DNA of 64,000 bases, taken from positions 62,001-126,000 of the forward strand of contig NZ_JAMHFY010000009.1 of assembly GCF_023897015.1 (NCBI RefSeq), given 5' to 3'. The notes beneath the pieces are model-generated. The model saw only the letters and a list, made by a program, of their open reading frames with translations. It ran no database searches and was not told where the DNA came from. Shown piece after piece: positions 1 through 64,000 of the stretch (position 1 is the first letter of the stretch; each line of letters opens with the position of its first letter). The translations under genes were made by a program, and so were the position numbers. This DNA is from Desulfosporosinus nitroreducens. GTDB lineage: Bacteria > Bacillota > Desulfitobacteriia > Desulfitobacteriales > Desulfitobacteriaceae.

Positions 1-84
1 AAGCAAAGTTTTCGTGTTGACGGTGATGATCTTATCCCATGGCCGGACTATCATCCATCGGGATTCAAGAAAGCTAAGGGGTTA

Positions 85-456
85 TTGACAACCAAAGAGT
101 TCATTGGGTTTTTGGTCATCGGTACGATCAATACACTAAACGGTGTATTATTTGCTTACCTGTTTTCCCTGCTGTTTAATGTCAATACGGCTTTTATGGT
201 TGGCTATTTAATGAGCCTCAGCCTATCCTATCTGCTTAACAGCTGCCTGACATTTAAAGAAGCGGTGTCTTGGCCTAAATATTTTAAATTTTGTTTTTCG
301 TACATTCCAAATTTTTTGATCCAAAACTTCATTGTTCTAATCTTTTTTAACGTTTGTGGTCTGCCTGAATTGCTTGTTTATTCCCTTGCCGCCATTATCG
401 GAGTTCCGATAACCTTTATCCTAATAAAGAATCTTGCTTTTAGATCGGTTACATAG
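85..456 (+). CDS. GtrA-like small membrane protein
   Basis: This 123-residue protein has four strongly hydrophobic segments (about residues 8-28, 34-54, 70-92 and 96-116), the arrangement of the GtrA family. Those proteins are proposed to help flip polyprenyl-linked sugars across the membrane for cell-surface glycan modification. I chose the TTG at 85, whose TTGA overlaps a TGA in another frame, as translationally coupled genes often do. The same frame is also open back to base 1, so this may instead be the C-terminal domain of a longer protein, for example a glycosyltransferase-GtrA fusion cut by the window edge. The family is clear from the membrane pattern; the substrate is unknown. A VanR-like regulator follows 79 bases downstream on the same strand. 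Confidence 0.7.
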   Translation: MTTKEFIGFLVIGTINTLNGVLFAYLFSLLFNVNTAFMVGYLMSLSLSYLLNSCLTFKEAVSWPKYFKFCFSYIPNFLIQNFIVLIFFNVCGLPELLVYSLAAIIGVPITFILIKNLAFRSVT

Positions 457-535
457 CAGCCTCTAAGCAACTCATTACAAGATATAATGTGGTATACTTT
501 GGACGTATGGCCGGAAGATAGGAGGAAAACTCGGT

Positions 536-1237
536 ATGGACAGCTACAAGATACTCATAGCCGATGACGAAGATGATATCCGGGACTTACTAGAGATCTA
601 TCTAAAAAGCGAAGGATTTGAAGTCGCCACAGCCGTTGACGGGTATGAAGCCTTGCAAATACTCGAAACACGTGATTTTGATTTGATCATTCTGGATATC
701 ATGATGCCGAGACTGGATGGCATTCAAACCTGCTTCAAAATCAGAAAAGATAAAGGCATCCCGATTATCATGTTGTCCGCCAAAAGTGAGGACGTCGATA
801 AAATCCTGGGGTTAAACACAGGCGCAGACGACTACGTAACAAAGCCGTTTAATCCGTTGGAGGTTGTTGCCAGAGTCAAATCCCAACTCAGACGCTATAC
901 CCGACTCAATGACTATATTCCCAAATCAAATGATGAAATCGTCATTGGAGGACTTGTTATCAATACCGCCAGCCACCAAATCAAAGTGGATGGCAAGGAT
1001 ATCAAGCTGACACCAACCGAATTCTCCATCCTGGAGGTGCTTGCTCGGAACAAAGGAAGGGTCTTGAGCATTGAAAACATCTATGAAAACGTGTGGAACG
1101 AACCTCTCTACGAATCAGAAAATACGGTTGCCGTTCATATCCGCAATATCAGAGAAAAAACCGAAATTAATCCGAAAGAGCCACGCTATATTAAGGTCGT
1201 TTGGGGGGTAGGCTATAAAATTGATCACAATCCATAA
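536..1237 (+). CDS. OmpR/VanR-like response regulator
   Basis: A 233-residue two-component response regulator. The receiver domain (about residues 1-120) shows the acidic pair D10/D11, phospho-acceptor D54 in LDIMMP, and the TKPF motif with conserved lysine. The C-terminal winged helix (about 135-232) has the OmpR/PhoB pattern ending in VWGVGYKID. A Shine-Dalgarno (ATAGGAGG) lies about 10 bases before the ATG. Its last 17 bases overlap the downstream sensor kinase gene, so the two are translated together. It resembles the VanR group that controls cell-wall or glycopeptide responses, but the target genes cannot be read from sequence. Confidence 0.9.
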   Translation: MDSYKILIADDEDDIRDLLEIYLKSEGFEVATAVDGYEALQILETRDFDLIILDIMMPRLDGIQTCFKIRKDKGIPIIMLSAKSEDVDKILGLNTGADDYVTKPFNPLEVVARVKSQLRRYTRLNDYIPKSNDEIVIGGLVINTASHQIKVDGKDIKLTPTEFSILEVLARNKGRVLSIENIYENVWNEPLYESENTVAVHIRNIREKTEINPKEPRYIKVVWGVGYKIDHNP

Positions 1238-2633
1238 AATTGACCTTGCCGAGATTGTTAAATCAAATATCATCCGGCTGATTATCTGTCTGGGTTCACC
1301 TCTTGCAGCTTATGGGATGGTCTTTACAGCCTACGGCTACCTGTATAATTGGTCCACTATAGCCGCGAAGGCGGCTGTACCGGTCTTCCTTATTGCCTTA
1401 ATTCTTACCGGCAACTTACAATCAACTCTTTGGAAAGTGATCCTCGGACTTGTGGTTTCTATTGTTGTTTATCTTGCCGGTTATTCTCTGACCTATGACC
1501 TATGGATATCCTTAGCTATGGCCGTCCCCAGCTTTCTGATGATTATGGCCTTTACCGGCAGATATAAAACGTTTGAACATTTTTTAATAAAATCTTGGTT
1601 TATGATCAAAGGGATATGCCTGCGAAGCGTAGGTATGGAGCTTTTTGTCTTTAATATATTAAGCCTCCTGGGAGGATGTATCGTCTTCGGCGTTCTTGAT
1701 TATTACTGGCCGTCGTACCTGATACCGACGGGGGTCCTCAGTGTTATTTCTTTCCTTATCATTAACATTCTGCTTGTCAGAAACAAGCTGAATTATCTTA
1801 AAGAAATCACCGGCGGGATTGCGGAAATATCCAAAGGCAATCTCGATTATCGGGTCACGGTAAAAGGCGAGGATGAATTTAAAACCCTCGCCCAAAACAT
1901 AAACCATATGTCCGAACAATTACTTCACAAGATTGAAGATGAAAGGCGGGCCGAACGGACTAAAAATGAACTGATCACTAATGTCTCCCATGATTTGAAG
2001 ACTCCGCTCACGACGATCATCGGCTATCTAACACTGCTCCACGACAAAAAATATGAAAGCCAGGACATCCTGGCTGAATACGTAGGCAAAGCTTACACTA
2101 AGTCGCTGAAACTAAAAAAACTAATTGAGGATTTGTTTGAGTACACCAAACTCTCCAATGGCATTATTCAAGCAAACAAATTAACCATCGATCTTATTGC
2201 ACTTATGGAACAACAGATGGGCGAGATCTCTGTCCTGGCGAAACAAAATAACCTGTGTTTTGTCAAAAGTTTTTCTCACCCCAGTATCATGGTTAATGTC
2301 GACTCGGATTTGATCGCCAGAGTATTCGAAAATGTTTTTTCCAATGCCATCAAATACAGCTATAGGGATTTGCCGGGTGAAATCGTTGTCACTGTTACCA
2401 AGGAAACAAATCACGTCCATATCAGCGTGGAAAATCAAGGCAATACAATACCAACCGAACTCCTGCCGCTTTTGTTCGAAAGGTTTTTCCGGACTGATCA
2501 GTCAAGGAATTCAAGGACATCCGGCTCAGGACTGGGCCTGGCCATCGCCAAAAGTATTGTCGATCTTCATAATGGGGAAATCTATGCCGAATCAGAAGCC
2601 AATAAAATAAGGGTCTGCCTTGTTTTATTTTAA
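1221..2633 (+). CDS. VanS-like sensor histidine kinase
   Basis: A 470-residue membrane sensor kinase and partner of the regulator just upstream, which it overlaps. The N-terminal half has several hydrophobic segments (about residues 17-38, 50-64, 72-112, 140-160 and 168-186). A HAMP-like linker follows (GNLDYRV, about 208-214), then the dimerisation/phosphorylation box NVSHDLKTPL with the acceptor histidine, and a C-terminal ATPase with an N-box (NAIKY) and G-boxes (GSGLGLAIAKSIV). The TTG start is chosen because GGTAGG lies about 8 bases upstream. The multi-pass sensor region suggests that it detects a membrane or cell-wall signal. The ligand is not inferable. Confidence 0.9.
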   Translation: MITIHKIDLAEIVKSNIIRLIICLGSPLAAYGMVFTAYGYLYNWSTIAAKAAVPVFLIALILTGNLQSTLWKVILGLVVSIVVYLAGYSLTYDLWISLAMAVPSFLMIMAFTGRYKTFEHFLIKSWFMIKGICLRSVGMELFVFNILSLLGGCIVFGVLDYYWPSYLIPTGVLSVISFLIINILLVRNKLNYLKEITGGIAEISKGNLDYRVTVKGEDEFKTLAQNINHMSEQLLHKIEDERRAERTKNELITNVSHDLKTPLTTIIGYLTLLHDKKYESQDILAEYVGKAYTKSLKLKKLIEDLFEYTKLSNGIIQANKLTIDLIALMEQQMGEISVLAKQNNLCFVKSFSHPSIMVNVDSDLIARVFENVFSNAIKYSYRDLPGEIVVTVTKETNHVHISVENQGNTIPTELLPLLFERFFRTDQSRNSRTSGSGLGLAIAKSIVDLHNGEIYAESEANKIRVCLVLF

Positions 2634-2735
2634 CAACTGCCCTTCTTCAGGTGCGTATTCTGCATTCTGCAGCGCATTATACAAAATGATTTCCGGATTT
2701 TTCAAATTCTCAATGAGTACACGGAAATCAAAAAA

Positions 2736-2791
2736 CTCCCCTTTGCGTAGTCCTGAATTTTTATTTTTTCAGGTGTCTACTCAAAGGGGAG
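2736..2791. terminator. Long hairpin after the kinase gene
   Basis: A 15-base inverted repeat with one mismatch (2736-2750 against 2777-2791) encloses a second perfect hexamer repeat, CCTGAA (2752-2757) with TTCAGG (2768-2773). It lies between two convergent units, the kinase on + and the reductase fragment on -, so a bidirectional terminator is likely. It has no strong T-run on either side, and the right edge enters the degenerate end of the gene fragment. Confidence 0.5.
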
Positions 2792-3395
2792 CATTATCAG
2801 TTTGGCAGTTTTTGATTTGTATAAATCCGTGCTGAGTCAAGATTCGATAAGCAACGTAGCCTCGCAGCCCAATCTCACAGTAAACTACGATTTCCTTATC
2901 TTTCGGAAGTTCCGATAATTTGCTGCGCAGGTCATTTACAGGTATATGCAGCGAACCACGGATAAACTTAGCTTTTCGTTCCTCTTCATCCCGTACATCA
3001 ATAATACATATATCTTTTGCACTAAGTTTACTGAGTTCCTGCCAATGGATCATTTTAACATCACCATTAATGATGTTTTCCGCCACATAGCGTGCCATGT
3101 TCACAGGATCTTTAGCCGATGAAAAGGGCGGGGCGTAGGCAAGTTCGAGTTCCTGCAAATCATAGATATACCCTTGGTTACGAATTACCCCAGCGATGTC
3201 ATCGATCCGTTTATCGACACCCTGAGCTCCAACAGCTTGGGCACCCAGGACTCGGCCGTTGCTTTTATCAAAGACAAGTTTCATAGATAATCTTGTTGCT
3301 CCGGGATAATACCCGGCGTGGGAATTGGAGTGCGTAAACAACACTTCATGAGGAATTCCTAATTTCTTAAGCATTTTTTCATTTGCCCTTAGCAT
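2781..3395 (-). pseudogene. C-terminal fragment of CoA-disulfide reductase/rhodanese gene
   Basis: About 190 codons are nearly identical to the 3' part of the intact reductase gene at 44713-46365. Homology runs from about 2820 to 3390 and matches about 44775-45340. It covers the end of the pyridine-nucleotide disulfide dimerisation domain and most of the rhodanese domain, including the active-site segment VVYCEIGLRG. The FAD and NAD domains are missing. The C-terminus is replaced by an unrelated tail, so the last rhodanese residues are lost too. An ATG within unrelated sequence keeps a frame open, but a working enzyme is not possible. This is a remnant of a partial duplication or recombination. 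Whether the free rhodanese portion is expressed is unknown. Confidence 0.85.
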
Positions 3396-3654
3396 CCCGA
3401 ATATTCTCTTTTTGGCACCTCGGCTGCCCCGTGTTAGTGTTGTCTTTTGAGTGAAGATCGAACATGACCCTAACTAAGTTTGGTTTAGCTTTAACTTTAG
3501 GCTATGTTCAAGAACTGTGTTGATAAAGGAACAATTTTAATGGACCCCATTCTGGAGTCCATTAGCTCACAATTTAAGAAAAAACGAATTATTATTTTCT
3601 ATAAAGATTATCGTCTTATCCTTCTGTGACATACTGAATTTAACTTCAATCTCA

Positions 3655-4683
3655 TCAGCCCGACAGCTTTTCGATTCCGGTTATCCCCATGAAAATTTGG
3701 AAAGCTAAAAAAATCAGAAGCCATATAGAAGTAAAGGTTAATCTCAGTAAACCTTTTTCTACTTTTTTATTTTTAATAAATTCCTTCATTTCATTTCTTT
3801 TCATAATTATAATCGCGATTGTCCCTGCAAAGAAAACTCCTTCAATCGCATAAATCACCATGGACTGCATTGTGTCATTCAAATTCGCAGTAAGATAGGA
3901 AAGTAAGTCTCCAAAGATAAAATTATTAATAATATGCAGCAGAATAGACCACTTTATGGAATATTTCATTGCTGCATACCCGAGAACAAAACCAACCAGA
4001 GTCGCAAAGATACTTTGAATCAGATTACCGTGAAATGCTCCAAAAATCACTGCAGACATAAAAATGGCATAATAGGTTCCATACTTTTGAAATCCTCTCA
4101 TGACAAAACCACGGAAAACAATTTCTTCCGCAATCGGCCCAATAAAGGAAGCATATAAGAACATCGATACTGTGGTGCTATTACTGGCGGCGCTCTCAAT
4201 CTCGCTCAGAATGCTAAATCCGAACCGGTTGAGGCCAGCCTCGATACCCGCACCTGCTATGCTGAAAACGGCCTGTGCAGACATAAAAATCGTCAATAAA
4301 ATCAAGAAAGATATGCCGGTCATTTTCTCTTGTGAACGGAAAATTAAGTTTCGATAATCACATTTTCGAAAATAAAACACTAAAAAGATCATGCCTATAA
4401 AAACGGCAATGATGCTTGAAGTTCCGCTATACATTGCCTTATTGACAATATTATCAATAGCAGAATCAATATCCAGTTCATTATTGCCGAAAAAAAATGG
4501 CAGGATTCTTCGTATTATATCGACAATAATAATCAAAAACATGATTAGTTCATAAACAAGGACTCCTCCGGCCACCTTATTGATAGTTTTCCTGATTTCT
4601 TTTTTATGCCATTGTTTTTCGTGTGTTTCAAGCTGGTTTTTCAATTCTTTATATCCCCTTTGCAATGTTTCTGTATTAATCAT
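3655..4683 (-). CDS. CPBP family intramembrane metalloprotease
   Basis: A 342-residue multi-pass membrane protein of the CAAX protease/bacteriocin-processing (CPBP, Abi) family. Motif 1 is AEEIVFRGFVMRG with E186, E187 and R191. Motif 2 is FGAFHGN with H218. A third motif, HIINNF, provides the last conserved His/Asn. About eight hydrophobic segments flank these. Members cleave within or near membranes; in Firmicutes several act in peptide maturation or in self-immunity to bacteriocins. It sits 47 bases downstream of an AgrC/AgrA-like pair on the same strand, so a quorum or bacteriocin-related role is plausible. No peptide precursor was found nearby. Confidence 0.85.
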   Translation of the reverse strand: MINTETLQRGYKELKNQLETHEKQWHKKEIRKTINKVAGGVLVYELIMFLIIIVDIIRRILPFFFGNNELDIDSAIDNIVNKAMYSGTSSIIAVFIGMIFLVFYFRKCDYRNLIFRSQEKMTGISFLILLTIFMSAQAVFSIAGAGIEAGLNRFGFSILSEIESAASNSTTVSMFLYASFIGPIAEEIVFRGFVMRGFQKYGTYYAIFMSAVIFGAFHGNLIQSIFATLVGFVLGYAAMKYSIKWSILLHIINNFIFGDLLSYLTANLNDTMQSMVIYAIEGVFFAGTIAIIIMKRNEMKEFIKNKKVEKGLLRLTFTSIWLLIFLAFQIFMGITGIEKLSG

Positions 4684-4730
4684 AGCAAAGGGGATCTCCC
4701 CATAGTCAAGTTTGTTGTGAAATGCTTAAA

Positions 4731-6065
4731 TTATGTTGCAGGCTGCACAAACAGTATAATCTCCAGTACAAAAAAGTTCTGTCCCCCATCATTTTCTACA
4801 TGATATTCCATATGCCCCTGATATTTTTCCACGGCCATTCTTATATTGCCCAAACCGAAGCCATGATTAATATTGCCCTTCTTAGTTCTTATAAAAGAAG
4901 ATGCTAATTGGTCTTGACCGATTGAATTACGAAACATAAGGAACTGCAAGGCATTCTGCTGTTTGAACTGGATCTGAATATCCTTCTCGGACACAGAACT
5001 ATCCTTTAAGGCCTCTACAGCATTGTCAATTGCATTGGAAAAGATGGTACAAAGGTCAATTGCATCAACCGTCAGATTTCCCAGTTTTCCATCGATTGAA
5101 AAAGATATCTGATCTTTTTTGGCAGTTACATATTTTTCATTCACGATTGCATCCACGATATTATTGCCAGTATGTAATTCCTTATCGATCTGCTGAACCT
5201 GTGAATTTAAATCCATAATGTACTTTTTGGCTTCTTCATCTTTCTCCTTCGAAATCAGATTGTACAGGCAGGCAATATGGTTTTTCATATCATGGTGTAC
5301 TCTCCTGGTCTCTCTTTGAGTCTCCTGATATGTCCTGAAATGCTCTAATTGCGCTTTTAAATAATGTTCATTTAGGATTGCTGCCTGCTGAAAATAGGTC
5401 TTTTCATTTCCCTGAATCGCCATTACGATTATTAAAGATAGCAAAAAAACAATAATGCAGATTCCGAAGCCGACAAACAATTTAGCATAGAGGGAAGCGA
5501 TTTTCAACTCATCCACGCTTAAAAGCAAGATGGATAACATCAAAAGAAATAAACCTGTTATGTTGATTAGATTTCTTTCCCATGTGGATAGGGTTCTATT
5601 ATTAACAACCTCTTCAAAACGTATCCATTTTTTCCTTTTCCACATAAACATTATAAAGCTTAGCCAGAATAAAACATCAAACATACTCATCCATGGGCTA
5701 TCCGTATTAAGAATGAAATCCATAGAATTCGAATATGAAAATAGATACAGAAAAAAAGCGGGAATGCTCGGAATAGAAAGTATCATGCCGGCAATGGGCA
5801 ATATTAAAAACACACCCCTGATCTTCTGTTTCTTTCTTGAATGAAAAATAAGAACCCCAAAAAACAGAAAAGGAAGGGCAATCAGTATCGGGTCTCCATT
5901 ATCAAAAAAGCAAACAACAACTTCACTGAACAAAAATGTTCCCAAATAGAAATACCAAGTGCGTAAGTTATAATAAAACTTCTCGAAATATATGTACTTC
6001 CCAATTAAAATGAATAAAATTAAAAGCTCGATGCTTCCTAGTACCAGATACAATTTTTCAAACAT
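4731..6065 (-). CDS. AgrC-like GHKL sensor histidine kinase
   Basis: A 444-residue kinase. The N-terminal half (residues 1-215) is a polytopic sensor with about six hydrophobic segments. It is followed by a coiled linker and the phosphoacceptor motif RRVHHDMKNH (H257/H258). The C-terminal GHKL ATPase has the N-box NAIDNAVEA and the glycine motif HGFGLGNIRMAVEKY. This is the layout of AgrC/peptide-pheromone receptors. It is expressed after the LytTR regulator gene 13 bases upstream and before a CPBP protease. The ligand is probably a peptide by family analogy, but neither AgrD nor AgrB is present around it. Confidence 0.85.
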   Translation of the reverse strand: MFEKLYLVLGSIELLILFILIGKYIYFEKFYYNLRTWYFYLGTFLFSEVVVCFFDNGDPILIALPFLFFGVLIFHSRKKQKIRGVFLILPIAGMILSIPSIPAFFLYLFSYSNSMDFILNTDSPWMSMFDVLFWLSFIMFMWKRKKWIRFEEVVNNRTLSTWERNLINITGLFLLMLSILLLSVDELKIASLYAKLFVGFGICIIVFLLSLIIVMAIQGNEKTYFQQAAILNEHYLKAQLEHFRTYQETQRETRRVHHDMKNHIACLYNLISKEKDEEAKKYIMDLNSQVQQIDKELHTGNNIVDAIVNEKYVTAKKDQISFSIDGKLGNLTVDAIDLCTIFSNAIDNAVEALKDSSVSEKDIQIQFKQQNALQFLMFRNSIGQDQLASSFIRTKKGNINHGFGLGNIRMAVEKYQGHMEYHVENDGGQNFFVLEIILFVQPAT

Positions 6066-6078
6066 AGCCTCACCTGTC

Positions 6079-6783
6079 TCATCCTAAGATCCGTAAATAG
6101 TTCATCATCGCTGTTTTAAATTCCGTTCCTTTTCCTCTGCTGAGCGGTATTTCATTTCCGTTTTTCATCGTGATTTTCTTTCCATTAAAGAATTTGACGA
6201 ATCCCAAATTTATCAGATAACTTCTATGCGCCTTGTAAAACATCTGCTTCGGCATTTGCTCTTCCATATCGCTCAGTTTTTTACGGATTAGATATCGGGT
6301 ATCTTCCAAGTATACATTAATGTATACATTTTCACTTTCCACAAACTGGATTTCCGTCCAATTTACCAACAGGATTCTTTCTCCGTCCTGTAATTCAATT
6401 TTACTGTTTACCAGCCTTAACTTAGCAAAATCCTGCAATACTTTCACTAACTTTTCCTTCCGCAGCGGTTTTTCAAGAAAGCGAAAGGCATTTACTTCAT
6501 AGCCTTCCATTGCCCGCTCAGTATGACTTGTTAAAAAGATAATAGGAATGGACTGATTGATTTCCCTGATCCGTTTGGAAGCTTCTATTCCATTCAGCCC
6601 AGGCATTTCAATATCCATAAAAATTATTTGGAACTCCAGAGGATGTTTCTCGAACTTCTCCAAAAAGTCCTTTGCTGACAAAAATACTTCTATTTCAACC
6701 TCTAACGCCCCATAATACTCTTCCAGTTTCTCCAGGAAAACTTTTTGAAAATTAACCTCATCATCACAAATCGCTATCTTCAT
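6079..6783 (-). CDS. LytTR (AgrA-like) response regulator
   Basis: A 234-residue regulator. The receiver domain (about residues 1-120) has the acidic cluster CDDE near the start, phospho-acceptor D57 in FMDIEMPG, and the LEKPLRKE lysine motif. The LytTR DNA-binding domain (about 135-232) has the characteristic FYKAHRSYLINL segment. These regulators bind imperfect direct repeats, typically upstream of bacteriocin, virulence or quorum-sensing genes. It is the first gene of a probable three-gene unit with the AgrC-like kinase and the CPBP protease. The 43-base gap to the aminotransferase upstream shows no terminator, so read-through from that gene is possible. Confidence 0.88.
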   Translation of the reverse strand: MKIAICDDEVNFQKVFLEKLEEYYGALEVEIEVFLSAKDFLEKFEKHPLEFQIIFMDIEMPGLNGIEASKRIREINQSIPIIFLTSHTERAMEGYEVNAFRFLEKPLRKEKLVKVLQDFAKLRLVNSKIELQDGERILLVNWTEIQFVESENVYINVYLEDTRYLIRKKLSDMEEQMPKQMFYKAHRSYLINLGFVKFFNGKKITMKNGNEIPLSRGKGTEFKTAMMNYLRILG

Positions 6784-6826
6784 CCTATCACCCTAATAAA
6801 TTATTTACTCTAATAAAGAATTCCCA

Positions 6827-8044
6827 TCAAGACTGACGATACCCCTCCAGAAAATTGCCCAGTCGATCACAGGCAATTTTTAATTCCTCGATCTTAGGCA
6901 AATAGACGATACGGAAATGATCAGGCGATGGCCAGTTGAATCCACGCCCATGAACCATAAGGATATGTTTTTCATGAAGAAAATCCAGGATGAATCTTTC
7001 ATCATCCGTAATATGAAACTGCTTGATATCAATCCGAGGGAAGACATAGAAGGCAGCTTTAGGTTTAATCACCTGAAGACCAGGAATATTGTTTAGGGCA
7101 TTGAAGATAAAATCACGCTGCTCATAGATCCGTCCCCCTGGTAAAAGAGTGCCGTCGCATGTATGGATGTCAGAAAGGGCTGTTTTAATGACATACTGGG
7201 ATTGTACATTTGAACACAACCGCATGGATGACAGAATGTTTAACCCGTCGATATAGCCTCGGGCTTGGGATTTGTCTCCGCTTAAGCACATCCATCCGCA
7301 GCGAAATCCGGCGATCTTATGGGATTTTGAAAGACCGTTCAGGGTTACAACTAATAAATCGGGAGCCAATGAAGCAATGGAAGTGTGCTGATAGCCATCC
7401 ATCACAAGACGGTCATATATTTCGTCAGAGAAAATAATAAGACTGTGCTGCCGGGCAAGTTCTGCAATCTGTTCCAATAATTCGGTTGAATACACCGCAC
7501 CGGTGGGATTATTTGGATTAATAATAACAATGCCTTTCGTCTTTGAGGTTATTTTTCTGCTGATATCTTGGATATCCGGATACCATTCGGACTGCTCATC
7601 ACAGATGTAATGGACGGCTTTTCCCCCTGACAATGTAATAGCCGCCGTCCACAGCGGATAATCGGGGGCGGGAACAAGGATCTCATCTCCGTTGTCGAGC
7701 AGTCCCTGCATAGCCATAACGATTAACTCACTGACACCATTTCCGGTATAGACATCATTTACGCCAACCTGGGGTATTTTTTTTAATTCACAGTAATTTA
7801 CGATAGCTTCACGGGCTGAGAGAATACCCTTTGAGTCCGAATATCCTTCCGCATTGTGTAGATTTTCTGTCATCTTGTGAATTATCTCTCCGGGAGCCTC
7901 AAATCCGAAGGGAGCAGGGTTGCCGATATTTAAACTCAAAATATCGAGGCCTTGACTGCGCATGCGCTCAGCTTCCTCAAGCACAGGTCCACGTACATCA
8001 TAACAGACATAATCCAGCTTTTTTGACATATTAAATGTTCTCAT
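6827..8044 (-). CDS. PLP-dependent aminotransferase, AlaA/AlaT-like
   Basis: A 405-residue fold-type I aminotransferase of the alanine/aspartate group. Visible features are the NPNNPTG loop (about 177-183), the SDEIYD aspartate that binds the pyridine nitrogen (about 206-211), the PLP lysine K240 in GLSKSHKIAGFR, and the C-terminal arginine region (FRIVYLP). These enzymes move amino groups between alanine, or related amino acids, and 2-oxoglutarate or pyruvate. The length is typical for the AlaA subgroup. The gene lies directly behind a T-box leader, so its expression responds to an uncharged tRNA. The candidate specifier codon reads GCC (Ala), which supports an alanine-related role. Confidence 0.85.
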   Translation of the reverse strand: MRTFNMSKKLDYVCYDVRGPVLEEAERMRSQGLDILSLNIGNPAPFGFEAPGEIIHKMTENLHNAEGYSDSKGILSAREAIVNYCELKKIPQVGVNDVYTGNGVSELIVMAMQGLLDNGDEILVPAPDYPLWTAAITLSGGKAVHYICDEQSEWYPDIQDISRKITSKTKGIVIINPNNPTGAVYSTELLEQIAELARQHSLIIFSDEIYDRLVMDGYQHTSIASLAPDLLVVTLNGLSKSHKIAGFRCGWMCLSGDKSQARGYIDGLNILSSMRLCSNVQSQYVIKTALSDIHTCDGTLLPGGRIYEQRDFIFNALNNIPGLQVIKPKAAFYVFPRIDIKQFHITDDERFILDFLHEKHILMVHGRGFNWPSPDHFRIVYLPKIEELKIACDRLGNFLEGYRQS

Positions 8045-8142
8045 TACAATCCCCCACTTTCAAAAATTATCATCTGCCCAACAGGTGGTTGAATAACTTT
8101 CTGCTTTTTTTACTTTCTCTACCTCAATAGGCCAAAACCTAC

Positions 8143-8182
8143 AAATTATAAAAGCCCTAAGCTGATTTAATCAGCTTAGGGC
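8143..8182 (-). terminator. T-box intrinsic terminator
   Basis: On the minus strand a perfect 12-base stem (GCCCTAAGCTGA paired with its complement, positions 8154-8182) is followed by a T-rich run. This is the terminator arm of the T-box leader. The T-box sequence 14 bases upstream would pair with the 5' arm of an alternative antiterminator. Confidence 0.85.
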
Positions 8183-8419
8183 GAATTAGCAAATCCGTGT
8201 TACCACCTAAATTCAGAGGTTACTCTGCTCTCTAACGGCATAAAATTCCGCTTCCGTTATAACGTACGGAACTCCGGTAAAGCTTACTGGACAGATATCA
8301 TTCGGCTAAACAGCTCAGAAACGGCTTCCCTGTTTCTTCACGAAGATTTTCACCGGCCATCTTCTCTCTAGACATCTAAAACAGGTACTTTTTTTCTTCA
8401 TAGCTTTGTGTATTTAATT
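8183..8419 (-). ncRNA. T-box riboswitch leader of the aminotransferase gene
   Basis: On the minus strand the leader has the conserved parts of a T-box in order: an AGTA element near 8382-8386, the AGAGAG...GGTG distal-loop pattern of stem I (about 8353-8372), a candidate specifier region, and the T-box AGGTGGTAACACGG (8196-8209) just before the terminator. The uncharged tRNA binds the specifier and its acceptor end pairs with the T-box bulge, which turns off termination. By position after GAA in the 3' strand of stem I, the specifier candidate is GCC (alanine) at 8323-8325. The specifier reading is an inference without a folded model. The class is secure. Confidence 0.88.
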
Positions 8420-8425
8420 TTTGTC

Positions 8426-8454
8426 ATTATAGTTCAAGAATTTAAAAAAGTCAA
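8426..8454 (-). promoter_or_regulatory. Sigma-A promoter of the T-box leader
   Basis: TTGACT (8454-8449) and TATAAT (8431-8426) are separated by exactly 17 bases on the minus strand. Transcription would start near 8419, directly before the T-box. Confidence 0.85.
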
Positions 8455-8523
8455 TAACTTTTTTATTGGTCTTCTGTCAAGATTTTTTTGCCTGCTACCC
8501 CTCATTGAGCTTCGTGCCCAGCC

Positions 8524-8907
8524 TTATTTTACCTTCAGCGTCCGCAGGTACGCCTTTGTTTCGTCGCCGATCCGATAGCTCTCAAGCTTTCCGGATAGCT
8601 TTGTTGTGCGTCCACTTCTCTAAACGCTGTTCCCGAATATACGGCACAGCGGCTTCGTACTGCTTGGCCATTGCCGTTGCGAAGTACCAGTCAATCATCA
8701 TCTTGACATAGTATTCCTCCGACCGGATACCCGCCACAAGCTCAAGCATCTCCGGACGAAAAGCGTCATCAAGATAGAAGCTTATCAGCATTCCGATCCC
8801 GAAGCGCACCGTATAGGTCCTGCCGGATATCAGCCAGACCTTGATTTTCTCGTAGAGCTTGGGCAAATGCTTTTTAAATATTTTTGGTGAAATCAGGTCA
8901 CAGGTTG
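8524..8907 (-). pseudogene. DNA alkylation repair (AlkD-like) gene fragment
   Basis: The minus strand encodes the C-terminal half of a HEAT-repeat DNA alkylation repair protein. It begins at WATCDLISPK, continues through VRFGIGMLISFYLDD and the aromatic motif MMIDWYFATAMAKQ, and ends with ETKAYLRTLK. Full proteins have about 230 residues; only about 125 remain. A frameshift near 8582 puts the last 20 codons (to TAA at 8524) out of frame with the rest. No start region is left upstream, where an in-frame TGA precedes the tryptophan. The gene is a remnant and is not expected to be active. Confidence 0.8.
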
Positions 8908-9248
8908 CCCATCACCTCACAATCAAAGTATATTAAAACCCGTATTGGCCGTCCTCTCTTTTCCTGCACGGATATCAGAGGCCTGCCGCATTGGATTCCA
9001 ATTTAAACTGTATCGGAACTTATTGCCAATCCTGCATACTGAGCCGACTGATTTTCCGAATTGTGGACTTCAAACACTCTTTCACCGATGAATGCTTTGC
9101 AAAACAACATATAGTACGTTTCGATTCCTATAGAGGAAAGCACTACTATTATTTATTGTACTGTTGGTTCTTTCGGATTTTGCCACGCCCAATTTAGAGA
9201 TGTCATAAAACTCATTTTGTGGTGTGCACATATCTTTTAACTCACGTT
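8908..9248. other. Intergenic stretch without recognisable content
   Basis: About 340 bases between the alkylation-repair remnant and the Imm42-like gene. I see no convincing gene, RNA or strong hairpin on either strand. The open frames here have no ribosome binding site and no family resemblance. Confidence 0.5.
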
Positions 9249-9776
9249 TTACGGTTGTTTCATAAGTTCTAAATCATATATATTGTCGAGTTGCTTGTAA
9301 GTTTCACAAATTACCCTATCGAATTCTCCCTTGTTGATGTAAGCCTCATTGATTCCTCTAAGTCCTTGGCTAATACCTTCTCTAAAGACAATTCGTGACT
9401 GATTCTTACCCTCTACCAAAAAGACTTTACTTTCATCAAAAATGTCGACACGCGGAACTATATCGAAACGAGCCCACATTTCCTCAAGTCCGACCTCTTC
9501 GTACTCGGATTCTTTGTATCCGTATAGAACATCATTTAATCTGTTAAATAACTCGAACTTACTCAAGTGAAACAGTTCCTCATGTATTCGTTTTCCATTA
9601 TCACGAATCATATTGTGTAGATGGAACATTACATCCCTCAATGATGTGCCTAGTTCATAATCACCTATTTGCTTGCCTTTAATAAAATAACAAATTCCTC
9701 CAAACATCCATACGCCACCATAATCCGAAGCTAATTCGTATTCAATTGCAAATTCCGATTTGTTACCTATAATCAT
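9249..9776 (-). CDS. Imm42-like immunity protein
   Basis: A 175-residue soluble protein. Its N-terminal pattern (IIGNKSEFAIEYEL, then YGGVWMFGGICYFI and IGDYELGTSL) resembles the Imm42 family of immunity proteins, which protect cells from a cognate polymorphic (contact-dependent or secreted) toxin. I base this on recall of the family pattern and could not search. No toxin gene with a matching C-terminal domain is adjacent. It stands between a gene remnant and a dispersed repeat, so it looks like an orphan immunity gene, a common state in Firmicute accessory DNA. It is transcribed alone on the minus strand. Confidence 0.6.
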   Translation of the reverse strand: MIIGNKSEFAIEYELASDYGGVWMFGGICYFIKGKQIGDYELGTSLRDVMFHLHNMIRDNGKRIHEELFHLSKFELFNRLNDVLYGYKESEYEEVGLEEMWARFDIVPRVDIFDESKVFLVEGKNQSRIVFREGISQGLRGINEAYINKGEFDRVICETYKQLDNIYDLELMKQP

Positions 9777-9827
9777 AAATCCCCCAACTTACAAAAAACA
9801 ATACTTATATAATGCATTTATTTACCC

Positions 9828-9975
9828 CCACAACCCTTGGCTTTAATTCAATCCTCTCGTGAATCCGCTCTTATGGACAAAGTTTGACGCATACTTTTCA
9901 TTTTCGCCGGACCCGCCGAACCTTCCTGCTTTTCCTTCTACTAATCACTAACTATACCAAGGGGCGTTCATTTGC
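9828..9975. repeat. Dispersed repeat A, copy 1
   Basis: About 150 non-coding bases match 56953-57110 with small gaps. Shared blocks include CTTATGGACAA, GTTTGACG and TTCCTGCTTTTCCTTCTACT. In both places the repeat lies to the left of an XRE gene or remnant and then the sigma-fusion module, so it marks the left edge of a large diverged duplication. Confidence 0.75.
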
Positions 9976-10007
9976 GAACAAGCAGGACTACTCATAGATT
10001 AGACTAT

Positions 10008-10035
10008 AAAAGGGTACCCTTATAGGTACCCCAAA
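10008..10035 (-). terminator. Terminator after the XRE remnant
   Basis: On the minus strand the inverted repeat GGGTACC...GGTACCC (10012-10018 with 10025-10032) is followed by TTTTATAG. It would stop transcripts from the XRE remnant and the sigma-fusion gene. Confidence 0.6.
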
Positions 10036-10045
10036 AGCCAAAAAA

Positions 10046-10203
10046 CTAATCCTTACTCAGTGATTCCAGTAACTTCTGAAGATAGTCGATTTGTTCCGGT
10101 GAAAGCTTTTTCACGGTACCCAGTAGTCGTTGGATCTCCGGTCCCAAGATCTGTTCTTCTTCTGTGAAGAATTCCGCAAGGCTAATTCCGAACGCTGCAC
10201 TGG
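10046..10203 (-). pseudogene. 3' fragment of an XRE-type regulator gene
   Basis: The last 52 or so codons of an XRE-family regulator remain (ISLAEFFTEEE to KLSPEQIDYLQKLLESLSKD, stop at 10046-10048). They match the C-terminus of the gene at 58000-58311. The helix-turn-helix part is gone and the fragment joins directly to the 3' end of the sigma-fusion gene near 10203. This is consistent with a deletion that removed the DNA lying between these two genes in copy 2. The fusion gene's last five codons (CSVRN) come from this remnant in another frame. Confidence 0.75.
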
Positions 10204-11918
10204 GTCAATTTACCGGGGATTTTGAGCAATTCATCCTTTTGGAGCTGTCCGCCGCAGGAATAATAGTAACCATTGTCCTGCCAATCGAGCATATATTTAA
10301 CACCCGCCAATTCGATCTTGATGAGTCCCCCGGTTGCTTTCCTGCCATCAAACTCAAGTTCTACGGGTGACCTGCTAGCATTTGAAGGCAGATTGGTATG
10401 CAGCACAGGCCCTTGGGTGACAATCAACAACGGGTTCTGCTCACCGAGGACGGAATACATACTGAGCAGGGCACCTTTACCCTCTTTTACTTCAACCCAT
10501 TGGTGTTTGATCTTATAATTCTGACCAGGCAAAATATATGGAGCTTGATTCAAGCGATCTGCTGCCTCAGTCAGCGTTATATCCTGAGGAAGATTGAGGA
10601 CTTGACTGTTTTCCTCCTCAATGGTTACCCCTTCGGGAAGATCCAGTTCAAACAAGGAATCAGGCAGTCCCTGATTGAGGCGAAGCTCCCTCACTTCCCG
10701 ACGGTTTACCAGCTCTCCTTTGACATTATAATATTCCGTTCGCATTGGCATCCAGGTTTCTTTGTCCATCCAGTGATGAGTATTCATTTCCCCCAGCCCG
10801 GGAACTTGTTCACTGAATTGTACATGAAGAACCGGCCGACCTTGCAGGTATTCCGTACCTAAGATCCGGCTGGATTTATTCTCGGCCATCGCCTTGAGGC
10901 TGTCCGGGAAATTAAAGTTGGCACGTTCTCTATATTCCTGGCTTAAGATAAGTTTTCTGACTTGGCGCTTATCGGCAAGCCAACTCAGCATCATTCCGTC
11001 TTTTATAATTACCGTTATGTGCCCGGTTGCTGCACTGTCCCCGTCTGTCCGATAGCAATCAGGCTTCTTGAACCAGATATGGGAGGTCATGGTGGTCGGT
11101 TTTCCCTGCTCAAAGAAAGTAGCATCCACGATTTCCTCGTAATCCTCTGTTTTCTCTATCACCGCCTGCACCTTATCCTTAATCTCAGCTACGGAAAGGG
11201 TTATTTTTCCGGTCAGTGAATGCAAGAATGTCAGAAAGTCCTTTTGCTTTTTCATCTCCTGTTGCCATGCAGGGTTTTGCGACAGTTCTTGTTCAAAGGC
11301 ATTTCTGGCTGCTGCCTCCATGGTTCCTTCCAAATAGTCACAAATTCGGTTCTTTATATCTGATGACTCTAGCGTCATGTCTACTCGCTCCTTTGGCTTT
11401 TTTCTATACTGTTTCAGTGTCTCCTGCAGACGGGCCCGGGCCCGGAATAACCGGGACTTGACCGTTCCCAGGGGAAGATTGTATTCTTCCGCCGCTTCCT
11501 GTAAATTCAATCCTCTTACATCAATATCAAGCAGGATTTGCTGTTGTTCCAGAGGAAGCCTTCTAATCTCCTGCCCCAATTCCAACTTCAGCGTGACAGC
11601 ATCCTCGACAGACAGTTCCCCGGTGTTCAGCAGCTCCGCTGTTATCCCCGGCATTACCCTGCTGCTGAAACGCAGCAACAGGTATACTTCGTTGGTTAAT
11701 ATCCGCCGCCACCAGCCGGTAAAAGCGCCTTCATCTTTCAAGCCTGACAGGTTATTAAAAACCTTAAGCATAGTGTTTTGTACGGCGTCCTGAGCCAGAT
11801 CCTTATCTCTCAGCAGGCAGAAAGCCTGTTTGGAAGCCTGGGGATAGATTTCCCGGATTAATTCTTCCCAAGCGTCAAGGTCACCCTGCCGAGCCCTCCC
11901 AATCAGATCTTTTTTCAC
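10182..11918 (-). CDS. Sigma-70 family protein fused to LolA-like and DUF4367-like domains (copy 1)
   Basis: A 578-residue protein. Residues 1-165 form an ECF-type sigma factor: region 2 (DKDLAQDAVQNTMLKVF, and FTGWWRRI in the DNA-melting part) and region 4 (LPLEQQQILLDI, GLNLQEAAEEYNLPLGTVKSRLFRARARL). Residues about 180-235 form a short helical region like an anti-sigma N-terminus. Residues about 235-420 resemble LolA/RseB-like lipid-binding folds (HIWFKKPDCYR, LFELDLPEGVTI). The C-terminal 130 resemble DUF4367 (YYYSCGG). Family practice puts LolA-like/DUF4367 sensors outside the membrane on a separate anti-sigma factor; here no membrane segment or signal peptide is visible, so topology is a puzzle. 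The copy at 60763-62505 is about 95 percent identical. The last residues differ because the 3' end was recombined. Confidence 0.75.
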   Translation of the reverse strand: MKKDLIGRARQGDLDAWEELIREIYPQASKQAFCLLRDKDLAQDAVQNTMLKVFNNLSGLKDEGAFTGWWRRILTNEVYLLLRFSSRVMPGITAELLNTGELSVEDAVTLKLELGQEIRRLPLEQQQILLDIDVRGLNLQEAAEEYNLPLGTVKSRLFRARARLQETLKQYRKKPKERVDMTLESSDIKNRICDYLEGTMEAAARNAFEQELSQNPAWQQEMKKQKDFLTFLHSLTGKITLSVAEIKDKVQAVIEKTEDYEEIVDATFFEQGKPTTMTSHIWFKKPDCYRTDGDSAATGHITVIIKDGMMLSWLADKRQVRKLILSQEYRERANFNFPDSLKAMAENKSSRILGTEYLQGRPVLHVQFSEQVPGLGEMNTHHWMDKETWMPMRTEYYNVKGELVNRREVRELRLNQGLPDSLFELDLPEGVTIEEENSQVLNLPQDITLTEAADRLNQAPYILPGQNYKIKHQWVEVKEGKGALLSMYSVLGEQNPLLIVTQGPVLHTNLPSNASRSPVELEFDGRKATGGLIKIELAGVKYMLDWQDNGYYYSCGGQLQKDELLKIPGKLTQCSVRN

Positions 11919-12084
11919 GCTTTGATCCTCACCTCAACTATTTCAATTCGAAATGCATTTCAGTACTTAGGATTCATAATGGGGTTAAAAAGTTCCACTG
12001 ATTTTAAATATTATCATGAGCCTAGTCTAGGCATTTTTATTATCTTCTATTTTGTATATAACAAAGGACCCATATGTGGGCTGG

Positions 12085-12113
12085 TTGCATATTTTACAAT
12101 TCATGGGTATAAT
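12085..12113 (+). promoter_or_regulatory. Promoter of antisense RNA (copy 1)
   Basis: TTGCAT (12085-12090) and TATAAT (12108-12113) are separated by 17 bases on the plus strand and point toward the 3' end of the holin-like toxin gene. The element is conserved in copy 2 at 62674-62702 and is degenerate in the third copy near 43640. Confidence 0.75.
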
Positions 12114-12118
12114 ATAAG

Positions 12119-12236
12119 AAAAGGACTGACGTGTTGCAAGCACGCCAGCCCGGCAGATTGTCTAACCAAACGGTTAGCCCGAATTAGAGATTATAAGAAA
12201 TAACCGCCATCCGGCCAGGGGCGGTTATTTCTTCTT
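12119..12236 (+). ncRNA. Candidate antisense RNA to holin-like toxin (copy 1)
   Basis: The predicted transcript is about 118 nt. It starts after the 17-base-spaced promoter, contains two hairpins (CTGACGTG with CACGCCAG; CTAACC with GGTTAG) and ends at a terminator stem, AAATAACCGCC (12198-12208) with GGCGGTTATTT (12220-12230), followed by CTTCTT. Its 3' end overlaps the last codons and 3' tail of the oppositely oriented toxin gene. This matches the convergent layout of type I systems such as txpA/RatA. Expression is not shown; the call rests on promoter, structure, terminator and conservation in a second copy. Confidence 0.65.
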
Positions 12237-12302
12237 CATGATCATAACAATGAGCGTCGCAAATGCAATCATGAGATACATCGCCTCAACCATTGAGATC
12301 AT
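12225..12302 (-). CDS. Holin-like toxin peptide (Hol-Tox type), copy 1
   Basis: A 25-residue peptide: MISMVEAMYLM at the start, one hydrophobic helix (AMYLMIAFATLIVMIM) and a terminal KKK. This is the pattern of the putative holin-like toxin family and of type I toxins such as TxpA/BsrG, which damage the membrane. A strong ribosome binding site (GGGGGTGG) lies just before the ATG but sits in a stem with CCACACCCTTTC upstream (12306-12330), so translation is probably held back by mRNA structure. The stop codon lies inside the shared terminator stem that also ends the convergent antisense RNA. The peptide is conserved in copy 2 with two conservative changes. Confidence 0.75.
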   Translation of the reverse strand: MISMVEAMYLMIAFATLIVMIMKKK

Positions 12303-12305
12303 CCT

Positions 12306-12330
12306 ACCACCCCCTTTCTGAAAGGGTGTG
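12306..12330 (-). promoter_or_regulatory. Hairpin sequestering the toxin ribosome binding site (copy 1)
   Basis: On the minus strand CCACACCCTTTC pairs with AAAGGGGGTGG around a tiny loop, which buries the toxin Shine-Dalgarno. In copy 2 one A is lost from the loop side, yet the stem is kept. Confidence 0.65.
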
Positions 12331-12361
12331 GCCAACCGTCCCTCGACAACCTGTTACAAGT

Positions 12362-12370
12362 ATTATAGCA
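12362..12370 (-). promoter_or_regulatory. Extended -10 promoter of the toxin mRNA (copy 1)
   Basis: On the minus strand TGCTATAAT forms an extended -10 element (TGnTATAAT). No good -35 lies 17 bases upstream. The transcript would start about 50 nt before the toxin ATG. Confidence 0.55.
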
Positions 12371-12420
12371 TAATCTTCCAGACAATAAGATGTAACTTTT
12401 CCCTGATTATTCACAGAGTT

Positions 12421-12449
12421 CAGGCCGCCTCACAAAACGAGGCGGCCTG
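12421..12449. terminator. GC-rich hairpin between the DUF4829 gene and the toxin
   Basis: A perfect 11-base inverted repeat, CAGGCCGCCTC / GAGGCGGCCTG, with a 7-base loop. It is conserved in copy 2 (63009-63037) and nearly so in the third copy (48089-48117). It probably separates the DUF4829-like transcript from the toxin mRNA. The flanking T-run is weak. Confidence 0.6.
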
Positions 12450-12503
12450 ATTTGTTCCGCTGCCAAAGATTAAACTTAAAGGATTCTGTTCCTCACAGCG
12501 ATG

Positions 12504-13187
12504 CTAAGGTCCTGTTCCTTCACTATCAATCCTCCAACCGCTTTTATCCGATTCCTTTTTTAGAATAATAAATCTGGTTTGCTTTCCGCTGTTTGAAGTA
12601 ATCTCATTTTTAAATTTGAACTCTATTGTTGCAGCATACTCCACAGTCCCCTTTGGATTACCCAAGCCGCTTACTTCTCGCAAACTAATAAATTTTGCTG
12701 ATTTTACATTCTGTTCGCCATCCATATAGACATTATTATAACCAGCGTTCATAAGCAGATTATTATCCATGTTTGCAGCCAAATAATTACATAGATTTTG
12801 TCGAGTCAAACAGGCAAACTGCATTTTTTGATCATGGCTATTCATAGCTTTATAATATTGTTTTACGATGTCCTCTGGTTCCATTTTAGATAATTCTATT
12901 TCTAGTTCATTATTATAATTGATATAGTCACTAATCCAATGATCCCATTCTTTATTGGTGAAATCTGTTAAGCTTTTTCTATCAAGTGAGCAGGCAAAGC
13001 AGTCATGTCTCCCCGCATCAATATAAGCTCCAACGATTTTGCTATTGTATTTCAAAACGATTCCTCGTGAATTCATTCTTGGATTCATATACTCAGGCAA
13101 GGGCTCCCTAAGCCTATAAATATCAACCTCTACTTCCTTCCCCAGGTATTCACTATAGTCCAGGCCGATATTTTTAGAAAGTTCATT
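12504..13187 (-). pseudogene. DUF4829-like protein gene, 5'-truncated (copy 1)
   Basis: The minus strand encodes the C-terminal 225 or so residues of a protein like that at 63093-64000, with the shared segments GIVLKYNSKIVGAYIDAGRHDCFACSLDRKSL (split here by position, about 13000-13070) and EDIVKQYYKAMNSHDQKMQFACLTRQNL. The last domain resembles DUF4829, an NTF2-like fold of unknown function found in Firmicute exported proteins. Homology to copy 2 stops at 13187, where unrelated sequence begins. The native N-terminus, including any signal peptide, is missing, so the product would be incomplete. An ATG at 13100 keeps a 198-codon frame that might still be translated. Confidence 0.75.
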
Positions 13188-13237
13188 ATTGATTTCTCAA
13201 CTTCACAGTATAGACATACTACCGGGGTTATGGATTT

Positions 13238-13774
13238 TTAGACCCTTAGCGAGCCACGAAAACCCCTGGCAGCATAGTAGGATTCTGCTCCATTGTGGTA
13301 TACAAAGACAGTCTCGTAGCGACGATCACAAAAGATGGCCCCGCCGAGTTTTCGAATATCAGCAGGTGTTTTCACCCAGCTCGATGTTTTCGTATCAAAA
13401 TTCCCAAGTTTCTGCAGCTCCCTGTATTGTTCTTCCGTTAAAAGCTCAATGCCCATGGCAGCAGCCATATCAATAGCATTATTTTCTGGTTTATGTTCTT
13501 TTCTTGACTCCAGTGCTTCACGGTCGTAACAAACACTTCTGCGGCCTTTAGGACTTTCTACTGAACAATCATAAAAAATGTAATCGCCCGTCTTTTTATC
13601 ATGACCAACAACATCCGGTTCACCGCCAGTTCTTTCCATTTCATTGAGTGACCACAGCTTTTCAGTATTAGCTTCCAGTTTTGCTTGTACTTTAGCCCAT
13701 TCAAGACCTTGATGGCGGTTCATGTTTTTCTCAAAACGGGCTTCCAATACTCTGAGTAGTGCTACGTTCGACAA
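13238..13774 (-). CDS. DUF4256 family protein
   Basis: A 178-residue soluble protein that matches the DUF4256 pattern as I recall it: ERTGGEPDVVGHD, the segment YIFYDCSVESPKGRRS, the long middle helix with AAAMGIELLTEEQYRELQKLG, and the C-terminal end ARGFRGSLRV. Its biochemical role is unknown. The gene is single and on the minus strand, and it ends 51 bases from the breakpoint of module copy 1 (13187), so it belongs to the host DNA next to the duplication. Codon use and length look normal. Confidence 0.75.
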   Translation of the reverse strand: MSNVALLRVLEARFEKNMNRHQGLEWAKVQAKLEANTEKLWSLNEMERTGGEPDVVGHDKKTGDYIFYDCSVESPKGRRSVCYDREALESRKEHKPENNAIDMAAAMGIELLTEEQYRELQKLGNFDTKTSSWVKTPADIRKLGGAIFCDRRYETVFVYHNGAESYYAARGFRGSLRV

Positions 13775-13921
13775 ATTCAGTTCCCCCTTATTGATTTACT
13801 CACAATAGTTTAGGGATATCCGTAGTTGTTGCAGATATACCTTCTTATAATACGTTTACATTAATCATTATTGCTTTTGTCTTAAAACTTATCCTAGAGC
13901 AGGAAATTAAGTAGTTTATGC

Positions 13922-13950
13922 AAAAAAACCTCGTAGATTACAAGGTTTTA
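13922..13950 (-). terminator. Intrinsic terminator (orphan)
   Basis: On the minus strand AAACCTTGTA / TACGAGGTTT is followed by seven T. No gene is upstream on this strand within 60 bases except the hairpin at 13966-14011, so the pair may mark a small RNA. Confidence 0.6.
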
Positions 13951-13965
13951 TTTGTTCTCACAGAA

Positions 13966-14011
13966 AAGGAGGCGCCTTTTGAACTGCACTCAGTTCTTTA
14001 GGCGCCTCCTT
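13966..14011. terminator. Strong double-nested hairpin
   Basis: AAGGAGGCGCC (13966-13976) pairs perfectly with GGCGCCTCCTT (14001-14011). Inside it GAACTG pairs with CAGTTC around the loop CACT. T-rich sequence follows on the plus strand (CTTTTGTC). It is either a bidirectional terminator or the body of a small structured RNA. Confidence 0.6.
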
Positions 14012-14125
14012 CTTTTGTCTTCATTCCCGAACACTGGAAAAGCGGTCACTATGATTACTAAATCGTAGATTAGATGAATTGAGAATTTTCGTATTTGCTG
14101 ACTATATAAGAATTTATTAAATTAA

Positions 14126-14156
14126 AAGAGTCGGATAAATTGCATATCCGACTCTT
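14126..14156. terminator. Terminator-like hairpin
   Basis: The perfect 12-base stem AAGAGTCGGATA / TATCCGACTCTT with a 7-base loop has A-rich sequence on one side and T-rich on the other, so it could work in both directions. Confidence 0.6.
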
Positions 14157-14348
14157 CTTAATATATAGTTTAGGATAGCTTATCTACCCAATTCAGAATG
14201 AACTACTAACATTTGTATATAGGCTATTGGTATTTATTTTAGAAAGAAAATTGATTTAATTATAGCTGAAGGAGTTAAATAAATGTTGCAAAAAGTCTTC
14301 TTTGTTGTCTTTAGTTAATGGAAAGATATTCAAAGGAGGTTTTTATTT

Positions 14349-14438
14349 ATGAAAAATTATCAGCCCGCTACCCATCGTTATTGTTCCTTTCTCCACCGCA
14401 CAGACGAAATCAAACTTATAGCCTTCCCCCTGTATTAA
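14349..14438 (+). CDS. Possible 29-residue peptide
   Basis: An ATG lies 8 bases after AAAGGAGG and opens a 29-codon frame (MKNYQPATHRYC...FPLY). The ribosome binding site is close to ideal, which is the only support. The peptide has no hydrophobic helix or recognisable motif. It may be the broken start of a lost gene. Confidence 0.25.
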   Translation: MKNYQPATHRYCSFLHRTDEIKLIAFPLY

Positions 14439-14614
14439 GGTAGTTGACATAGAGACCAAAGAGAAATATTCTTAGAAAGGAATAGTAGGAAGGAAAACGA
14501 TACAGAAGATTCATCAAACAAGGGATATACGGAAAATAACAATGATCAGGAGATTCAATGACTCATAAATGGTTGTTTTGAAACGCTAAAATTAATTTCA
14601 AAGAGGAAATATTA

Positions 14615-15034
14615 TTGAAAAAAATTAGACTCTTATTCATTATAATAAGTATAGTGGGGTTAATTGGAATCTTAAATTATGTACCACAGCCTGATAAGAT
14701 AATAATTACACATAATGGCATAACCAAGGAAATTACTAAGACGGATAATACTTATAGTTTGATTCTAGAAGTTGTTCGAAAGTCCATATATTTTAATACT
14801 TTCAATTTGGAGAAACTCAAATGTGCAGCACCGTCAGAACCAAATAAGATTGATGGCATCGAGTTTTTTTATAATAGACCAATTGTTTTAGGTTCAAACA
14901 TTTTAATAAACAAATTCTTTATTGATGACCATTCCGTCCTGTTTGTTTACAAAAATGGTCAATACATATATGGCGGGCAAAAACTGAAATACAAGACAAA
15001 TTTATATGACGAAATTATCCAATATTTAAGTTGA
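14615..15034 (+). CDS. Hypothetical membrane-anchored or exported protein
   Basis: A 139-residue protein with a short basic start (MKKIR) followed by a hydrophobic segment (residues 6-22, LLFIIISIVGLIGILNY). This is either an uncleaved anchor or a signal peptide without a clear cleavage site. The rest is a small soluble domain facing outside, with aromatic-rich strands near the end (DDHSVLFVYKNGQYIYGG). I do not recognise a family. The TTG start is preceded by AGAGG at a suitable distance. The gene stands alone on the plus strand among minus-strand genes. Confidence 0.55.
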   Translation: MKKIRLLFIIISIVGLIGILNYVPQPDKIIITHNGITKEITKTDNTYSLILEVVRKSIYFNTFNLEKLKCAAPSEPNKIDGIEFFYNRPIVLGSNILINKFFIDDHSVLFVYKNGQYIYGGQKLKYKTNLYDEIIQYLS

Positions 15035-15135
15035 ATGGGTAAAAATCCAATGAGTTATTGTTATACTTTGCCCCAAGGGCGGCTGTATTTTCCCCACTGA
15101 GTAGAGAAATCCCCCATATTATTTCACGGATCCTT

Positions 15136-15692
15136 TCACTTCACCGCATAATATGTGATTAACCCGGCAAGAGTGACAATCTTCTCTTCGGCTTGTACCA
15201 AGAATCTTACGCGCGTACGATTCTTGGTACAAGCTCGGCCGGTTACCCCTGCAATAGTACCAATATTACTAGTACTCCCTGTAACAGATACTAGGAGATC
15301 CGTACCATGGTTAATATAAGCCTTTCTCCTTTCGGGATCTCCGCTGCAATTTATCCACATTTTAGTATCTTTATAAGCATACCTAGGGAAACCAAATGTT
15401 TCTCCATTATCTATTGTGGCGTCACAGAATAGTCATAAAACGGTTGAATAAAGACTTCATTAGTGTCAACCAATTGATTATCTTCGTTAATACTGTATAT
15501 CTTTCCATCTACAATAACGGATACTTCATCTTTATATCTCTCATCAACACATACTTCTACATTCAGGCCCTGTGTATCAACTTCAACAAGATACTGATTT
15601 AATGTCGATGCTTCAACAGGTGTATTCAATAACCCAATAAATCCACAAATCAATAAAACACTACATAAAGCAAAAGCAATAATTTTTTTCAT
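15136..15692 (-). pseudogene. Small exported protein gene with a probable frameshift
   Basis: The upstream part (15692-15411) has a clear signal peptide (MKKIIAFALCSVLLICGFIGLL, split at about residue 28 after VEAS). It reads to a stop right after FIQPFYDYSVTPQ. One frame over, without a break, the sequence continues as DATIDNGETFGFPRYAYKDTK and on to the end at 15136 (ITYYAVK). A one-base loss near 15425 would explain this and gives one protein of about 185 residues. The gene overlaps the upstream gene by four bases (ATGA), so it was translated as part of an operon. The function is unknown. A sequencing error cannot be excluded. Confidence 0.6.
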
Positions 15693-16159
15693 TCTTTTTC
15701 TTCTCCTTTATTTGGATTAATCTGTATTTTCCCAGATGCGATATTAGTAAAACTAGCAGATGCTCCTATACTGTATATATAATACTCACCTCCTTTTGGG
15801 GCAATAAAACTAGCTTCCAAAGTATCAGATATTGGGGCTAAAAAAAAATCTGTATATTCTTCATTAATGCAATAGCCTAAAACACAATGATCTACGTTTT
15901 CTGTTTTAATATTTAATACTATTAATACCTCATCGCCTTTTTCAAGATTAATACCATCTCTTCCATTGATTTTATAAAACCCTAACTCGCCATTGTCAAT
16001 CTGGGATTTTGGAATTTCATATACGTTTTCATTTTGATTTTTAATTGATATAACTTTTGATTTTAATTCCATACCGTTATGATTAACTGTCTTATTTGGC
16101 ATTTTCAAGGCAATAAGTATTGACAAAAATACTGCTAACATGAATATAATGAAAATCAT
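15689..16159 (-). CDS. Hypothetical single-pass membrane protein
   Basis: A 156-residue protein with one N-terminal hydrophobic segment (residues 1-18, MIFIIFMLAVFLSILIAL), followed by a beta-rich extracytoplasmic part. The C-terminal half (GGEYYIYSIGASASFTNIASGKIQI) resembles the jelly-roll-like strand pattern of small exported proteins, but I cannot name a family. Its stop overlaps the start of the next small exported protein by four bases (ATGA), so the two are translationally coupled. The pair lies beside a DUF6147-like gene and an ECF sigma/anti-sigma operon on the same strand. Confidence 0.55.
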   Translation of the reverse strand: MIFIIFMLAVFLSILIALKMPNKTVNHNGMELKSKVISIKNQNENVYEIPKSQIDNGELGFYKINGRDGINLEKGDEVLIVLNIKTENVDHCVLGYCINEEYTDFFLAPISDTLEASFIAPKGGEYYIYSIGASASFTNIASGKIQINPNKGEEKE

Positions 16160-16308
16160 GTATCTCTTTTTATTAATAATTCTTCCTCCTTCGCTTTTCC
16201 ATGTCTGTTTTAGACAATTGTTCGTTTCCTTCCTTGTAAATGAACTTAAATTGCAGACAGTGAATATATCGAATTTCTAGTTTCTACTGACCCTGACCTG
16301 ATATGGAA

Positions 16309-16695
16309 TCAATATGTCACCATAGGGGAGTATAGTGATTGGGTTTCCAAAAGTTTGCCCGAAGTATCATAGATTTTAGCGGTGGCACAAACCCGGTAAG
16401 TCCCATGAACAACGTAGTACTCCCCTTCTACTGAGGCAATTGCGGCCCCGGTTGCCGACGCTGTCCATGTCTTAATTTTACTCCAGCTGCTGCCGGAGGA
16501 TTTTTGCAATTCAGCTGTTACCACCGTTGTGTAGGAGTCAAAATAGCCGGCGGCAGCCCCTACACAGGTAGCCAGGCCCGATGAGCTTATAGATAATCCC
16601 GGATTTAAATAGGAAATGTACGTAAATTGAGGAGAACAAGAATTATACAGAATAATCGTTTCATAAACTAAAAACCTCCTTTGAATGTCTTTCAT
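16309..16695 (-). CDS. DUF6147-like exported protein, N-terminus lost
   Basis: Residues about 22-128 resemble DUF6147 as I recall it: the pattern YISYLNPGLSISSSGLATC, repeated serine-rich strands (LQKSSGSSWSKIKTW), and a C-terminal YYVVHGTYRVCATAKIYD. These are small secreted Firmicute proteins of unknown function. Related proteins normally start with a signal peptide. Here the first 20 residues (MKDIQRRFLVYETIILYNSC) are not one, so the gene may be truncated, with the ATG at 16695 supplied by chance. It sits 49 bases after the anti-sigma-like gene, from which it could be transcribed. Confidence 0.5.
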   Translation of the reverse strand: MKDIQRRFLVYETIILYNSCSPQFTYISYLNPGLSISSSGLATCVGAAAGYFDSYTTVVTAELQKSSGSSWSKIKTWTASATGAAIASVEGEYYVVHGTYRVCATAKIYDTSGKLLETQSLYSPMVTY

Positions 16696-16743
16696 TAAAT
16701 AAAGACAAGCAAGGAGGTTTTTTGCAACACATTTTTTTAAATT

Positions 16744-17508
16744 TTAATTTATATATTTTACCCCTTCAGAGATTTTCATCGCCACATCCTGGTCTGTCTG
16801 AGCCCGAATCATAAATATACGGCTATTCATTTCCCATATGATTGTCACCACTGAGTTCTTTTCCACCAGTGTTCCCTCATGACCGTTTATATCGACGGTT
16901 TTAGTGACTAAAGCATTCTCCGTATCCAGCGCGGGCCTGTTGCCCTCAATTAACTCTGTATAAGTAATCAATCCTCCCTGCTCGTTCTTAAATTGGATTT
17001 CATTGTGAATTTTACCTTTAGAAATATTGGTGGCTTTATAGCCCTCCGGTATATAGGTCGGCACATAGGCTTGGCTCCAATTGACAACCGCATTGCTTCC
17101 CTTCAAGCCATTCTCACTCTCCTTTAGTTCAAAAGACGTATATTGCTGCCGGATATCCTTTAATAGATTGAGTGCTTTTACTCTCAAGGCCTGCACGCTT
17201 GCGACGGTGGTAAACATGATGACAAGCATGATCAGTATTGCTACTGCCGCTTTGTTTAAAATCCCCAACATTCGTCGCCTTGCGGTATAAGTTTTTGCCT
17301 TGTTTAACCGGGTGTCCAGTTGCAGGCTGAATTTTTGAAGTGCCTCTTTTGAAGGAGCAAATTCGGGATCATTTTTGAGTTTTTCCTTTTCCTCCAGGTA
17401 AAGCTTTCCTTCCCTTTCGGCAGCATCGTGCATAACCAGCTTAAACAAACTGTCATCATATTCTTCAAGAAGCTTTTTTCGGATCTGATCCGGACGGTTA
17501 TTTGGCAT
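16744..17508 (-). CDS. DUF4367-domain anti-sigma-like membrane protein
   Basis: A 254-residue protein. The cytoplasmic N-terminus (residues 1-80) is charged and helical, one membrane segment lies at about 85-107 (AAVAILIMLVIMFTTVASVQAL), and an external DUF4367-like domain follows (about 145-253, with YVPTYIPEGYKATNI and IWEMNSRIFMIRAQTD). The gene overlaps the ECF sigma gene by 11 bases, the classic layout of a sigma factor with its membrane anti-sigma. It should hold the sigma factor at the membrane until a cell-envelope signal is sensed. This normal arrangement contrasts with the one-protein fusion in the repeated module. Confidence 0.75.
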   Translation of the reverse strand: MPNNRPDQIRKKLLEEYDDSLFKLVMHDAAEREGKLYLEEKEKLKNDPEFAPSKEALQKFSLQLDTRLNKAKTYTARRRMLGILNKAAVAILIMLVIMFTTVASVQALRVKALNLLKDIRQQYTSFELKESENGLKGSNAVVNWSQAYVPTYIPEGYKATNISKGKIHNEIQFKNEQGGLITYTELIEGNRPALDTENALVTKTVDINGHEGTLVEKNSVVTIIWEMNSRIFMIRAQTDQDVAMKISEGVKYIN

Positions 17509-18061
17509 GATTATTCATCTCCTTGCCCATCATTTGTTTAGCGTTTCTGCGGGCTCTTGTTAAATACTGCCGGACGCTGTCGGGAGCGATATTCAAAATT
17601 GGCGCGATTTCACTATCATCCATATCCAAAATATATTTAAAATACAACAGTTCTTTTTGCTTTTCAGGAAGTTTCAATATGGCATTTCCCATTTCTTCGA
17701 TTTCTTCCTGATGAATAATCCTGTCCACTATCGTATCTTCACCATCTGGAATAGATTTTGCCATGTCACTTTCTTCTCCATAATACAAATGTTTTGTTTC
17801 TACGTCTCTGTGTTTAATAAAGTTGATAGCCACACTCCTAGAACTATAGACAATATAAGCGGCCGTTTTGCAACTATTTAAAGTACGAATTAGAGAGATT
17901 TTGTCAACTAATTTTAAGAAAGTATCATTAATCAGGTCCTCAAGGTTGTCCAAATCATGGGTAATATTATAAACAGTCTTCCGTACAAGACCATAATAAT
18001 CATGATATAAGTTCAACATAAAGGCCTTATCGCTATCGACGGCTAGTGCCGCGATTATCAT
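17498..18061 (-). CDS. ECF-type RNA polymerase sigma factor
   Basis: A sigma-70 family protein of about 187 residues. Region 2 is at the N-terminus (HDYYGLVRKTVYN, LEDLINDTFLKLVDKI) and region 4 at the C-terminus (LPEKQKELLYFKYILDMDDSEIAPIL, DSVRQYLTRARRNAKQ). I chose the ATG at 18061 because AGGAAGTGA lies about 6 bases upstream. A longer frame starts at 18157 but adds 32 residues foreign to the family. It redirects RNA polymerase to a small regulon, probably including this operon, and is paired with the overlapping DUF4367 membrane protein. The promoter motif it recognises was not identified. Confidence 0.85.
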   Translation of the reverse strand: MIIAALAVDSDKAFMLNLYHDYYGLVRKTVYNITHDLDNLEDLINDTFLKLVDKISLIRTLNSCKTAAYIVYSSRSVAINFIKHRDVETKHLYYGEESDMAKSIPDGEDTIVDRIIHQEEIEEMGNAILKLPEKQKELLYFKYILDMDDSEIAPILNIAPDSVRQYLTRARRNAKQMMGKEMNNHAK

Positions 18062-18404
18062 CAGATCACTTCCTATTATTACTTTTGTAAAGTTTTTCCC
18101 AAGAAAAATATCATAAAGAGTTGTCTTTATAGTCCCTACCGAAAGCTTGTTGATCAAGATATTTATTTCAGGCCTTTAGAGGTTAGTAGGTGATCAGTCT
18201 CTTTAATATAATCTGAAACAGATCCCAAGGCCCCATTGAAGAATACCTCTTCTTTTTTTATTTCAGAATCTCCTGCAATCGGGATGCGAGTTGTCAGGAT
18301 TTCCCCAAGATAATAAGAAGATCCGGTATGGAATAAATTTTATTTAGGTGAGAATTTTCTCCCTCCGGACCTTGGTTCTAGGGGTAAGCAGCTTGATCTG
18401 GGCA
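18062..18404. other. Intergenic stretch without recognisable content
   Basis: About 340 bases upstream of the sigma gene and before the Rpn-type fragment. I see no gene or strong RNA structure. The right end (from about 18340) may be eroded sequence of the nuclease gene. Confidence 0.4.
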
Positions 18405-18583
18405 ACCGCCAGCTCATTGCTCACCCTTTGGTAACAAGGCTGAAGTCTGAGAAGGATAAAGGGAGAGCTGAAGGAAAGGCTGAAGTTGCAAAAAACCTTT
18501 TAGACATGGGATTTGAAATTCCAAAGGTAGTCCATGCAACTGGTCTCTCTGAAGAAGAAGTTAAGAGATTACGAGATAACTAA
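18405..18583 (+). pseudogene. C-terminal fragment of an Rpn-type nuclease/transposase gene
   Basis: The last 59 codons (LIAHPLVTRLKSEKDKG to SEEEVKRLRDN, stop at 18581-18583) show the helical tail typical of Rpn/PD-(D/E)XK putative transposases: KGRAEGKAEVAKNLLDMG followed by IPKVVHATGLSEEEVKRL. The catalytic N-terminal 200 or more residues are absent. This is a remnant of a mobile or recombination-promoting gene. The family call rests on this tail pattern only. Confidence 0.6.
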
Positions 18584-18611
18584 AGTCAAGTAGGAGATAG
18601 CCTACACAGCT

Positions 18612-18662
18612 AAACAAGGTGCTTCGCGTCAACACGCGAAACACCTTGTTTTTCGTTTTTTT
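18612..18662 (+). terminator. Intrinsic terminator
   Basis: AACAAGGTG(C)TTCGCGT pairs with ACGCGAA(A)CACCTTGTT around CAAC. A long T-rich run (TTTCGTTTTTTT) follows on the plus strand. It closes the Rpn-type fragment and lies opposite the end of the flavin oxidoreductase gene. Confidence 0.85.
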
Positions 18663-18749
18663 GTAAACTGCCTGGAAGGGTACCTTAAACCTTTACATGC
18701 ATTACCCGGTGAGCCACGTTGTAAGCAGTTCTTGACCTAGGGCATTCCC

Positions 18750-19742
18750 TCATCGCAATGTTTCAATTGCCTGTTTCGCCCATTGCGAATCCTGAAGTAC
18801 AGCGCGACCGACACCGATGAGGTCAGCTTTTTCATCTAACAGCAATTTCTCAGCCGCTTGGGGTTCAGTAATGCCGCCAGTTAGAATTACAGGGATGGAT
18901 ACAACCTTTTTAATTGCTTCAGTCAGAGGGGAGAAATAGCCTTGCTCAGAAATTCCCGGAGATTTATAACCTAAAAAGCTACCGGAAATATCGAGAATGG
19001 TGATGCCTGCTTTCTCGAATTCTTTGGCCGCTATCTGGCTATCTTCAATCGTGATTCCGCCTTCCTTATAATCGCAAGACCCTAACCGTAAGAGTAGTGG
19101 GAAATCGTTGCCCACAACAGCTTTGACTGCTGCGATAACCTGCAGATGGAGGCGAAGGCGATTATGAATAGTTCCACCATACTCATCGGTTCGCTTGTTG
19201 CTCAAGGGGGAGAAAAATTGGTTAAGTAGGTAGCCGTGCGCAGAATGGATCTCCACTCCGTCAAAACCTGCTTCCTTTACACGACGAGCAGCATCCTGAA
19301 AGGCTTGGACGATACCGGTAATTTCCTGTTTGGTAAGCTCTTTAGGGGTATTTCCATTCCAAGGATGGGGAACTGGGGAGGGAGCGACCGGAATCGTTCC
19401 AATGACTTCCTGAGTGGTGGCGCTTCCAGCGTGATTAATTTGCATCACAACCTTTGAACCATTGCTGTGAATAACCTCGGCTAAACTTCGTAATCCTTCC
19501 ACCAGATGATCATTAGCGACACAGAGTTGATTCTTGCTAGCTTTACCTTCGGGGCTTATGAAGCTGTGTTCAACTATGATGAGCGAGAAATAGCCGCCGT
19601 TCGATTTTTCTTGGTAATAGTCGAGGACCGCCTTGCTTACACCACCGTCCGCTTCGGACTTGGCAGTGGCCATGGGAGGCATTATCAGACGATTATGCAA
19701 GGTCAACGAGCCCGCGTACAATGTATCTAGTAAATGAGCCAT
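18750..19742 (-). CDS. NADH:flavin oxidoreductase, old yellow enzyme family
   Basis: A 330-residue single-domain TIM-barrel FMN enzyme. Visible motifs are the N-terminal RLIMPPMATAKS, the QINHAG strand, the active-site region GFDGVEIHSAHGYLLNQFFSPLSNKRTDEYGG (described by position, about residues 158-190) with its His pair, and the phosphate-binding end ILTGGI plus LIGVGRAVLQD. It reduces activated double bonds of enones or similar substrates with NAD(P)H. The length fits the short form without the extra Fe-S/FAD domains of dienoyl-CoA reductase. It stands alone on the minus strand. The true substrate is unknown. Confidence 0.88.
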   Translation of the reverse strand: MAHLLDTLYAGSLTLHNRLIMPPMATAKSEADGGVSKAVLDYYQEKSNGGYFSLIIVEHSFISPEGKASKNQLCVANDHLVEGLRSLAEVIHSNGSKVVMQINHAGSATTQEVIGTIPVAPSPVPHPWNGNTPKELTKQEITGIVQAFQDAARRVKEAGFDGVEIHSAHGYLLNQFFSPLSNKRTDEYGGTIHNRLRLHLQVIAAVKAVVGNDFPLLLRLGSCDYKEGGITIEDSQIAAKEFEKAGITILDISGSFLGYKSPGISEQGYFSPLTEAIKKVVSIPVILTGGITEPQAAEKLLLDEKADLIGVGRAVLQDSQWAKQAIETLR

Positions 19743-20019
19743 AAGGAACCCTCCTTAAATTTTAAACTATATTCCCATTGAGAAAGCCTGTCCTATCTGA
19801 TCTCCTATACGATAATACAATCGATACATTTTTTTAATATTGCCCACTGCAACGGGAATTAATGTGAATGAGTAGTGTTCATTAATTCACTATGTTATTT
19901 TACAAAGCAGCAAAAACCGGATTAAGATCAATTATCAAGTCAGGTAAAGCGCTCACGGTTATTTTCTTCATCTGAATAGGCCGTCCATAGCGCTTATTCT
20001 TCTGTTCAGATTTCTTGGT

Positions 20020-20502
20020 TCAAAAATAGTTGGGTATTGCATCTATTGAACAATTCAAAAGTTCATTCCAGCTAACATCATTACAATATACCATGCAAAC
20101 GCTTTTTTCATATCTTTGAAATTTCAAAGGTAATATTTTAAAGTTGAATTTCTTATAGAATTCAGGATTTATATCTGAGAATAAAAAAATGAAGGAGTCT
20201 TCTTTTTCTTTTTGTAGGCAGTTTTTTAACAATTCCGTGGCATAACCTTGACCGGCGTGAATTTTTGGTGTTAATACAGACCCAATACCATATGCTTTTT
20301 TTCCAACAATATCCTTGAGTTTTAATATTATCAGAGAGCTGACAATTTCGTTATTGACATCTAGGACATACCTTGTACCACACACATCTTCCTTGGCATT
20401 ATCGGCACAATATTGTTCAAAGGTCCTGTTTTTGCTCCACTCCTTGTACCCTTCACTGAAGATAAAATTTATCTCTTGAGGCAGCGCCTGTCTGAAAATC
20501 AT
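20020..20502 (-). CDS. GNAT family N-acetyltransferase
   Basis: About 160 residues with the GNAT acetyl-CoA binding signature KIHAGQGYATELLKNCLQ (the Q/RxxGxG/A loop) following strand GIGSVLTPK, and a late strand with IFLFSDINPEFYKKFNF. I chose the ATG at 20502 because AAAGGAG lies 9 bases upstream; longer in-frame starts at 20526 and 20559 lack this. The substrate is not predictable. It is transcribed alone on the minus strand. Confidence 0.75.
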   Translation of the reverse strand: MIFRQALPQEINFIFSEGYKEWSKNRTFEQYCADNAKEDVCGTRYVLDVNNEIVSSLIILKLKDIVGKKAYGIGSVLTPKIHAGQGYATELLKNCLQKEKEDSFIFLFSDINPEFYKKFNFKILPLKFQRYEKSVCMVYCNDVSWNELLNCSIDAIPNYF

Positions 20503-20651
20503 CTTAATAGTCTCCTTTTTGTGCATAGTTTTCCTGCCGCTTCCGCGGCAAACTATCAAAATAGTCTTTACAACTCCAGACCTATATCCTTATGTATACA
20601 AACTATTATAACATTATCTCGTTGTAGTATGGTGTGTTGACAATGACAAAT

Positions 20652-20687
20652 AAAAAAAGCGACGGATTGCAGAGTGCATTCCATCGC
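20652..20687 (-). terminator. Terminator of the GntR gene
   Basis: On the minus strand GCGATGGAATGCA / TGCAATCCGTCGC with a 3-base loop is followed by CTTTTTTTATTT. Confidence 0.85.
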
Positions 20688-20704
20688 AGCATCACCGATA
20701 CAGG

Positions 20705-21385
20705 CTATTGCAGTTCCCGCTGTTCAACTGCCTCTATATAGCTGTTAAAATGGGCTTCAATTTCCCGGTATACCAGCGGCAGGTCGTTCTGCTTCAACGC
20801 CTGTACAATCCGGGTATGCTCCTGCGCCTTTTCATGAAAGGTACCAAGCGTGATCACATCCTTATTCATGATGATCAGCAACTGGTAGAAAAGCCCCTCC
20901 AGAATCTTTCCACGGCGCAAGCTACCAGACGCCTTCCAGAGGTAGCTGTGAAACGACAAGTCCAAGTGATTCAGGCGGTACAACATCTCATGCGGTTCCA
21001 TCTGCTGGCCTTCCAGCGCATACATCTCCGCAGTCAAGTCGTCCAACTGCCGGAAATCCATATCCTGCAAGGCGCTCGCGCCGACGAGCAGCTCCAGAAT
21101 CCGCTTTTCCATGGCGATGCGGATATCAAACACCTCCATGGTTTCCTCATGTGACATCTCCAGCACGTAATTACCCTTGCGGGGCGAAAACATAACCATG
21201 CCCTGCATATTTAGTTCCCGCAGGGCCTCCCGTACAGGTGCACGACTGATGGACAGATCGTTGGAAATATCGGATTCAACGAGCTTATCGCCACTTTTAA
21301 ACTCCCCGGACAAAATTTTATTCTTAATATATAGTACAGCCAGTTCGCTCAGGTTGTGCTTTGTATAATTTTGCGCAAAGTCCAT
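20705..21385 (-). CDS. GntR family (FadR-type) transcriptional regulator
   Basis: About 226 residues. The N-terminal winged helix (LAVLYIKNKILSGEFKSGDKL, SISRAPVREALRELNMQGMV) is followed by an all-helical FCD ligand-binding domain (MEVFDIRIAMEKRILELL, HLDLSFHSYLWKASG, HTRIVQALKQND). FCD regulators usually bind carboxylates or amino-acid-like ligands and often repress catabolic operons nearby. It is located downstream of the betaine reductase/BCCT region on the same strand, so a link to that pathway is possible but not shown. The ATG at 21385 is preferred; a GTG at 21397 is also possible. Confidence 0.85.
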   Translation of the reverse strand: MDFAQNYTKHNLSELAVLYIKNKILSGEFKSGDKLVESDISNDLSISRAPVREALRELNMQGMVMFSPRKGNYVLEMSHEETMEVFDIRIAMEKRILELLVGASALQDMDFRQLDDLTAEMYALEGQQMEPHEMLYRLNHLDLSFHSYLWKASGSLRRGKILEGLFYQLLIIMNKDVITLGTFHEKAQEHTRIVQALKQNDLPLVYREIEAHFNSYIEAVEQRELQ

Positions 21386-21492
21386 TTCTATCACCAATCA
21401 TCTTTATAATGCATTTTATTATACTATATATTTCTGAAGATGCACAGTGCCGGAGGATAACGACAATATATAGGAAAATACGGAGCACAAAG

Positions 21493-22410
21493 CTATGCCG
21501 GTTTCTTTGTTCCATAGTAATATTGGGCGATAAAATCTACAAACAGCTTCTGCACCGGGGATAACACCATATCCTTCTTTAGCAGCAGGTAGAACCTGCG
21601 CAGGAAAAACTGGTGGTCAACCTCGATGGTTTTCACCAGGCCCATTTGCACATAAAGAGCGGTTGCTGCCTTCGAAAGGAAGGAAATCCCCATCCCGCTG
21701 GAGACTGCCTGCATGACGCCTTGTGTGTTATCCATATAGCAGGCCGGCTTTAGATCATCGAGCGACAGGTCGTGCTTTTTGAGATACAGGTCGAGCTCCT
21801 GCAAGGTTCCTGAGCCTGTCTCGCGCAGGATAAACGGCTGACTGCGGATAAAATCAACCAGGTTTTTACGGATAATTGCCTCATCCATATCCAAATCCGC
21901 TGGATACACAAATACCAGCGTATCATCACAAAAAGGCTCCTGTATAAATTTATTGCTTTGTATTTTCGTACCCACAATTCCAAAGTCGTAATAGCAGTTG
22001 CCAAGCTTCGCACCGACAAGGTTACTGTTGCACTGGTGGACACGGATGATAATATTCGGGTAACGCCGGCGAAACGCTGTGATGATCTCCGGCAGCAGGT
22101 ACTGTGCAGGCACACTGGAGGACAGTACGGATATCTCCCCCCTGCTGTTGCGGCCAAGGCCGCTGACAGACTGGATCGCCTGATCACGCAGCGCCAGCAT
22201 GTTTTGTGCATAGGAAAAAAACTCCACCCCAACTTTGGTGGGATAGACTTCTTTTGTAGAGCGCACCAGCAGCTGCGTGCCGAGCTCTTTCTCCAAAGAG
22301 CTGATATGTGCGCTGATGGTCGGCTGGGATAAATAAATCGTATCCGCCGCCTTCGAAAAACTGTTGAGCTTCACAACATATACGAAGGCTTCCAGTTGCT
22401 TCAAATCCAT
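21493..22410 (-). CDS. LysR family transcriptional regulator
   Basis: A protein of about 305 residues. The helix-turn-helix at the N-terminus (LEAFVYVVKLNSFSKAADTIYLSQPTISAHI) is followed by a periplasmic-binding-like effector domain. I chose the ATG at 22410 because AAGGCGGG lies about 8 bases upstream and MDLKQLEAF is the usual LysR start. It resembles the CysL/YwfK-like group. The gene follows the BCCT transporter gene, with a terminator between them, at the end of the betaine locus. Regulation of that locus is a reasonable guess by position. Confidence 0.85.
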   Translation of the reverse strand: MDLKQLEAFVYVVKLNSFSKAADTIYLSQPTISAHISSLEKELGTQLLVRSTKEVYPTKVGVEFFSYAQNMLALRDQAIQSVSGLGRNSRGEISVLSSSVPAQYLLPEIITAFRRRYPNIIIRVHQCNSNLVGAKLGNCYYDFGIVGTKIQSNKFIQEPFCDDTLVFVYPADLDMDEAIIRKNLVDFIRSQPFILRETGSGTLQELDLYLKKHDLSLDDLKPACYMDNTQGVMQAVSSGMGISFLSKAATALYVQMGLVKTIEVDHQFFLRRFYLLLKKDMVLSPVQKLFVDFIAQYYYGTKKPA

Positions 22411-22452
22411 AGCTGCCCGCCTTTCCGGGAAACATCCCGCCCTGATCAAGAT

Positions 22453-22493
22453 AAGAAAAACAAGCCGCCCGGTTTACCAGAGAAGCTTGTTTC
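22453..22493 (-). terminator. Terminator at the end of the betaine operon
   Basis: On the minus strand AAACAAGC and GCTTGTTT flank an inner GGTAAACC region, and TTTCTT follows. It lies just past the BCCT transporter stop. Confidence 0.65.
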
Positions 22494-22520
22494 AGTTGGT
22501 GCGAAGTCCGCTTGCTGTGT

Positions 22521-23987
22521 CTATTTTGCTTTTGGAAGCTGCTCCTCGAGCAGTGCCTTATACAGGCATACGCAGCACAGCAGCATAATAATAGCAAAGG
22601 GGAATGCCGCCACGATGGAACATGTTTGTAGCGCAGACAGGCCGCCGGTCATCAGCAGGACGAAGGCCAGTACAGCCTGCAGCACACCCCACAAAATCTT
22701 CTTAGAATTGCCCGGGTTCAGATCGCCCTCCGATGAGAACATCGACAATACGAATGTTGCCGAATTTGCACTTGTCGCAAAGAACGTGCACAGTAGCAGA
22801 ACCGCAATAATCGAGAGGATAAAGCCCAGCGGATATTGACTAAATACAACAAATAGCGCTGTCTCTGTGTTTTGGATCGCAGTCTGAATCACGGAGTTGT
22901 CCAAATTGAGGCCAAGGCCGCCGAAAATAGCAAACCATACCATAGAAACCAGCGACGGCACACAGATAACACCCACTACAAACTCCTTGATTGTCCTGCC
23001 TTTGGAGATACGGGCGATAAAGGTGCCCGTAAACGGACCCCAGGCAATCCACCATGCCCAGTAGAAGATTGTCCAGCTGCTCAGCCAGCTGTTGTCGCCA
23101 AAGGGGTTGATACCAAAGCTGTCAGCAACAAAGTTGTTCACATAGCTCCCCAAACTATTTGTAAAAATATTAATGTCCAAGAGCGTGGGACCGATCAAAA
23201 AAGCGCCACCCATTAAGGCAACTGCCAACACCATATTGATGTCGGAAAGCAGCTTGATGCCCTTGTCGATGCCGCTGACGGCTGTCCAAGTATAAACAAC
23301 TGTAATCGCGGCGATGATAATAAATTGTACGAAAATCGTCGACGGAATACCAAACATATGGCTGAGACCGCCGTTTATCTGAAGCGCACCCTGTCCGAGT
23401 GATGTTGCTACACCCGCAACCGTCGCAAATACTGCAGAAATATCAATGAGTTTTCCAATTGGCCCGCGCACGCCCTCTTCTCCAAGCAGCGGTACAAAAA
23501 TACTGCTGATAAGGCCTGGCATCTTTTTGCGGAACTGGAAGTAGCCAAGCGCCATTCCGATTACCGCATAGCCCGCCCACGGGTGAAACCCCCAATGCAT
23601 GAATGACTTGCGCATCGCCAGATTGGCGGCCTCTTCGGTCATGCCGAAACTCACGTAATGATTGAGTGGTTCGGCCACGCCCCAGAATACAAGGCCGATG
23701 CCCATGCCGGCGCCAAAAAGCATGGCAAACCAGGAAAGCGTGCTATATTCCGGTTTGGAATCATCATCACCCAGCTTGATTTTACCGTATTTGCTGAATG
23801 CAAGCACCAGGCAAAAGGCAACGAAAATAAACATTGACATCAGGTACAGCCAACTGAACTTGTCAGTCAAAAAAGCAAATGCGGCGTTCATGCCGTCCGC
23901 AAACTGTTTCGGGATAATGAGCCCAAGCACAACAATAATTAACGTAATCGCTAGGGATATAATGAATACGGTGTTGTTCTTTTTCAT
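22521..23987 (-). CDS. BCCT family betaine/carnitine/choline transporter
   Basis: A 488-residue protein with about twelve membrane segments. The BCCT signature is present in segment 8 (WTIFYWAWWIAWGPFTGTFIARISKGR, about residues 310-336), and the glycine-rich segment 3 reads GAGMGIGLVFWGVAEPLNHY. Members import trimethylammonium compounds with Na+ or H+, or exchange them. It is the last gene of the leftward locus, after grdH, so it most likely brings in glycine betaine as substrate for the reductase. The ribosome binding site AGGAGATGA lies upstream of the ATG. Function as a nutrient rather than an osmotic transporter is inferred from context. Confidence 0.9.
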   Translation of the reverse strand: MKKNNTVFIISLAITLIIVVLGLIIPKQFADGMNAAFAFLTDKFSWLYLMSMFIFVAFCLVLAFSKYGKIKLGDDDSKPEYSTLSWFAMLFGAGMGIGLVFWGVAEPLNHYVSFGMTEEAANLAMRKSFMHWGFHPWAGYAVIGMALGYFQFRKKMPGLISSIFVPLLGEEGVRGPIGKLIDISAVFATVAGVATSLGQGALQINGGLSHMFGIPSTIFVQFIIIAAITVVYTWTAVSGIDKGIKLLSDINMVLAVALMGGAFLIGPTLLDINIFTNSLGSYVNNFVADSFGINPFGDNSWLSSWTIFYWAWWIAWGPFTGTFIARISKGRTIKEFVVGVICVPSLVSMVWFAIFGGLGLNLDNSVIQTAIQNTETALFVVFSQYPLGFILSIIAVLLLCTFFATSANSATFVLSMFSSEGDLNPGNSKKILWGVLQAVLAFVLLMTGGLSALQTCSIVAAFPFAIIMLLCCVCLYKALLEEQLPKAK

Positions 23988-24102
23988 ATTGCTCTCATCT
24001 CCTAATCTAATCGTCTGTCTTCTGTATTGTGGGCAGCAGCGCCCTCCATGTCACTGCATGAAAGGCGCTCAGCCCCTTAAAGGAAGAATGAATTGGCAGC
24101 CG

Positions 24103-25422
24103 TTAGATTTTGACCTTAAAGACCTCAGGTTCCTTAATATCTGTTGTCAAAGCATCCAGTGCAACGCCTACACGGTGGTAGCGCAGCTTGAATTGCTCTT
24201 CGGCAGATGTGCTCGGGTCACCCAAGGGATAAGGAATGGAGATGGTGGGCACCAGACGGTTTACACCAACGGTCTTTGAAACAGGAATCAGGTTGGCCAT
24301 CTGTACGATGGTGATGCCAGCCTTTTCAATTTCTCTTGTCATCGTTGCACCGCAACGTGTACAGGTTCCTCATGTGGAGGTCAGGATGGCGGCACGAATA
24401 CCATCCTTTAAAAGCTCCTCTGCAATTTCGCGACCCATTCTGGCGGCTTCGGCCTGTGTGGTGCCGGTGCCGACGGTAGAGTAGAAAAATTTGTAAACGC
24501 CACCGATCTTACCTTCCTTCTGGTATGCGCGCATGGCATCCAGCGGCACGATAACGTCGGGGTCGTTATTGGCGGCAGCCGGGTCAAAGCCCGCGTGGAT
24601 CGTCATGTACTCGCCCTTCTGCAGGTTCTCGAGCATGCTGACATCGTATTTGCCCCATTTTGTGGCAGATGCAGACTGAATGCGGTCCGGGTTGCCTACC
24701 GGCACAATGCCGCCGGAGGTGACCAGCGCAACCTCCATTTTGCTGAGCTCTTCCGGGGTGATGGCGGTTGCAATCGGCGCCCGGTCGGATTTCGGAATCG
24801 GCAGCTCGGTCTGGTATGCCTCTCCACGAACTTTCTTGAGCAGCATATCAATTGCGCGGTCCGCTGCTTTAACAGGCGGATCAAGCCAGATCATATCGCG
24901 GATACCGCGGCCAAAATAGCCTTCCACAACTGCAGGCAGCAGTTTCTCACCCTTGAGCAGCTTCAGACCATATTTAGCCATTGCCTGAACGTCTTTTTTC
25001 ATCGCTGCGGCGCTTGCGCCGCCCTTGAAGATAACCATCTTGGAGCGGTACATTTCCACACCGGGGTTCTCTTCATTCATGGATGTAAGCACCGGTACGC
25101 CGAACTTGTTTTGTACCGCATTGCAAATATGGCCGCAGGCTGCACCATAACGTCCGGCGCGGAATGCCGGGCCTGCAAAGAAAATATCGAATTCCTTGTC
25201 GTTGAGGAAGCCCAGAATCCTATCAATGCCTTCCTCTGTGCGCGAACCCATAAAGTTGTCGCCGCAGATAACCGTGTGGGTTACGGTCACCTGATCGCCC
25301 AAGGCTGCCTGTAAAGCTAATGCCGGACCGACACAACCTTCGCGGATTTCAGGCTCATGATCTGCAAGTTCTTCGCCGCCAATCTGGCCAAAGAACTGGT
25401 TTAAATACAGAATTGCTTTCAC
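24103..25422 (-). CDS. grdH: Betaine reductase component B subunit, selenoprotein GrdH
   Basis: A 439-residue selenoprotein of the GrdB/GrdF/GrdH family. Residue 351 is an in-frame TGA (24372-24370) in TST-Sec-GTCTRCGATM, the family's active-site motif where selenocysteine sits ahead of two cysteines. Sequence past the TGA stays in the same frame for 88 codons and matches the family (VNRLVPTISIPYPLGDP). Together with the pyruvoyl-type partner GrdI it takes the amine substrate and passes a carboxymethyl group to the Sec of GrdA. Substrate specificity within the family (glycine, sarcosine or betaine) is set by component B. Betaine is chosen because of the adjacent BCCT transporter and is not proven. 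The gene is 14 bases after grdI. Confidence 0.9.
24343..24372 (-). promoter_or_regulatory. UGA codon and SECIS-like hairpin of grdH
   Basis: On the minus strand, 12 bases after the TGA, CGTTGC pairs with GCAACG around the loop GGT (24357-24343). The distance and the G/U-containing apical loop fit a bacterial SECIS element, which SelB reads to insert selenocysteine. Confidence 0.65.
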
Positions 25423-25436
25423 GCCTTGACCCTCCT

Positions 25437-26762
25437 TTAAAATTCCACCATAGTTTTTGTCGACCAGCCAACTACCTGGTCGCCACAGAACATGGCATTG
25501 TTTTCCATGATGATCGAGCCATCCGGCCGCACAGACGGCCCAAGTTTCTCATCATTGCCCCAGCCGCCGGACAGGCCGTCGCGGCTAAGAGATTCCAACT
25601 CACCCAGCACCGCAGGCATGGCCGGAAGTTCGATTAACGTGGATACATTACCGCAGGAGACAATTGCGTCTTCTTTTACATTCATAGAAACAAGCGGCTG
25701 GCTCGCTCCGTCGCGGCCAGTACATTCGTTGGAAAGACCGACTGTTTTTATGCCGGCCTCTTCCAGCGCCACCAGGCATGCCGTGAAGTCGGTGTCCGGG
25801 TTGCCATAGCCCTCCTCGGCCACAATCGCAGAGTCTGCGCCAAGGGATTTTGCCATCTGTGCCACAAAAATTGCCGCGCGCTCTTTCTGCTCCAGTGCGA
25901 CATTCAGGTTCGACATGATGACGCCGAGGAAGTTCAGGGTCTTGCCATGCTCTTCATACAGGCGGCGAATCATCGGGAAGTTCTGGAAATCATAGGTCGA
26001 CCACTTGGATGAGCAGGGCATGAAAGAACCGGAGATCATCGCCCCGTCCAGCACCTCGTTCGGATGCATGAAGGTCGGTAACATATGGTTGCAGTCCCAG
26101 CCATAGTTCAGGTCGTTGTAGCCCATCTCTTCCATCTGCGACTGTGGCTGCAGTACCAGCACGACGCTCGGCAAATCGTTGACTGCCTTCGGGCGCTTGG
26201 TTACCGGCTCCAACTCGTAGACGTCGGTGTCATCCGGCTGCAAATCCTTTGTGCAGGCGCCAATATACTCTGCCAGACGCATCCCCGCCCAGCGCAGCGC
26301 ACGGTTCTTCTTCTGCTGCTCATGGCGTTCGAATTCCTCATCGGTATGGGCAACGAGCACGAGGTTTTTCAGCTGTGAGTAGTATGAATATTTTGCGCCT
26401 TCGCCCCCCATGTCGATCAGGCCATCCTGGAAGCCACCATAATGCTTGCCAACCACCAGCACACTCATATCTTTGAGCGCATGGGTTTTGCCATTGCCGG
26501 CCTGCATCAGTTCGCCTGTCACACCGGGGAATACCGGCCCGCCACCAACGCGATAACGGGGCTCGATTGCTTCCTTGACCGGCACCAGGCGAACCATATC
26601 GCCGGGCTTGACAACGTGCAGTTCTGCTTCTGTAATATGGGTATCCTCCCGCACAACGGCGAGAGCCTCTTCCTTATTCACCGTCAGGACTCCGTCTTTC
26701 AACTCGGTTTTAGCGCCGAAACAGATATCCTTTACATGAAAGTTTGCAAGGGTTAGTTTCAC
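25437..26762 (-). CDS. grdI: Betaine/sarcosine reductase component B proprotein (GrdI/GrdE family)
   Basis: A protein of about 441 residues of the GrdE/GrdG/GrdI proprotein family. It is cleaved at an internal cysteine to give two subunits, one carrying a pyruvoyl cofactor that binds the amine substrate as a Schiff base. The likely site is the cysteine of LSNECTGRDG (about residue 350). Conserved segments include HPNEVLDGAMISG and SSKWSTYDFQNFP. The GTG at 26762 is chosen because AAAGGAGA lies 8 bases upstream; the frame is open further, without a site. It pairs with GrdH downstream. The assignment to betaine rather than sarcosine is inferred from the neighbouring transporter. Confidence 0.85.
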   Translation of the reverse strand: MKLTLANFHVKDICFGAKTELKDGVLTVNKEEALAVVREDTHITEAELHVVKPGDMVRLVPVKEAIEPRYRVGGGPVFPGVTGELMQAGNGKTHALKDMSVLVVGKHYGGFQDGLIDMGGEGAKYSYYSQLKNLVLVAHTDEEFERHEQQKKNRALRWAGMRLAEYIGACTKDLQPDDTDVYELEPVTKRPKAVNDLPSVVLVLQPQSQMEEMGYNDLNYGWDCNHMLPTFMHPNEVLDGAMISGSFMPCSSKWSTYDFQNFPMIRRLYEEHGKTLNFLGVIMSNLNVALEQKERAAIFVAQMAKSLGADSAIVAEEGYGNPDTDFTACLVALEEAGIKTVGLSNECTGRDGASQPLVSMNVKEDAIVSCGNVSTLIELPAMPAVLGELESLSRDGLSGGWGNDEKLGPSVRPDGSIIMENNAMFCGDQVVGWSTKTMVEF

Positions 26763-26844
26763 AGAGACATCTCCTTTCCGATACTTATTGATTCTCATGC
26801 GACCGGGAACATTTTCCATCCGCCGGTTCAGCATGGATCGATGG

Positions 26845-28248
<1,404 letters not shown>

Positions 28249-28251
28249 GAG

Positions 28252-29415
28252 TTACGAACCGATATAGCCCTTGTCGGCCAAAATCGATCGCGCCTGTTCC
28301 AATTGTTCCTCCGCGACCAGCACCACCGGCCCAGTGCAGCCCATGCCGCTTTCGGCATAAATGCCCGCAGCCCAGAGCTGGCGAACGGCGTCCTCAAGAT
28401 CGAGGATTTCAATCCCCATGATCTCCTCGGTGACGACAACCTTCGGCGGCGCCTTTATCTCCTGCGGTTCTTCCGCACCCTTTTTCTCCTTTTGCAGGCC
28501 GGCCAAAAGGTTGTCCAAGCCCGCTTTTTTCGCTGCGGCCAACTCCTGGGCGAAAATCTTTTGATAGCCGCCCTTTACAAGCTGTGCGGCAAACACCATT
28601 GCGCCCCGCGCCACTGGCATGCCGGATGCCCGTGAGATAATCAAAATCAGCTTGTCGAAACCTTCTCCCAAGCCGGGCCCGTAGCCATAACCAAGGGATT
28701 CGTAGTTGCCGCCGGTTGTATAGGCGGCCAACAGCTTCATCAGCAGGTTGCCGGTCAGCGGGTCCGTCACCATCACATCGCAGGAAGCCGCCAGCAGGTC
28801 ATTACCGCGCATCACCGCGCCGCCGTCGCTGCGCCTCGACTGTGCAAATGTAATAGGATAACCCGCCGCCTGCAATTTCTGCAGTGCGATCTCTGCCTGT
28901 CTGGCGCCGTCCACATTCAGGATGCCAACCGTTGGATTTTGAATGCCGCAGGCTTTGGCCGTGACAATTCCATAGATCGCGTTGCGCACCATGCCCTCCA
29001 CGCGATCAAGAGCAGTTGTGCCGGTCGTTGTTGCGATAAACATTTCCTTTCCGGTGGCCGGCGTAATCACACGGCCAACGGTAGAAACGCCGATTGGGAA
29101 CGGGTAATGCATGGTTACGCCGCCCAGCGCTTCACCGCTGTCGAGCAGGCTTTCGAGGCGCTTGTGGCCCTCCTCGCTGCTAGAGACGGATACGACCTCC
29201 ACACCGGGGTAGTCAAGGGGCTGGCTGCCGATCAGCTTCACGAGAAGCCCCTGGTCAGCAGCCTCTTTGGCTGCATGGTAAATCAAATCCTCGCCGTGCT
29301 CACTGCCCATCGCCGTTACGGCAATCGGCACCCGCTGCATGGACGCACCGTTTTCCAAGATATCCGCCATTTGCAGAAATACATTCGAGATTGTCTTGTT
29401 GATCATATTACTCAA
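28252..29415 (-). CDS. grdD: Glycine/sarcosine/betaine reductase component C alpha, GrdD
   Basis: About 387 residues, related to phosphate acetyl/butyryltransferases and PlsX. With GrdC it releases acetyl phosphate from the acetyl-thioester on component C. Visible segments include VPIAVTAMGSEHGEDLI near the start, the TGTTALDRVEGMVRNA loop and YGYGPGLGEGFDKLILI. The TTG at 29415 lies 8 bases after AGGGGGG; an ATG at 29406 is the alternative. The C-terminal region (IEILDLEDAVRQLWAAGIY) is typical of GrdD. It follows grdC by 13 bases. Confidence 0.92.
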   Translation of the reverse strand: MSNMINKTISNVFLQMADILENGASMQRVPIAVTAMGSEHGEDLIYHAAKEAADQGLLVKLIGSQPLDYPGVEVVSVSSSEEGHKRLESLLDSGEALGGVTMHYPFPIGVSTVGRVITPATGKEMFIATTTGTTALDRVEGMVRNAIYGIVTAKACGIQNPTVGILNVDGARQAEIALQKLQAAGYPITFAQSRRSDGGAVMRGNDLLAASCDVMVTDPLTGNLLMKLLAAYTTGGNYESLGYGYGPGLGEGFDKLILIISRASGMPVARGAMVFAAQLVKGGYQKIFAQELAAAKKAGLDNLLAGLQKEKKGAEEPQEIKAPPKVVVTEEIMGIEILDLEDAVRQLWAAGIYAESGMGCTGPVVLVAEEQLEQARSILADKGYIGS

Positions 29416-29428
29416 CTTGGCTTCCCCC

Positions 29429-30961
29429 CTATTCCTGCAGCAAGTGGCCAGCAAAATCCTTGAGCGACTGCGCGATCAGCTTCTTCACGGTTTCTTCCGA
29501 AACCGCTTCCGACTGGCCCTTTCCGCTGTTTTGCTGCAAGACGAAGGATACGCCATCAAACAGGTTTGTCATACGGCCGAGGAACAAGCTCCCCTTGCCG
29601 ATAAACATGGCACGGCTGATTTTGCCCTCCAAGATATCTTGCCTGGCAAAGCCCATATACGGCACGCCGGAAGGAATATGCCCCTGTGTCGGCGCCCAGC
29701 CGACCATGCCGTGCTTTTTGACGAAATCGGCAAGCTCCGCCTTTTGAATTTCACCGCGCATGGCAGCGAGGGCACCGATCATCTTGTAGTTTGCTTCCGG
29801 CACATTGCCTGCGCCCGCGGGCTTTGTAATATCCGGATTCTGCATTTCCACGGAATACTTGTCAACATCCGTCAGCTTGAGCCCGGCCTTTTCGAGGGCG
29901 GCGGCTGTCAGCGAGGAGATTACAGCCTGCGGTGATGAGCCGGTACCCACCGTATGCCTGCCGAGGATATCTGTGTTGATTTCCGGGCTGATGCCGTCGT
30001 TTTCGCCGACAAGTATGGCAAACCCGGCCACACAGTCCTCCAGTGCCGGCATACCCTTTTTCACGTGGTCTTTGCCGTTCATACCCAGCTTCGCAGTCGA
30101 GCCGCCGGCTGCAACAACCACATATTTGAACAAGCCGGCCTTTACGAGGGATGCCGCTTGTAATAGCGCATGGGTAGGCCCTGCGCAGAAGCCGCGTACA
30201 TCACAGCCGGTTGCGTTAGTAAGGCCCGCGATTTCCGCAGCAGCCTTTGCAAAGTTGCCACCGCCGCGCTGGTTCATATCGCCACAAGCCTCTTCCGAGC
30301 ATTCGATGACATAGGCAATCTCGTCCTTGGCCACATCTGTTTGATCCATCAGATGCAGGATCGACAAGACGCAAGACGCCTTAGATACAATATTTTCAAA
30401 GATAACATGCGCCGACAGAGATTCATCGAAGTCATGGGCAGCCTTGATGCAGCCTACCATCTTGCCCAGATAATAGATCGGTTCTGCGTGCTCTTTATCA
30501 ATAAGTTTACGCAGTTCCGCCTCCTTGCTGGGCTTATCAAACACCTCGAGCTGAGATGCATCGATCAGGGCATGCTGCCCCAGCTTTTCCTTTAGGTCGG
30601 CAGAGAAGCCAGCCTCAAGCTTGACCAGGTCGAACACATCGCAAATCTTCATCATACCAATAAATTCATCTTCCGGCATGATTTCCCCATATTTCCCCTT
30701 GCGCTGTGCGCCCAGGGCCTTCTGCTCATACCACGGTAAAGCATAACCCTCGAGCTCTTCAGGAGTCATATTGCCGATGTACACCTGATTTGGCAGGTAA
30801 GCTACACAATCCTCGTAGCTGCGCAGGCTTTTTTCCAACTGTGTCAGGTATTCGGCATTCGGATCCGCTTTGCGCTGTGTAGTCTGTGTTGTACCATTGT
30901 TCACAACCATATCCGGCGCGTGGGCAATAAAGTAGCTCGCGCCTTTTACCACGCTGTACAA
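29429..30961 (-). CDS. grdC: Glycine/sarcosine/betaine reductase component C beta, GrdC
   Basis: About 510 residues with a thiolase/FabH-like fold. It accepts the carboxymethyl-selenoether of GrdA and forms the acetyl-thioester on a cysteine. Visible segments: GYALPWYEQKALGAQRKGKYGE (by position, about residues 75-96), IECSEEACGDMNQRGGGNFAKA with candidate active-site cysteine, and GCDVRGFCAGPTHALLQAA. The TTG at 30961 is chosen because GGAAAGG lies 9 bases upstream; the GTG at 30970 sits on top of that site. It is separated from grdA by about 260 bases that include a stable hairpin. Confidence 0.92.
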   Translation of the reverse strand: MYSVVKGASYFIAHAPDMVVNNGTTQTTQRKADPNAEYLTQLEKSLRSYEDCVAYLPNQVYIGNMTPEELEGYALPWYEQKALGAQRKGKYGEIMPEDEFIGMMKICDVFDLVKLEAGFSADLKEKLGQHALIDASQLEVFDKPSKEAELRKLIDKEHAEPIYYLGKMVGCIKAAHDFDESLSAHVIFENIVSKASCVLSILHLMDQTDVAKDEIAYVIECSEEACGDMNQRGGGNFAKAAAEIAGLTNATGCDVRGFCAGPTHALLQAASLVKAGLFKYVVVAAGGSTAKLGMNGKDHVKKGMPALEDCVAGFAILVGENDGISPEINTDILGRHTVGTGSSPQAVISSLTAAALEKAGLKLTDVDKYSVEMQNPDITKPAGAGNVPEANYKMIGALAAMRGEIQKAELADFVKKHGMVGWAPTQGHIPSGVPYMGFARQDILEGKISRAMFIGKGSLFLGRMTNLFDGVSFVLQQNSGKGQSEAVSEETVKKLIAQSLKDFAGHLLQE

Positions 30962-31161
30962 TTGAAACACCCTTTCCGTTCTGGCAATATAGTTAGTCTA
31001 AAATTAAATCGTTTCGAAGCAGCAAGCGAAGCCTGCCTGCACACCAAAGGCGTGCGATTGACTAAGATGACAATGCATCGCACCACAGTTGCGGCGGTTG
31101 TGCATTGCACACCCCTCAAAAACAAATAGATTGTTTTTAAGGCCATTAGTATACAAAGGGG

Positions 31162-31211
31162 CGATGACACGAAACAAAACCGGTATGCTGGTTCCTTTCG
31201 TTTGTCATCAT
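31162..31211 (-). terminator. Stable hairpin between grdA and grdC
   Basis: On the minus strand GATGACA...TGTCATC with inner AACGAAA/TTTCGT and GGAACC/GGTT forms a long stem just after the grdA stop. No T-run follows, so it may be a leaky terminator or a mRNA-stabilising end that lets the small GrdA be made in excess over GrdC/GrdD. Confidence 0.5.
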
Positions 31212-31221
31212 CCCTTGCCAA

Positions 31222-31692
31222 TTAGTTGTATTTACAATATTGCTCCCGGATCGATGTCATTTCCTTGATGATATCATCAATGTCCAACACCATTTCCATC
31301 ATGCTGATCTGCTCCTCATACACCTGAGGGTCGACTTCATCCTTAATCTCTGGTTCGCAGACATGGTATACACGCAGTCCTAACTGGACTCCCGCCAATG
31401 GACCTGCAAAAGTCGGGTCACCTGCGGTTACGGTTTCAGCTGCCAGTCCGGCTGCTTCACCTTCGGCTGCCCCGAGAACAATAACGATGTTCTCGGCACC
31501 GAATTCTTCCGTAAACTCTTTCACCCGCTTTTGATTCTCCAGGTCCATGGCGCCTGCCGCGGTTCAAACGAAGCATTCTGTCGATGAGAATACAACTTCT
31601 GCGCCGGCTGTTGAGCAGCAGGCTGCAATCGCCGGGCCGGGTATGCCATCCCTGTCGCCAACGATAATGACTTTCTTATCTTTCAGCAACAT
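31222..31692 (-). CDS. grdA: Glycine/sarcosine/betaine reductase selenoprotein A, GrdA
   Basis: A 156-residue selenoprotein whose Sec is encoded by the in-frame TGA at 31566-31564 (residue 43). The context is ECFV[14 protein letters not shown], the hallmark of GrdA; the cysteine four residues before the Sec forms the redox pair. The start ATG at 31692 has AGGAGG about 8 bases upstream, and the 42 codons before the TGA show the expected [19 protein letters not shown]. GrdA carries the carboxymethyl group from component B to component C and is re-reduced by thioredoxin. The trxB-trxA pair lies directly upstream in the operon. Confidence 0.96.
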
Positions 31693-31771
31693 GTTTTCTT
31701 CCTCCTTTTAGAATTTTATAAGTCATTAGGATTTTATAGTCAGTGCGCAGGGGCAAAGTGCCGCTGCTTCA

Positions 31772-32089
31772 CTAAATATACTTTTGAATCATGGCCTCGA
31801 TATTTTCGGGAGTTGCATCGTCCTTGATAAGCTCCTCCACCTTTTCCCCGCCTTTGTAAATCGCAATAACAGGCAGGCCCAGAATCTTCTGGCTGATGGC
31901 CAAACGGCGCGCGCCGGTGGTGTTCAGCTTCGTGAACTTGATCTTGTCGCCATACTTTTCACTGAAGCCCTCAATATGCGGCAACAGAGCCTTGCAGGGC
32001 TCACAACCGTCACCGAAATAATCGACCAGTACAGTGCCCTCCGCCTTCAGAACTTCGGCTTCAAAGGTTTCCTTGTCCAATAACAGCAT
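31772..32089 (-). CDS. trxA: Thioredoxin dedicated to the betaine reductase
   Basis: A 105-residue thioredoxin with active site [12 protein letters not shown] (C29, C32) instead of WCGPC, the atypical form seen in glycine/betaine reductase operons. The cis-proline lies in [12 protein letters not shown]. It carries electrons from the thioredoxin reductase just upstream to oxidised GrdA. It has a ribosome binding site (GGAGAAGGA) and lies 80 bases before grdA. Confidence 0.93.
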
Positions 32090-32131
32090 GTCCTTCTCTC
32101 CTTTTCTTTGACTATATTTGAGACGTTTATG

Positions 32132-33061
32132 TTAATGCTCCAGATATTTTTCCACCGTCATGGCTGCAATTGCTCCGTCCGCTGCCGCGGTGACCACCTG
32201 ACGCAGTGTTTTGATGCGGATATCCCCCACTGCAAATACACCCGGAATATTTGTGCGCATCTCTTCGTCGGTTTTGATATAACCGTTTTCCATTGCCAGT
32301 ACGCCCTCAAATATAGCCGACTGCGGCAAGAACCCAGTAAAGCCAAATACACCAAAGGTACCATCTTCTTCATTGGCGAACACTTCGGTCAATTCGCCGG
32401 TCTTGACATTTTTGACCACCATGCTCTCCAACAGGCCGTCGCCCTTCAGCTCCTCTACGACGGTATCCCACATAAATTTGATCTTCGGGTTGGCAAAGGC
32501 CTTTTCCTGAATGGATTTCGCTGCACGCAGTTCATCCCGACGATGGATGATCGTGACCTTGCGCCCAAATTTTGCAAGATATATACCTTCTTCTACAGCG
32601 GTATCGCCGCCGCCAACTACATAGATATCCATATCCTCGAAGAAATTGGCATCACAGGTTGCACAATAGGACACACCCTTGCCGATCAGCTCCTTCTCAC
32701 CCGGGCAGCCAATCGGGCGCGGGAATGCGCCGGTCGCCACAATAATAGCCTTAGCGTGGTATTCACCGTGCAAGCCCTTGACAACCTTGACATCGCCGGA
32801 AAAATCCACAGACGTGATAGTATCCTGCGCGCGCTCCACGCCAAACTTTTCTACCTGTTTGGTCATTCGCGCCACCAGCGACGCGCCGGACTCTTCGTCC
32901 AGACACCCAGGATAGTTTTCAATCTCCGATGTGATGACAATCTGTCCGCCATCCTTCTGCTTTTCGATCAGCAGTGTGTTTAGTCGAGACCTGCCTGCAT
33001 AAAGGCCGGCGGAAAGTCCGGCCGGGCCTGCCCCGAGAATAATGACGTCATAAACCTGCAT
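32132..33061 (-). CDS. trxB: Thioredoxin reductase
   Basis: A 309-residue NADPH-dependent flavoenzyme. The FAD-binding motif is GAGPAGLSAGLYAGR (residues 10-24), the redox disulfide CATCD (C133, C136), the NADP-binding glycine motif VVGGGDTAVEEG, and the final FAD motif GVFAVGDIR. It reduces the adjacent thioredoxin, which recycles GrdA. The length is typical. It lies 49 bases after selB and 42 before trxA on the minus strand. Confidence 0.95.
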   Translation of the reverse strand: MQVYDVIILGAGPAGLSAGLYAGRSRLNTLLIEKQKDGGQIVITSEIENYPGCLDEESGASLVARMTKQVEKFGVERAQDTITSVDFSGDVKVVKGLHGEYHAKAIIVATGAFPRPIGCPGEKELIGKGVSYCATCDANFFEDMDIYVVGGGDTAVEEGIYLAKFGRKVTIIHRRDELRAAKSIQEKAFANPKIKFMWDTVVEELKGDGLLESMVVKNVKTGELTEVFANEEDGTFGVFGFTGFLPQSAIFEGVLAMENGYIKTDEEMRTNIPGVFAVGDIRIKTLRQVVTAAADGAIAAMTVEKYLEH

Positions 33062-33110
33062 ATCGTTCCTCCACCCATTCTTTTCATAGTTTTGTTTATG
33101 CCTATAGCAT

Positions 33111-34979
33111 CTACAACAAAATACGATCCTCGCCGGCGCGCTTTGTCAGCTTCTCCTTGTCGAAACGTTCCAACAGCAACAGCGCATATTTCCGGCTCGT
33201 CTGCAGCCTGTCGCGAAAATCCGGTAGCTTGATCACGCCATGTTCGACCGCGAGCTCTTTGACGATCTCTCTGGCATCCTGGTATAGCTGCCGGTCAATC
33301 ACCAGCTGCCCATCCAGCGCCATCAGCGTATCCAGCAGCAGATATTCCATCACCTGCTGTTTTTCCCTAAAATTGCCGACAAGCTCCGGCAAGCTTGGCA
33401 ACGTATAGCCACATTCACGCACCTGACTCTCCAACTCGGCACGGATTTCCTGCTGGTGCGGCGAAAACTGCGGGCTGAAATCAGCGGTTGCCACCAGATT
33501 GTCGGCAATTTTCACCACGTTTCTGGATTCCAAAAGGGAGAGCAACAGGGCAAACTTCCTATCGCCTCCGGCGAATGTCTGGCGGGATTTCAGCTCCGCC
33601 TTGGACATTCCCCTGCGCAATGCATATGTGTGATGGTAGTTCAGCAAAAGACCTATCACCTCTTCTGTAAACACACCAACGCTGTCCGGATGTATGAGGA
33701 AATCCTGCAGCTGAATCAGCCGTCCGGCTGCCAGCAATTCCTGCAGGGTTTCCTCAATCGATGCCAGATATACCAGCCCGGCCAGCATATCTTTTGTAAG
33801 CAGCGGATGCGCCCGCACAAATGTCTCCAGCATATCGGGCGCAGAGCCGGTATCCTTCAGTCGTACAGTGTCCAGAATCTCCTGTGTTACTTTGGGGTAC
33901 CTCGGCGCAGTAGGGTCAACTACCCTGCCGCCGCCTATGGTTTCGACTGGCGAAATTGTACGCAGCACAAAGGCATCCCCCTTGCGCACCACCGCCTCCT
34001 GCTCAAACAAGATCTGCCCATACGCCTCCTGGCCTGCGGTCACTTGCCTAACGCCAAATGGGATAATTTTCACAACCAGCTCCCGCGCACCAATATACAG
34101 TTTCAGCCGATCCATTTTCTTGACGGTAAAGTCCGTGTTTCTGCTCAAGCTGAACCGGACATCCATCACCTTAGTGGCAAAGACCGAATCTTTTTTTGCA
34201 ATGACACAGCCACGGCTTACCTGTGTTGAAGCGATACCTGCCAGATTGATCGCCGTGCGCTGTCCAGCGCGCGCCTCACGCACATCCTGCTCATGTATTT
34301 GCAGGTTGCGTATCTTCGCCGGGCGCCCTTGCGGATAAATCACCACCTCATCGCCGACATGTAATTTCCCGTCCGATAAGGTTCCGGTGACCACCGTGCC
34401 GAATCCGTTAACAGAAAACACCCTGTCCACGCTCATTCTGGCGTCCTTTTCCACACTGCGCCGGTCCGTCTGTACCGCCATACCATCCAGGTGGCCAACC
34501 AAGGCATCGAGCCCCTTGCCGCTCAGTGAATCCACCTCGACCAGCGGTGCATCCCGCAGGAAGGTATCCCGTAAATACTCTTTGGTGTCTTCAAGAACCA
34601 ATTCCTTAAACTCCTCGTCCACCATATCAATTTTAGTCAGCACAACAATGCTCTGTTTGATATCCAGATAGCTCAGGATATCGACATGTTCTTTTGTCTG
34701 CGGCATTACACCTTCATTGGCTGCAATGACCACCATTGCAATATCAATGCCGCTGGCACCTGCCAGCATATTCTTTACAAAGCGTTCATGCCCGGGTACA
34801 TCCACTATACCGGCGACTTTTCCGCATGGCAGCGTAAAGTAGGCAAATCCCAAATTAATCGTAATGCCGCGCCGTCTCTCTTCTTCCAGCGTATCTGTAT
34901 TCCGCCCGGTCAGCGCCTTTACCAAGGCTGTTTTTCCATGGTCGATATGGCCTGCGGTTCCTATGACAATACTCTCCAT
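33111..34979 (-). CDS. selB: Selenocysteine-specific elongation factor
   Basis: A 622-residue GTPase that brings Sec-tRNA(Sec) to UGA codons marked by a SECIS hairpin. The GTPase domain is at the N-terminus: [13 protein letters not shown] (P-loop, residues 7-19), [10 protein letters not shown] (switch I), [12 protein letters not shown] (G3), and a TKIDM-type G4. EF-Tu-like barrels follow, then the C-terminal winged-helix repeats that bind the mRNA hairpin (about residues 380-620). It is the first protein gene after tRNA-Sec in the locus. Confidence 0.95.
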
Positions 34980-35180
34980 GTCTTCAAACCCCGCACAACG
35001 ATGTTATAGTCACCCCGAGGCTGCCACGATTGCCACCTTGGCAATCGGCAGCTCCAATACGGATAACGCGCCTAACGGCGCATCCGCTTACTTTGCATAA
35101 TAATTCCTTCCACTTGCTGTCCGGCAAAATTGGTGGCCCGAGCGAACACGCCTCATTCTGACAACGTACCCGGGCCGTAT

Positions 35181-35276
35181 TGGCGGAAGCATATGGGAAT
35201 CGAACCCACCCACGGCAGTCAATGCCGCAACACGGTTTTGAAGACCGGTAGGCACACCAGTTACCTTTCTGCTTCC
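35181..35276 (-). tRNA. selC: tRNA-Sec (anticodon UCA)
   Basis: A 96-base minus-strand tRNA with encoded CCA. The anticodon TCA is at 35241-35239, in the loop CTTCAAAA. The acceptor stem GGAAGCA pairs with TGCTTCC, the T loop is GGTTCGATTCC, and there is a long variable arm (GCGGCATTGACTGCCG). The long variable arm and UCA anticodon identify selenocysteine tRNA. It lies about 200 bases upstream of selB in the same direction. Confidence 0.97.
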
Positions 35277-35312
35277 ATAGTCGATTGTCTACAATCAACA
35301 ATCTATGAATTC

Positions 35313-35341
35313 ATTATAGCCGTTAAACAATTATTTGACAA
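35313..35341 (-). promoter_or_regulatory. Promoter of tRNA-Sec
   Basis: TTGTCA (35341-35336) and TATAAT (35318-35313), 17 bases apart on the minus strand. Transcription would start about 30 bases before the tRNA and could continue into selB, since I see no terminator in between. Confidence 0.8.
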
Positions 35342-35502
35342 ATGCATTTTTAAATATTTGGCATACACTTTATTTCGATTATCTATAAATATAAATGTGA
35401 TCATTCGTGCTAGATATTAATTTTTCGACAAATTAAAGGAAAAATAATAACTCCAAAAAAGTAGGTATTCTAACGAAGAAGGCGCACAAAACTTGATAAA
35501 AA

Positions 35503-35558
35503 AAGAGATCCGCTTTAAGCCTCATGGTTTATACCCCCAACGGCCAAACGGATCTCTT
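35503..35558. terminator. Terminator-like inverted repeat
   Basis: AAGAGATCCG (35503-35512) pairs with CGGATCTCTT (35549-35558). A-rich sequence precedes and T-rich sequence follows, so it can act in either direction. It separates the tRNA-Sec promoter region from the intron remnant. Confidence 0.65.
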
Positions 35559-35601
35559 CATAATTCTTTTCTTTTTTTTCATATCTTTTGGTAGATGTTC
35601 G

Positions 35602-35812
35602 CTAAAATTGGCTGATGATTCCGCTTTGCGGGCATCCGGTTACTGAATGTCTAACCATTCCATCGATGTCCAAGATGCCTGCTTTTAGCCATTTCTTGAT
35701 CAGTCTCAGAAATGCTTTATCTGCTATGCGCAGTTCCAGCATTCGTATGCGCCAATCATGATCCAATAGCACCAAAGCCTTTGATGTCTGCTTCTACAAT
35801 GTAGTATCTGGA
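35602..35812 (-). pseudogene. Group II intron reverse transcriptase fragment
   Basis: The minus strand, with one frameshift near 35765, encodes part of an intron-encoded reverse transcriptase: YIVEADIKGF, then DHDWRIRMLELRIADKAF, LIKKWLKAGIL, and HSVTGCPQSGIIS followed by a stop. These correspond to the RT palm motifs of LtrA-like proteins, where TPQGG is here CPQSG. Only about 70 codons remain, so this is a dead remnant of a mobile intron. No intron RNA domains V/VI were recognised nearby. Confidence 0.8.
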
Positions 35813-35870
35813 ATGGTTATTTGGCTTCCCTTCAGTAAGGTGGCCAGCTCTTGCTGAGGTCATCAGGGAG

Positions 35871-36785
35871 TTAATTTTCTTTCACATAAGGAACTCCCAA
35901 TTTAGCCGGTACACTAAAGGATTTTCTGGAAATTGTTAAAACAATGGTCATAATATAGGGCAGAGCAATAAATAATTCATTGGGAAAAAACGCACTGTTC
36001 CCTATCGACTGCATATAAATAGCAATGGCTTCGGCAAATCCGAAAGCCAGGGTACCAATCACTGCCCCTTTGGGATTCCAATTGCCTAAGAAGCAAATGG
36101 CAAAAGCAATCCAGCCACGGCCACCAATAATATTCGTAGTAAACATGCCCAGAAAACCTATCGAATAAAAAGCACCGGCTACTCCGCCCATAACCCCTGC
36201 TAAAAGCACCGTAAGAAAGCGAACCCTAAGAACATTGATGCCTGCCACATCCACCGCTTCCGGATTTTCCCCGGCAGACCGGATCGTTAAACCGATAGAA
36301 GTTTTATAGAGCATGAAATAGGAGAGCGGTGCCAACACATAGATAATGTAGGTCAATATGTTTTGATTAAACAGTATTTGTCCAATCAGCGGAATTTCTG
36401 AAAGCAGGGGAATTGGAATCGTTGCTAAAGGATTAATGGTTAGCGGAGTTATAGGAACTCCAAAAATGACCCGGTACAAAAATGAACAAAGGCCTACTAC
36501 CAAAAGATTGATGGCCACCCCGGTCACCACTTGATGCTGCTTTAAATAGATGCAAATCCAGCCATATAAACCTGCCACCAATAAACCGGCCAGCATGGCC
36601 GCTAAAAATCCCACGGTCAAACTGCCGCTTAAATACCCTCCCACAAAACCGGCCCAGGCTCCCATTAAAAAGATCCCTTCAATAGCCGTTACCATCATCC
36701 CAGTTCGTTCGGCAATGACTTCTGCTAGAGCTCCAAAAAGCAATGGCGTCCCCATCATGATTGTTGCACTTAACAAATAGATCAT
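35871..36785 (-). CDS. BMP-type ABC transporter permease 2
   Basis: A 304-residue membrane protein with about eight to ten hydrophobic segments. It matches the BPD_transp_2 permeases of purine nucleoside/BMP importers (IEGIFLMGAWAGFVGGYLSG, SAGENPEAVDVAGINVLRVR as coupling loop, GGRGWIAFAICFLGNW). Its ATG overlaps the stop of the upstream permease by four bases (ATGA). Together with that permease it should form the heterodimeric channel of an importer for nucleosides or related compounds. It ends the operon. Confidence 0.88.
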   Translation of the reverse strand: MIYLLSATIMMGTPLLFGALAEVIAERTGMMVTAIEGIFLMGAWAGFVGGYLSGSLTVGFLAAMLAGLLVAGLYGWICIYLKQHQVVTGVAINLLVVGLCSFLYRVIFGVPITPLTINPLATIPIPLLSEIPLIGQILFNQNILTYIIYVLAPLSYFMLYKTSIGLTIRSAGENPEAVDVAGINVLRVRFLTVLLAGVMGGVAGAFYSIGFLGMFTTNIIGGRGWIAFAICFLGNWNPKGAVIGTLAFGFAEAIAIYMQSIGNSAFFPNELFIALPYIMTIVLTISRKSFSVPAKLGVPYVKEN

Positions 36786-37846
36786 TTTGCCACCGCCTTT
36801 TGTAATTTGCGTTTTTCCCGGTTATTTTCCAACCAGGTCCGAACAAAATACGAGAGTATGACAAATACCATCACAAAGCCTTGCATCAATTCAATGATAC
36901 TTGAGGGGATCCCTGACATCTGCCCCATAATAGTACCGCCAACCTTCAGCGCACCAAATAAAATAGCGGCAAAAATTATGCCTATGGGGTTGCCATTGGC
37001 TAAGATGGCAATGCCAATCCCAGCTGCTCCAAGGTCCGGATTAAAGCCCTGAACCAGCATATGCTGTACCCCGTTAACTTCCGTAAATCCGGCCACTCCA
37101 GCTAATGCCCCACTGATAAAAAACGCCAGTATATAAAGTTTCTTGGCATTGATGCCTGACATTTCCGCGGCTCCCGCATTATAACCTACGGCCCGGATGC
37201 GATAACCCAGGGTCGTCTTGTAAAGCAGAACCCAAACCCCAACACAGGCCAGCACTGCCAAAACAAAACCAATGTGCAGCCTGGTACCGGGGATGATACG
37301 AGGCAGCCAGACAGAGGCAGCCAGAGCATCCGTTTGAGGGTATTCTGCTTTCCCTTCTATGAGAAACGTTCGCAGCAAATAATTCATAATGGCCAAAGCC
37401 ACATAGGTGGACATCATACTCACTAAAAATTCATTGGAATTGTACCTGGCCTTGACAAAGCCGATAAATGCCCCCCAGAGGCCGCCGCCAACAATGGTTA
37501 GGAGCAAGGTAATAATCAGGACCAGCCAACCAGGCAGGATGTTCTGAAGCAACAAGGAGCCGGCGGCGGCAATTACCGCGCCGATGTAAAACTGCCCTTG
37601 GGCACCAATATTGTATAAATTAGCTTTGTAAGTAAAAGCAAAGGCTAAAGCCGTGAACATTAAGGGCGTTGCTTTCACAAAGATGTCGGCAAAGGTATAG
37701 CCGTCACGCACCACCGAGGTGATTAATACGCTATAGGCGCTAAGGGGATTTTTACCCAGAAAAAGAAGCATTAACCCACTGGCAACGAGTCCTAAGACAA
37801 TGGCCAGAATATTGGTGATCAGGAGATCTCTTAGCTTAGCCTGCAT
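36782..37846 (-). CDS. BMP-type ABC transporter permease 1
   Basis: A 354-residue permease with about ten hydrophobic segments. The coupling-loop pattern is RAVGYNAGAAEMSGINAKKL, and FNPDLGAAGIGIAILANGNPIGI matches YufP/NupP-like permeases. It overlaps the ATPase gene upstream by 11 bases and the second permease by four, so the three are translationally coupled. The substrate is probably a nucleoside by family. An alternative such as another small heterocycle or autoinducer-like molecule cannot be excluded. Confidence 0.88.
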   Translation of the reverse strand: MQAKLRDLLITNILAIVLGLVASGLMLLFLGKNPLSAYSVLITSVVRDGYTFADIFVKATPLMFTALAFAFTYKANLYNIGAQGQFYIGAVIAAAGSLLLQNILPGWLVLIITLLLTIVGGGLWGAFIGFVKARYNSNEFLVSMMSTYVALAIMNYLLRTFLIEGKAEYPQTDALAASVWLPRIIPGTRLHIGFVLAVLACVGVWVLLYKTTLGYRIRAVGYNAGAAEMSGINAKKLYILAFFISGALAGVAGFTEVNGVQHMLVQGFNPDLGAAGIGIAILANGNPIGIIFAAILFGALKVGGTIMGQMSGIPSSIIELMQGFVMVFVILSYFVRTWLENNREKRKLQKAVAK

Positions 37847-39368
37847 CGTTGCTCACCTCTCCTTCGCGAAATCCGGCCATTAACAGACCAATCTTTGCGG
37901 TGGTAAGCTCGGCACTGTTAAATACCCCTTGTATTTCGCCCTTATACAAGATCGCAATCCTGTCAGAAAGGGCAAAAATCTCCGAAAGCTCAGTAGAAAC
38001 CAGTAAAACACTTTTTCCTTTGGCACGTTCCTGAAGAATAACTTGGTGAATGTGGTTAACCGCGCCCAGATCTAACCCTCTGGTCGGTTGATCGAAGACG
38101 ATGACCTTCTCTCCATTATCCACTTCCCTGGCCAAAACTACTTTTTGTTGGTTGCCCCCCGATAAACCCCGGGCAATGGTCTCCGGAGAAGGAGCCTTAA
38201 TTGAATATTCTCCGATCTCCTGTAAGGCGTATTGATTAAGCTTTTTCTTGTCAATAAACCCGCGCTTTTGCCATTTTTTATCGTAACTACTTTTCAGCAG
38301 CATATTCTCGGCAATGGACATATCCATAATCATGCCATCACTGCTTCTGTCCGCAGGAACATAGCCAATTCCCAAGTCAATCCTGGCTCTGATTTTCCGT
38401 TCAGTAATATCCTCCCCATCCAGCAAGACTCTCCCTTTTGTCGGCAAAATAGCACCACACACTATTTCGCAGAGTTCCTGCTGGCCATTGCCGCTAACCC
38501 CTGCAATCCCCAGAATTTCTCCTTTGTGCAAGGTCAAAGAAATATCCTTCAAGGCCGGAACCCCGGTTTTCTCCTGCAGGGTAACATGTTGGATTTCCAA
38601 GCGCACTTCCTGATCAAGAGATTCCTGCCGGTCATCTTTAGTTACCCATTTTAAATCTCGGCCGATCATCAATTTGGATAATTCCAGTTCGTTGGTCTCA
38701 GCCCGTTTTATGTCTCCATAGACCCTTCCTGCCCTCATGACAATAATCCGATCCGCAACACTCATGACCTCTTTTAACTTGTGAGTGATAAAAATAACCG
38801 AATTACCTTGGGCGGTAAAATCCCTGACAAAGCCCATGAGGTTTTCAGCCTCTTGAGGGGTGAGAACTGCCGTTGGTTCATCCATAATTAACAGATTGGT
38901 TTTTTGATACAGGGCCTTTAAAATTTCCACTTTTTGTTGAACACCTACTGCCAAGTCGCGGATATAATCATTAGGATTAAGCTCAAAGCCATAAAGCTCA
39001 GCCAACCTTTTGATTTCTTCTCGGAACAATTTATGATCAATTATTCCCCGAACATTGCCCAGGATAATATTTTCAGTCACAGTGTGAGCAGGAACCAGGG
39101 AAAAATGCTGTTGGATCATGGAAATCCCAAGCTCCATGGCCTCCTTGGGCGAAGCTATTTTTATCTCCTTACCATCCTTAAAGAAGTTCCCTTCGTCAGC
39201 CTTGTATAGTCCGTAGAGGATCTTCATAATCGTACTTTTACCTGCTCCGTTTTCTCCCAACAAAGCTAAAACTTCCCCTCTTTGAATGGAAAAAGAAACA
39301 TCTTGATTAGCAATAACTTTGGCAAAGTATTTACTGATCCCCCTAAGTTCAAAAAAAGCTGTCCCCAC
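37836..39368 (-). CDS. BMP-type ABC transporter ATP-binding protein (two domains)
   Basis: A 510-residue protein with two ABC domains in tandem. The first has Walker A GENGAGKST (about 37-45), the degenerate signature VGVQQKVEIL and Walker B LLIMDEPTAVL. The second has the altered Walker A GVSGNGQQEL and the intact signature LSGGNQQKVVLARE with VIVFDQPTRGLDLGA. This layout is usual for sugar/nucleoside importers (YufO/NupO, RbsA). It energises the two downstream permeases. A 374-base gap that holds a GC-rich structured repeat separates it from the binding-protein gene. Confidence 0.92.
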   Translation of the reverse strand: MGTAFFELRGISKYFAKVIANQDVSFSIQRGEVLALLGENGAGKSTIMKILYGLYKADEGNFFKDGKEIKIASPKEAMELGISMIQQHFSLVPAHTVTENIILGNVRGIIDHKLFREEIKRLAELYGFELNPNDYIRDLAVGVQQKVEILKALYQKTNLLIMDEPTAVLTPQEAENLMGFVRDFTAQGNSVIFITHKLKEVMSVADRIIVMRAGRVYGDIKRAETNELELSKLMIGRDLKWVTKDDRQESLDQEVRLEIQHVTLQEKTGVPALKDISLTLHKGEILGIAGVSGNGQQELCEIVCGAILPTKGRVLLDGEDITERKIRARIDLGIGYVPADRSSDGMIMDMSIAENMLLKSSYDKKWQKRGFIDKKKLNQYALQEIGEYSIKAPSPETIARGLSGGNQQKVVLAREVDNGEKVIVFDQPTRGLDLGAVNHIHQVILQERAKGKSVLLVSTELSEIFALSDRIAILYKGEIQGVFNSAELTTAKIGLLMAGFREGEVSNDAG

Positions 39369-39505
39369 AATTTCACCACCTATTCAAAAAAATAGAGGCA
39401 CCTCTCGGAACCGCTATTTTTTGCTTTATTGATTTATCCTTAAATACCTTTATATTTATAATCAAAACGAACTTCTACCAAAAAAAAACCAATCAGACCC
39501 CAAAC

Positions 39506-39685
39506 GGCGGCTTCGTCCACAGGAGTGAACCCATTGCATGGAGAGGCGGTAAGGCCCACAAAGCTGGCGCGGGGAAGCGGAGCCACGGGTTCACATCAGG
39601 TATTACCCGGAGGTTTGGCGGAGCCCCGCGCCAGCGAGTGGGCGAGCCTCGGAGTGCTGGGTGAGCGGATGTGGGCGAAGCCGCC
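39506..39685. repeat. GC-rich structured element between transport genes
   Basis: A sharp GC-rich island (about 39495-39735) in AT-rich surroundings. It is closed by a 15-base inverted repeat with one G-T mismatch (39506-39520 with 39671-39685). Inside are a perfect 12-base pair GCTGGCGCGGGG / CCCCGCGCCAGC (39563-39574 with 39624-39635) and an 8-base pair GTGAACCC / GGGTTCAC (39525-39532 with 39587-39594) that crosses it. It looks like a mobile palindromic repeat or a folded RNA, not a gene. Confidence 0.6.
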
Positions 39686-39742
39686 CCCGACCGGAACGAC
39701 TCCATTATCATCCTCTGATGGCGCCGCACGCGGCATGACGGT

Positions 39743-40768
39743 CTATTTATTGACAAACATTGCGTTAAAATCAACTTCACCTTTTTTGGCTTTCTCCATG
39801 CCTGCAGCTACTTTGTCTTGAACATCTTTACTAATGTTGGCTGTATAGACCGGCTTAAAGATATTCTCAGCAATTCCTGCTTCATGGACTTTGTTGCCAT
39901 CTAAACTGCTATCAAGGTATTTTTGAATAGCCCAGACGTAGAAGGTTTCAAAATCAAATACTACAGAACTGACAACTGTATTGGGGTCAATCGTTGTTTG
40001 ATCTCCGGAGAAACCGATGAATTTAACCCCTTTTTCCTTGGCGGCCTGGATAGAGCCTAAGCCAACCTGATTGGCATAGACAAACATCATATCGGCGCCA
40101 TTATCAATCATTGTAGCGGCCATTTGTTTGCCTAAAGCTACATCATCCCAGCTATTGGCATAGGCCCGAACTGCTTTGGCATTGGAGATTCCGCGCTCTT
40201 TGGCGACATCCACAGCAACCTTTTCATAGACATCCAGCAAATGCTCCATAGCCTTATTGGGGAAACCGCCGATGGTAGCAAATTGACCGTTTTTGCTAAC
40301 TTCTCCTGCCATTAAGGCAGCTATATAACTGGCCTCATATTCTTTCGGGAAAATTGGAGCGACATTCGGACCCTTGCTAACCATACCATTGACAACGCAA
40401 AAGGTTGTTTTCGGATAGCTCTCCGCAACCTTATTGGCCGCTTCATCAAATTGAGTACCTGCTGCCATAATCAGGTTATAACCACGCTCAGCATAATTTC
40501 TAAAGGTAGACTCATAATCAGCCGCCTGTACGTTTTCGACGTATTCCATTTTTGTGCCCAGAGTTGCATTGGACTTAACCAGCCCGGCGTAGTTTGTGGC
40601 ATTCCAGCTTTGATCGTTAATAGGACCGGGTAATATCAGAACCATTTTGTAATCGCTTGCACCTTTTTTACCTGAATCTACTACTTTGGTGGTGCCACAT
40701 GCTGTCAGTAAAAATAGCATTAAGACGGCCAAGACAGCTGCTGTCAATTTGGATTTTTTCTTTAACAT
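39743..40768 (-). CDS. BMP family substrate-binding lipoprotein
   Basis: About 341 residues with a lipoprotein signal ending LLTAC (C24), followed by a basic membrane-protein (PnrA/BMP) periplasmic-binding fold: MVLILPGPINDQSWN, YNLIMAAGTQFDEAA, FIAALMAGE-type helix (SYIAALMAGEVSKNG) and GADMMFVYANQVG. It captures the ligand outside the membrane for the ABC importer encoded next. The ATG at 40768 is chosen for the GGGGGG-type ribosome binding site about 7 bases upstream and the proper signal peptide. The ligand is a nucleoside by family tendency. Confidence 0.88.
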   Translation of the reverse strand: MLKKKSKLTAAVLAVLMLFLLTACGTTKVVDSGKKGASDYKMVLILPGPINDQSWNATNYAGLVKSNATLGTKMEYVENVQAADYESTFRNYAERGYNLIMAAGTQFDEAANKVAESYPKTTFCVVNGMVSKGPNVAPIFPKEYEASYIAALMAGEVSKNGQFATIGGFPNKAMEHLLDVYEKVAVDVAKERGISNAKAVRAYANSWDDVALGKQMAATMIDNGADMMFVYANQVGLGSIQAAKEKGVKFIGFSGDQTTIDPNTVVSSVVFDFETFYVWAIQKYLDSSLDGNKVHEAGIAENIFKPVYTANISKDVQDKVAAGMEKAKKGEVDFNAMFVNK

Positions 40769-40886
40769 TTCTCTTACCCCCCAATTAAATCTAGTTTTTG
40801 CCATTGGATCAGGATCAGCCCTTCAAATCTTAGCCTAATTGTAACAAAAATAAGCCGCTCAGATAGTAACGGTCATGTCGAGTTTC

Positions 40887-40950
40887 TAGCACTATCTTGC
40901 TGCAGTACACCAGCCCATGTCACTTTCTTAACATTTAGCACTATTTTGCT
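40887..40950 (-). promoter_or_regulatory. Pair of direct repeats upstream of the binding-protein gene
   Basis: TAGCACTATCTTGCT (40887-40901) and TAGCACTATTTTGCT (40936-40950), plus-strand reading, differ at one base and start 49 bases apart. They precede the binding-protein gene, and the second overlaps the end of the response regulator gene. Paired direct repeats are typical sites for AraC-type regulators such as the adjacent one. Confidence 0.5.
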
Positions 40951-41738
40951 TTAAGGCTGTTTTTTCTCCGCTCATCCTCTGGGGTAATTCCCATATACTT
41001 CTTGTAAAGTCTGGAGAAATAACTTGGATTCTGGTACCCTACCCTATACGCTATATCTGTAATTTTAAAATCTGTATTGATTAATAGTTTTCTCGCTTGG
41101 GTCAATCGATAATTGATCAGGTAAATACTAAAGTTTTCGCCGGTTACCTCCTTAAACAATCGGCTGAAATACTCAGGAGACCGATACACCTGACCGGCAA
41201 CATCTGCCAGGGAAATGGTTTTATCGAAATGTTCATGAATATAAATTAAGGCCTTTTCGATAAATTGGTTGTTGTTGTCAATATGCTCGCCGGAATACTC
41301 TGTCAGGGTTTTTTGGGCCGCACGTTCCAACTGATCCGCGATTCTTGGTCTGTCATATTGCGTAGAGCGATCCTCTTCAATTTTTGCCAGTATTTCAATT
41401 AATTCCGAGCTTCTTAATTCAGACTTCAAGATGTACTCCTTAGCACCGCAGGTAATTGCTTGCTTGGCATAGGAAAAATCAGCGTAATTTGTCAAGATAA
41501 CAAATTCCGTCTGAGGCAGTACTTTCTTAATATTTTTCATCGCCGTAATTCCATCCATTTTCGGCATCCTGATATCCATGATCACCACATCAGGCTTCTC
41601 TTTCACCGCCAGCTCTTGGGCCTGCAAACCATCTGAGGCGATTCCGACAATCTCCAACCTGGTATTTTTATCTTTCAGACAATAGTTCAGCCACTCCCGA
41701 ATCGGCAGTTCATCATCTGCAATGACAATTCTTAACAT
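40941..41738 (-). CDS. AraC-type response regulator (YesN-like)
   Basis: A 265-residue regulator. The receiver domain (residues 1-120) has D54 in VVIMDIRMPKMDG and the K of YILKSELRS. The AraC/XylS DNA-binding domain (about 165-262) has two helix-turn-helix units (ISLADVAGQVYRSPEYFSRLFKEVTG and ITDIAYRVGYQNPSYFSRLYKKYMG). It partners with the sensor kinase 8 bases upstream and probably activates the BMP importer genes that follow, where a pair of direct repeats is found. Confidence 0.92.
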   Translation of the reverse strand: MLRIVIADDELPIREWLNYCLKDKNTRLEIVGIASDGLQAQELAVKEKPDVVIMDIRMPKMDGITAMKNIKKVLPQTEFVILTNYADFSYAKQAITCGAKEYILKSELRSSELIEILAKIEEDRSTQYDRPRIADQLERAAQKTLTEYSGEHIDNNNQFIEKALIYIHEHFDKTISLADVAGQVYRSPEYFSRLFKEVTGENFSIYLINYRLTQARKLLINTDFKITDIAYRVGYQNPSYFSRLYKKYMGITPEDERRKNSLKAK

Positions 41739-41746
41739 AATTCCTC

Positions 41747-43465
41747 CTATGCATATCGTAATTTAAGAATTACTTTAGTTCCTTCCGGCTCATTCTGTTC
41801 AATGGTCAGACCGTAGGCGCCTCCGTAAAGAATTCTAATTCGTTCATGCACATTTAAAATTCCTACTCTGCTCATTTGAACCTCTTTATTGAAGATCTCG
41901 CTAATTTTCTCCTGGCTCATGCCGATTCCGTTGTCGGAAATCGTGATATATAAATCATGGTCTGCTAATTCAGCTTCCACCTTAATCACGAGCAATCTAT
42001 TGACCTGCAAGCCGTAAAAAATTGCATTTTCGATAATTGGCTGCAGGATAAAGGAGGGGATCTGAACATTTAAGGCGTTTTCATCCAGTAAAAATTCTAC
42101 GATAAAGGCGTTGGAATATCTCATCTTTTGCAGGGCTACGTAGTCCTCCAAATGCTTAACCTCATCCCTTATCAGTACGAATTCACCCGCTCGGGACAGC
42201 ACCCTGCGCAACAGCTTAGAAAAATGATAAAGCATCTCCTCTGCTTCTTTGTTTTTCCCCATTTCAACATAAAAGCGAATGGAGCTTAAGGTGTTGTAGA
42301 TAAAATGCGGATTGATTTGAGCTCGCAAAAAATCAAGCTCCAGCAAGCGTTTTTGTCGTTCATTGTTGACGTTTTCTTTCAGCAAAAAATTCACCCGCTG
42401 AATCAGTTCATTAAAGGAAATGGAGATTTCCGAAAACTCCTTATAGGTACTATCCTGAATTTGAATGGAAAGATCACCATGATTGAATTCAGTCATTTTG
42501 TTGGTGAGTAAACTTAAGGGTTCCGCAATCTTTCTTGCTACAACGCTTAGTACCACACCAGTCAGTAAAGTGCATAAAATCCCAAAAGCAATTAAAAACA
42601 GCTCAATTTTTTTGAGAGGCATCAAGGCACTTGCTAAAGAAACAGACTCGACAATGTACCAACCGTAACCGCTGATCGGTTGAGAAATAAAGAGCTTATC
42701 ATCTTTCAAATAATAGTTATTCAGCTTGTTTTTGCTATTGGCTTCCACAAAGCTATTCAGTTTTTCATTGATTTTGTTTTTATCCTTGTGAGAAATGATC
42801 AGCCCATCCCGGTCAACGATAAAGAAATCTTTTTCTTCATTGGTCAAACGAATATAATTATCACCCAGTAGTTTTTCATTGACATTTAACAAGAGCACCC
42901 CATAGTCTTGTTTGGAAATATAGTCTTCAACTTTTCTGGCTAGCTGGAAATAATAATTATATCCCCCTGTGGCAGTAAAGTAAGACTTGATGGGAAAAAT
43001 TTCACTATCCTTGCCATTTTCCAGAGCTTTGTCAAAGGCAGCTAAGTCAGCCTCCTGATTGGATGACATGGAATAGGAGGTGGAGTAGGTAGTGCCGCGC
43101 TTATCGATCAAATGGGCGTCGATGAGCATGGCCGTACTTCGATAAGACCAGATGTAACCCGACATAATTCCTTCAATTTTCAGAAGCTGTTCCTTGTTGG
43201 CACTCTCTCCGCCTGAGCTTTTTTTCAGGGATTCAATAATACTTGTATCATAGGCAATGCGGCTGGCTAGAACTTCAACATCCTTTAATTCCTGATTGAT
43301 CCTGATGGCAATCTGCTGAAGCATATTAGTGTTCAGCTGAATTACCTCTTTGAGGATAACTGATTCCGCATATTTATAGGTCGAAAAGGCCAAAAACCCA
43401 ATGAGGCATTGGAGAATGATAAACAACATAATGAATAACTGCAGAATTAAACTTCTTTTTTTCAT
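41747..43465 (-). CDS. YesM-like sensor histidine kinase
   Basis: A 572-residue kinase. One membrane segment is at residues 9-30. A large extracellular Cache-like sensor domain follows (about 35-275), then a second membrane segment (about 284-306) and a HAMP region. The His_kinase box reads RAQINPHFIYNTLSSIRFYVE, and the ATPase has PIIENAIFYG and DNGIGM. This is the standard layout of kinases that sense an extracellular nutrient and act with AraC-type regulators. The ligand is probably that of the neighbouring BMP importer. Confidence 0.9.
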   Translation of the reverse strand: MKKRSLILQLFIMLFIILQCLIGFLAFSTYKYAESVILKEVIQLNTNMLQQIAIRINQELKDVEVLASRIAYDTSIIESLKKSSGGESANKEQLLKIEGIMSGYIWSYRSTAMLIDAHLIDKRGTTYSTSYSMSSNQEADLAAFDKALENGKDSEIFPIKSYFTATGGYNYYFQLARKVEDYISKQDYGVLLLNVNEKLLGDNYIRLTNEEKDFFIVDRDGLIISHKDKNKINEKLNSFVEANSKNKLNNYYLKDDKLFISQPISGYGWYIVESVSLASALMPLKKIELFLIAFGILCTLLTGVVLSVVARKIAEPLSLLTNKMTEFNHGDLSIQIQDSTYKEFSEISISFNELIQRVNFLLKENVNNERQKRLLELDFLRAQINPHFIYNTLSSIRFYVEMGKNKEAEEMLYHFSKLLRRVLSRAGEFVLIRDEVKHLEDYVALQKMRYSNAFIVEFLLDENALNVQIPSFILQPIIENAIFYGLQVNRLLVIKVEAELADHDLYITISDNGIGMSQEKISEIFNKEVQMSRVGILNVHERIRILYGGAYGLTIEQNEPEGTKVILKLRYA

Positions 43466-43610
43466 TCACAATTTTCCTTCAACCTGGAATTCTTTGCGCA
43501 ATGCTACTTAAGAAACAAATTCGACAAGGCTTAGAATTACCCTGCACCCCTTGTTGAAAAGCAGCAACTATTTACGACTCTTAATCTAAGCGGCACCTTG
43601 CTTTAGCGTC

Positions 43611-43735
43611 TAAGGTCCCAGATGAGAGCTGGTTGCTAGTTTACAATCTATGGGTAAATATTAAAAAAGGACCGACGTGTTGCAAGCACGCCAGCCCAGC
43701 AGATTGTCTAAACGAATGGTTAGCCCTGATTAATA
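43611..43735 (+). ncRNA. Left half of a third module copy: degenerate antisense RNA
   Basis: This is similar to 12068-12186 of copy 1: the promoter region (TTGCTA, then a weakened TAAATA), GGACCGACGTGTTGCAAGCACGCCAGCCC, described by position, and the second hairpin region with TCTAAACGAATGGTTAGCCC. The similarity stops just before the terminator/toxin part, which is found 4.2 kb away at 47946. Expression is unlikely because the -10 is weakened and the terminator is gone. Confidence 0.65.
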
Positions 43736-43788
43736 GTTGCTTCAGAAAGTATGTACTGCAAAATGTTTAAAATGAAAATGTATAACAC

Positions 43789-44118
43789 TTAGAACTGTTT
43801 GTTGACAAGCTGTTGAATAATATTTAAACAATAGTCCTTGAGTTTCGGAATATCACTTGTAATCGTTTCCCATAAGCTCTCATCGTCAATTTTACCATAG
43901 TTATGAGCAACTACATTACGTAATGCCTTGATTTGTGTCCATGGAATTCCAGTATAGGTATTTTTAAAATCGTCCGAAAGGGTGAGTGGTCAGTTCTCCT
44001 ATTTGTAAAACACAAAGAGCTGTGGCATTCTTATAAACAGAATCTCGGGCAAACACAGTATAGTCCTTCCCAAACCGCTGAATCGCCGCAGTACATCAGC
44101 GTTTCGGTTATTCTGCAT
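43789..44118 (-). pseudogene. hepT: Broken hepT (HEPN ribonuclease toxin) gene
   Basis: The minus strand codes, in pieces, for a HepT-like HEPN protein: RFGKDYTVFARDSVYKNATALCVLQIGEL, then one frame over LSDDFKNTYTGIPWTQIKALRNVVAHNYGKID and on to the stop at 43789. The HEPN catalytic motif RNVVAHNY (R-x4-6-H) is intact, but a frameshift near 43983 and a loss near the start destroy the frame. The start overlaps the MntA gene by 11 bases, as in working MntA-HepT pairs. The toxin is therefore inactive unless rescued by recoding. Confidence 0.8.
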
Positions 44119-44410
44119 ATAAAAGCACTTCCTCCTTCTGGATTTTACGAAGAAAATCATCTTCCAGACTTCCCGTTGTCAGAACATCGACTTTTATCTG
44201 TAAAGCTTCCTCAATTTCCGTATACAACCCACATAAAGCAAACATCCCTTTAAGAGATCCTTTATCCACTCGTAAATCCACATCACTGTTTTCTGTAACA
44301 TCTCCACGAGCATAAGAGCCAAATAGATACACCCGTTCAACACCATATTTCCGTGCAATCGGTTCAACAATAGCTTTGATTTCTTCTATCGTAACCTTTT
44401 TAACTGACAT
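44108..44410 (-). CDS. mntA: MntA-like nucleotidyltransferase antitoxin
   Basis: A 100-residue minimal nucleotidyltransferase with the signature GSYARGDVTENSDVDLRVD (GSxxRGxxxxxSDxDL) at about residues 31-49. A third acidic residue lies in IKVDVLT. MntA proteins neutralise HepT by adding AMP to it. The open frame is intact, although the partner hepT gene next to it is broken. The ribosome binding site AAAGGAGGTAAGAG is strong. Confidence 0.85.
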   Translation of the reverse strand: MSVKKVTIEEIKAIVEPIARKYGVERVYLFGSYARGDVTENSDVDLRVDKGSLKGMFALCGLYTEIEEALQIKVDVLTTGSLEDDFLRKIQKEEVLLYAE

Positions 44411-44601
44411 TGCTCTTACCTCCTTTGAATCATATTACGTCAATAGCACTATTTACAATATTATATCACAAACTTTTTCAAAAAGGTTAATACGATATGG
44501 AATATTATGTAATTCACTCCGACTCATTAATTCTTTTGTTGCGACACCTTTGCTCGGAAATCATAGAGGGATCCACAGACTGTAAAATCGATAATAGAGT
44601 T

Positions 44602-44655
44602 CCCATAAAAATATGACGCCCCCAAAGTATTTTGGCGACGTCATATTTTTATGGG
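44602..44655. terminator. Long perfect inverted repeat (terminator)
   Basis: A 17-base arm (44602-44618) pairs perfectly with 44639-44655, and a smaller CCAAA/TTTGG stem lies inside. It closes the CoA-disulfide reductase gene on the minus strand. The arms are AT-rich outside and GC-rich near the loop. Confidence 0.7.
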
Positions 44656-44712
44656 AGGGAGATTTAAGTTATCAGCCGTAACCGGTTTTTGGACTGCTGC
44701 CGATTTGATACC

Positions 44713-46365
44713 TTATCCAAAAACAGCCGGATAATATGTGACCCAACCTCCGCACAAATTCCTAACTTGAGTAAATCCATGTTGAGTTAAAATTCGATAA
44801 GCAACATAGCCTCGCAGCCCAATCTCGCAGTAAACGACGATTTCCTTATCTTTGGGAAGTTCCGATAATTTGCTGCGCAGGTCATTGACAGGGATATGCA
44901 GCGAGCCGGGGATAAATTTAGCTCTACGTTCTTCTTCATCCCGTACATCGATGATACATATATCTTTTGCTTTAAGTTTACTAAGTTCCTGCCAATGGAT
45001 CATTTGAACATCACCATTAATGATGTTTTCCGCCACATAGCCGGCCATGTTCACAGGATCTTTAGCCGATGAAAAGGGCGGGGCGTAGGCCAGTTCGAGT
45101 TCCTGCAAATCATAAATAGTCCCTTGGTTACGAATTACCCCGGCAATGTCATCAATCCGTTTATCGACACCCTGAGCTCCGACGGCCTGGGCACCCAGGA
45201 CTCGGCCATTATTTTTATCAAAGACAAGTTTTATGGATAATCTTGTTGCTCCAGGATAATACCCGGCGTGGGAATTGGAGTGAGTAAACAACACTTCATG
45301 AGGAATTCCTAATTTCTTAAGCATTTTTTCATTCGCTCCGGTGGACGCCGCAACTAAATCAAAAACCTTGGCAATAGCAGTGCCTTGAGTTCCCTCATAT
45401 TTCTTGTCCCGCCCGGCAATAATGTCGGCCACAATTCGTCCTTGTTTATTAGCAGGCCCGGCAAGGGGCAGGAGCGCAGCTTGTCCTGTTACTAAGTGTT
45501 TTACCTCAATGACATCGCCAACAGCGTAAATATTAGGGTCTGAGGTCTGGAGTCGTTCATTAACTTTGATGCCACCTAACTCTCCGATAGTTAGCCCGGC
45601 TTCCTTCGCTAATTTAATTTCCGGTTTGACACCAATAGCCAAGATCGTTAAATCAGCTTGCACTTCCTGGCCACTTTGGAGTGTAATAAGAGCTCCATTT
45701 TCCTTTTTCGCAAAGGATTTTACCCCATCTTCCAAAATGAGGTTGATTCCTTTATTGAAAATGTGCTCATGAAGAATTGCTGCCATTTCATAATCCAAAG
45801 GAGCCATGACCTGATTGCTCATTTCGATAATCGTTGTATCTACTCCTCTGGCATGGAGATTTTCTGCCATTTCCAGGCCGATAAAGCCCCCTCCCACGAC
45901 TGCTGCCGTTTTAGGTTGCTGCTCATCGATAAATCGTTTAATCTGATCAATATCTGTAACATTACGTACTACAAGAGCCTCGATGTCATTGATCCCGGGA
46001 ATCGGCGGCCGCAGAGGAGCTGCCCCGGGAGAAAGGATCAATTGATCATAAGATTCTCGGTAGACCTTACCACTCTGTTCTTGGACTTCGACGGCTTTTT
46101 CCTCAGGAAAAATACGGGTAACCTCACTAAAGATTCTCACATCAATACGGAAGCGGTTTCTCATAGCTTCAGGCTTTGAAACCAAGAGAGCTTCCCGCTC
46201 ATTAATAACTCCACTGACATAATACGGTAAGCCGCAGTTAGCATATGATATATGTTCTCCCCGCTCAAAGATAATGATTTCCGCCTCTTCATCCAAACGG
46301 CGCAAGCGTGCTGCAGCACTGGCTCCCCCTGCAACTCCACCAACAATGAGTACCTTTTTACTCAT
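44713..46365 (-). CDS. CoA-disulfide reductase with rhodanese domain
   Basis: A 550-residue flavoprotein. The FAD motif is VLIVGGVAGGASAAARLRR. The single active-site cysteine C44 lies in SYANCGLPYY, the mark of CoA-disulfide reductase/NADH oxidase-type enzymes. The NAD motif is AAVVGGGFIGLEMAENL, and the second FAD motif is IYAVGDVIEV. From about residue 460 a rhodanese domain follows with its cysteine in VVYCEIGLRGYVA. Such fusions reduce CoA disulfides, persulfides or polysulfides with NAD(P)H, which links to sulfur metabolism and redox control. It is divergent from a marR gene that probably regulates it. A partial copy lies at 2781-3395. Confidence 0.9.
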   Translation of the reverse strand: MSKKVLIVGGVAGGASAAARLRRLDEEAEIIIFERGEHISYANCGLPYYVSGVINEREALLVSKPEAMRNRFRIDVRIFSEVTRIFPEEKAVEVQEQSGKVYRESYDQLILSPGAAPLRPPIPGINDIEALVVRNVTDIDQIKRFIDEQQPKTAAVVGGGFIGLEMAENLHARGVDTTIIEMSNQVMAPLDYEMAAILHEHIFNKGINLILEDGVKSFAKKENGALITLQSGQEVQADLTILAIGVKPEIKLAKEAGLTIGELGGIKVNERLQTSDPNIYAVGDVIEVKHLVTGQAALLPLAGPANKQGRIVADIIAGRDKKYEGTQGTAIAKVFDLVAASTGANEKMLKKLGIPHEVLFTHSNSHAGYYPGATRLSIKLVFDKNNGRVLGAQAVGAQGVDKRIDDIAGVIRNQGTIYDLQELELAYAPPFSSAKDPVNMAGYVAENIINGDVQMIHWQELSKLKAKDICIIDVRDEEERRAKFIPGSLHIPVNDLRSKLSELPKDKEIVVYCEIGLRGYVAYRILTQHGFTQVRNLCGGWVTYYPAVFG

Positions 46366-46519
46366 TACAACATCTCCTTTAGCATATAGATTATCTCAGT
46401 TTCACCAAGTTTATGAAAATAATAACATGATTAATTGGCATTCACAATCATGTTATCTTCTCTTTTGTAATTTAATTACTCCCTTAGGAGATCTTGATAT
46501 GAATTCATCTATCTTAATA

Positions 46520-46566
46520 TTGACTGAAAAATACAACGCATTTATAATATAGTTGTTAAGACAACT
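46520..46566 (+). promoter_or_regulatory. marR promoter with overlapping operator
   Basis: TTGACT (46520-46525) and TATAAT (46543-46548), 17 bases apart. The palindrome AGTTGTTAAGACAACT (46551-46566) lies exactly over the start site. The same palindrome recurs at 47025-47040. Confidence 0.8.
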
Positions 46567-46581
46567 GAGGTGACGATTAAG

Positions 46582-47007
46582 ATGGACTTTAAATTAGAGG
46601 ATTCATTGGGATTTATACTAAGTAAGACAAATACAAAACTTAAAAATAAGTTATTACAACGATTCAATGAATATAATGTAACACCGGAACAATGGTCTGT
46701 ACTTAACTGTTTATGGACACAAGAAGGTCTTAGCCCTAAAGAGTTGGCTGATATGATCTTTAAAGATAAACCAAATACTAATCGCATTCTTGAAAAATTA
46801 CAAACAAAAGAATTAATTGTCCGTAAGCCTCATCCAGTAGATAGAAGAGCTTATCAAATTTTTCTAACTAATCGTGGTTGGGCATTAAAAGATGAATTAG
46901 TTCCTAAGGCTATCCAATTATTAGAGGAAGCTACACAAGGAATCGAAAAACAAAAAATCGCAGAAATGATAAAACTGTTAAATCAAATGTACGATAATAT
47001 CAACTAG
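46582..47007 (+). CDS. MarR family transcriptional regulator
   Basis: A protein of about 141 residues. The winged helix-turn-helix reads VTPEQWSVLNCLW, LSPKELADMIFKDKPNTNRILEKLQTKELI and the wing RKPHPVDRRAYQIFLT. The ATG at 46582 is chosen because GAGGTGA lies 8 bases upstream; a GTG at 46570 is possible. It probably represses its own promoter, the divergent CoA-disulfide reductase and the downstream DUF169 gene through the palindrome seen twice. Signals may be oxidants or reactive sulfur, judged from the reductase beside it. This is inference. Confidence 0.88.
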   Translation: MDFKLEDSLGFILSKTNTKLKNKLLQRFNEYNVTPEQWSVLNCLWTQEGLSPKELADMIFKDKPNTNRILEKLQTKELIVRKPHPVDRRAYQIFLTNRGWALKDELVPKAIQLLEEATQGIEKQKIAEMIKLLNQMYDNIN

Positions 47008-47017
47008 TATTATTTTA

Positions 47018-47047
47018 GGGTTATAGTTGTTATGACAACTATAACCC
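47018..47047 (+). promoter_or_regulatory. Second MarR operator / hairpin
   Basis: GGGTTATAGTTGT and ACAACTATAACCC form a near-perfect 30-base palindrome around TATG. Its core matches the operator at the marR promoter. It may also stop marR transcripts. Confidence 0.65.
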
Positions 47048-47219
47048 AGAATTAATTAGGGTGGACTAAAACGATAAAAGGAGGTAACTGGTATGAAAAA
47101 CTGTTTATAAATTGCGTCTGCATTAACCACCAGTAATCGTTAGTTTTATAATCAATGACAACCCCAAGAATCATGCTATTCAGGATTAATAAGCGAAAAG
47201 AAGAATAAGAGGTGTTAGT

Positions 47220-47939
47220 ATGAAAAGCAAGATTGCCGATTCCATAAAACTTAAAACCCAACCCGTTGCAGTATTCCGTACAGATCTCAAACCTGAAGGG
47301 GCCTTACAGTTTAAGGAAGGAAAATGGGGCTGCGTGATTTCCATGTTAAATGCTGCCGCCAAAGGCCGTGTCGCTGTTTTTGACGACAAAACAACCTCAT
47401 GTGTAGGGGGCAAAGTTGGCCTTGGTTTTAACCGCTTTCAATTAGGCTTTATTGAATATTTTTTGTCAACCGGCGGTGTAGGAGATAGAGAAGGAGAATT
47501 CTATAAAAAAAGTCCCGAGCTTGCAGCAAAATTTGCTACCGGATTACCGGAAGTTACCGCAAAAACTTATATTGTCTTTAAACCTTTACTAGAGTTGGCT
47601 GAGGACGAAACACCGGAAATCGTTATCTTCCTTGTTAATGCAGACCAACTATCTGCTCTGGTACAGTTCGCTAATTATGATAAATCGACCCAAGACAATG
47701 TCAAAATAGAATTTGGTGCCGGCTGTCATCAGTCCGTACTCTATGCTCTTGAGCAAGTAGAGAATGATAATTCCAAGTGCATTGTAGGGCTAACTGATCC
47801 CTCGGCACGTAAATTCATCGACAAAGACATCCTTTCATTCAGTATTCCCTATAAACGGTTTTTAGAGTTAGAAGCCCAAGTGGACGAGAGCTTTCTGACC
47901 AAAGAAACCTGGTTGCCAATTGCAGCTCGGATTGAGTAG
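47220..47939 (+). CDS. DUF169 family protein
   Basis: A 239-residue protein of the DUF169 (COG2043) group: [25 protein letters not shown] near the start, two conserved cysteines (KWGCVISML and [13 protein letters not shown]), and later [15 protein letters not shown] and [13 protein letters not shown]. The family is common in anaerobes and methanogens, and its activity is unknown. It follows the marR gene by 212 bases, with the second MarR operator between them, so it is probably part of the same regulon as the CoA-disulfide reductase. AGAGGTG lies 7 bases before the ATG. Confidence 0.85.
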
Positions 47940-47945
47940 GCTTTT

Positions 47946-48178
47946 CCTTGCCTGGGGCGGTTATTTCTTCTTTATGATCATAACAACGAGTGTTGCAAAT
48001 GCAATTATGAGATGACAACCTGTTACAGATATTACTGCATAATCTTCCAGGCAAAAGATAATACTTATCCCTGACTATTTGCCGGATTCAGGCCGCCTCA
48101 GAAAACGGGGCGGCCTGAAATTGTTACCTCAGCCAAACGTTAAACTTGAAGGACTCTGTTCCTCACAGGGATGCATAA
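47946..48178 (-). pseudogene. Right half of a third module copy: deleted holin-like toxin gene
   Basis: This is similar to 12210-12505 of copy 1. The toxin C-terminus (IAFATLVVMIIKKK, stop in GGCGGTTATTTC) is present. A 62-base deletion has removed its start, ribosome binding site and the sequestering hairpin, fusing ATGAGAT directly to GACAACCTG. The downstream GC-rich hairpin (48089-48117) and the TGTTCCTCACAG segment remain. The antisense half lies at 43611-43735, so a 4.2 kb block with MntA/HepT, CoA-disulfide reductase, MarR and DUF169 appears to sit inside this copy. Confidence 0.65.
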
Positions 48179-48268
48179 AGTTATTTATTCTACTTTTCTG
48201 CTCCATAACATGGCGATTAGCCCGTTTATTGTGCGAATAAGTAATAAAATTCCTCAATTTACATTTCC

Positions 48269-49072
48269 TTATAGTTCAATGACTTCTAAGTCGTTCGGAA
48301 CAAAAATATTTCCGTTATAATAGATTTTTCCCTCAGTCGTATATAACTGCTTGCGTTGTTCAATGTTTTTGTCCTCAGTGTGCCACAGAACAATATTTTT
48401 AATGTTCAATTTTGTGGCAAGTTCACAGGCTTCCTTTACTGTGCTATGGTTTTTCTCGTAGGGTTTGAAGATTTCCCGTTCACTATAAAGACAAAACGCC
48501 TCGCTTAATAACCAGTCAATATTTTCTACGTATTCCTTACATAACGAATTATAAGGTTCATCTCCCAGAAACGTAAGAGTTTTACCATTATTAATTTTTG
48601 TAGTAAAGCCAAACTGTTTTGCTTTCGTTGAATGTATATCAAAAAAGGTAACCTCGTACCCTGCTAGAATTTCCTTCTGTCCATCTGCTACAGGAATTAG
48701 GATAATTCTCTTTCCAATTAAATCAGTAAGTTCTTTATCCAATGTCGCATCAGTTAGCGCTAAGATATTGTTAACTAGCTCGATATGGCAGTAAATCTTA
48801 AAGGTTCCATCATATCGGTCAGTAAGGATTAGTGATGCTATACTACGAATAACCCACACCATACCCAATAAATGATCTGTATGCCGATGTGTAACAAAGG
48901 CATTATGTATATCAGTAACAGGAATTTGAGCTTTTTGCAAGATTCCAATAATGCCATTCCCACCTCCAGCATCCACTAAAATGTTTTCCTTCCCGTTAGA
49001 GATTGCAAAACAGGTGTTATAGCATTTCGTCACAAAAGCATGACCAGTTCCCAAAACGATAAGTTTTTCCAA
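48269..49072 (-). CDS. MBL-fold metallo-hydrolase
   Basis: About 267 residues of the metallo-beta-lactamase superfamily, with zinc motif THRHTDHLLGM (HxHxDH), an early ILVDAGGGNG turn, an aspartate in LTFLGDEPYN and a late histidine in NIVLWHTED. It is similar in length and pattern to RNase Z/arylsulfatase-like members, but the usual insert of RNase Z is not evident. The TTG at 49072 lies 8 bases after GGAGTG; a GTG at 49093 is the alternative. The substrate is unknown. Confidence 0.8.
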   Translation of the reverse strand: MEKLIVLGTGHAFVTKCYNTCFAISNGKENILVDAGGGNGIIGILQKAQIPVTDIHNAFVTHRHTDHLLGMVWVIRSIASLILTDRYDGTFKIYCHIELVNNILALTDATLDKELTDLIGKRIILIPVADGQKEILAGYEVTFFDIHSTKAKQFGFTTKINNGKTLTFLGDEPYNSLCKEYVENIDWLLSEAFCLYSEREIFKPYEKNHSTVKEACELATKLNIKNIVLWHTEDKNIEQRKQLYTTEGKIYYNGNIFVPNDLEVIEL

Positions 49073-49093
49073 TTCTATTTCACTCCAATACAC

Positions 49094-49445
49094 GAGTCCC
49101 GATTAAGTCATCTGTAGTTTATTACATACATTGATATGACAGCCATGGTCTTTTGGGTAATTATACTTGAAGCAGAGCCAGCTAACAACGCACAACGCAA
49201 TAAGACATAGCTGCTAAAGCCGGAAGGGTTAATAAAAGTTGGGTATGTAAATAATTTTCACTTCAGGAAAATGATATGAACTTAATTTTCATTTCTTTAG
49301 ATTGGCGATTTAGAGACATGATTGCATAAAGAGATTGGGGGTATGCCCCAATCTCTTATGCGCTTTGAATATTTAAAACTTAAATGACCCTAAAGGCTCA
49401 ACTTTCTTAGGCCAACCCATTGCACCTTCATCAGAACTTGAAGGG
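49094..49445. other. Intergenic stretch with one terminator
   Basis: About 350 bases. Apart from the terminator at 49329-49357 I see no gene or repeat. Confidence 0.5.
49329..49357. terminator. Terminator after the thioredoxin reductase fusion
   Basis: AAGAGATTGGGG pairs perfectly with the CCCCAATCTCTT arm around GTATG. It lies downstream of the leftward sulfotransferase/thioredoxin operon. Confidence 0.7.
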
Positions 49446-50702
49446 CTAACTTTCTTTAGCGGGACAATCACGGACCGCCGAAATATTATCTTGCAATTGA
49501 GCATTTAAATTCTCAGAATCCATCAAACAATTTAATTGTTTGATAACTGTGTCTTTATTTAGAACAATACTGAAAGGTGTTTCTTTGACACCATATTGTT
49601 TTGCTAGCATTTTCTTCCTGGAAATATCAACTTTAACTATTTTATACTTGCTGCCGCTATCACTAACCACTTTTTCTAAAACAGTATTAAAAGTCAGGCT
49701 CCCTGCAACTATAGGGTTAAAAAAGGACAGTATGACAGGCTTATCGCTTTCTAAAACATTTGCCTTAAAATCATTAAACTCTTCTATATATCTTTCCGCT
49801 GCCACTGCTGCAGTTGCACCATCACCTGCAGCTGAAACAATCTGTCTTAAATACTTGACCCTGTTGTCACCAACGGCATAAACACCTTCAATATTCGTTT
49901 CCATTAACTCGTTAACCGGAATATATCCTTTTTGATCCATCTCCACACCGCTGTCATGCAAAAATCCGGTAGATGGTATCATGCCTACAAAAAAGAATAC
50001 CCCCTGACAGGTTAGCTCACTGCTTTCTCCTGTCTTAATGTTCTTGATTTTAACTCCCTCAACATTCTCTTTACCTAATACTTCTTCAATAGTGGAATTC
50101 CAAACGAAATTCATCTTTTCATTGTTAAAGGCCTTTTCAGCACTAAGCTTATTGCAATCAAGTATCCCATCATCATGTAAAACGATTGTAGTCACCATAT
50201 TAGCGAATTTAGTAATGTACATGCCTTCTTCAATGGCCTGGTCACCGCTGCCGATGACAACTACATCTTCATCTTCAAAGAATTCAGCATCACAAGTAGC
50301 ACAATATGCTACACCACTGCCTCTTAATTTAGTTTCACCCGGAATGTTCAGCAGTCTTGGCTTGCAACCACTGGCTATGATCACTGCTTTAGCCGTAAGC
50401 TCTTTTCCTTTTTTGGTTTTAATTAATTTCTCGTCTAGTGAGAAATCTACTTCCATAACCTCATCATTGAGAAATTCTGCTCCAAAATCTTCGGCATGTT
50501 TTTTAAAGTCTTGCATTAATTGGGGGCCGGTTGTTTGTCCATACCCGGGATAGTTTACAATCTCCCTAGTGGTTTCGGCCATTCCGCCTATTACCCCTTT
50601 ATAAATCACCAAAGTTTTTAATCTCGCCCTGGCACCATAAATAGCAGCCGATAAGCCTGCAGGTCCTCCACCAATGATTACGATATCATAATGATTCATC
50701 AT
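49446..50702 (-). CDS. Thioredoxin reductase fused to a thioredoxin-like domain without CxxC
   Basis: A 418-residue protein. Residues 1-305 are a thioredoxin reductase: FAD motif GGGPAGLSAAIYGARAR, redox disulfide CATCD (C134, C137), NADP motif VIGSGDQAIEEG and GVYAVGDNR. Residues about 312-415 form a thioredoxin-like fold (PVILSFFNPIVAGS, IVKVDISRKKMLAKQYGVKETPFSIVL with cis-Pro). The active-site position reads NPIVAGS, so both cysteines are absent. The extra domain therefore cannot carry electrons itself and may dock the separate thioredoxin encoded 16 bases upstream. It is the last gene of the sulfotransferase operon. Confidence 0.85.
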   Translation of the reverse strand: MMNHYDIVIIGGGPAGLSAAIYGARARLKTLVIYKGVIGGMAETTREIVNYPGYGQTTGPQLMQDFKKHAEDFGAEFLNDEVMEVDFSLDEKLIKTKKGKELTAKAVIIASGCKPRLLNIPGETKLRGSGVAYCATCDAEFFEDEDVVVIGSGDQAIEEGMYITKFANMVTTIVLHDDGILDCNKLSAEKAFNNEKMNFVWNSTIEEVLGKENVEGVKIKNIKTGESSELTCQGVFFFVGMIPSTGFLHDSGVEMDQKGYIPVNELMETNIEGVYAVGDNRVKYLRQIVSAAGDGATAAVAAERYIEEFNDFKANVLESDKPVILSFFNPIVAGSLTFNTVLEKVVSDSGSKYKIVKVDISRKKMLAKQYGVKETPFSIVLNKDTVIKQLNCLMDSENLNAQLQDNISAVRDCPAKES

Positions 50703-50718
50703 GCACCTCTATAATAGC

Positions 50719-51039
50719 TTATAATAGCTCTTCAATTTTTCCTACCATGTCTTCTTCCTCAACATCGCCTGCTAACTTTCCATAAAACTCCCCGTCTTTG
50801 AAAAATAACAGCTGAGGAACACCCTTTAGGGAAAAACTTTTAAACAAAGCTTTATCCTGCTCAACATCCAGAGCGTAAAACGATAATTTGGCTTGATACT
50901 TTTCTGATACTTCTTCCAACCTAGGAACAACTTCTTTACATACGTGACAATCATGTCTGGTAAATACAACTACGCAGGCCTCATTGTTATCATAAATTGC
51001 TTTATTAAAAAGCTCAGCGTTAATTTTTTTGAGTTCCAT
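50719..51039 (-). CDS. Thioredoxin
   Basis: A 106-residue thioredoxin with active site RHDCHVCKEV (C31, C34) instead of CGPC, and cis-proline in KGVPQLLFFKDGE. It lies between the arylsulfotransferase gene and the thioredoxin reductase fusion and is surely reduced by the latter. Its client is unknown. Genetic context points to the sulfotransferase reaction or the further handling of its sulfur group. The ribosome binding site GGGAGG is upstream. Confidence 0.88.
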   Translation of the reverse strand: MELKKINAELFNKAIYDNNEACVVVFTRHDCHVCKEVVPRLEEVSEKYQAKLSFYALDVEQDKALFKSFSLKGVPQLLFFKDGEFYGKLAGDVEEEDMVGKIEELL

Positions 51040-51068
51040 TTATATACCTCCCTTGTACAACCATAGAG

Positions 51069-51098
51069 GTTCTACCGTGAAGTTATCACGGTAGAACT
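51069..51098. terminator. Hairpin between arylsulfotransferase and thioredoxin genes
   Basis: GTTCTACCGTGA pairs with TCACGGTAGAAC around a short loop. There is no T-run, so partial termination or RNA processing within the operon is more likely than a full stop. Confidence 0.55.
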
Positions 51099-51134
51099 CC
51101 AATCAATTTATAGATATAACACTAACTACAGTTT

Positions 51135-53018
51135 TTATAGTTTTAATGAAGCTTTTATTTCGTACTTCAGGTTATCGATATTCATATAAATATCAAATTC
51201 ACCGGACAAACCTTCCCTGCTCACATAGTACTGCACATCATTTTCCTTTTGTTCTTCAAACGATACACAGGCGGCTGTGATGTCATGCACTTCGGTGGGT
51301 ACTGAGTAGAACTTAGAGCCATCCGCACCTTTTAATTCCAGCAGAACCTGGGAACCTTCCACAAATGTGCCGCGCAGCGCCAATCGATCTTCTTCAAGCA
51401 CTAAGGAGAGAGCATATTTTTCCGGCAGTTCCACACCGGCCTCTTTAAACTTAACTTTCAGACCAAATTCCGGAGTAACTCCAAAACCACCTAAGAATTT
51501 CCCTTTACCCAGCCCGTATTGAGTTTTTTCATCATATAAGGCAAGTCTTCTGGCTCTGAAGTAATTGCCGCCTACAACCTTTAATTCATACCTAACTTCA
51601 TTGTTGAGCAATTCTACAGTGATCATTTCCAATGTTAAGTGAAGATGCTCGTCTTTATGCATATTTAATTGCAGTGCCCCTAAATCATCGGTATGCTTCC
51701 CCCTGAAGGTTGAGATACCGCCTGAGTGAACCATGTAGTGTCCTTCACCGTAGTAATCTACATTGCTGATATATGGGGAATAGAATTCTGCTCCTCTTTC
51801 TTTGCCATACTGCCAGACTTGTTCTATTTCCATTTTGTCAATATCTATTCTGTAAATAACCCCTCTGGAGAAATTATCATTGGGCTGCACTCGGTTTTCC
51901 TTGGTTTTGGATCGATAGGTTCCGTTATCAAAGACGAAGACATCTCCGTTAGGTAGAATTCTAGCCGCATGCTGCTCATACTGCCAATCAAAATCGCCTT
52001 TAGTTACATTTTTGAAGAAATATTTTTGCCACTCTTCTCCCCAGCCTTCAGAGTCACCGAGAATCCAGTTTAACTTGCCGGTATCATAATTAAAGTTAAT
52101 GACAGCATCCTGGTGCCGTCCGGACATCGTAATGGAATTGGTGGGTTTGTCATACCAAACAGAGTTATTGTGGAACCAGTCATGGTGATTCCAATCTCCC
52201 GCTTTACCTTGTTCTCTCGGCAATATCTTAAGCAAATCCCAGGATTTAACGATTGAGCCGGTTTCTCTATCAATTTCAACAACATAGTCCTCAACAGATT
52301 CATCGAAATTATTATCCGAAGCCGCTAATAAGTTGCCGTTTTCTAATTCTATTGCATCATGGTGATATCCACCCGGCAGTCTGTATTCGACGTAGATTTT
52401 ACCACAAAAGCCTATTTCCATAAGTCCTACAGTATAGTAAGGTTTTTGCAATGAGCGGTAAGAAGTTACTAAAAGTCTTCCGTTAGCTAGTTGCTTAATA
52501 TCATAGCTTGCTTTTTCAGTCATCACCCATCTTAAATCACCGGCGTAATCAAAACCACAAGTTCTGGCGGAATCAACTAGAGGAGTAGCCGTTGATATAA
52601 TCATAATATCTTTGCCAAAGTAATCATAAGTCGTATCACAAGTTAAGGCTTTGTTTACGTTTAATTCTTCAACTTCTATTTTCACCTCAGCTGTTTCACC
52701 ATTTTCCAGCGTTAAAACAACGGTATTCTCATAAGCATCATATAATCCATAAATAGGCAACACGTGCTCCCGAGCGGCAGCAAAAGTATGCTCGAAATCC
52801 CCTTCTACTGCTTTACCCTTCACAGTTACTTTAACCGCAACTTCTTCTTTGGTATTAAAACATATCACTGCGGCCAGTGGGTTAACCAAATATGGGTTTT
52901 TAACAACATAAGGATTTTTCAAAGTATAGTTTCCTGCTCTAAATTCAGATAAAAACTTTTCTTCGGATTCATGTTGTAACGTGATTAAATGTTTTTGAGT
53001 TTCTAAATATTGTTTCAT
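51135..53018 (-). CDS. Aryl-sulfate sulfotransferase (AssT-like)
   Basis: A 627-residue beta-propeller sulfotransferase of the arylsulfotransferase (ASST) family, which moves sulfate from one phenolic sulfate to another phenol without PAPS. Family segments visible: GGYHHDAIELENGNLLAASD, WNHHDWFHNNSVWYD, TMSGRHQDAVINFNYDTGKLNWILGD (by position, about residues 297-322) and ARILPNGDVFVFDNGT. Several histidines in these segments are candidates for the sulfo-acceptor. Known AssT proteins such as that of E. coli are exported, but this one has no signal peptide, so it probably works in the cytoplasm. It is divergent from a LysR gene and followed by thioredoxin genes. Confidence 0.85.
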   Translation of the reverse strand: MKQYLETQKHLITLQHESEEKFLSEFRAGNYTLKNPYVVKNPYLVNPLAAVICFNTKEEVAVKVTVKGKAVEGDFEHTFAAAREHVLPIYGLYDAYENTVVLTLENGETAEVKIEVEELNVNKALTCDTTYDYFGKDIMIISTATPLVDSARTCGFDYAGDLRWVMTEKASYDIKQLANGRLLVTSYRSLQKPYYTVGLMEIGFCGKIYVEYRLPGGYHHDAIELENGNLLAASDNNFDESVEDYVVEIDRETGSIVKSWDLLKILPREQGKAGDWNHHDWFHNNSVWYDKPTNSITMSGRHQDAVINFNYDTGKLNWILGDSEGWGEEWQKYFFKNVTKGDFDWQYEQHAARILPNGDVFVFDNGTYRSKTKENRVQPNDNFSRGVIYRIDIDKMEIEQVWQYGKERGAEFYSPYISNVDYYGEGHYMVHSGGISTFRGKHTDDLGALQLNMHKDEHLHLTLEMITVELLNNEVRYELKVVGGNYFRARRLALYDEKTQYGLGKGKFLGGFGVTPEFGLKVKFKEAGVELPEKYALSLVLEEDRLALRGTFVEGSQVLLELKGADGSKFYSVPTEVHDITAACVSFEEQKENDVQYYVSREGLSGEFDIYMNIDNLKYEIKASLKL

Positions 53019-53184
53019 AATCTTCTCTCCTTTTAAATCCTCTTATTTTGTGTAGTGGGCCATAAGCAACCTTTACGAAACATTTAAGAAGTTTAATTCA
53101 TCAGCCTGTTTTTTTATCAGTAGGCAACCTATTCATCCTTTCGTTTTTTGTAATTATGGGTTGTGACTAATGTAATGTGACTTA

Positions 53185-53214
53185 TAATGTGTATAATAAG
53201 TTAAATACACATTA
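53185..53214. promoter_or_regulatory. Putative LysR operator between assT and lysR
   Basis: TAATGTGTAT (53185-53194) and ATACACATTA (53205-53214) form a perfect 10-base inverted repeat with a 10-base spacer in the divergent promoter region. It has the T-N11-A type core expected for a LysR-type regulator. Confidence 0.65.
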
Positions 53215-53259
53215 GATATGGAAATTCGACATATTATAACTATAGGAAGGTGTTTGACT

Positions 53260-54177
53260 ATGCGTATAGAGCATCTCTATTATTTAGTTGATATAGCAAA
53301 AACAAAATCCATAACACTTTCTGCAGATCGTCTCTTCATTTCTCAACAAGGCTTAAGCCAAGCAATTCAAAAACTTGAAGCAGACTTAAATGTTGCTTTG
53401 CTTCGGCGCAGTCGCCAAGGAGTATCTCTAACAGCGGCAGGTAACAAGGCTGTAGAAAAAACCAAGGAGGTTATACTTAAATACGAGGAGTTACTCGAAA
53501 GTATGGGACCCTATACGAGTGATTACATTTCGAATTCGAGCAATAAATTAACCATTGGTATAACTCCCCATATGACCGACTTTTTACCTCAGATCCTAGA
53601 TTTATTTCGAAAAAAGCATGCTGACATCATTGTACACATTGAAGAACAAAAACCGAATGATATCGTTACGAAGCTTAATGAAGGGTCTACTAATATAGGA
53701 CTTGTTAATTTATCTGATCACTATAATTACCAACACCTAGAAAACAACCAAATAGTCTTTGAAAAGATCAGCAATTATCAATTTATGGTTTGTGTGGCTA
53801 AATCATCTCCCTTAGCTAAGAAGATAATCTTTAACAAAACTGAGATAAAAAAGCACCCAATTGTAGCCTATAATCAAGAACCATATTTTGAAATCCTAAA
53901 TCAATTGTTCGGGGATTTAAATCAACTAAATATCATTGTTAAAACGAATAATCGAGAAATGTACCTGAAGTCCATTATTCACAGTAAAGCCCTAGGTATT
54001 ACAACACTCGCAGATATTAGCTTATTCAATGAAAAATCAATCATTGCAATCCCGATAAAAGACAGCGTTGGTATGGATTTTGGATTGCTCATCTCTATGA
54101 AACATCCCCTATCATCGGCAGGTTTGGATCTTCTGGAGATTTATAAAACTTATATGACGAGTAAACCATGGTTGTAA
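53260..54177 (+). CDS. LysR family regulator, divergent from arylsulfotransferase
   Basis: A protein of about 305 residues. The N-terminal helix-turn-helix reads LYYLVDIAKTKSITLSADRLFISQQGLSQAIQKLE, and a substrate-binding-like effector domain follows (KLTIGITPHMTDFLPQILDLFRKKH). The ATG at 53260 is chosen because AGGAAGG lies about 8 bases upstream and MRIEHLYYL is the normal start; a longer frame begins at 53218. It likely controls the divergent sulfotransferase operon through the palindrome at 53185-53214, and perhaps the transporter gene downstream. Confidence 0.87.
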   Translation: MRIEHLYYLVDIAKTKSITLSADRLFISQQGLSQAIQKLEADLNVALLRRSRQGVSLTAAGNKAVEKTKEVILKYEELLESMGPYTSDYISNSSNKLTIGITPHMTDFLPQILDLFRKKHADIIVHIEEQKPNDIVTKLNEGSTNIGLVNLSDHYNYQHLENNQIVFEKISNYQFMVCVAKSSPLAKKIIFNKTEIKKHPIVAYNQEPYFEILNQLFGDLNQLNIIVKTNNREMYLKSIIHSKALGITTLADISLFNEKSIIAIPIKDSVGMDFGLLISMKHPLSSAGLDLLEIYKTYMTSKPWL

Positions 54178-54324
54178 CTTTTTGACCATGTCCATTATGT
54201 GATGTGAGGGCTGTTTTGTAGTTCAAAGTATATTTGTTTGCAATACTTATCACAAACAAGGATTTTATGTATGCGTCACAATTTATCTTTGTAATAACAC
54301 TATGAGAATACCACCTAGTATAAA

Positions 54325-54372
54325 AAAAGTAGGGGATTTGACCATTAGGCCAGATCTCCTACTCTTTTTTGC
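54325..54372 (+). terminator. Intrinsic terminator after lysR
   Basis: AAAGTAGGGGAT pairs with the AGATCTCCTACT arm, followed by CTTTTTT. A matching A-run precedes it. Confidence 0.8.
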
Positions 54373-54698
54373 GTCTTTTATAACCGTTGGTAGCTATTCC
54401 GTCCAAATGTCTCGCCATTGACGACAAGCTGGGTCAGTGGACGAGAATAGTATTAGTTTTTTCAATAAGAATCATTAGCACAATAAATAGTTGATACCTT
54501 ATCAATAAAACATTGTTGGTCAAAAAGCATTTAACAATCTAAACTGTGCTAGAAACAACTTTCACAATCTTAGGAAAAACCTCATTTCATTTTAACACAG
54601 GGATATTGATATTAATGTCATAAAGAAAGGATGAAGCTATACAAAAATCAAAGTATCATTGTCACTTTTCTACAAACAATATTTGAGGAGGTTAATGT
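54373..54698. other. Intergenic stretch upstream of the transporter
   Basis: About 325 bases, AT-rich in the right half. No gene or clear repeat is visible. The right end carries the transporter's ribosome binding site (GAGGAGG). Confidence 0.5.
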
Positions 54699-56096
54699 AT
54701 GTCAGTTCAAACAGAAAAACAACCCATTAGTATGAAAAATTTAATCATCATGATCATGACCTTTGCTCTGCCACTTGCAATTTTGCTTATCCCAACTAAC
54801 GAACTTTTCACCCCCCAGATCAGACTATACTTAAGTATAACTCTATTCGCAATTTTAACCTTTATTTTTGGTAACCTAAATCAGACTGCTATCGCAATTT
54901 TATTACCAATTGCCTATGTCGTCATAGCCCAAGCACCTGCTGCAGCAGTTTTTGCTCCATGGTCAACCTATATTCCATGGTTTGCCATTGGTGGTTTATT
55001 TCTGGCCAATGTCATGGATCGCACAAATTTGCTCAAACGTATTGCCTATAACTCCATTTTGTTAACTGGGGCAAGTTATAACGGCATTATCTGGGGATTA
55101 GCTTTGGCCGGGATAGTACTCTATCTCATGATTCCTGGAAATACCGTTTTCCCTTTAGCTGCTTTAGCTTATGGTCTTTGTAAGGCCTTGAATCTTGACG
55201 TAGGAAAAGAAACAGCCGGCATCACCATGGCTGCAGCGATTGCCGCACTGCTTCCGGCATGGTTCATCTTTAACGCCTACTATGGTTTGCTGACAGGATT
55301 AGGTCAAGGAGTAGCTGGTCCGGTCAATTTGACCTGGATTCAGTACTTCATGAACAATAGTGTATCCTTTCTTTTCTATGCCTTTATGTTCTGGATCATT
55401 ACCAAAATGTTTAAACCATCAGTACCCGTCAATGCTAAAGAGTATTTTAAGGTTGAATTGCAGAAATTAGGGAAAATGTCCTTAGATGAGAAAAAGATTA
55501 TTATTATGAGTGTTTTTCTTTTTATTTTTCTCTTAACTACTCAATACCATAAGATAGAGGCTGGCTGGGGCTTTATAATTTTCCCGATGTTGCTCTACTT
55601 CCCCGGATTAAGCGTAGCTACCAACGAAGACCTCAAAAACGTCAATTATGGAATGGCGATCTTCACCGCTTCCTGTATGGGTATTGGAACGACGGCTGGA
55701 GTCTTAGGCATAGGAAAAGTTGTCGCCGCGGTCATCATGCCGTTACTCGCCGGTAAAGGGATTATGTTTATTTTTGGCACGATCTATGCGATGGTCTTTA
55801 GTCTGAACTTCTTGATGACTCCGCTGGCCATTATGTCCGCCTTCACCTTACCGCTCACCCAAATTGCTATGAGCTTTGGAATTAACCCTGCTGCCTGGTA
55901 TATGTTCATGCAAATATCATTCGACTCGATTATATTGCCCTATCAATATGTCCTATACTTGATCTTCTTCTCGTTTGGAATCGTAAAGCTGTCCGATTTT
56001 GTCAAGTTCCAAGCAGCTAAAACCGTATTAACTATGATCTTCGTTTTCGTGATCCTCATTCCATTCTGGAGATTAATCGGCTTCTTAATGATGTAG
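54699..56096 (+). CDS. SLC13/DASS-type anion transporter
   Basis: A 465-residue membrane protein with about eleven to twelve hydrophobic segments, similar to sodium:dicarboxylate/sulfate symporters (DASS, SLC13, CitM-like). Visible features are the repeated hairpin regions IPGNTVFPLAALAYGLC and SCMGIGTTAGVLGIGKVV and the end motif SFDSIILPYQYVLYL. It may import a C4-dicarboxylate, sulfate or an organic sulfate. Its place after the arylsulfotransferase regulator suggests a sulfated or carboxylated aromatic, which is only inference. GAGGAGG lies 9 bases before the ATG. Confidence 0.8.
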   Translation: MSVQTEKQPISMKNLIIMIMTFALPLAILLIPTNELFTPQIRLYLSITLFAILTFIFGNLNQTAIAILLPIAYVVIAQAPAAAVFAPWSTYIPWFAIGGLFLANVMDRTNLLKRIAYNSILLTGASYNGIIWGLALAGIVLYLMIPGNTVFPLAALAYGLCKALNLDVGKETAGITMAAAIAALLPAWFIFNAYYGLLTGLGQGVAGPVNLTWIQYFMNNSVSFLFYAFMFWIITKMFKPSVPVNAKEYFKVELQKLGKMSLDEKKIIIMSVFLFIFLLTTQYHKIEAGWGFIIFPMLLYFPGLSVATNEDLKNVNYGMAIFTASCMGIGTTAGVLGIGKVVAAVIMPLLAGKGIMFIFGTIYAMVFSLNFLMTPLAIMSAFTLPLTQIAMSFGINPAAWYMFMQISFDSIILPYQYVLYLIFFSFGIVKLSDFVKFQAAKTVLTMIFVFVILIPFWRLIGFLMM

Positions 56097-56134
56097 ATAA
56101 AAAAGTTATTTAAGGGGTTCCCACACGAATAGCA

Positions 56135-56952
56135 TTAAGTCCGCAATTCTGGCCCTAACAATCGCCCACATTTGACTTTTACCCTCTCTGATCTGCCGTC
56201 ACGGACTCCATTCTCGTCAATTATTGGGATGGTAATGAACCCATCCTGATCATCCCCGAAAACCTTCCCTTTATGATTGGCCAGCCAATAAGCGGCGTAA
56301 GCACATAAAAAAGCATCCAGCTTGTCCTCAAGGTTCTTATACCTCTTCTTTGGCAATGCTTGAATGCTCGATGAATGATTGAAGAAATCTTCTATATTAT
56401 GGACGGGGGGATTGAAATCACTCAACCTTTTTAAAAGGTTAATGCTCCGGCCCATCTCAGTTTTAGTTGTTTCAAATTTAACCTTATGTTTGATTTTATA
56501 TTTAATGGGAAAAGCATCGGGAAAAAGGCCTAAAGTTATTCCCGTGGGAAAGGTTTCGATAATCACGTGCTTTTTATTGGTTAGGTCACCCGTGAGAGAA
56601 AAAGCTGGCATCCGCTTTCTAATGGCTTTTACGACCTCTTCTCCTCTAACTACTCCGAAGTGGTTTAGCATAAAGCTTTTACTGCAGGTGAAAACGGACA
56701 GATTTTTACCATGAATTTTTTCTCTCATAATAGCTCCGTCACAGTATCTGGCACCTGTTTCGTTATTCACGATTAAAGGAGCATCAATCCCAACGATTGC
56801 TCCTTCCCAGGCATGCTCTTCAACGATTGCCGCAATCATTTCGTCGCTGAAAACCTTGGACTCACAATAGACGATTCTCCATTGTCAGCGATCACACAAA
56901 TTCCCGATTCATTGGCATAGGTTCACGCTAAGTCGATACCGATATAATTCAT
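56135..56952 (-). pseudogene. DUF429 (RNase H-like nuclease) pseudogene
   Basis: The minus strand encodes a DUF429 protein: start MNYIGIDLA at 56952, then TYANESGICVIADNG, YCESKVFSDEMIAAI, VGIDAPLIV and a C-terminal EDKLDAFLCAYAAYW. Two lesions break it. An in-frame TGA (56925-56923) sits where relatives usually have tryptophan (GIDLAW), and a frameshift near 56880 separates the first 30 codons from the rest. An ATG at 56839 leaves a 234-codon frame that lacks the first catalytic aspartate strand (GIDLA). DUF429 is predicted to have a nuclease fold, but its function is unknown. Confidence 0.8.
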
Positions 56953-57110
56953 TCATTAACCCCCAAAAACCCCTGGCTTTAAATCTATCCTCAAGCGAAT
57001 CCGGTCTTATGGACAACGTTTGACGTATATTTTCTTTTTCGCCGAACTTCCTGCTTTTCCTTCTACTAATCACCAAATATTTCAAAAACTATGCCAAGGG
57101 GCGCCCGTCA
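56953..57110. repeat. Dispersed repeat A, copy 2
   Basis: This matches 9828-9975 (for example CTTATGGACAA and TTCCTGCTTTTCCTTCTACT). It lies directly upstream of the DUF429 remnant and before the PIN toxin pair. Confidence 0.75.
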
Positions 57111-57139
57111 GTCTTAAAATCTGATGGGCGCCCTTTTTA
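57098..57139 (+). terminator. Intrinsic terminator
   Basis: GGGCGCCCGTCAG pairs with CTGATGGGCGCCC, followed by TTTTTATTTTC on the plus strand. Confidence 0.85.
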
Positions 57140-57265
57140 TTTTCAAGCAATTTTTGTCACCTTCTAGCTGGATGAAAATGGGCATACTATATTGAACAAC
57201 AGTTTGGAAGGTGATAAGATATGGACAAAGAAAACGCTGAAATCGGTAAGGAGGAGGAAGAAAAC

Positions 57266-57418
57266 ATGGCAATTTCAACAGCTAATAAATCACAAGTTAA
57301 ACTTCCGCCTATGGATAGAATGAAGCAAATGGCTCAAGAAGCTATGCAAAAAAAGGGACTTACTGAAAAAGATATTAGAAAATCGATTGGAATAAAGAGG
57401 TATGAAAAAGAAGATTAG
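57266..57418 (+). CDS. Antitoxin of a PIN toxin pair
   Basis: A small charged protein of 50 residues from the ATG at 57266 (strong AAGGAGGAGGAA site 6 bases upstream), or 65 residues from the ATG at 57221 (GGAAGGTGA upstream). The C-terminal helices (MDRMKQMAQEAMQKKGLTEKDIRKSIG) have the form of toxin-binding antitoxin tails. The gene overlaps the PIN toxin gene by 17 bases. I do not recognise a named antitoxin family; the role is assigned from context. Confidence 0.65.
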   Translation: MAISTANKSQVKLPPMDRMKQMAQEAMQKKGLTEKDIRKSIGIKRYEKED

Positions 57419-57851
57419 GGTTGTAGTTGATACAAATATCTTTATTAATTCGTGGTTTTCTAATAAGCACTTATACTGTGATGCAGTCATTGATTTGATC
57501 AGCAGAAACAAAGTTCAATTGCTTTTTTCTCAGGAAACAATTGGCGAATTATTTTATATTATAAAAAATATTGTTTTACATTTATTTGATGATAAAAAAG
57601 AAAGACTTGAATATCTATATAATCTTTCGTATATTTTTCTTGATGCAATTTCAGTTAATACTTTAGAGATTGAGTGCCCTAAGCTCAATGATCCATTTGA
57701 TGAGATGTTTCTAAAAACAGCTATCAAAGGTGAAGCCGATTTTATTGTAAGTAATGACTTTAGAAGTGGTATTCATAATATTCAAATAGAAGGATTAAGA
57801 ATTCTTTCTGCTGAAGATTTTGTATCTGTCTATGAAGGATTAGTAAAATAA
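57402..57851 (+). CDS. PIN domain toxin (COG1569-like)
   Basis: A 149-residue PIN nuclease: first acidic motif VVVDTNIFINS (D10), acid in the QETIGELF segment, then LNDPFDEMFLKTAIKGEADFIVSND with the last acidic pair (DEMF and SND). This is the pattern of the putative toxin-antitoxin PIN family, which cuts RNA. It is translated together with the small antitoxin upstream through a 17-base overlap. The pair sits between repeat A and the XRE gene in copy 2 but is absent at the matching place of copy 1, so it was inserted or lost. Confidence 0.82.
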   Translation: MKKKIRVVVDTNIFINSWFSNKHLYCDAVIDLISRNKVQLLFSQETIGELFYIIKNIVLHLFDDKKERLEYLYNLSYIFLDAISVNTLEIECPKLNDPFDEMFLKTAIKGEADFIVSNDFRSGIHNIQIEGLRILSAEDFVSVYEGLVK

Positions 57852-57931
57852 TCAGGGATTTGAAGGGAAAGGCCTCTACCAAGGGGTCTTTTGAATTTTC
57901 TTTTTGAGTTTTATAGCGATTATAAAAAGGC

Positions 57932-57963
57932 TAACGCGAGATAACAAAAGCTGTCTCGCGTTA
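57932..57963 (+). terminator. Terminator-like hairpin after the PIN toxin
   Basis: TAACGCGAGA pairs with TCTCGCGTTA over a 12-base loop, followed by CTTCATTTTC. Confidence 0.55.
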
Positions 57964-57999
57964 CTTCATTTTCTATGCTCAATCGTGATAATTAAAAAT

Positions 58000-58311
58000 C
58001 TAATCCTTACTCATCGATTCCAGCAACTTCTGAAGATATTCTATTTGTTCCGGCGAAAGCTTTCTGGCTGTGTCCACCAGACAGCGAAATTCCGGCTCAA
58101 GCTGCGGGCGTTCCTCGGCAAAAAATTCTGTAAGCGTAATATTGAGTGCCAAACATATCTTTTCGATGGTAATAGCGTTTGGTGATTTTTTCCCAGCTTC
58201 TATATCGCTAATCGTAGTTTGCCCAATCTCCGCAATATTGGCCAAATCTTTTTGACTTAACTTATTCTTTTTTCATAATTCCAAAAATTTAGAGCCATAA
58301 TCGATTCCCAT
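58000..58311 (-). pseudogene. XRE-family regulator with internal stop
   Basis: The minus-strand frame starts at ATG 58311 (GATAGGAGTG upstream) with MGIDYGSKFLEL. It meets an in-frame TGA at 58275-58273 and continues KKNKLSQKDLANIAEIGQTTISDIEAGKKSPN, a normal XRE helix-turn-helix. It ends with a tail KLSPEQIEYLQKLLESMSKD that is also found at 10046-10203. The TGA replaces what is usually arginine. Re-start at a later codon would lose the first helix. It is divergent from the intact XRE gene at 58368. Confidence 0.7.
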
Positions 58312-58367
58312 TATTTCACTCCTATCGCTAAAGCAATTATAATTGTTGATAAAAGAAAGTATGCTGT

Positions 58368-58586
58368 ATGCAAAATCTAAACTATTTTCGAACCAAACAA
58401 AAATTGTCTCAGGCTGAGCTTTCCAGACGCTCGAGTGTTTCCCAAACCTATATTTCTGAACTGGAAGCCAACAGAAAACAGCCTACCTATCCTATCCTGA
58501 AGAAACTTGCTGCCGCTCTCGGTGTTAGTATTGCCGAATTGATTGGAGAACAATCCCCTGAACAGCGGGAGGAAAACGATGTCTAG
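58368..58586 (+). CDS. XRE-family transcriptional regulator
   Basis: A 72-residue protein that is almost entirely one Cro/CI-type helix-turn-helix (LSQAELSRRSSVSQTYISELEANRKQPTYPILKKLAAALGVSIAELIGE, about residues 13-62). It probably represses itself and the divergent XRE gene. The next small gene overlaps it by 8 bases. I see no mobile element structural genes around it, so it may be the leftover control switch of one. Confidence 0.85.
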   Translation: MQNLNYFRTKQKLSQAELSRRSSVSQTYISELEANRKQPTYPILKKLAAALGVSIAELIGEQSPEQREENDV

Positions 58587-58797
58587 ACAAAGCCTCAGTG
58601 ATTTTGAGATTGGCTATGAATATGTCCGCAAGCGCTATTCGATTTTGGCCAAACATAGCTCTAAACAATTATGGGAACTGGGAACTGCTTATCTGCAGGC
58701 AAGGGGGGCCAACGCCGAGCTTTCCCGAGGCATGGGCTTCTATTTCCTGGAGTTAGGCATTAAAATCCGCCTTGCTGAGATTATCCCGGACAATTAG
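58579..58797 (+). CDS. Hypothetical protein coupled to XRE
   Basis: A 72-residue protein starting at the ATG that overlaps the XRE stop by 8 bases. It is helical and soluble (MSRQSLSDFEIGYEYVRKRYS, LGTAYLQARGANAELSRGMG). The ribosome binding site (GCGGGAGG) lies inside the XRE coding sequence. No family is recognised. The overlap suggests that it acts with the XRE protein. Confidence 0.55.
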   Translation: MSRQSLSDFEIGYEYVRKRYSILAKHSSKQLWELGTAYLQARGANAELSRGMGFYFLELGIKIRLAEIIPDN

Positions 58798-58953
58798 AAA
58801 ACTTATAGTGCAGCTGCCGGGCGAGCGCCTCATAAATACAAGGAAATAAGGGCTATCATCAATAATAAAAGTTAAATTCGTTTGGATTTCTTGTATAATA
58901 CATATAGCGAAGCGAAGCAGAAAGATTATAAAAACAGGAAAGAGTAAGCGAGG

Positions 58954-59088
58954 ATGTTTGAATTTTTCTGTCCAAAGTGTAAAAATACTTTATTTAGTGC
59001 AAGTGATCATCCCCTTGAAGAGAAGATCTACTGCTCAATTTGCAACACTTATCTTGATAATCCATATTACAAGAAACCATCTAATTAG
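58954..59088 (+). CDS. Small zinc-ribbon protein
   Basis: A 44-residue protein with two cysteine pairs, FFCPKCKNT and IYCSICNTY, spaced as in a zinc ribbon. GAGTAAGCGAGG precedes the ATG, which is a moderate ribosome binding site. Similar tiny zinc-ribbon proteins are common in Firmicutes; their role is unknown. Confidence 0.6.
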   Translation: MFEFFCPKCKNTLFSASDHPLEEKIYCSICNTYLDNPYYKKPSN

Positions 59089-59250
59089 CAAAACATTCCT
59101 CTAAAATTCCGGATTAATCCGGGGTTTTACTATTTATTTACCTTACAGTTCAATTTCCTTCTGACCAAGATTTAACTTTTCATCCCAAGAAGGATGAGCA
59201 CCTGAGTAAGGTCAAATTCGTCACCAGTGTCGAATTTGGATGAAAATTCT

Positions 59251-59909
59251 TTATGAGTAGGCGAGATTAATTCTCTTCCAGATTCCCAGAAACAGAATAA
59301 GCCCTACCAGACAGGTGAGTCCTTCTGAAATTGTATTAGCCCAAATAACGCCATTGACAGCAAATAACAAATTTCCAAAAATCAAAATGGGAATAAGTAT
59401 AACACCCCTTAGAGAGGACATAACCGTGGATTGTACACCTGTGCCAAAGGCTTGAAAGATACCTGTAAAAAGTGCAGATAGACCGGCAAATATGGTCGAG
59501 CAATCCCCCTTTGCTCCCAAAATCTGCAAGAGGGGAGATAGCAAAGGCAGACATAACGCCATAAAGATGATCCCTGTGAGGATTGATGACCAAAAGTTTA
59601 TGGAACAAACTTTTTTGGCACTTTCCGAATTACCTTCGCCTAAAAGTCTTGATACATAAGTTCCTGCACCCACTCCGAACAGGTGGCCTAGGGCCATTAA
59701 TATGCATGAAAATGCCAATGCCAGAGTAACTGACGCCATCATCGCTGTGTTGTCAAGCTTTCCAATAAAAAAGGCATCCGTAATATTGTAGATAATTGTA
59801 ACAATAAAACTCAGCATCATAGGAATAACCATGTGCATAATTGCTTTGGAAACGGTTCCTTTTACAGATAGTCGAGTGATGCTTAATCCATTTTTTCAAT
59901 GTTTTCCAT
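59251..59909 (-). pseudogene. MATE efflux transporter, internally deleted and frameshifted
   Basis: From ATG 59909 (MENIEK) a one-base loss in an A-run near 59893 shifts the frame. After it the sequence reads SITRLSVKGTVSKAIMHMVIPMM and on as a MATE N-terminus (IYNITDAFFIGKLDN, GAGTYVSRLLGEGN). At about residue 110 of the remaining frame (ILGAKGD) it jumps to the C-terminal part (FQAFGTGVQSTVMSSLRG), so about 250 residues of the usual 450 are missing. MATE proteins export drugs or metabolites with Na+ or H+. The divergent operator-rich promoter of the marR gene next to it suggests that they were once a regulated pair. Confidence 0.8.
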
Positions 59910-60024
59910 ATTAAAATCCTCCCTTTGCATAGGAAATGCTCAAAATTGGCGCAAAAAAATAAGGCACTGTTACTAGAGGTTGCCGCAGTGCCTTCAGATC
60001 GTGCTGCTTTACTACTGATAATTT

Positions 60025-60597
60025 TTATTCAGGTTTATCTGGGTATGAGCCAGGGCGTCGTCCATGTCCCATTCCGCGCCGAGGACCAAACTGAAAAGGT
60101 TGATCAAATGGATTTCCTCCACGTAAGCGCGGGTCGAAACTAAATTCAGGTTCTTCATCCCCAAGTTGAGTTTCCAGGGTTTTGATAATACGGTCAAGAA
60201 AGCCGCTCATGGTCTTTTGTTCTTCTTCACTCAGGCATTCAAACAACTTGTCAAAGCTGAATTCTTGCTCAGTTGATTCAGTTGCCTCAATTCCCTCTTT
60301 TGTAAGCTTAATATTCATAACCCGGCGGTCCGTTTCCGATTGTTCGCGAGTAATATACCCGCTTTTCTCCAGCTTAGAAAGAAGTTCTCCTAAGGATTGC
60401 GGTCTCATATCCAGCAGGTAGGATAAGTCTTTTTGGCTAATTTCCGGCTGCATCTTAAGAATTCCTAAAACTCTACCCTGCCCTCTGCGGGGATCTCCCA
60501 TTGGGCCAAAATGCCTGTGGTTTTGTTGATGGTACCTGTGAAGCAGCCATTCAACCCGTGTAAGTTGCATAATCAAGTCAAAGTTCTTTTCCACCAT
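60025..60597 (-). CDS. MarR family regulator with Gly/Arg/Pro-rich tail
   Basis: A 190-residue protein. The winged helix domain (residues 10-150) reads LDMRPQSLGELLSKLEKSGYITREQSETDRRVMNIKLT (by position, about 63-100). The last 45 residues form an unusual low-complexity tail with FDPRLRGG, GPRRGMGHGRRPG and PDKPE. It probably represses its own gene and the MATE gene downstream through three GGTACC boxes in its promoter. The MATE gene is now broken, so the regulator may have lost its main target. Confidence 0.87.
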   Translation of the reverse strand: MVEKNFDLIMQLTRVEWLLHRYHQQNHRHFGPMGDPRRGQGRVLGILKMQPEISQKDLSYLLDMRPQSLGELLSKLEKSGYITREQSETDRRVMNIKLTKEGIEATESTEQEFSFDKLFECLSEEEQKTMSGFLDRIIKTLETQLGDEEPEFSFDPRLRGGNPFDQPFQFGPRRGMGHGRRPGSYPDKPE

Positions 60598-60631
60598 TTA
60601 TATCTCTCCTTTTTAGTGATGTCATATTTCT

Positions 60632-60700
60632 TATAAGGTACCTTATGATTTTATTCTACAGGTACCTTAGTTTTTTGTCAACGTTTTTTAAAGGTACCTT
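60632..60700 (-). promoter_or_regulatory. marR promoter with three GGTACC operator boxes
   Basis: On the minus strand TTGACA and TAGAAT are spaced by 17 bases. Boxes of the form AAGGTACCTT lie upstream of the -35 (60693-60698), in the spacer (60661-60666) and after the -10 (60637-60642). This is strong evidence of autorepression. Confidence 0.8.
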
Positions 60701-60713
60701 ATAATAAAGAGAA

Positions 60714-60752
60714 ACAAAAAAAGGAACACTCCAGGTGACTTACCCGAAGTGT
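60714..60752 (-). terminator. Terminator of the sigma-fusion gene (copy 2)
   Basis: On the minus strand ACACTTCGGGT pairs imperfectly with ACCTGGAGTGT, followed by CCTTTTTTTG. Confidence 0.7.
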
Positions 60753-60762
60753 ATCCATAAGT

Positions 60763-62505
60763 TTACGCTATATGTTTTAACTCTGCCTGTGTCAATTTTC
60801 CGGGGATTTTGAGCAACTCATCCTTTTCAAGCTGCCCGCCGCAGGAATAAGAGTAACCATTGTCCTGCCAATCGAGCATGTATTTGACACCCGCCAATTC
60901 GATCTTGGTGAGTCCTCCGGTTGCTTTCCTGCCATCAAATTCAATTTCTACGGGTGACCTGCTAGCATTCGGAGGCAGATTAGTATGCGGCACCGGCCCT
61001 TGGGTGACAATCAACAACGGGTTCTGCTCACCGAGGACGGAATACATACTGAGCAGAGCACCTTTACCCTCTTTTACTTCAATCCATTGGTGTTTGATCT
61101 TATAATTCTGACCAGGCAAAATATATGGTGCTTGATGGAAACGCTCTGCTGCCTCAGTCAGCGTTATATCCTGAGGAAGATTGAGGACTTGAGTGTTTTC
61201 CTCCTCAATGGTTACCCCTTCAGGAAGATCCAGTTCAAACAGGGAATCAGGCAGTCCCTGATTGAGGCGAAGCTCCCTCACTTCCCGGCGGTTTACCAGC
61301 TCCCCTTTGACATTATAATATTCCGTTCGTATTGGCATCCAGGTTTCTTTATCCATCCAGTGATGAGTATTCATTTCCCCCAGCCCGGGAACTTGTTCAC
61401 TGAATTGTACATGAAGAACCGGTCGACCTTGCAGGTATTCCGTACCTAAGATCCGGCTGGATTTATTCTCGGCCATCGCCTTGAGGCTGTCCGGGAAATT
61501 AAAGTTGCCACGTTCTCTGTATTCCTGGCTTAAGATAAGTTTTCTGACTTGGCGCTTATCGGCAAGCCAACTCAGCATAATTCCGTCTTTCATAATTACC
61601 GTTATGGGCCCGGTTGCCGCATTGTCCCCGTCTGTCCGATAGCAATCAGGCTTCTTGAACCAGATATGGGAGGTCATGGTGGTCGGCTTCCCTTGCTCAA
61701 AGAAAGTAGCATCCACGATTTCCTCGTAATCCTCTGTTTTCTCTATCACTGCCTGCACCTTATCTTTAATCTCGGTTACGGAAAGGGTTATTTTTCCGGT
61801 CAGTGAATGCAAGAATGTCAAAAAGTCCTTCTGCTTTTTCATCTCCTGTTGCCATGCAGGGTTTTGCGACAGTTCTTGTTCAAAGGAATTTCTGGCCGCT
61901 GCCTCCATGGTTCCTTCCAAATAGTCACAAATTCGGTCCTTTATATCGGATGGCTCTATCGTCATGTCTACTCGCTCCTTTGGCTTTTTTCTATACTGTT
62001 TCAGTGTCTCCTGCAGACGGGCCCGGGCCCGGAATAACCGCGACTTGACCGTTCCCAGCGGAAGATTGTATTCTTCTGCAGCTTCCTGTAAGTTTAATCC
62101 TCTTAGATCAATATCAAGCAGGATTTGCTGTTGTTCTAGAGGAAGCCTTTTAATTGCCTGCCCCAATTCCAACTTCAGCGTGACAGCATCCTCGACAGGC
62201 AGTTCCCCGGTGTTCAGCAGTTCCGCTGTCATCCCCGGCATTACCCTGCTGCTAAAGCGCAGCAACAGGTATACTTCGTTGGTTAATATCCGCCGCCACC
62301 AGCCGTTAAAAGCGCCTTCATCTTTCAAGCCTGACAGGTTATTAAAAACCTTAAGCATAGTGTTTTGTACGGCGTCCTGAGCCAGATCTTTATCTCTCAG
62401 CAAGCAGAAAGCCTGTTTGGAAGCCTGGGGATAGATTTCCCGGATTAATACTTCCCAAGCTTCAAGGTCACCCTGTCGAGCCCTTCCAATCAGATCTTTT
62501 TTCAC
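60763..62505 (-). CDS. Sigma-70 family protein fused to LolA-like and DUF4367-like domains (copy 2)
   Basis: A 580-residue protein, about 95 percent identical to the copy at 10182-11918 and colinear with it: sigma regions 2 and 4 (residues 1-165), helical linker, LolA-like fold (about 235-420) and DUF4367-like end. Here the C-terminus is native (KIPGKLTQAELKHIA) and a terminator follows. No membrane span or signal peptide is visible between the sigma and sensor parts. Differences between the copies are scattered and mostly conservative, and both frames are open, which argues that both are or were under selection. Downstream of the start region on the minus strand lies the antisense/toxin pair. 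Confidence 0.78.
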   Translation of the reverse strand: MKKDLIGRARQGDLEAWEVLIREIYPQASKQAFCLLRDKDLAQDAVQNTMLKVFNNLSGLKDEGAFNGWWRRILTNEVYLLLRFSSRVMPGMTAELLNTGELPVEDAVTLKLELGQAIKRLPLEQQQILLDIDLRGLNLQEAAEEYNLPLGTVKSRLFRARARLQETLKQYRKKPKERVDMTIEPSDIKDRICDYLEGTMEAAARNSFEQELSQNPAWQQEMKKQKDFLTFLHSLTGKITLSVTEIKDKVQAVIEKTEDYEEIVDATFFEQGKPTTMTSHIWFKKPDCYRTDGDNAATGPITVIMKDGIMLSWLADKRQVRKLILSQEYRERGNFNFPDSLKAMAENKSSRILGTEYLQGRPVLHVQFSEQVPGLGEMNTHHWMDKETWMPIRTEYYNVKGELVNRREVRELRLNQGLPDSLFELDLPEGVTIEEENTQVLNLPQDITLTEAAERFHQAPYILPGQNYKIKHQWIEVKEGKGALLSMYSVLGEQNPLLIVTQGPVPHTNLPPNASRSPVEIEFDGRKATGGLTKIELAGVKYMLDWQDNGYSYSCGGQLEKDELLKIPGKLTQAELKHIA

Positions 62506-62673
62506 GCTTTAATCCTCACCTCAACTATTTCAATTCGAAATGCATTTCACTACTTAGGATTCATAATAGGGTTCAAAAGTTCCACTGATTTTAAATATTA
62601 TCATGAGCCTAGTCTAGGCATTTTTATTTATCTTCTATATTTGTATATAACAAAGGACCCATATGTGGGCTGG

Positions 62674-62702
62674 TTGCATATTTTACAATTCATGGGTATA
62701 AT
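62674..62702 (+). promoter_or_regulatory. Promoter of antisense RNA (copy 2)
   Basis: TTGCAT (62674-62679) and TATAAT (62697-62702) with a 17-base spacer, identical to copy 1. Confidence 0.75.
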
Positions 62703-62707
62703 ATAAG

Positions 62708-62826
62708 AAAAGGACTGACATGTTGCAAGCACGCCAGCCCGGCAGATTGTCTAACCGTAGGGTTAGCCCGAATTAGAGGTTATAAGAAATAACCGCAATC
62801 CTTGGCGGGGGCGGTTATTTCTTCTT
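62708..62826 (+). ncRNA. Candidate antisense RNA to holin-like toxin (copy 2)
   Basis: This has the same layout as 12119-12236. The second hairpin here has the loop GTAG (CTAACC-GTAG-GGTTAG) where copy 1 has AAAC with the same stem, so the stem is kept while the loop changes. The terminator stem AAATAACCGC/GCGGTTATTT overlaps the toxin stop codon. Confidence 0.65.
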
Positions 62827-62892
62827 TATGATCAAAACAACGAGTGTTGCAAATGCAATCATGAGATACATCGCCTCAACCATTGAGATCAT
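62815..62892 (-). CDS. Holin-like toxin peptide (Hol-Tox type), copy 2
   Basis: A 25-residue peptide, MISMVEAMYLM followed by IAFATLVVLIIKKK. Two or three conservative changes from copy 1 (I/V and M/L/I) keep the hydrophobic helix and lysine tail. The ribosome binding site GGGGGTGG lies in a hairpin with CCACACCCTTC upstream. A longer frame begins upstream at 63003, but it runs through the promoter and hairpin and is not credible. The location and antisense partner match type I toxin systems. Confidence 0.75.
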   Translation of the reverse strand: MISMVEAMYLMIAFATLVVLIIKKK

Positions 62893-63008
62893 CCTACCAC
62901 CCCCTTTCTGAAGGGTGTGGCTAACCGTCCCTCGACAACCTGTTACAGATATTATAGCATAATCTTCCAGACAATAAGATGTAACTTTTCCCTGATTATT
63001 CACAGAGT

Positions 63009-63037
63009 TCAGGCCGCCTCACAAAACGAGGCGGCCT
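63009..63037. terminator. GC-rich hairpin between the DUF4829 gene and the toxin (copy 2)
   Basis: CAGGCCGCCTC / GAGGCGGCCTG with a 7-base loop, identical to 12421-12449. Confidence 0.6.
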
Positions 63038-63092
63038 GATTTGTTCCGCTGCCAAAGATTAAACTTAAAGGATTCTGTTCCTCACAGCGATG

Positions 63093-64000
63093 CTAAGGTC
63101 CTGTTCCTTCACTATCAATCCTCCAACCGCTTTTATCCGATTCCTTTTTCAGAATAATAAATCTGGTTTGCTTTCCGCTGTTTGAAGTAATCTCTTTTTT
63201 AAATTTGAAATCTATTGTTGCTGCATACTCCACAGCCCCCTTTGGATTACCCAAGCCGCTTACTTCTCGCAAACTAATAAATTTTGCTGATTTTACATTC
63301 TGTTCTTCATCCGTATAGACATTATTATAACCAGCGTTCATTAGCAGATTATTATCCATGTTTGTAGCCAAATAATTACATAGATTCTGTCGAGTCAAAC
63401 AGGCAAACTGCATTTTTTGATCATGGCTATTCATAGCTTTATAATATTGTTTTATGATGTCCTCTGGTTTCATTTTAGATAATTCTATTTCTAGTTCATT
63501 ATTATAATTGATATAGTCACTAATCCAATGATCCCATTCTTTATTGGTAATATCATTTAAGCTTTTTCTATCAAGTGAGCAGGCAAAGCAGTCGTGTCTC
63601 CCCGCATCAATATATGCTCCAACGATTTTATTATTGTATTTCAAAACGATTCCTCGTGAATTCATTCTTGGATTCATATACTCAGGCAAGGGCTCCCTAA
63701 GCCTGTAAATATCGACCTCTACTTCCTTCCCTAGGTATTCACTATAGTCCAGGCCGATATTTTTAGAAAGTTCATTATTGTAAGCCCAGTATATCTTGAC
63801 AGGATACTCTCCCGCATCGTGTTTCAGGTTAGACGGGAGTGTCACATTCATTGTGTTGACTCGATAGTCAATCGTCCAATTATATTTTTCAAATAATTCT
63901 TCAACCTGATTATTTATGTTTGGATCAAACTGTCTATATTCAGTAAAGTCCTTAATGTACCTGAAAAAACTAAAACCAGGGTCATACTTGTGATCATCAA
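63093..64000 (-). CDS. DUF4829-like protein (copy 2), cut by the window end
   Basis: The minus-strand frame is open from the stop at 63093 to the end of the window, so the 5' end is missing here. The visible 302 residues begin DDHKYDPGFSFFRYIKDFTEY and include HDAGEYPVKIYWAYNNELSK, GIVLKYNNKIVGAYIDAGRH with FACSLDRKSL, and the C-terminal DUF4829/NTF2-like part (EDIIKQYYKAMNSHDQKMQ, ending WRIDSEGTGP). An exported or membrane-anchored location is common for the family, but its N-terminus cannot be seen. It is the first gene of the module copy, upstream of the toxin and the sigma fusion on the same strand. Confidence 0.75.
   Translation of the reverse strand, partial: DDHKYDPGFSFFRYIKDFTEYRQFDPNINNQVEELFEKYNWTIDYRVNTMNVTLPSNLKHDAGEYPVKIYWAYNNELSKNIGLDYSEYLGKEVEVDIYRLREPLPEYMNPRMNSRGIVLKYNNKIVGAYIDAGRHDCFACSLDRKSLNDITNKEWDHWISDYINYNNELEIELSKMKPEDIIKQYYKAMNSHDQKMQFACLTRQNLCNYLATNMDNNLLMNAGYNNVYTDEEQNVKSAKFISLREVSGLGNPKGAVEYAATIDFKFKKEITSNSGKQTRFIILKKESDKSGWRIDSEGTGP

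Follow-up and report, generated by a model that had tools for sequence, protein, structure and literature searches.

We find that an ECF sigma factor, an anti-sigma-like domain and an RseB-like sensor, which elsewhere are the products of separate genes, are united in one soluble chain in Desulfosporosinus nitroreducens. The gene lies in the window, by which we mean the whole stretch of 64,000 nucleotides that was analysed, in a host genome of 5.46 Mb. The protein is most likely a cytoplasmic one-gene sigma/anti-sigma switch that senses a hydrophobic molecule, with autoinhibition, a ligand and a second, shorter product as the predicted elements of the switch. The features of the gene and of its paralogue are the following.

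11970 to 11996, minus strand: ECF-type promoter block GGAACTTTT-N14-ATCC, predicted to serve autoregulation, with fixed spacing in all clades
11927 to 11934, minus strand: Shine-Dalgarno sequence AGGTGAGG of the full-length product
10182 to 11918, minus strand: fusion gene, an open reading frame of 578 aa for sigma2-sigma4, the anti-sigma-like domain and the RseB-like N and C domains
11664 to 11861, minus strand: sigma-70 region 2, residues 20-85 (Pfam, 27.8 bits, cut-off 24.0)
11421 to 11582, minus strand: sigma-70 region 4, residues 113-166 (Pfam r4_2, 39.6 bits, cut-off 25.7)
11388 to 11394, minus strand: internal Shine-Dalgarno sequence AAAGGAG at the sigma/anti-sigma junction, 9 nt before an ATG
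10182 to 11378, minus strand: predicted short product of 398 aa, residues 181-578 from M181, comprising the anti-sigma-like domain and the RseB-like module
11211 to 11363, minus strand: zinc-less class I anti-sigma-like domain, residues 186-236, with predicted helices at 186-197, 202-214 and 216-236
11181 to 11237, minus strand: strongly conserved connector FLTxLHxLTGKxxLxxxEI, residues 228-246
10629 to 11192, minus strand: LolA-like half-barrel resembling the RseB N-domain, residues 243-430 (predicted structure, fold match)
10203 to 10601, minus strand: RseB C-domain/DUF4367-like domain, residues 440-572 (Pfam and fold match)
62557 to 62583, minus strand: promoter block of the paralogue, GGAACTTTT-N14-ATCC
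60763 to 62505, minus strand: paralogue of 580 aa, 94% identical, with the same domains, an internal start at 61965 and an open frame

The fusion gene begins with a GTG behind its ribosome-binding site, and its frame is open throughout. The sigma part has regions 2 and 4 and none of the other core sigma regions, as in an ECF sigma factor; it scores 57.4 bits with TIGR02937 against a cut-off of 42.9, and its predicted model matches the structures of SigW and AlgU. A preliminary description of this DNA had claimed that sensor and sigma factor share one chain, and this is borne out by the open 578-aa frame and by the paralogue and 18 further homologues, all of which are fused. The separate sigma/anti-sigma pair of the same window, with which the fusion had been compared there, is real and lies at 16744-18157.

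For the sensor part, the sequence profiles give a mixture of labels. LolA_like scores 22.1 bits in the 578-aa protein, below its cut-off of 30, and DUF4367 (PF14285, cut-off 22.1) scores 20.9 bits when the protein is searched and 23.1 bits in the genome search. At E<=1, LolA_like is matched in all 20 aligned homologues and DUF4367 in 9 of the 20. MucB_RseB (PF03888) reaches 15.0 bits against a cut-off of 22.3 and is matched at E<=1 in 19 of the 20 homologues, with a best E of 9.2e-4, while a sequence search of the PDB retrieved no RseB chains at either E<=1 or E<=0.01.

The predicted structures point to a single fold. The best Foldseek match is RseB (2v42_A, E 1.6e-10 over 336 columns), followed by MucB and LolA. 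VIA-align superimposes the full-length model on RseB 2p4b_A with a Z of 12.6 and an rmsd of 7.4 over 254 residues in the span 229-575, and the extension modelled alone (pLDDT 83.9, pTM 0.76) gives a Z of 12.6-12.7 over 265 residues. The model thus has the two-domain fold of MucB and RseB, with its two domains placed otherwise than in RseB, since the rmsd is about 7 A; single-domain LolA-type chains fit closer (2yzy, Z 13.5, 3.8 A). From these models we conclude that the two sensor pieces are, by predicted fold, one RseB/MucB-like two-domain module. A separate RseB-like protein in another Bacillota genome (locus L098) scores 47.0 bits with MucB_RseB, above the cut-off of 22.3, and is also matched by DUF4367, LolA_like and MucB_RseB_C below their cut-offs; because Pfam gives the same mix on this protein, the labels LolA and DUF4367 fit one RseB-like module. 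The preliminary description had named the sensor by these two labels and had proposed a structure check of it. The check, now run, finds the whole RseB/MucB-like fold with LolA among the matches, and by fold the two pieces together make up one module. The domain list of the preliminary description was right about sigma and sensor and missed the anti-sigma-like domain at residues ~186-236. A likeness of the extension profile to polyubiquitin (E 1e-9 to 0.06) was rejected, as no single stretch passes; we take the segment LTGK-ITL to resemble the first hairpin of ubiquitin, and we dismiss the likeness as chance because the model has helix, loop, helix at this place.

Residues ~186-236 resemble class I anti-sigma domains. 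When this region was aligned by hhalign with 17 zf-HC2 anti-sigma domains of relatives, the rows that were not empty in a reference set of 19, P was 5.8e-4, as opposed to 0.49-0.89 for four control regions of the fusion protein, and zf-HC2 itself matches weakly in 8 of the 20 homologues, with a best E of 0.099. The Hx3Cx2C zinc motif is absent in all 20 fusion sequences; it occurs in about 56% of ASDIs and is not required (PMC7406223). The full-length model, with a pTM of 0.57, does not resolve how the anti-sigma-like domain is placed on the sigma part.

The connector that follows, measured over residues 227-245, is the most constrained stretch of the protein in the two largest clades, with dN/dS of 0.032 in clade 1 and 0.019 in clade 2; single pairs, which have few sites, give 0.16 for the two window copies, 0.73 for L061-L062 and 0 for L063-L064. 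By hmmsearch and hhalign, its LTGK aligns with the LTGC of the lipoprotein signal of L082, an exported lipoprotein-like protein that, beyond the order, is the closest relative of the extension, and K or R replaces the lipobox cysteine position in 20/20 fusions. This alignment hints at a descent of the sensor from an exported lipoprotein, the signal sequence having turned into the connector. The connector may equally be read as helix 4 of the anti-sigma domain, the helix that contacts sigma2 in class I anti-sigma factors. Known sigma/anti-sigma pairs have a dual interface, and helix 4 is part of it (PMC7406223).

The preliminary description had also claimed that a membrane span is absent, and a hydropathy scan agrees with it: no transmembrane helix was found in any of the 20 homologues, linker included, with the highest 19-residue Kyte-Doolittle mean at 0.65-1.53. 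The highest such mean in the separate anti-sigma factor of the window (16744-17508) is 2.61. The module therefore departs from the exported RseB type, as it sits behind a sigma factor and has no hydrophobic span by hydropathy, and by the same measure the protein lacks the transmembrane helix and extracytoplasmic part of the IutY type (ECF243). At L026, which is the same locus as L062, a hydrophobic stretch lies upstream in the same open frame; we take this stretch to be untranslated because it is located ahead of the promoter block.

We then turn to the junction between the sigma part and the anti-sigma-like domain, where an in-frame start lies 4-10 nt behind a Shine-Dalgarno core in 20/20 homologues from five clades. 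In clades 1, 2 and CEB3 the start is an ATG behind AAGGAG or AGGGAG, in L061/L062 it is a GTG behind GGGGAG, and in L063/L064 it is a GTG behind AGGGAGGAG or AAGGAGGAG. The 20 genes contain 842 in-frame starts, of which 35 have a Shine-Dalgarno core, and 22 of these 35 are at the junction. Conserved at the level of sequence, the internal Shine-Dalgarno and start predict a second, shorter product, and we credit the nested start because the residues, the Shine-Dalgarno sequence and the start codon vary between clades while the arrangement persists.

It is conceivable, though on balance we doubt it, that the internal signals are a relic of the former start of an anti-sigma gene, or an effect of K-E codons, and that the short product does not exist. 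Three clades have the K-E codons AAG GAG (AGG GAG in L054) in common, and when synonymous codons were permuted with the protein kept, in 10 of the 20 genes, these three clades (1, 2 and CEB3) gave p values of 0.11-0.53, with 1 to 7 of 14-17 other stretches equal to the junction. Moreover, the Shine-Dalgarno sequence of the anti-sigma factor in the separate pair of the window likewise lies within the 3′ end of its sigma gene, so the internal start of the fused gene may be that of an anti-sigma gene which was once separate. However, L061/L062 and L063/L064 reach the same arrangement with other residues, other Shine-Dalgarno sequences and GTG starts; shuffling in these two clades gave p values of 0.006-0.06, with 0 or 1 of 11-18 stretches equal to the junction, and Fisher's method with one chosen gene per clade gave 0.004. 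Elsewhere in the alignment, the separate stretch that comes next has a Shine-Dalgarno core and start in just 2 of the 5 clades. As a separate observation, an in-frame A_AAA_AAG (a -1 slippery heptamer) stands at codon 173, just before the internal ribosome-binding site, in 7/8 clade-1 genes; it was dropped as a feature, as it occurs in 0/12 genes outside clade 1.

An ECF-type promoter ahead of an ECF gene usually signals autoregulation, and the block GGAAC[CT]TTT-N14-ATC[CT], with fixed spacing, is found upstream in 24 of the 25 loci examined. In clade 1 it is present in 14/14 sequences, which correspond to 13 distinct loci (L009 and L050 are the same, and L051 is a broken copy); in the other clades it lies <=2.2 kb upstream in 11/12, the exception being L055, for which 149 nt of upstream sequence were available. 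The conservation of this predicted promoter before the fusion gene implies that the gene is autoregulated through the GGAAC block.

At L053, L054 and L059 the fusion gene is directly preceded by genes for an ABC ATPase and an ABC-2-like permease, with the promoter block in front of the ABC genes, and at L063 and L064 a related ABC pair lies directly downstream. The upstream and downstream pairs are 42-46% identical over their aligned parts. With the ABC-2 Pfam model (cut-off 27.2), the L063 permease scores 33.6 and the L054 permease 20.6, below the cut-off; the best match of the ATPases is DrrA (daunorubicin resistance), below cut-off, and a lantibiotic-protection model comes third. No ABC pair is present beside 15 of the 20 fusion genes within the flanks examined, some of which are short, and a search of the host genome, run without a positive control, gave no match to the permease. 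The promoter pattern has five matches in the host genome, two of them being the two fusion copies. The other three lie inside a gene that we take to be aroQ-like (L116), before a gene pair that is presumably ACT-domain/UPF0210 (L115), and before an operon that we take to be ChrB-like/FetAB-like (L114, G000:C22:35107). The last of these was dropped as a regulon member, as the pattern is missing before a 95% identical orthologue in G006. Across 29 genomes of the genus the pattern has 64 matches versus 34 for a reversed control pattern, and 23 of the 64, counted from the listing, are at fusion genes, their operons or fragments; since so many are fusion-linked and the control gives 34, we regard the rest as about noise. 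This promoter-pattern search found no convincing regulon member besides the fusion gene itself.

We lean, if only slightly, towards reading the protein as a soluble, single-gene version of sigmaE-RseA-RseB that is cytoplasmic, self-inhibited and ligand-released, with the short product acting in trans. In this reading three cytoplasmic parts follow one another on the chain: the ECF sigma factor, the zinc-less anti-sigma-like domain of class I, and the RseB/MucB-like sensor with its two domains. At rest, the anti-sigma-like domain would keep sigma2 and sigma4 off RNA polymerase, and inhibition would occur in cis and also in trans, by the short product made from the conserved internal ribosome-binding site. 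The LolA-like cavity would bind an intracellular hydrophobic or amphipathic ligand, and the change induced by the ligand would be relayed through the connector FLTxLHxLTGK, so that the sigma factor is freed. From GGAAC[CT]TTT-N14-ATC[CT], the freed sigma factor would then drive transcription of the fusion gene; in one lineage it would also drive that of the ABC-2-like exporter, which is apparently behind the same promoter, and in two lineages the exporter would remove the amphiphile. We propose amphiphile binding and sigma release by analogy with the lipid response of MucB/MucA: the hydrophobic cavity of the MucB N-domain binds lipid A, lipids trigger the release of MucA, and fatty acids also, to some degree, make MucB release MucA (PMC7400510). 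More tentatively, and with less than even confidence, we suggest that the nested gene might yield a locked sigma factor together with a free inhibitor-sensor, an RseB-type envelope sensor having moved into the cytoplasm, with its LTGC turned into the LTGK connector, where it would report intracellular amphiphiles.

Two further readings seem improbable to us. In one, the protein would be a precursor whose flexible junction (residues 174-186) is cleaved to give a separate sigma factor and an anti-sigma/RseB protein made 1:1. The junction has a pLDDT under 50 and differs in length and sequence between clades, and IutY is known to be activated by proteolysis, as has been proposed for further fused ECFs (PMC8999054); however, no shared cleavage motif was seen by eye in the junction sequences, there is no membrane anchor for intramembrane proteolysis, and the internal start would already supply free anti-sigma. 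We give an equally small chance to the other, in which the extension is needed for activity or targeting instead of being inhibitory, with a lipid or a protein possibly bound by the RseB-like part and serving as a positive cofactor. CorE and ECF42 do depend on their extensions for activity (PMC8999054). Against this reading stand the likeness of the sigma-adjacent domain to class I anti-sigma domains and the occurrence elsewhere of the same parts as separate genes, which profiles label as anti-sigma and RseB-like. A cytoplasmic sensor coupled to a self-inhibited sigma factor remains the best reading of the fusion. That a frameshift or sequencing error merged a two-gene operon, an event by which the preliminary description could have been overturned, is excluded for practical purposes, since the fused frame is open in the two copies and in 18 further homologues, and all domains are under purifying selection in the two large clades.

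The two copies in the window belong to a larger repeat: 10191-13191 and 60779-63780, 50 kb apart, are 95.7% identical and form a 3.0-kb duplication that contains the fusion gene and a gene for a DUF4829/DUF4830 protein. The last residues of the two fusion copies differ because the duplication stops just short of the stop codon. Directly behind the stop of the first copy, a remnant of the C-terminus of a helix-turn-helix regulator can be recognized by eye (10046-10181, minus strand). The region also encodes an Imm42 immunity protein (9249-9776, minus strand; PF15593, 105.8 bits), a homologue of which also lies behind the fusion gene at L045 and L047, and a 25-aa hydrophobic peptide (12225-12302, minus strand) that scores 15.1 bits with Hol_Tox (holin-like toxin), below the cut-off of 23.3, and that by its sequence is possibly a type I toxin.

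Beyond the window, near-full-length fusions occur in 20 of 100 related genomes, host included, as counted among the matches listed, one of them being 14 residues short. The fusions of Desulfosporosinus fall into clades at about 92, 44 and 40% identity, those of Peptococcaceae CEB3 are at 46-47%, and those of two MAGs from another family of the order are at 35-37%. Conservation in other genera, which the preliminary description had proposed to check, is thus found in Peptococcaceae CEB3 and the two MAGs, and judged by this distribution of sequences across Desulfosporosinus, a near genus and another family, the fusion is old. Broken copies are found at L051 and L065-L067, with L065 belonging to Acididesulfobacillus. 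The alignment of 20 comprises the two window copies and 18 further homologues selected as intact; a pattern-based scan of genome contigs, which picks up close relatives, gave 34 loci from which these 18 were taken. The loci left out are L051 and L052 (broken frame, contig edge), L065-L067 (broken frames), L068 and L069 (fragments) and L070-L078 (matching the sigma part only, or sigma plus a little), while L049 was kept though it ends 14 residues early; two smaller alignments have 13 and 12 sequences. In a tree of 40 sequences the 20 fused sigma domains form one clade with the sigma-only fragment L171 (support 0.999). This fragment (G021:C73) is a truncated relative of 143 aa with the sigma part only and the same promoter pattern in front. 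Values of dN/dS are 0.145 in clade 1 (28 pairs) and 0.139 in clade 2 (21 pairs), and every domain lies at 0.02-0.19 in these two clades.

We also looked for other fusions of sigma and RseB. No open reading frame with both sigma and sensor profiles is present in L035 and L167-L202, of which L173-L202 are the loci of the best 30 PF03888 matches in a 398-genome sample of the phylum. At these best 30 RseB-like loci, 19 have a separate sigma-like open reading frame in the stretch examined, two of these being weak, and 0/30 have sigma and sensor profiles in the same frame. A profile of the extension has matches in 29 of 398 genomes of a sample of the same size, and the near-full-length ones are the fusions in G000, G015 and G047. 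In this sample its best match beyond the order is L172 (E 2e-34), a stand-alone lipoprotein-like RseB-type protein of 370 aa in G083.

The fusion has its ECF sigma factor, its anti-sigma-like domain of class I and the LolA-like RseB fold of two domains in common with RpoE-RseA-RseB of E. coli and AlgU-MucA-MucB of P. aeruginosa; unlike them, it is one polypeptide without a transmembrane helix or sensor export and without a membrane site for proteolytic release. A comparable arrangement of separate genes is at L098, where genes for sigma, a zf-HC2 anti-sigma factor, the RseB-like protein and HtrA stand in a row (L091 is similar by ORF layout only). The parts and their order are the same as in the fusion, but they are separate genes at L098, and there the anti-sigma factor has a hydrophobic span, as does the RseB-like protein at its N-terminus. 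The fusion shares a soluble sensor or regulatory domain behind sigma4 with the ECF sigma factors that have soluble extensions, which are described as SnoaL, TPR, WD40-like or Cys-rich (PMC8999054); unlike these, its extension is anti-sigma-like and RseB-like and has an internal start. Sigma and anti-sigma are also in one chain in IutY (ECF243) and in ECF48/52/53, which, in contrast to the fusion, are described with transmembrane portions (PMC8999054). B. subtilis SsdC (YdcC), which is MucB/RseB-like, likewise brings an RseB-like module to Bacillota, but it has a transmembrane segment, an extracellular domain and a role in spore shape, whereas the module of the fusion is linked to a sigma factor (PMC7769602). 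The same review tabulates further ECF groups with extensions, some of them from Bacillota (PMC8999054), so the fusion family may already be inside a named ECF group, undescribed. In the open-access literature searched, we found no description of a sigma-RseB fusion or of a nested anti-sigma start.

RseB-type parts that work in the cytoplasm without a membrane step would show direct gating of a sigma factor by a ligand. If the internal start is used, the sigma gene would carry its own anti-sigma factor nested in frame, which would give a built-in ratio of locked sigma factor to free inhibitor. As solubility is predicted for the protein, its ligand, its inhibition and its dual start are open to testing, and the fusion bears on the reuse of RseB in monoderm Bacillota, a question raised with the study of SsdC (PMC7769602).
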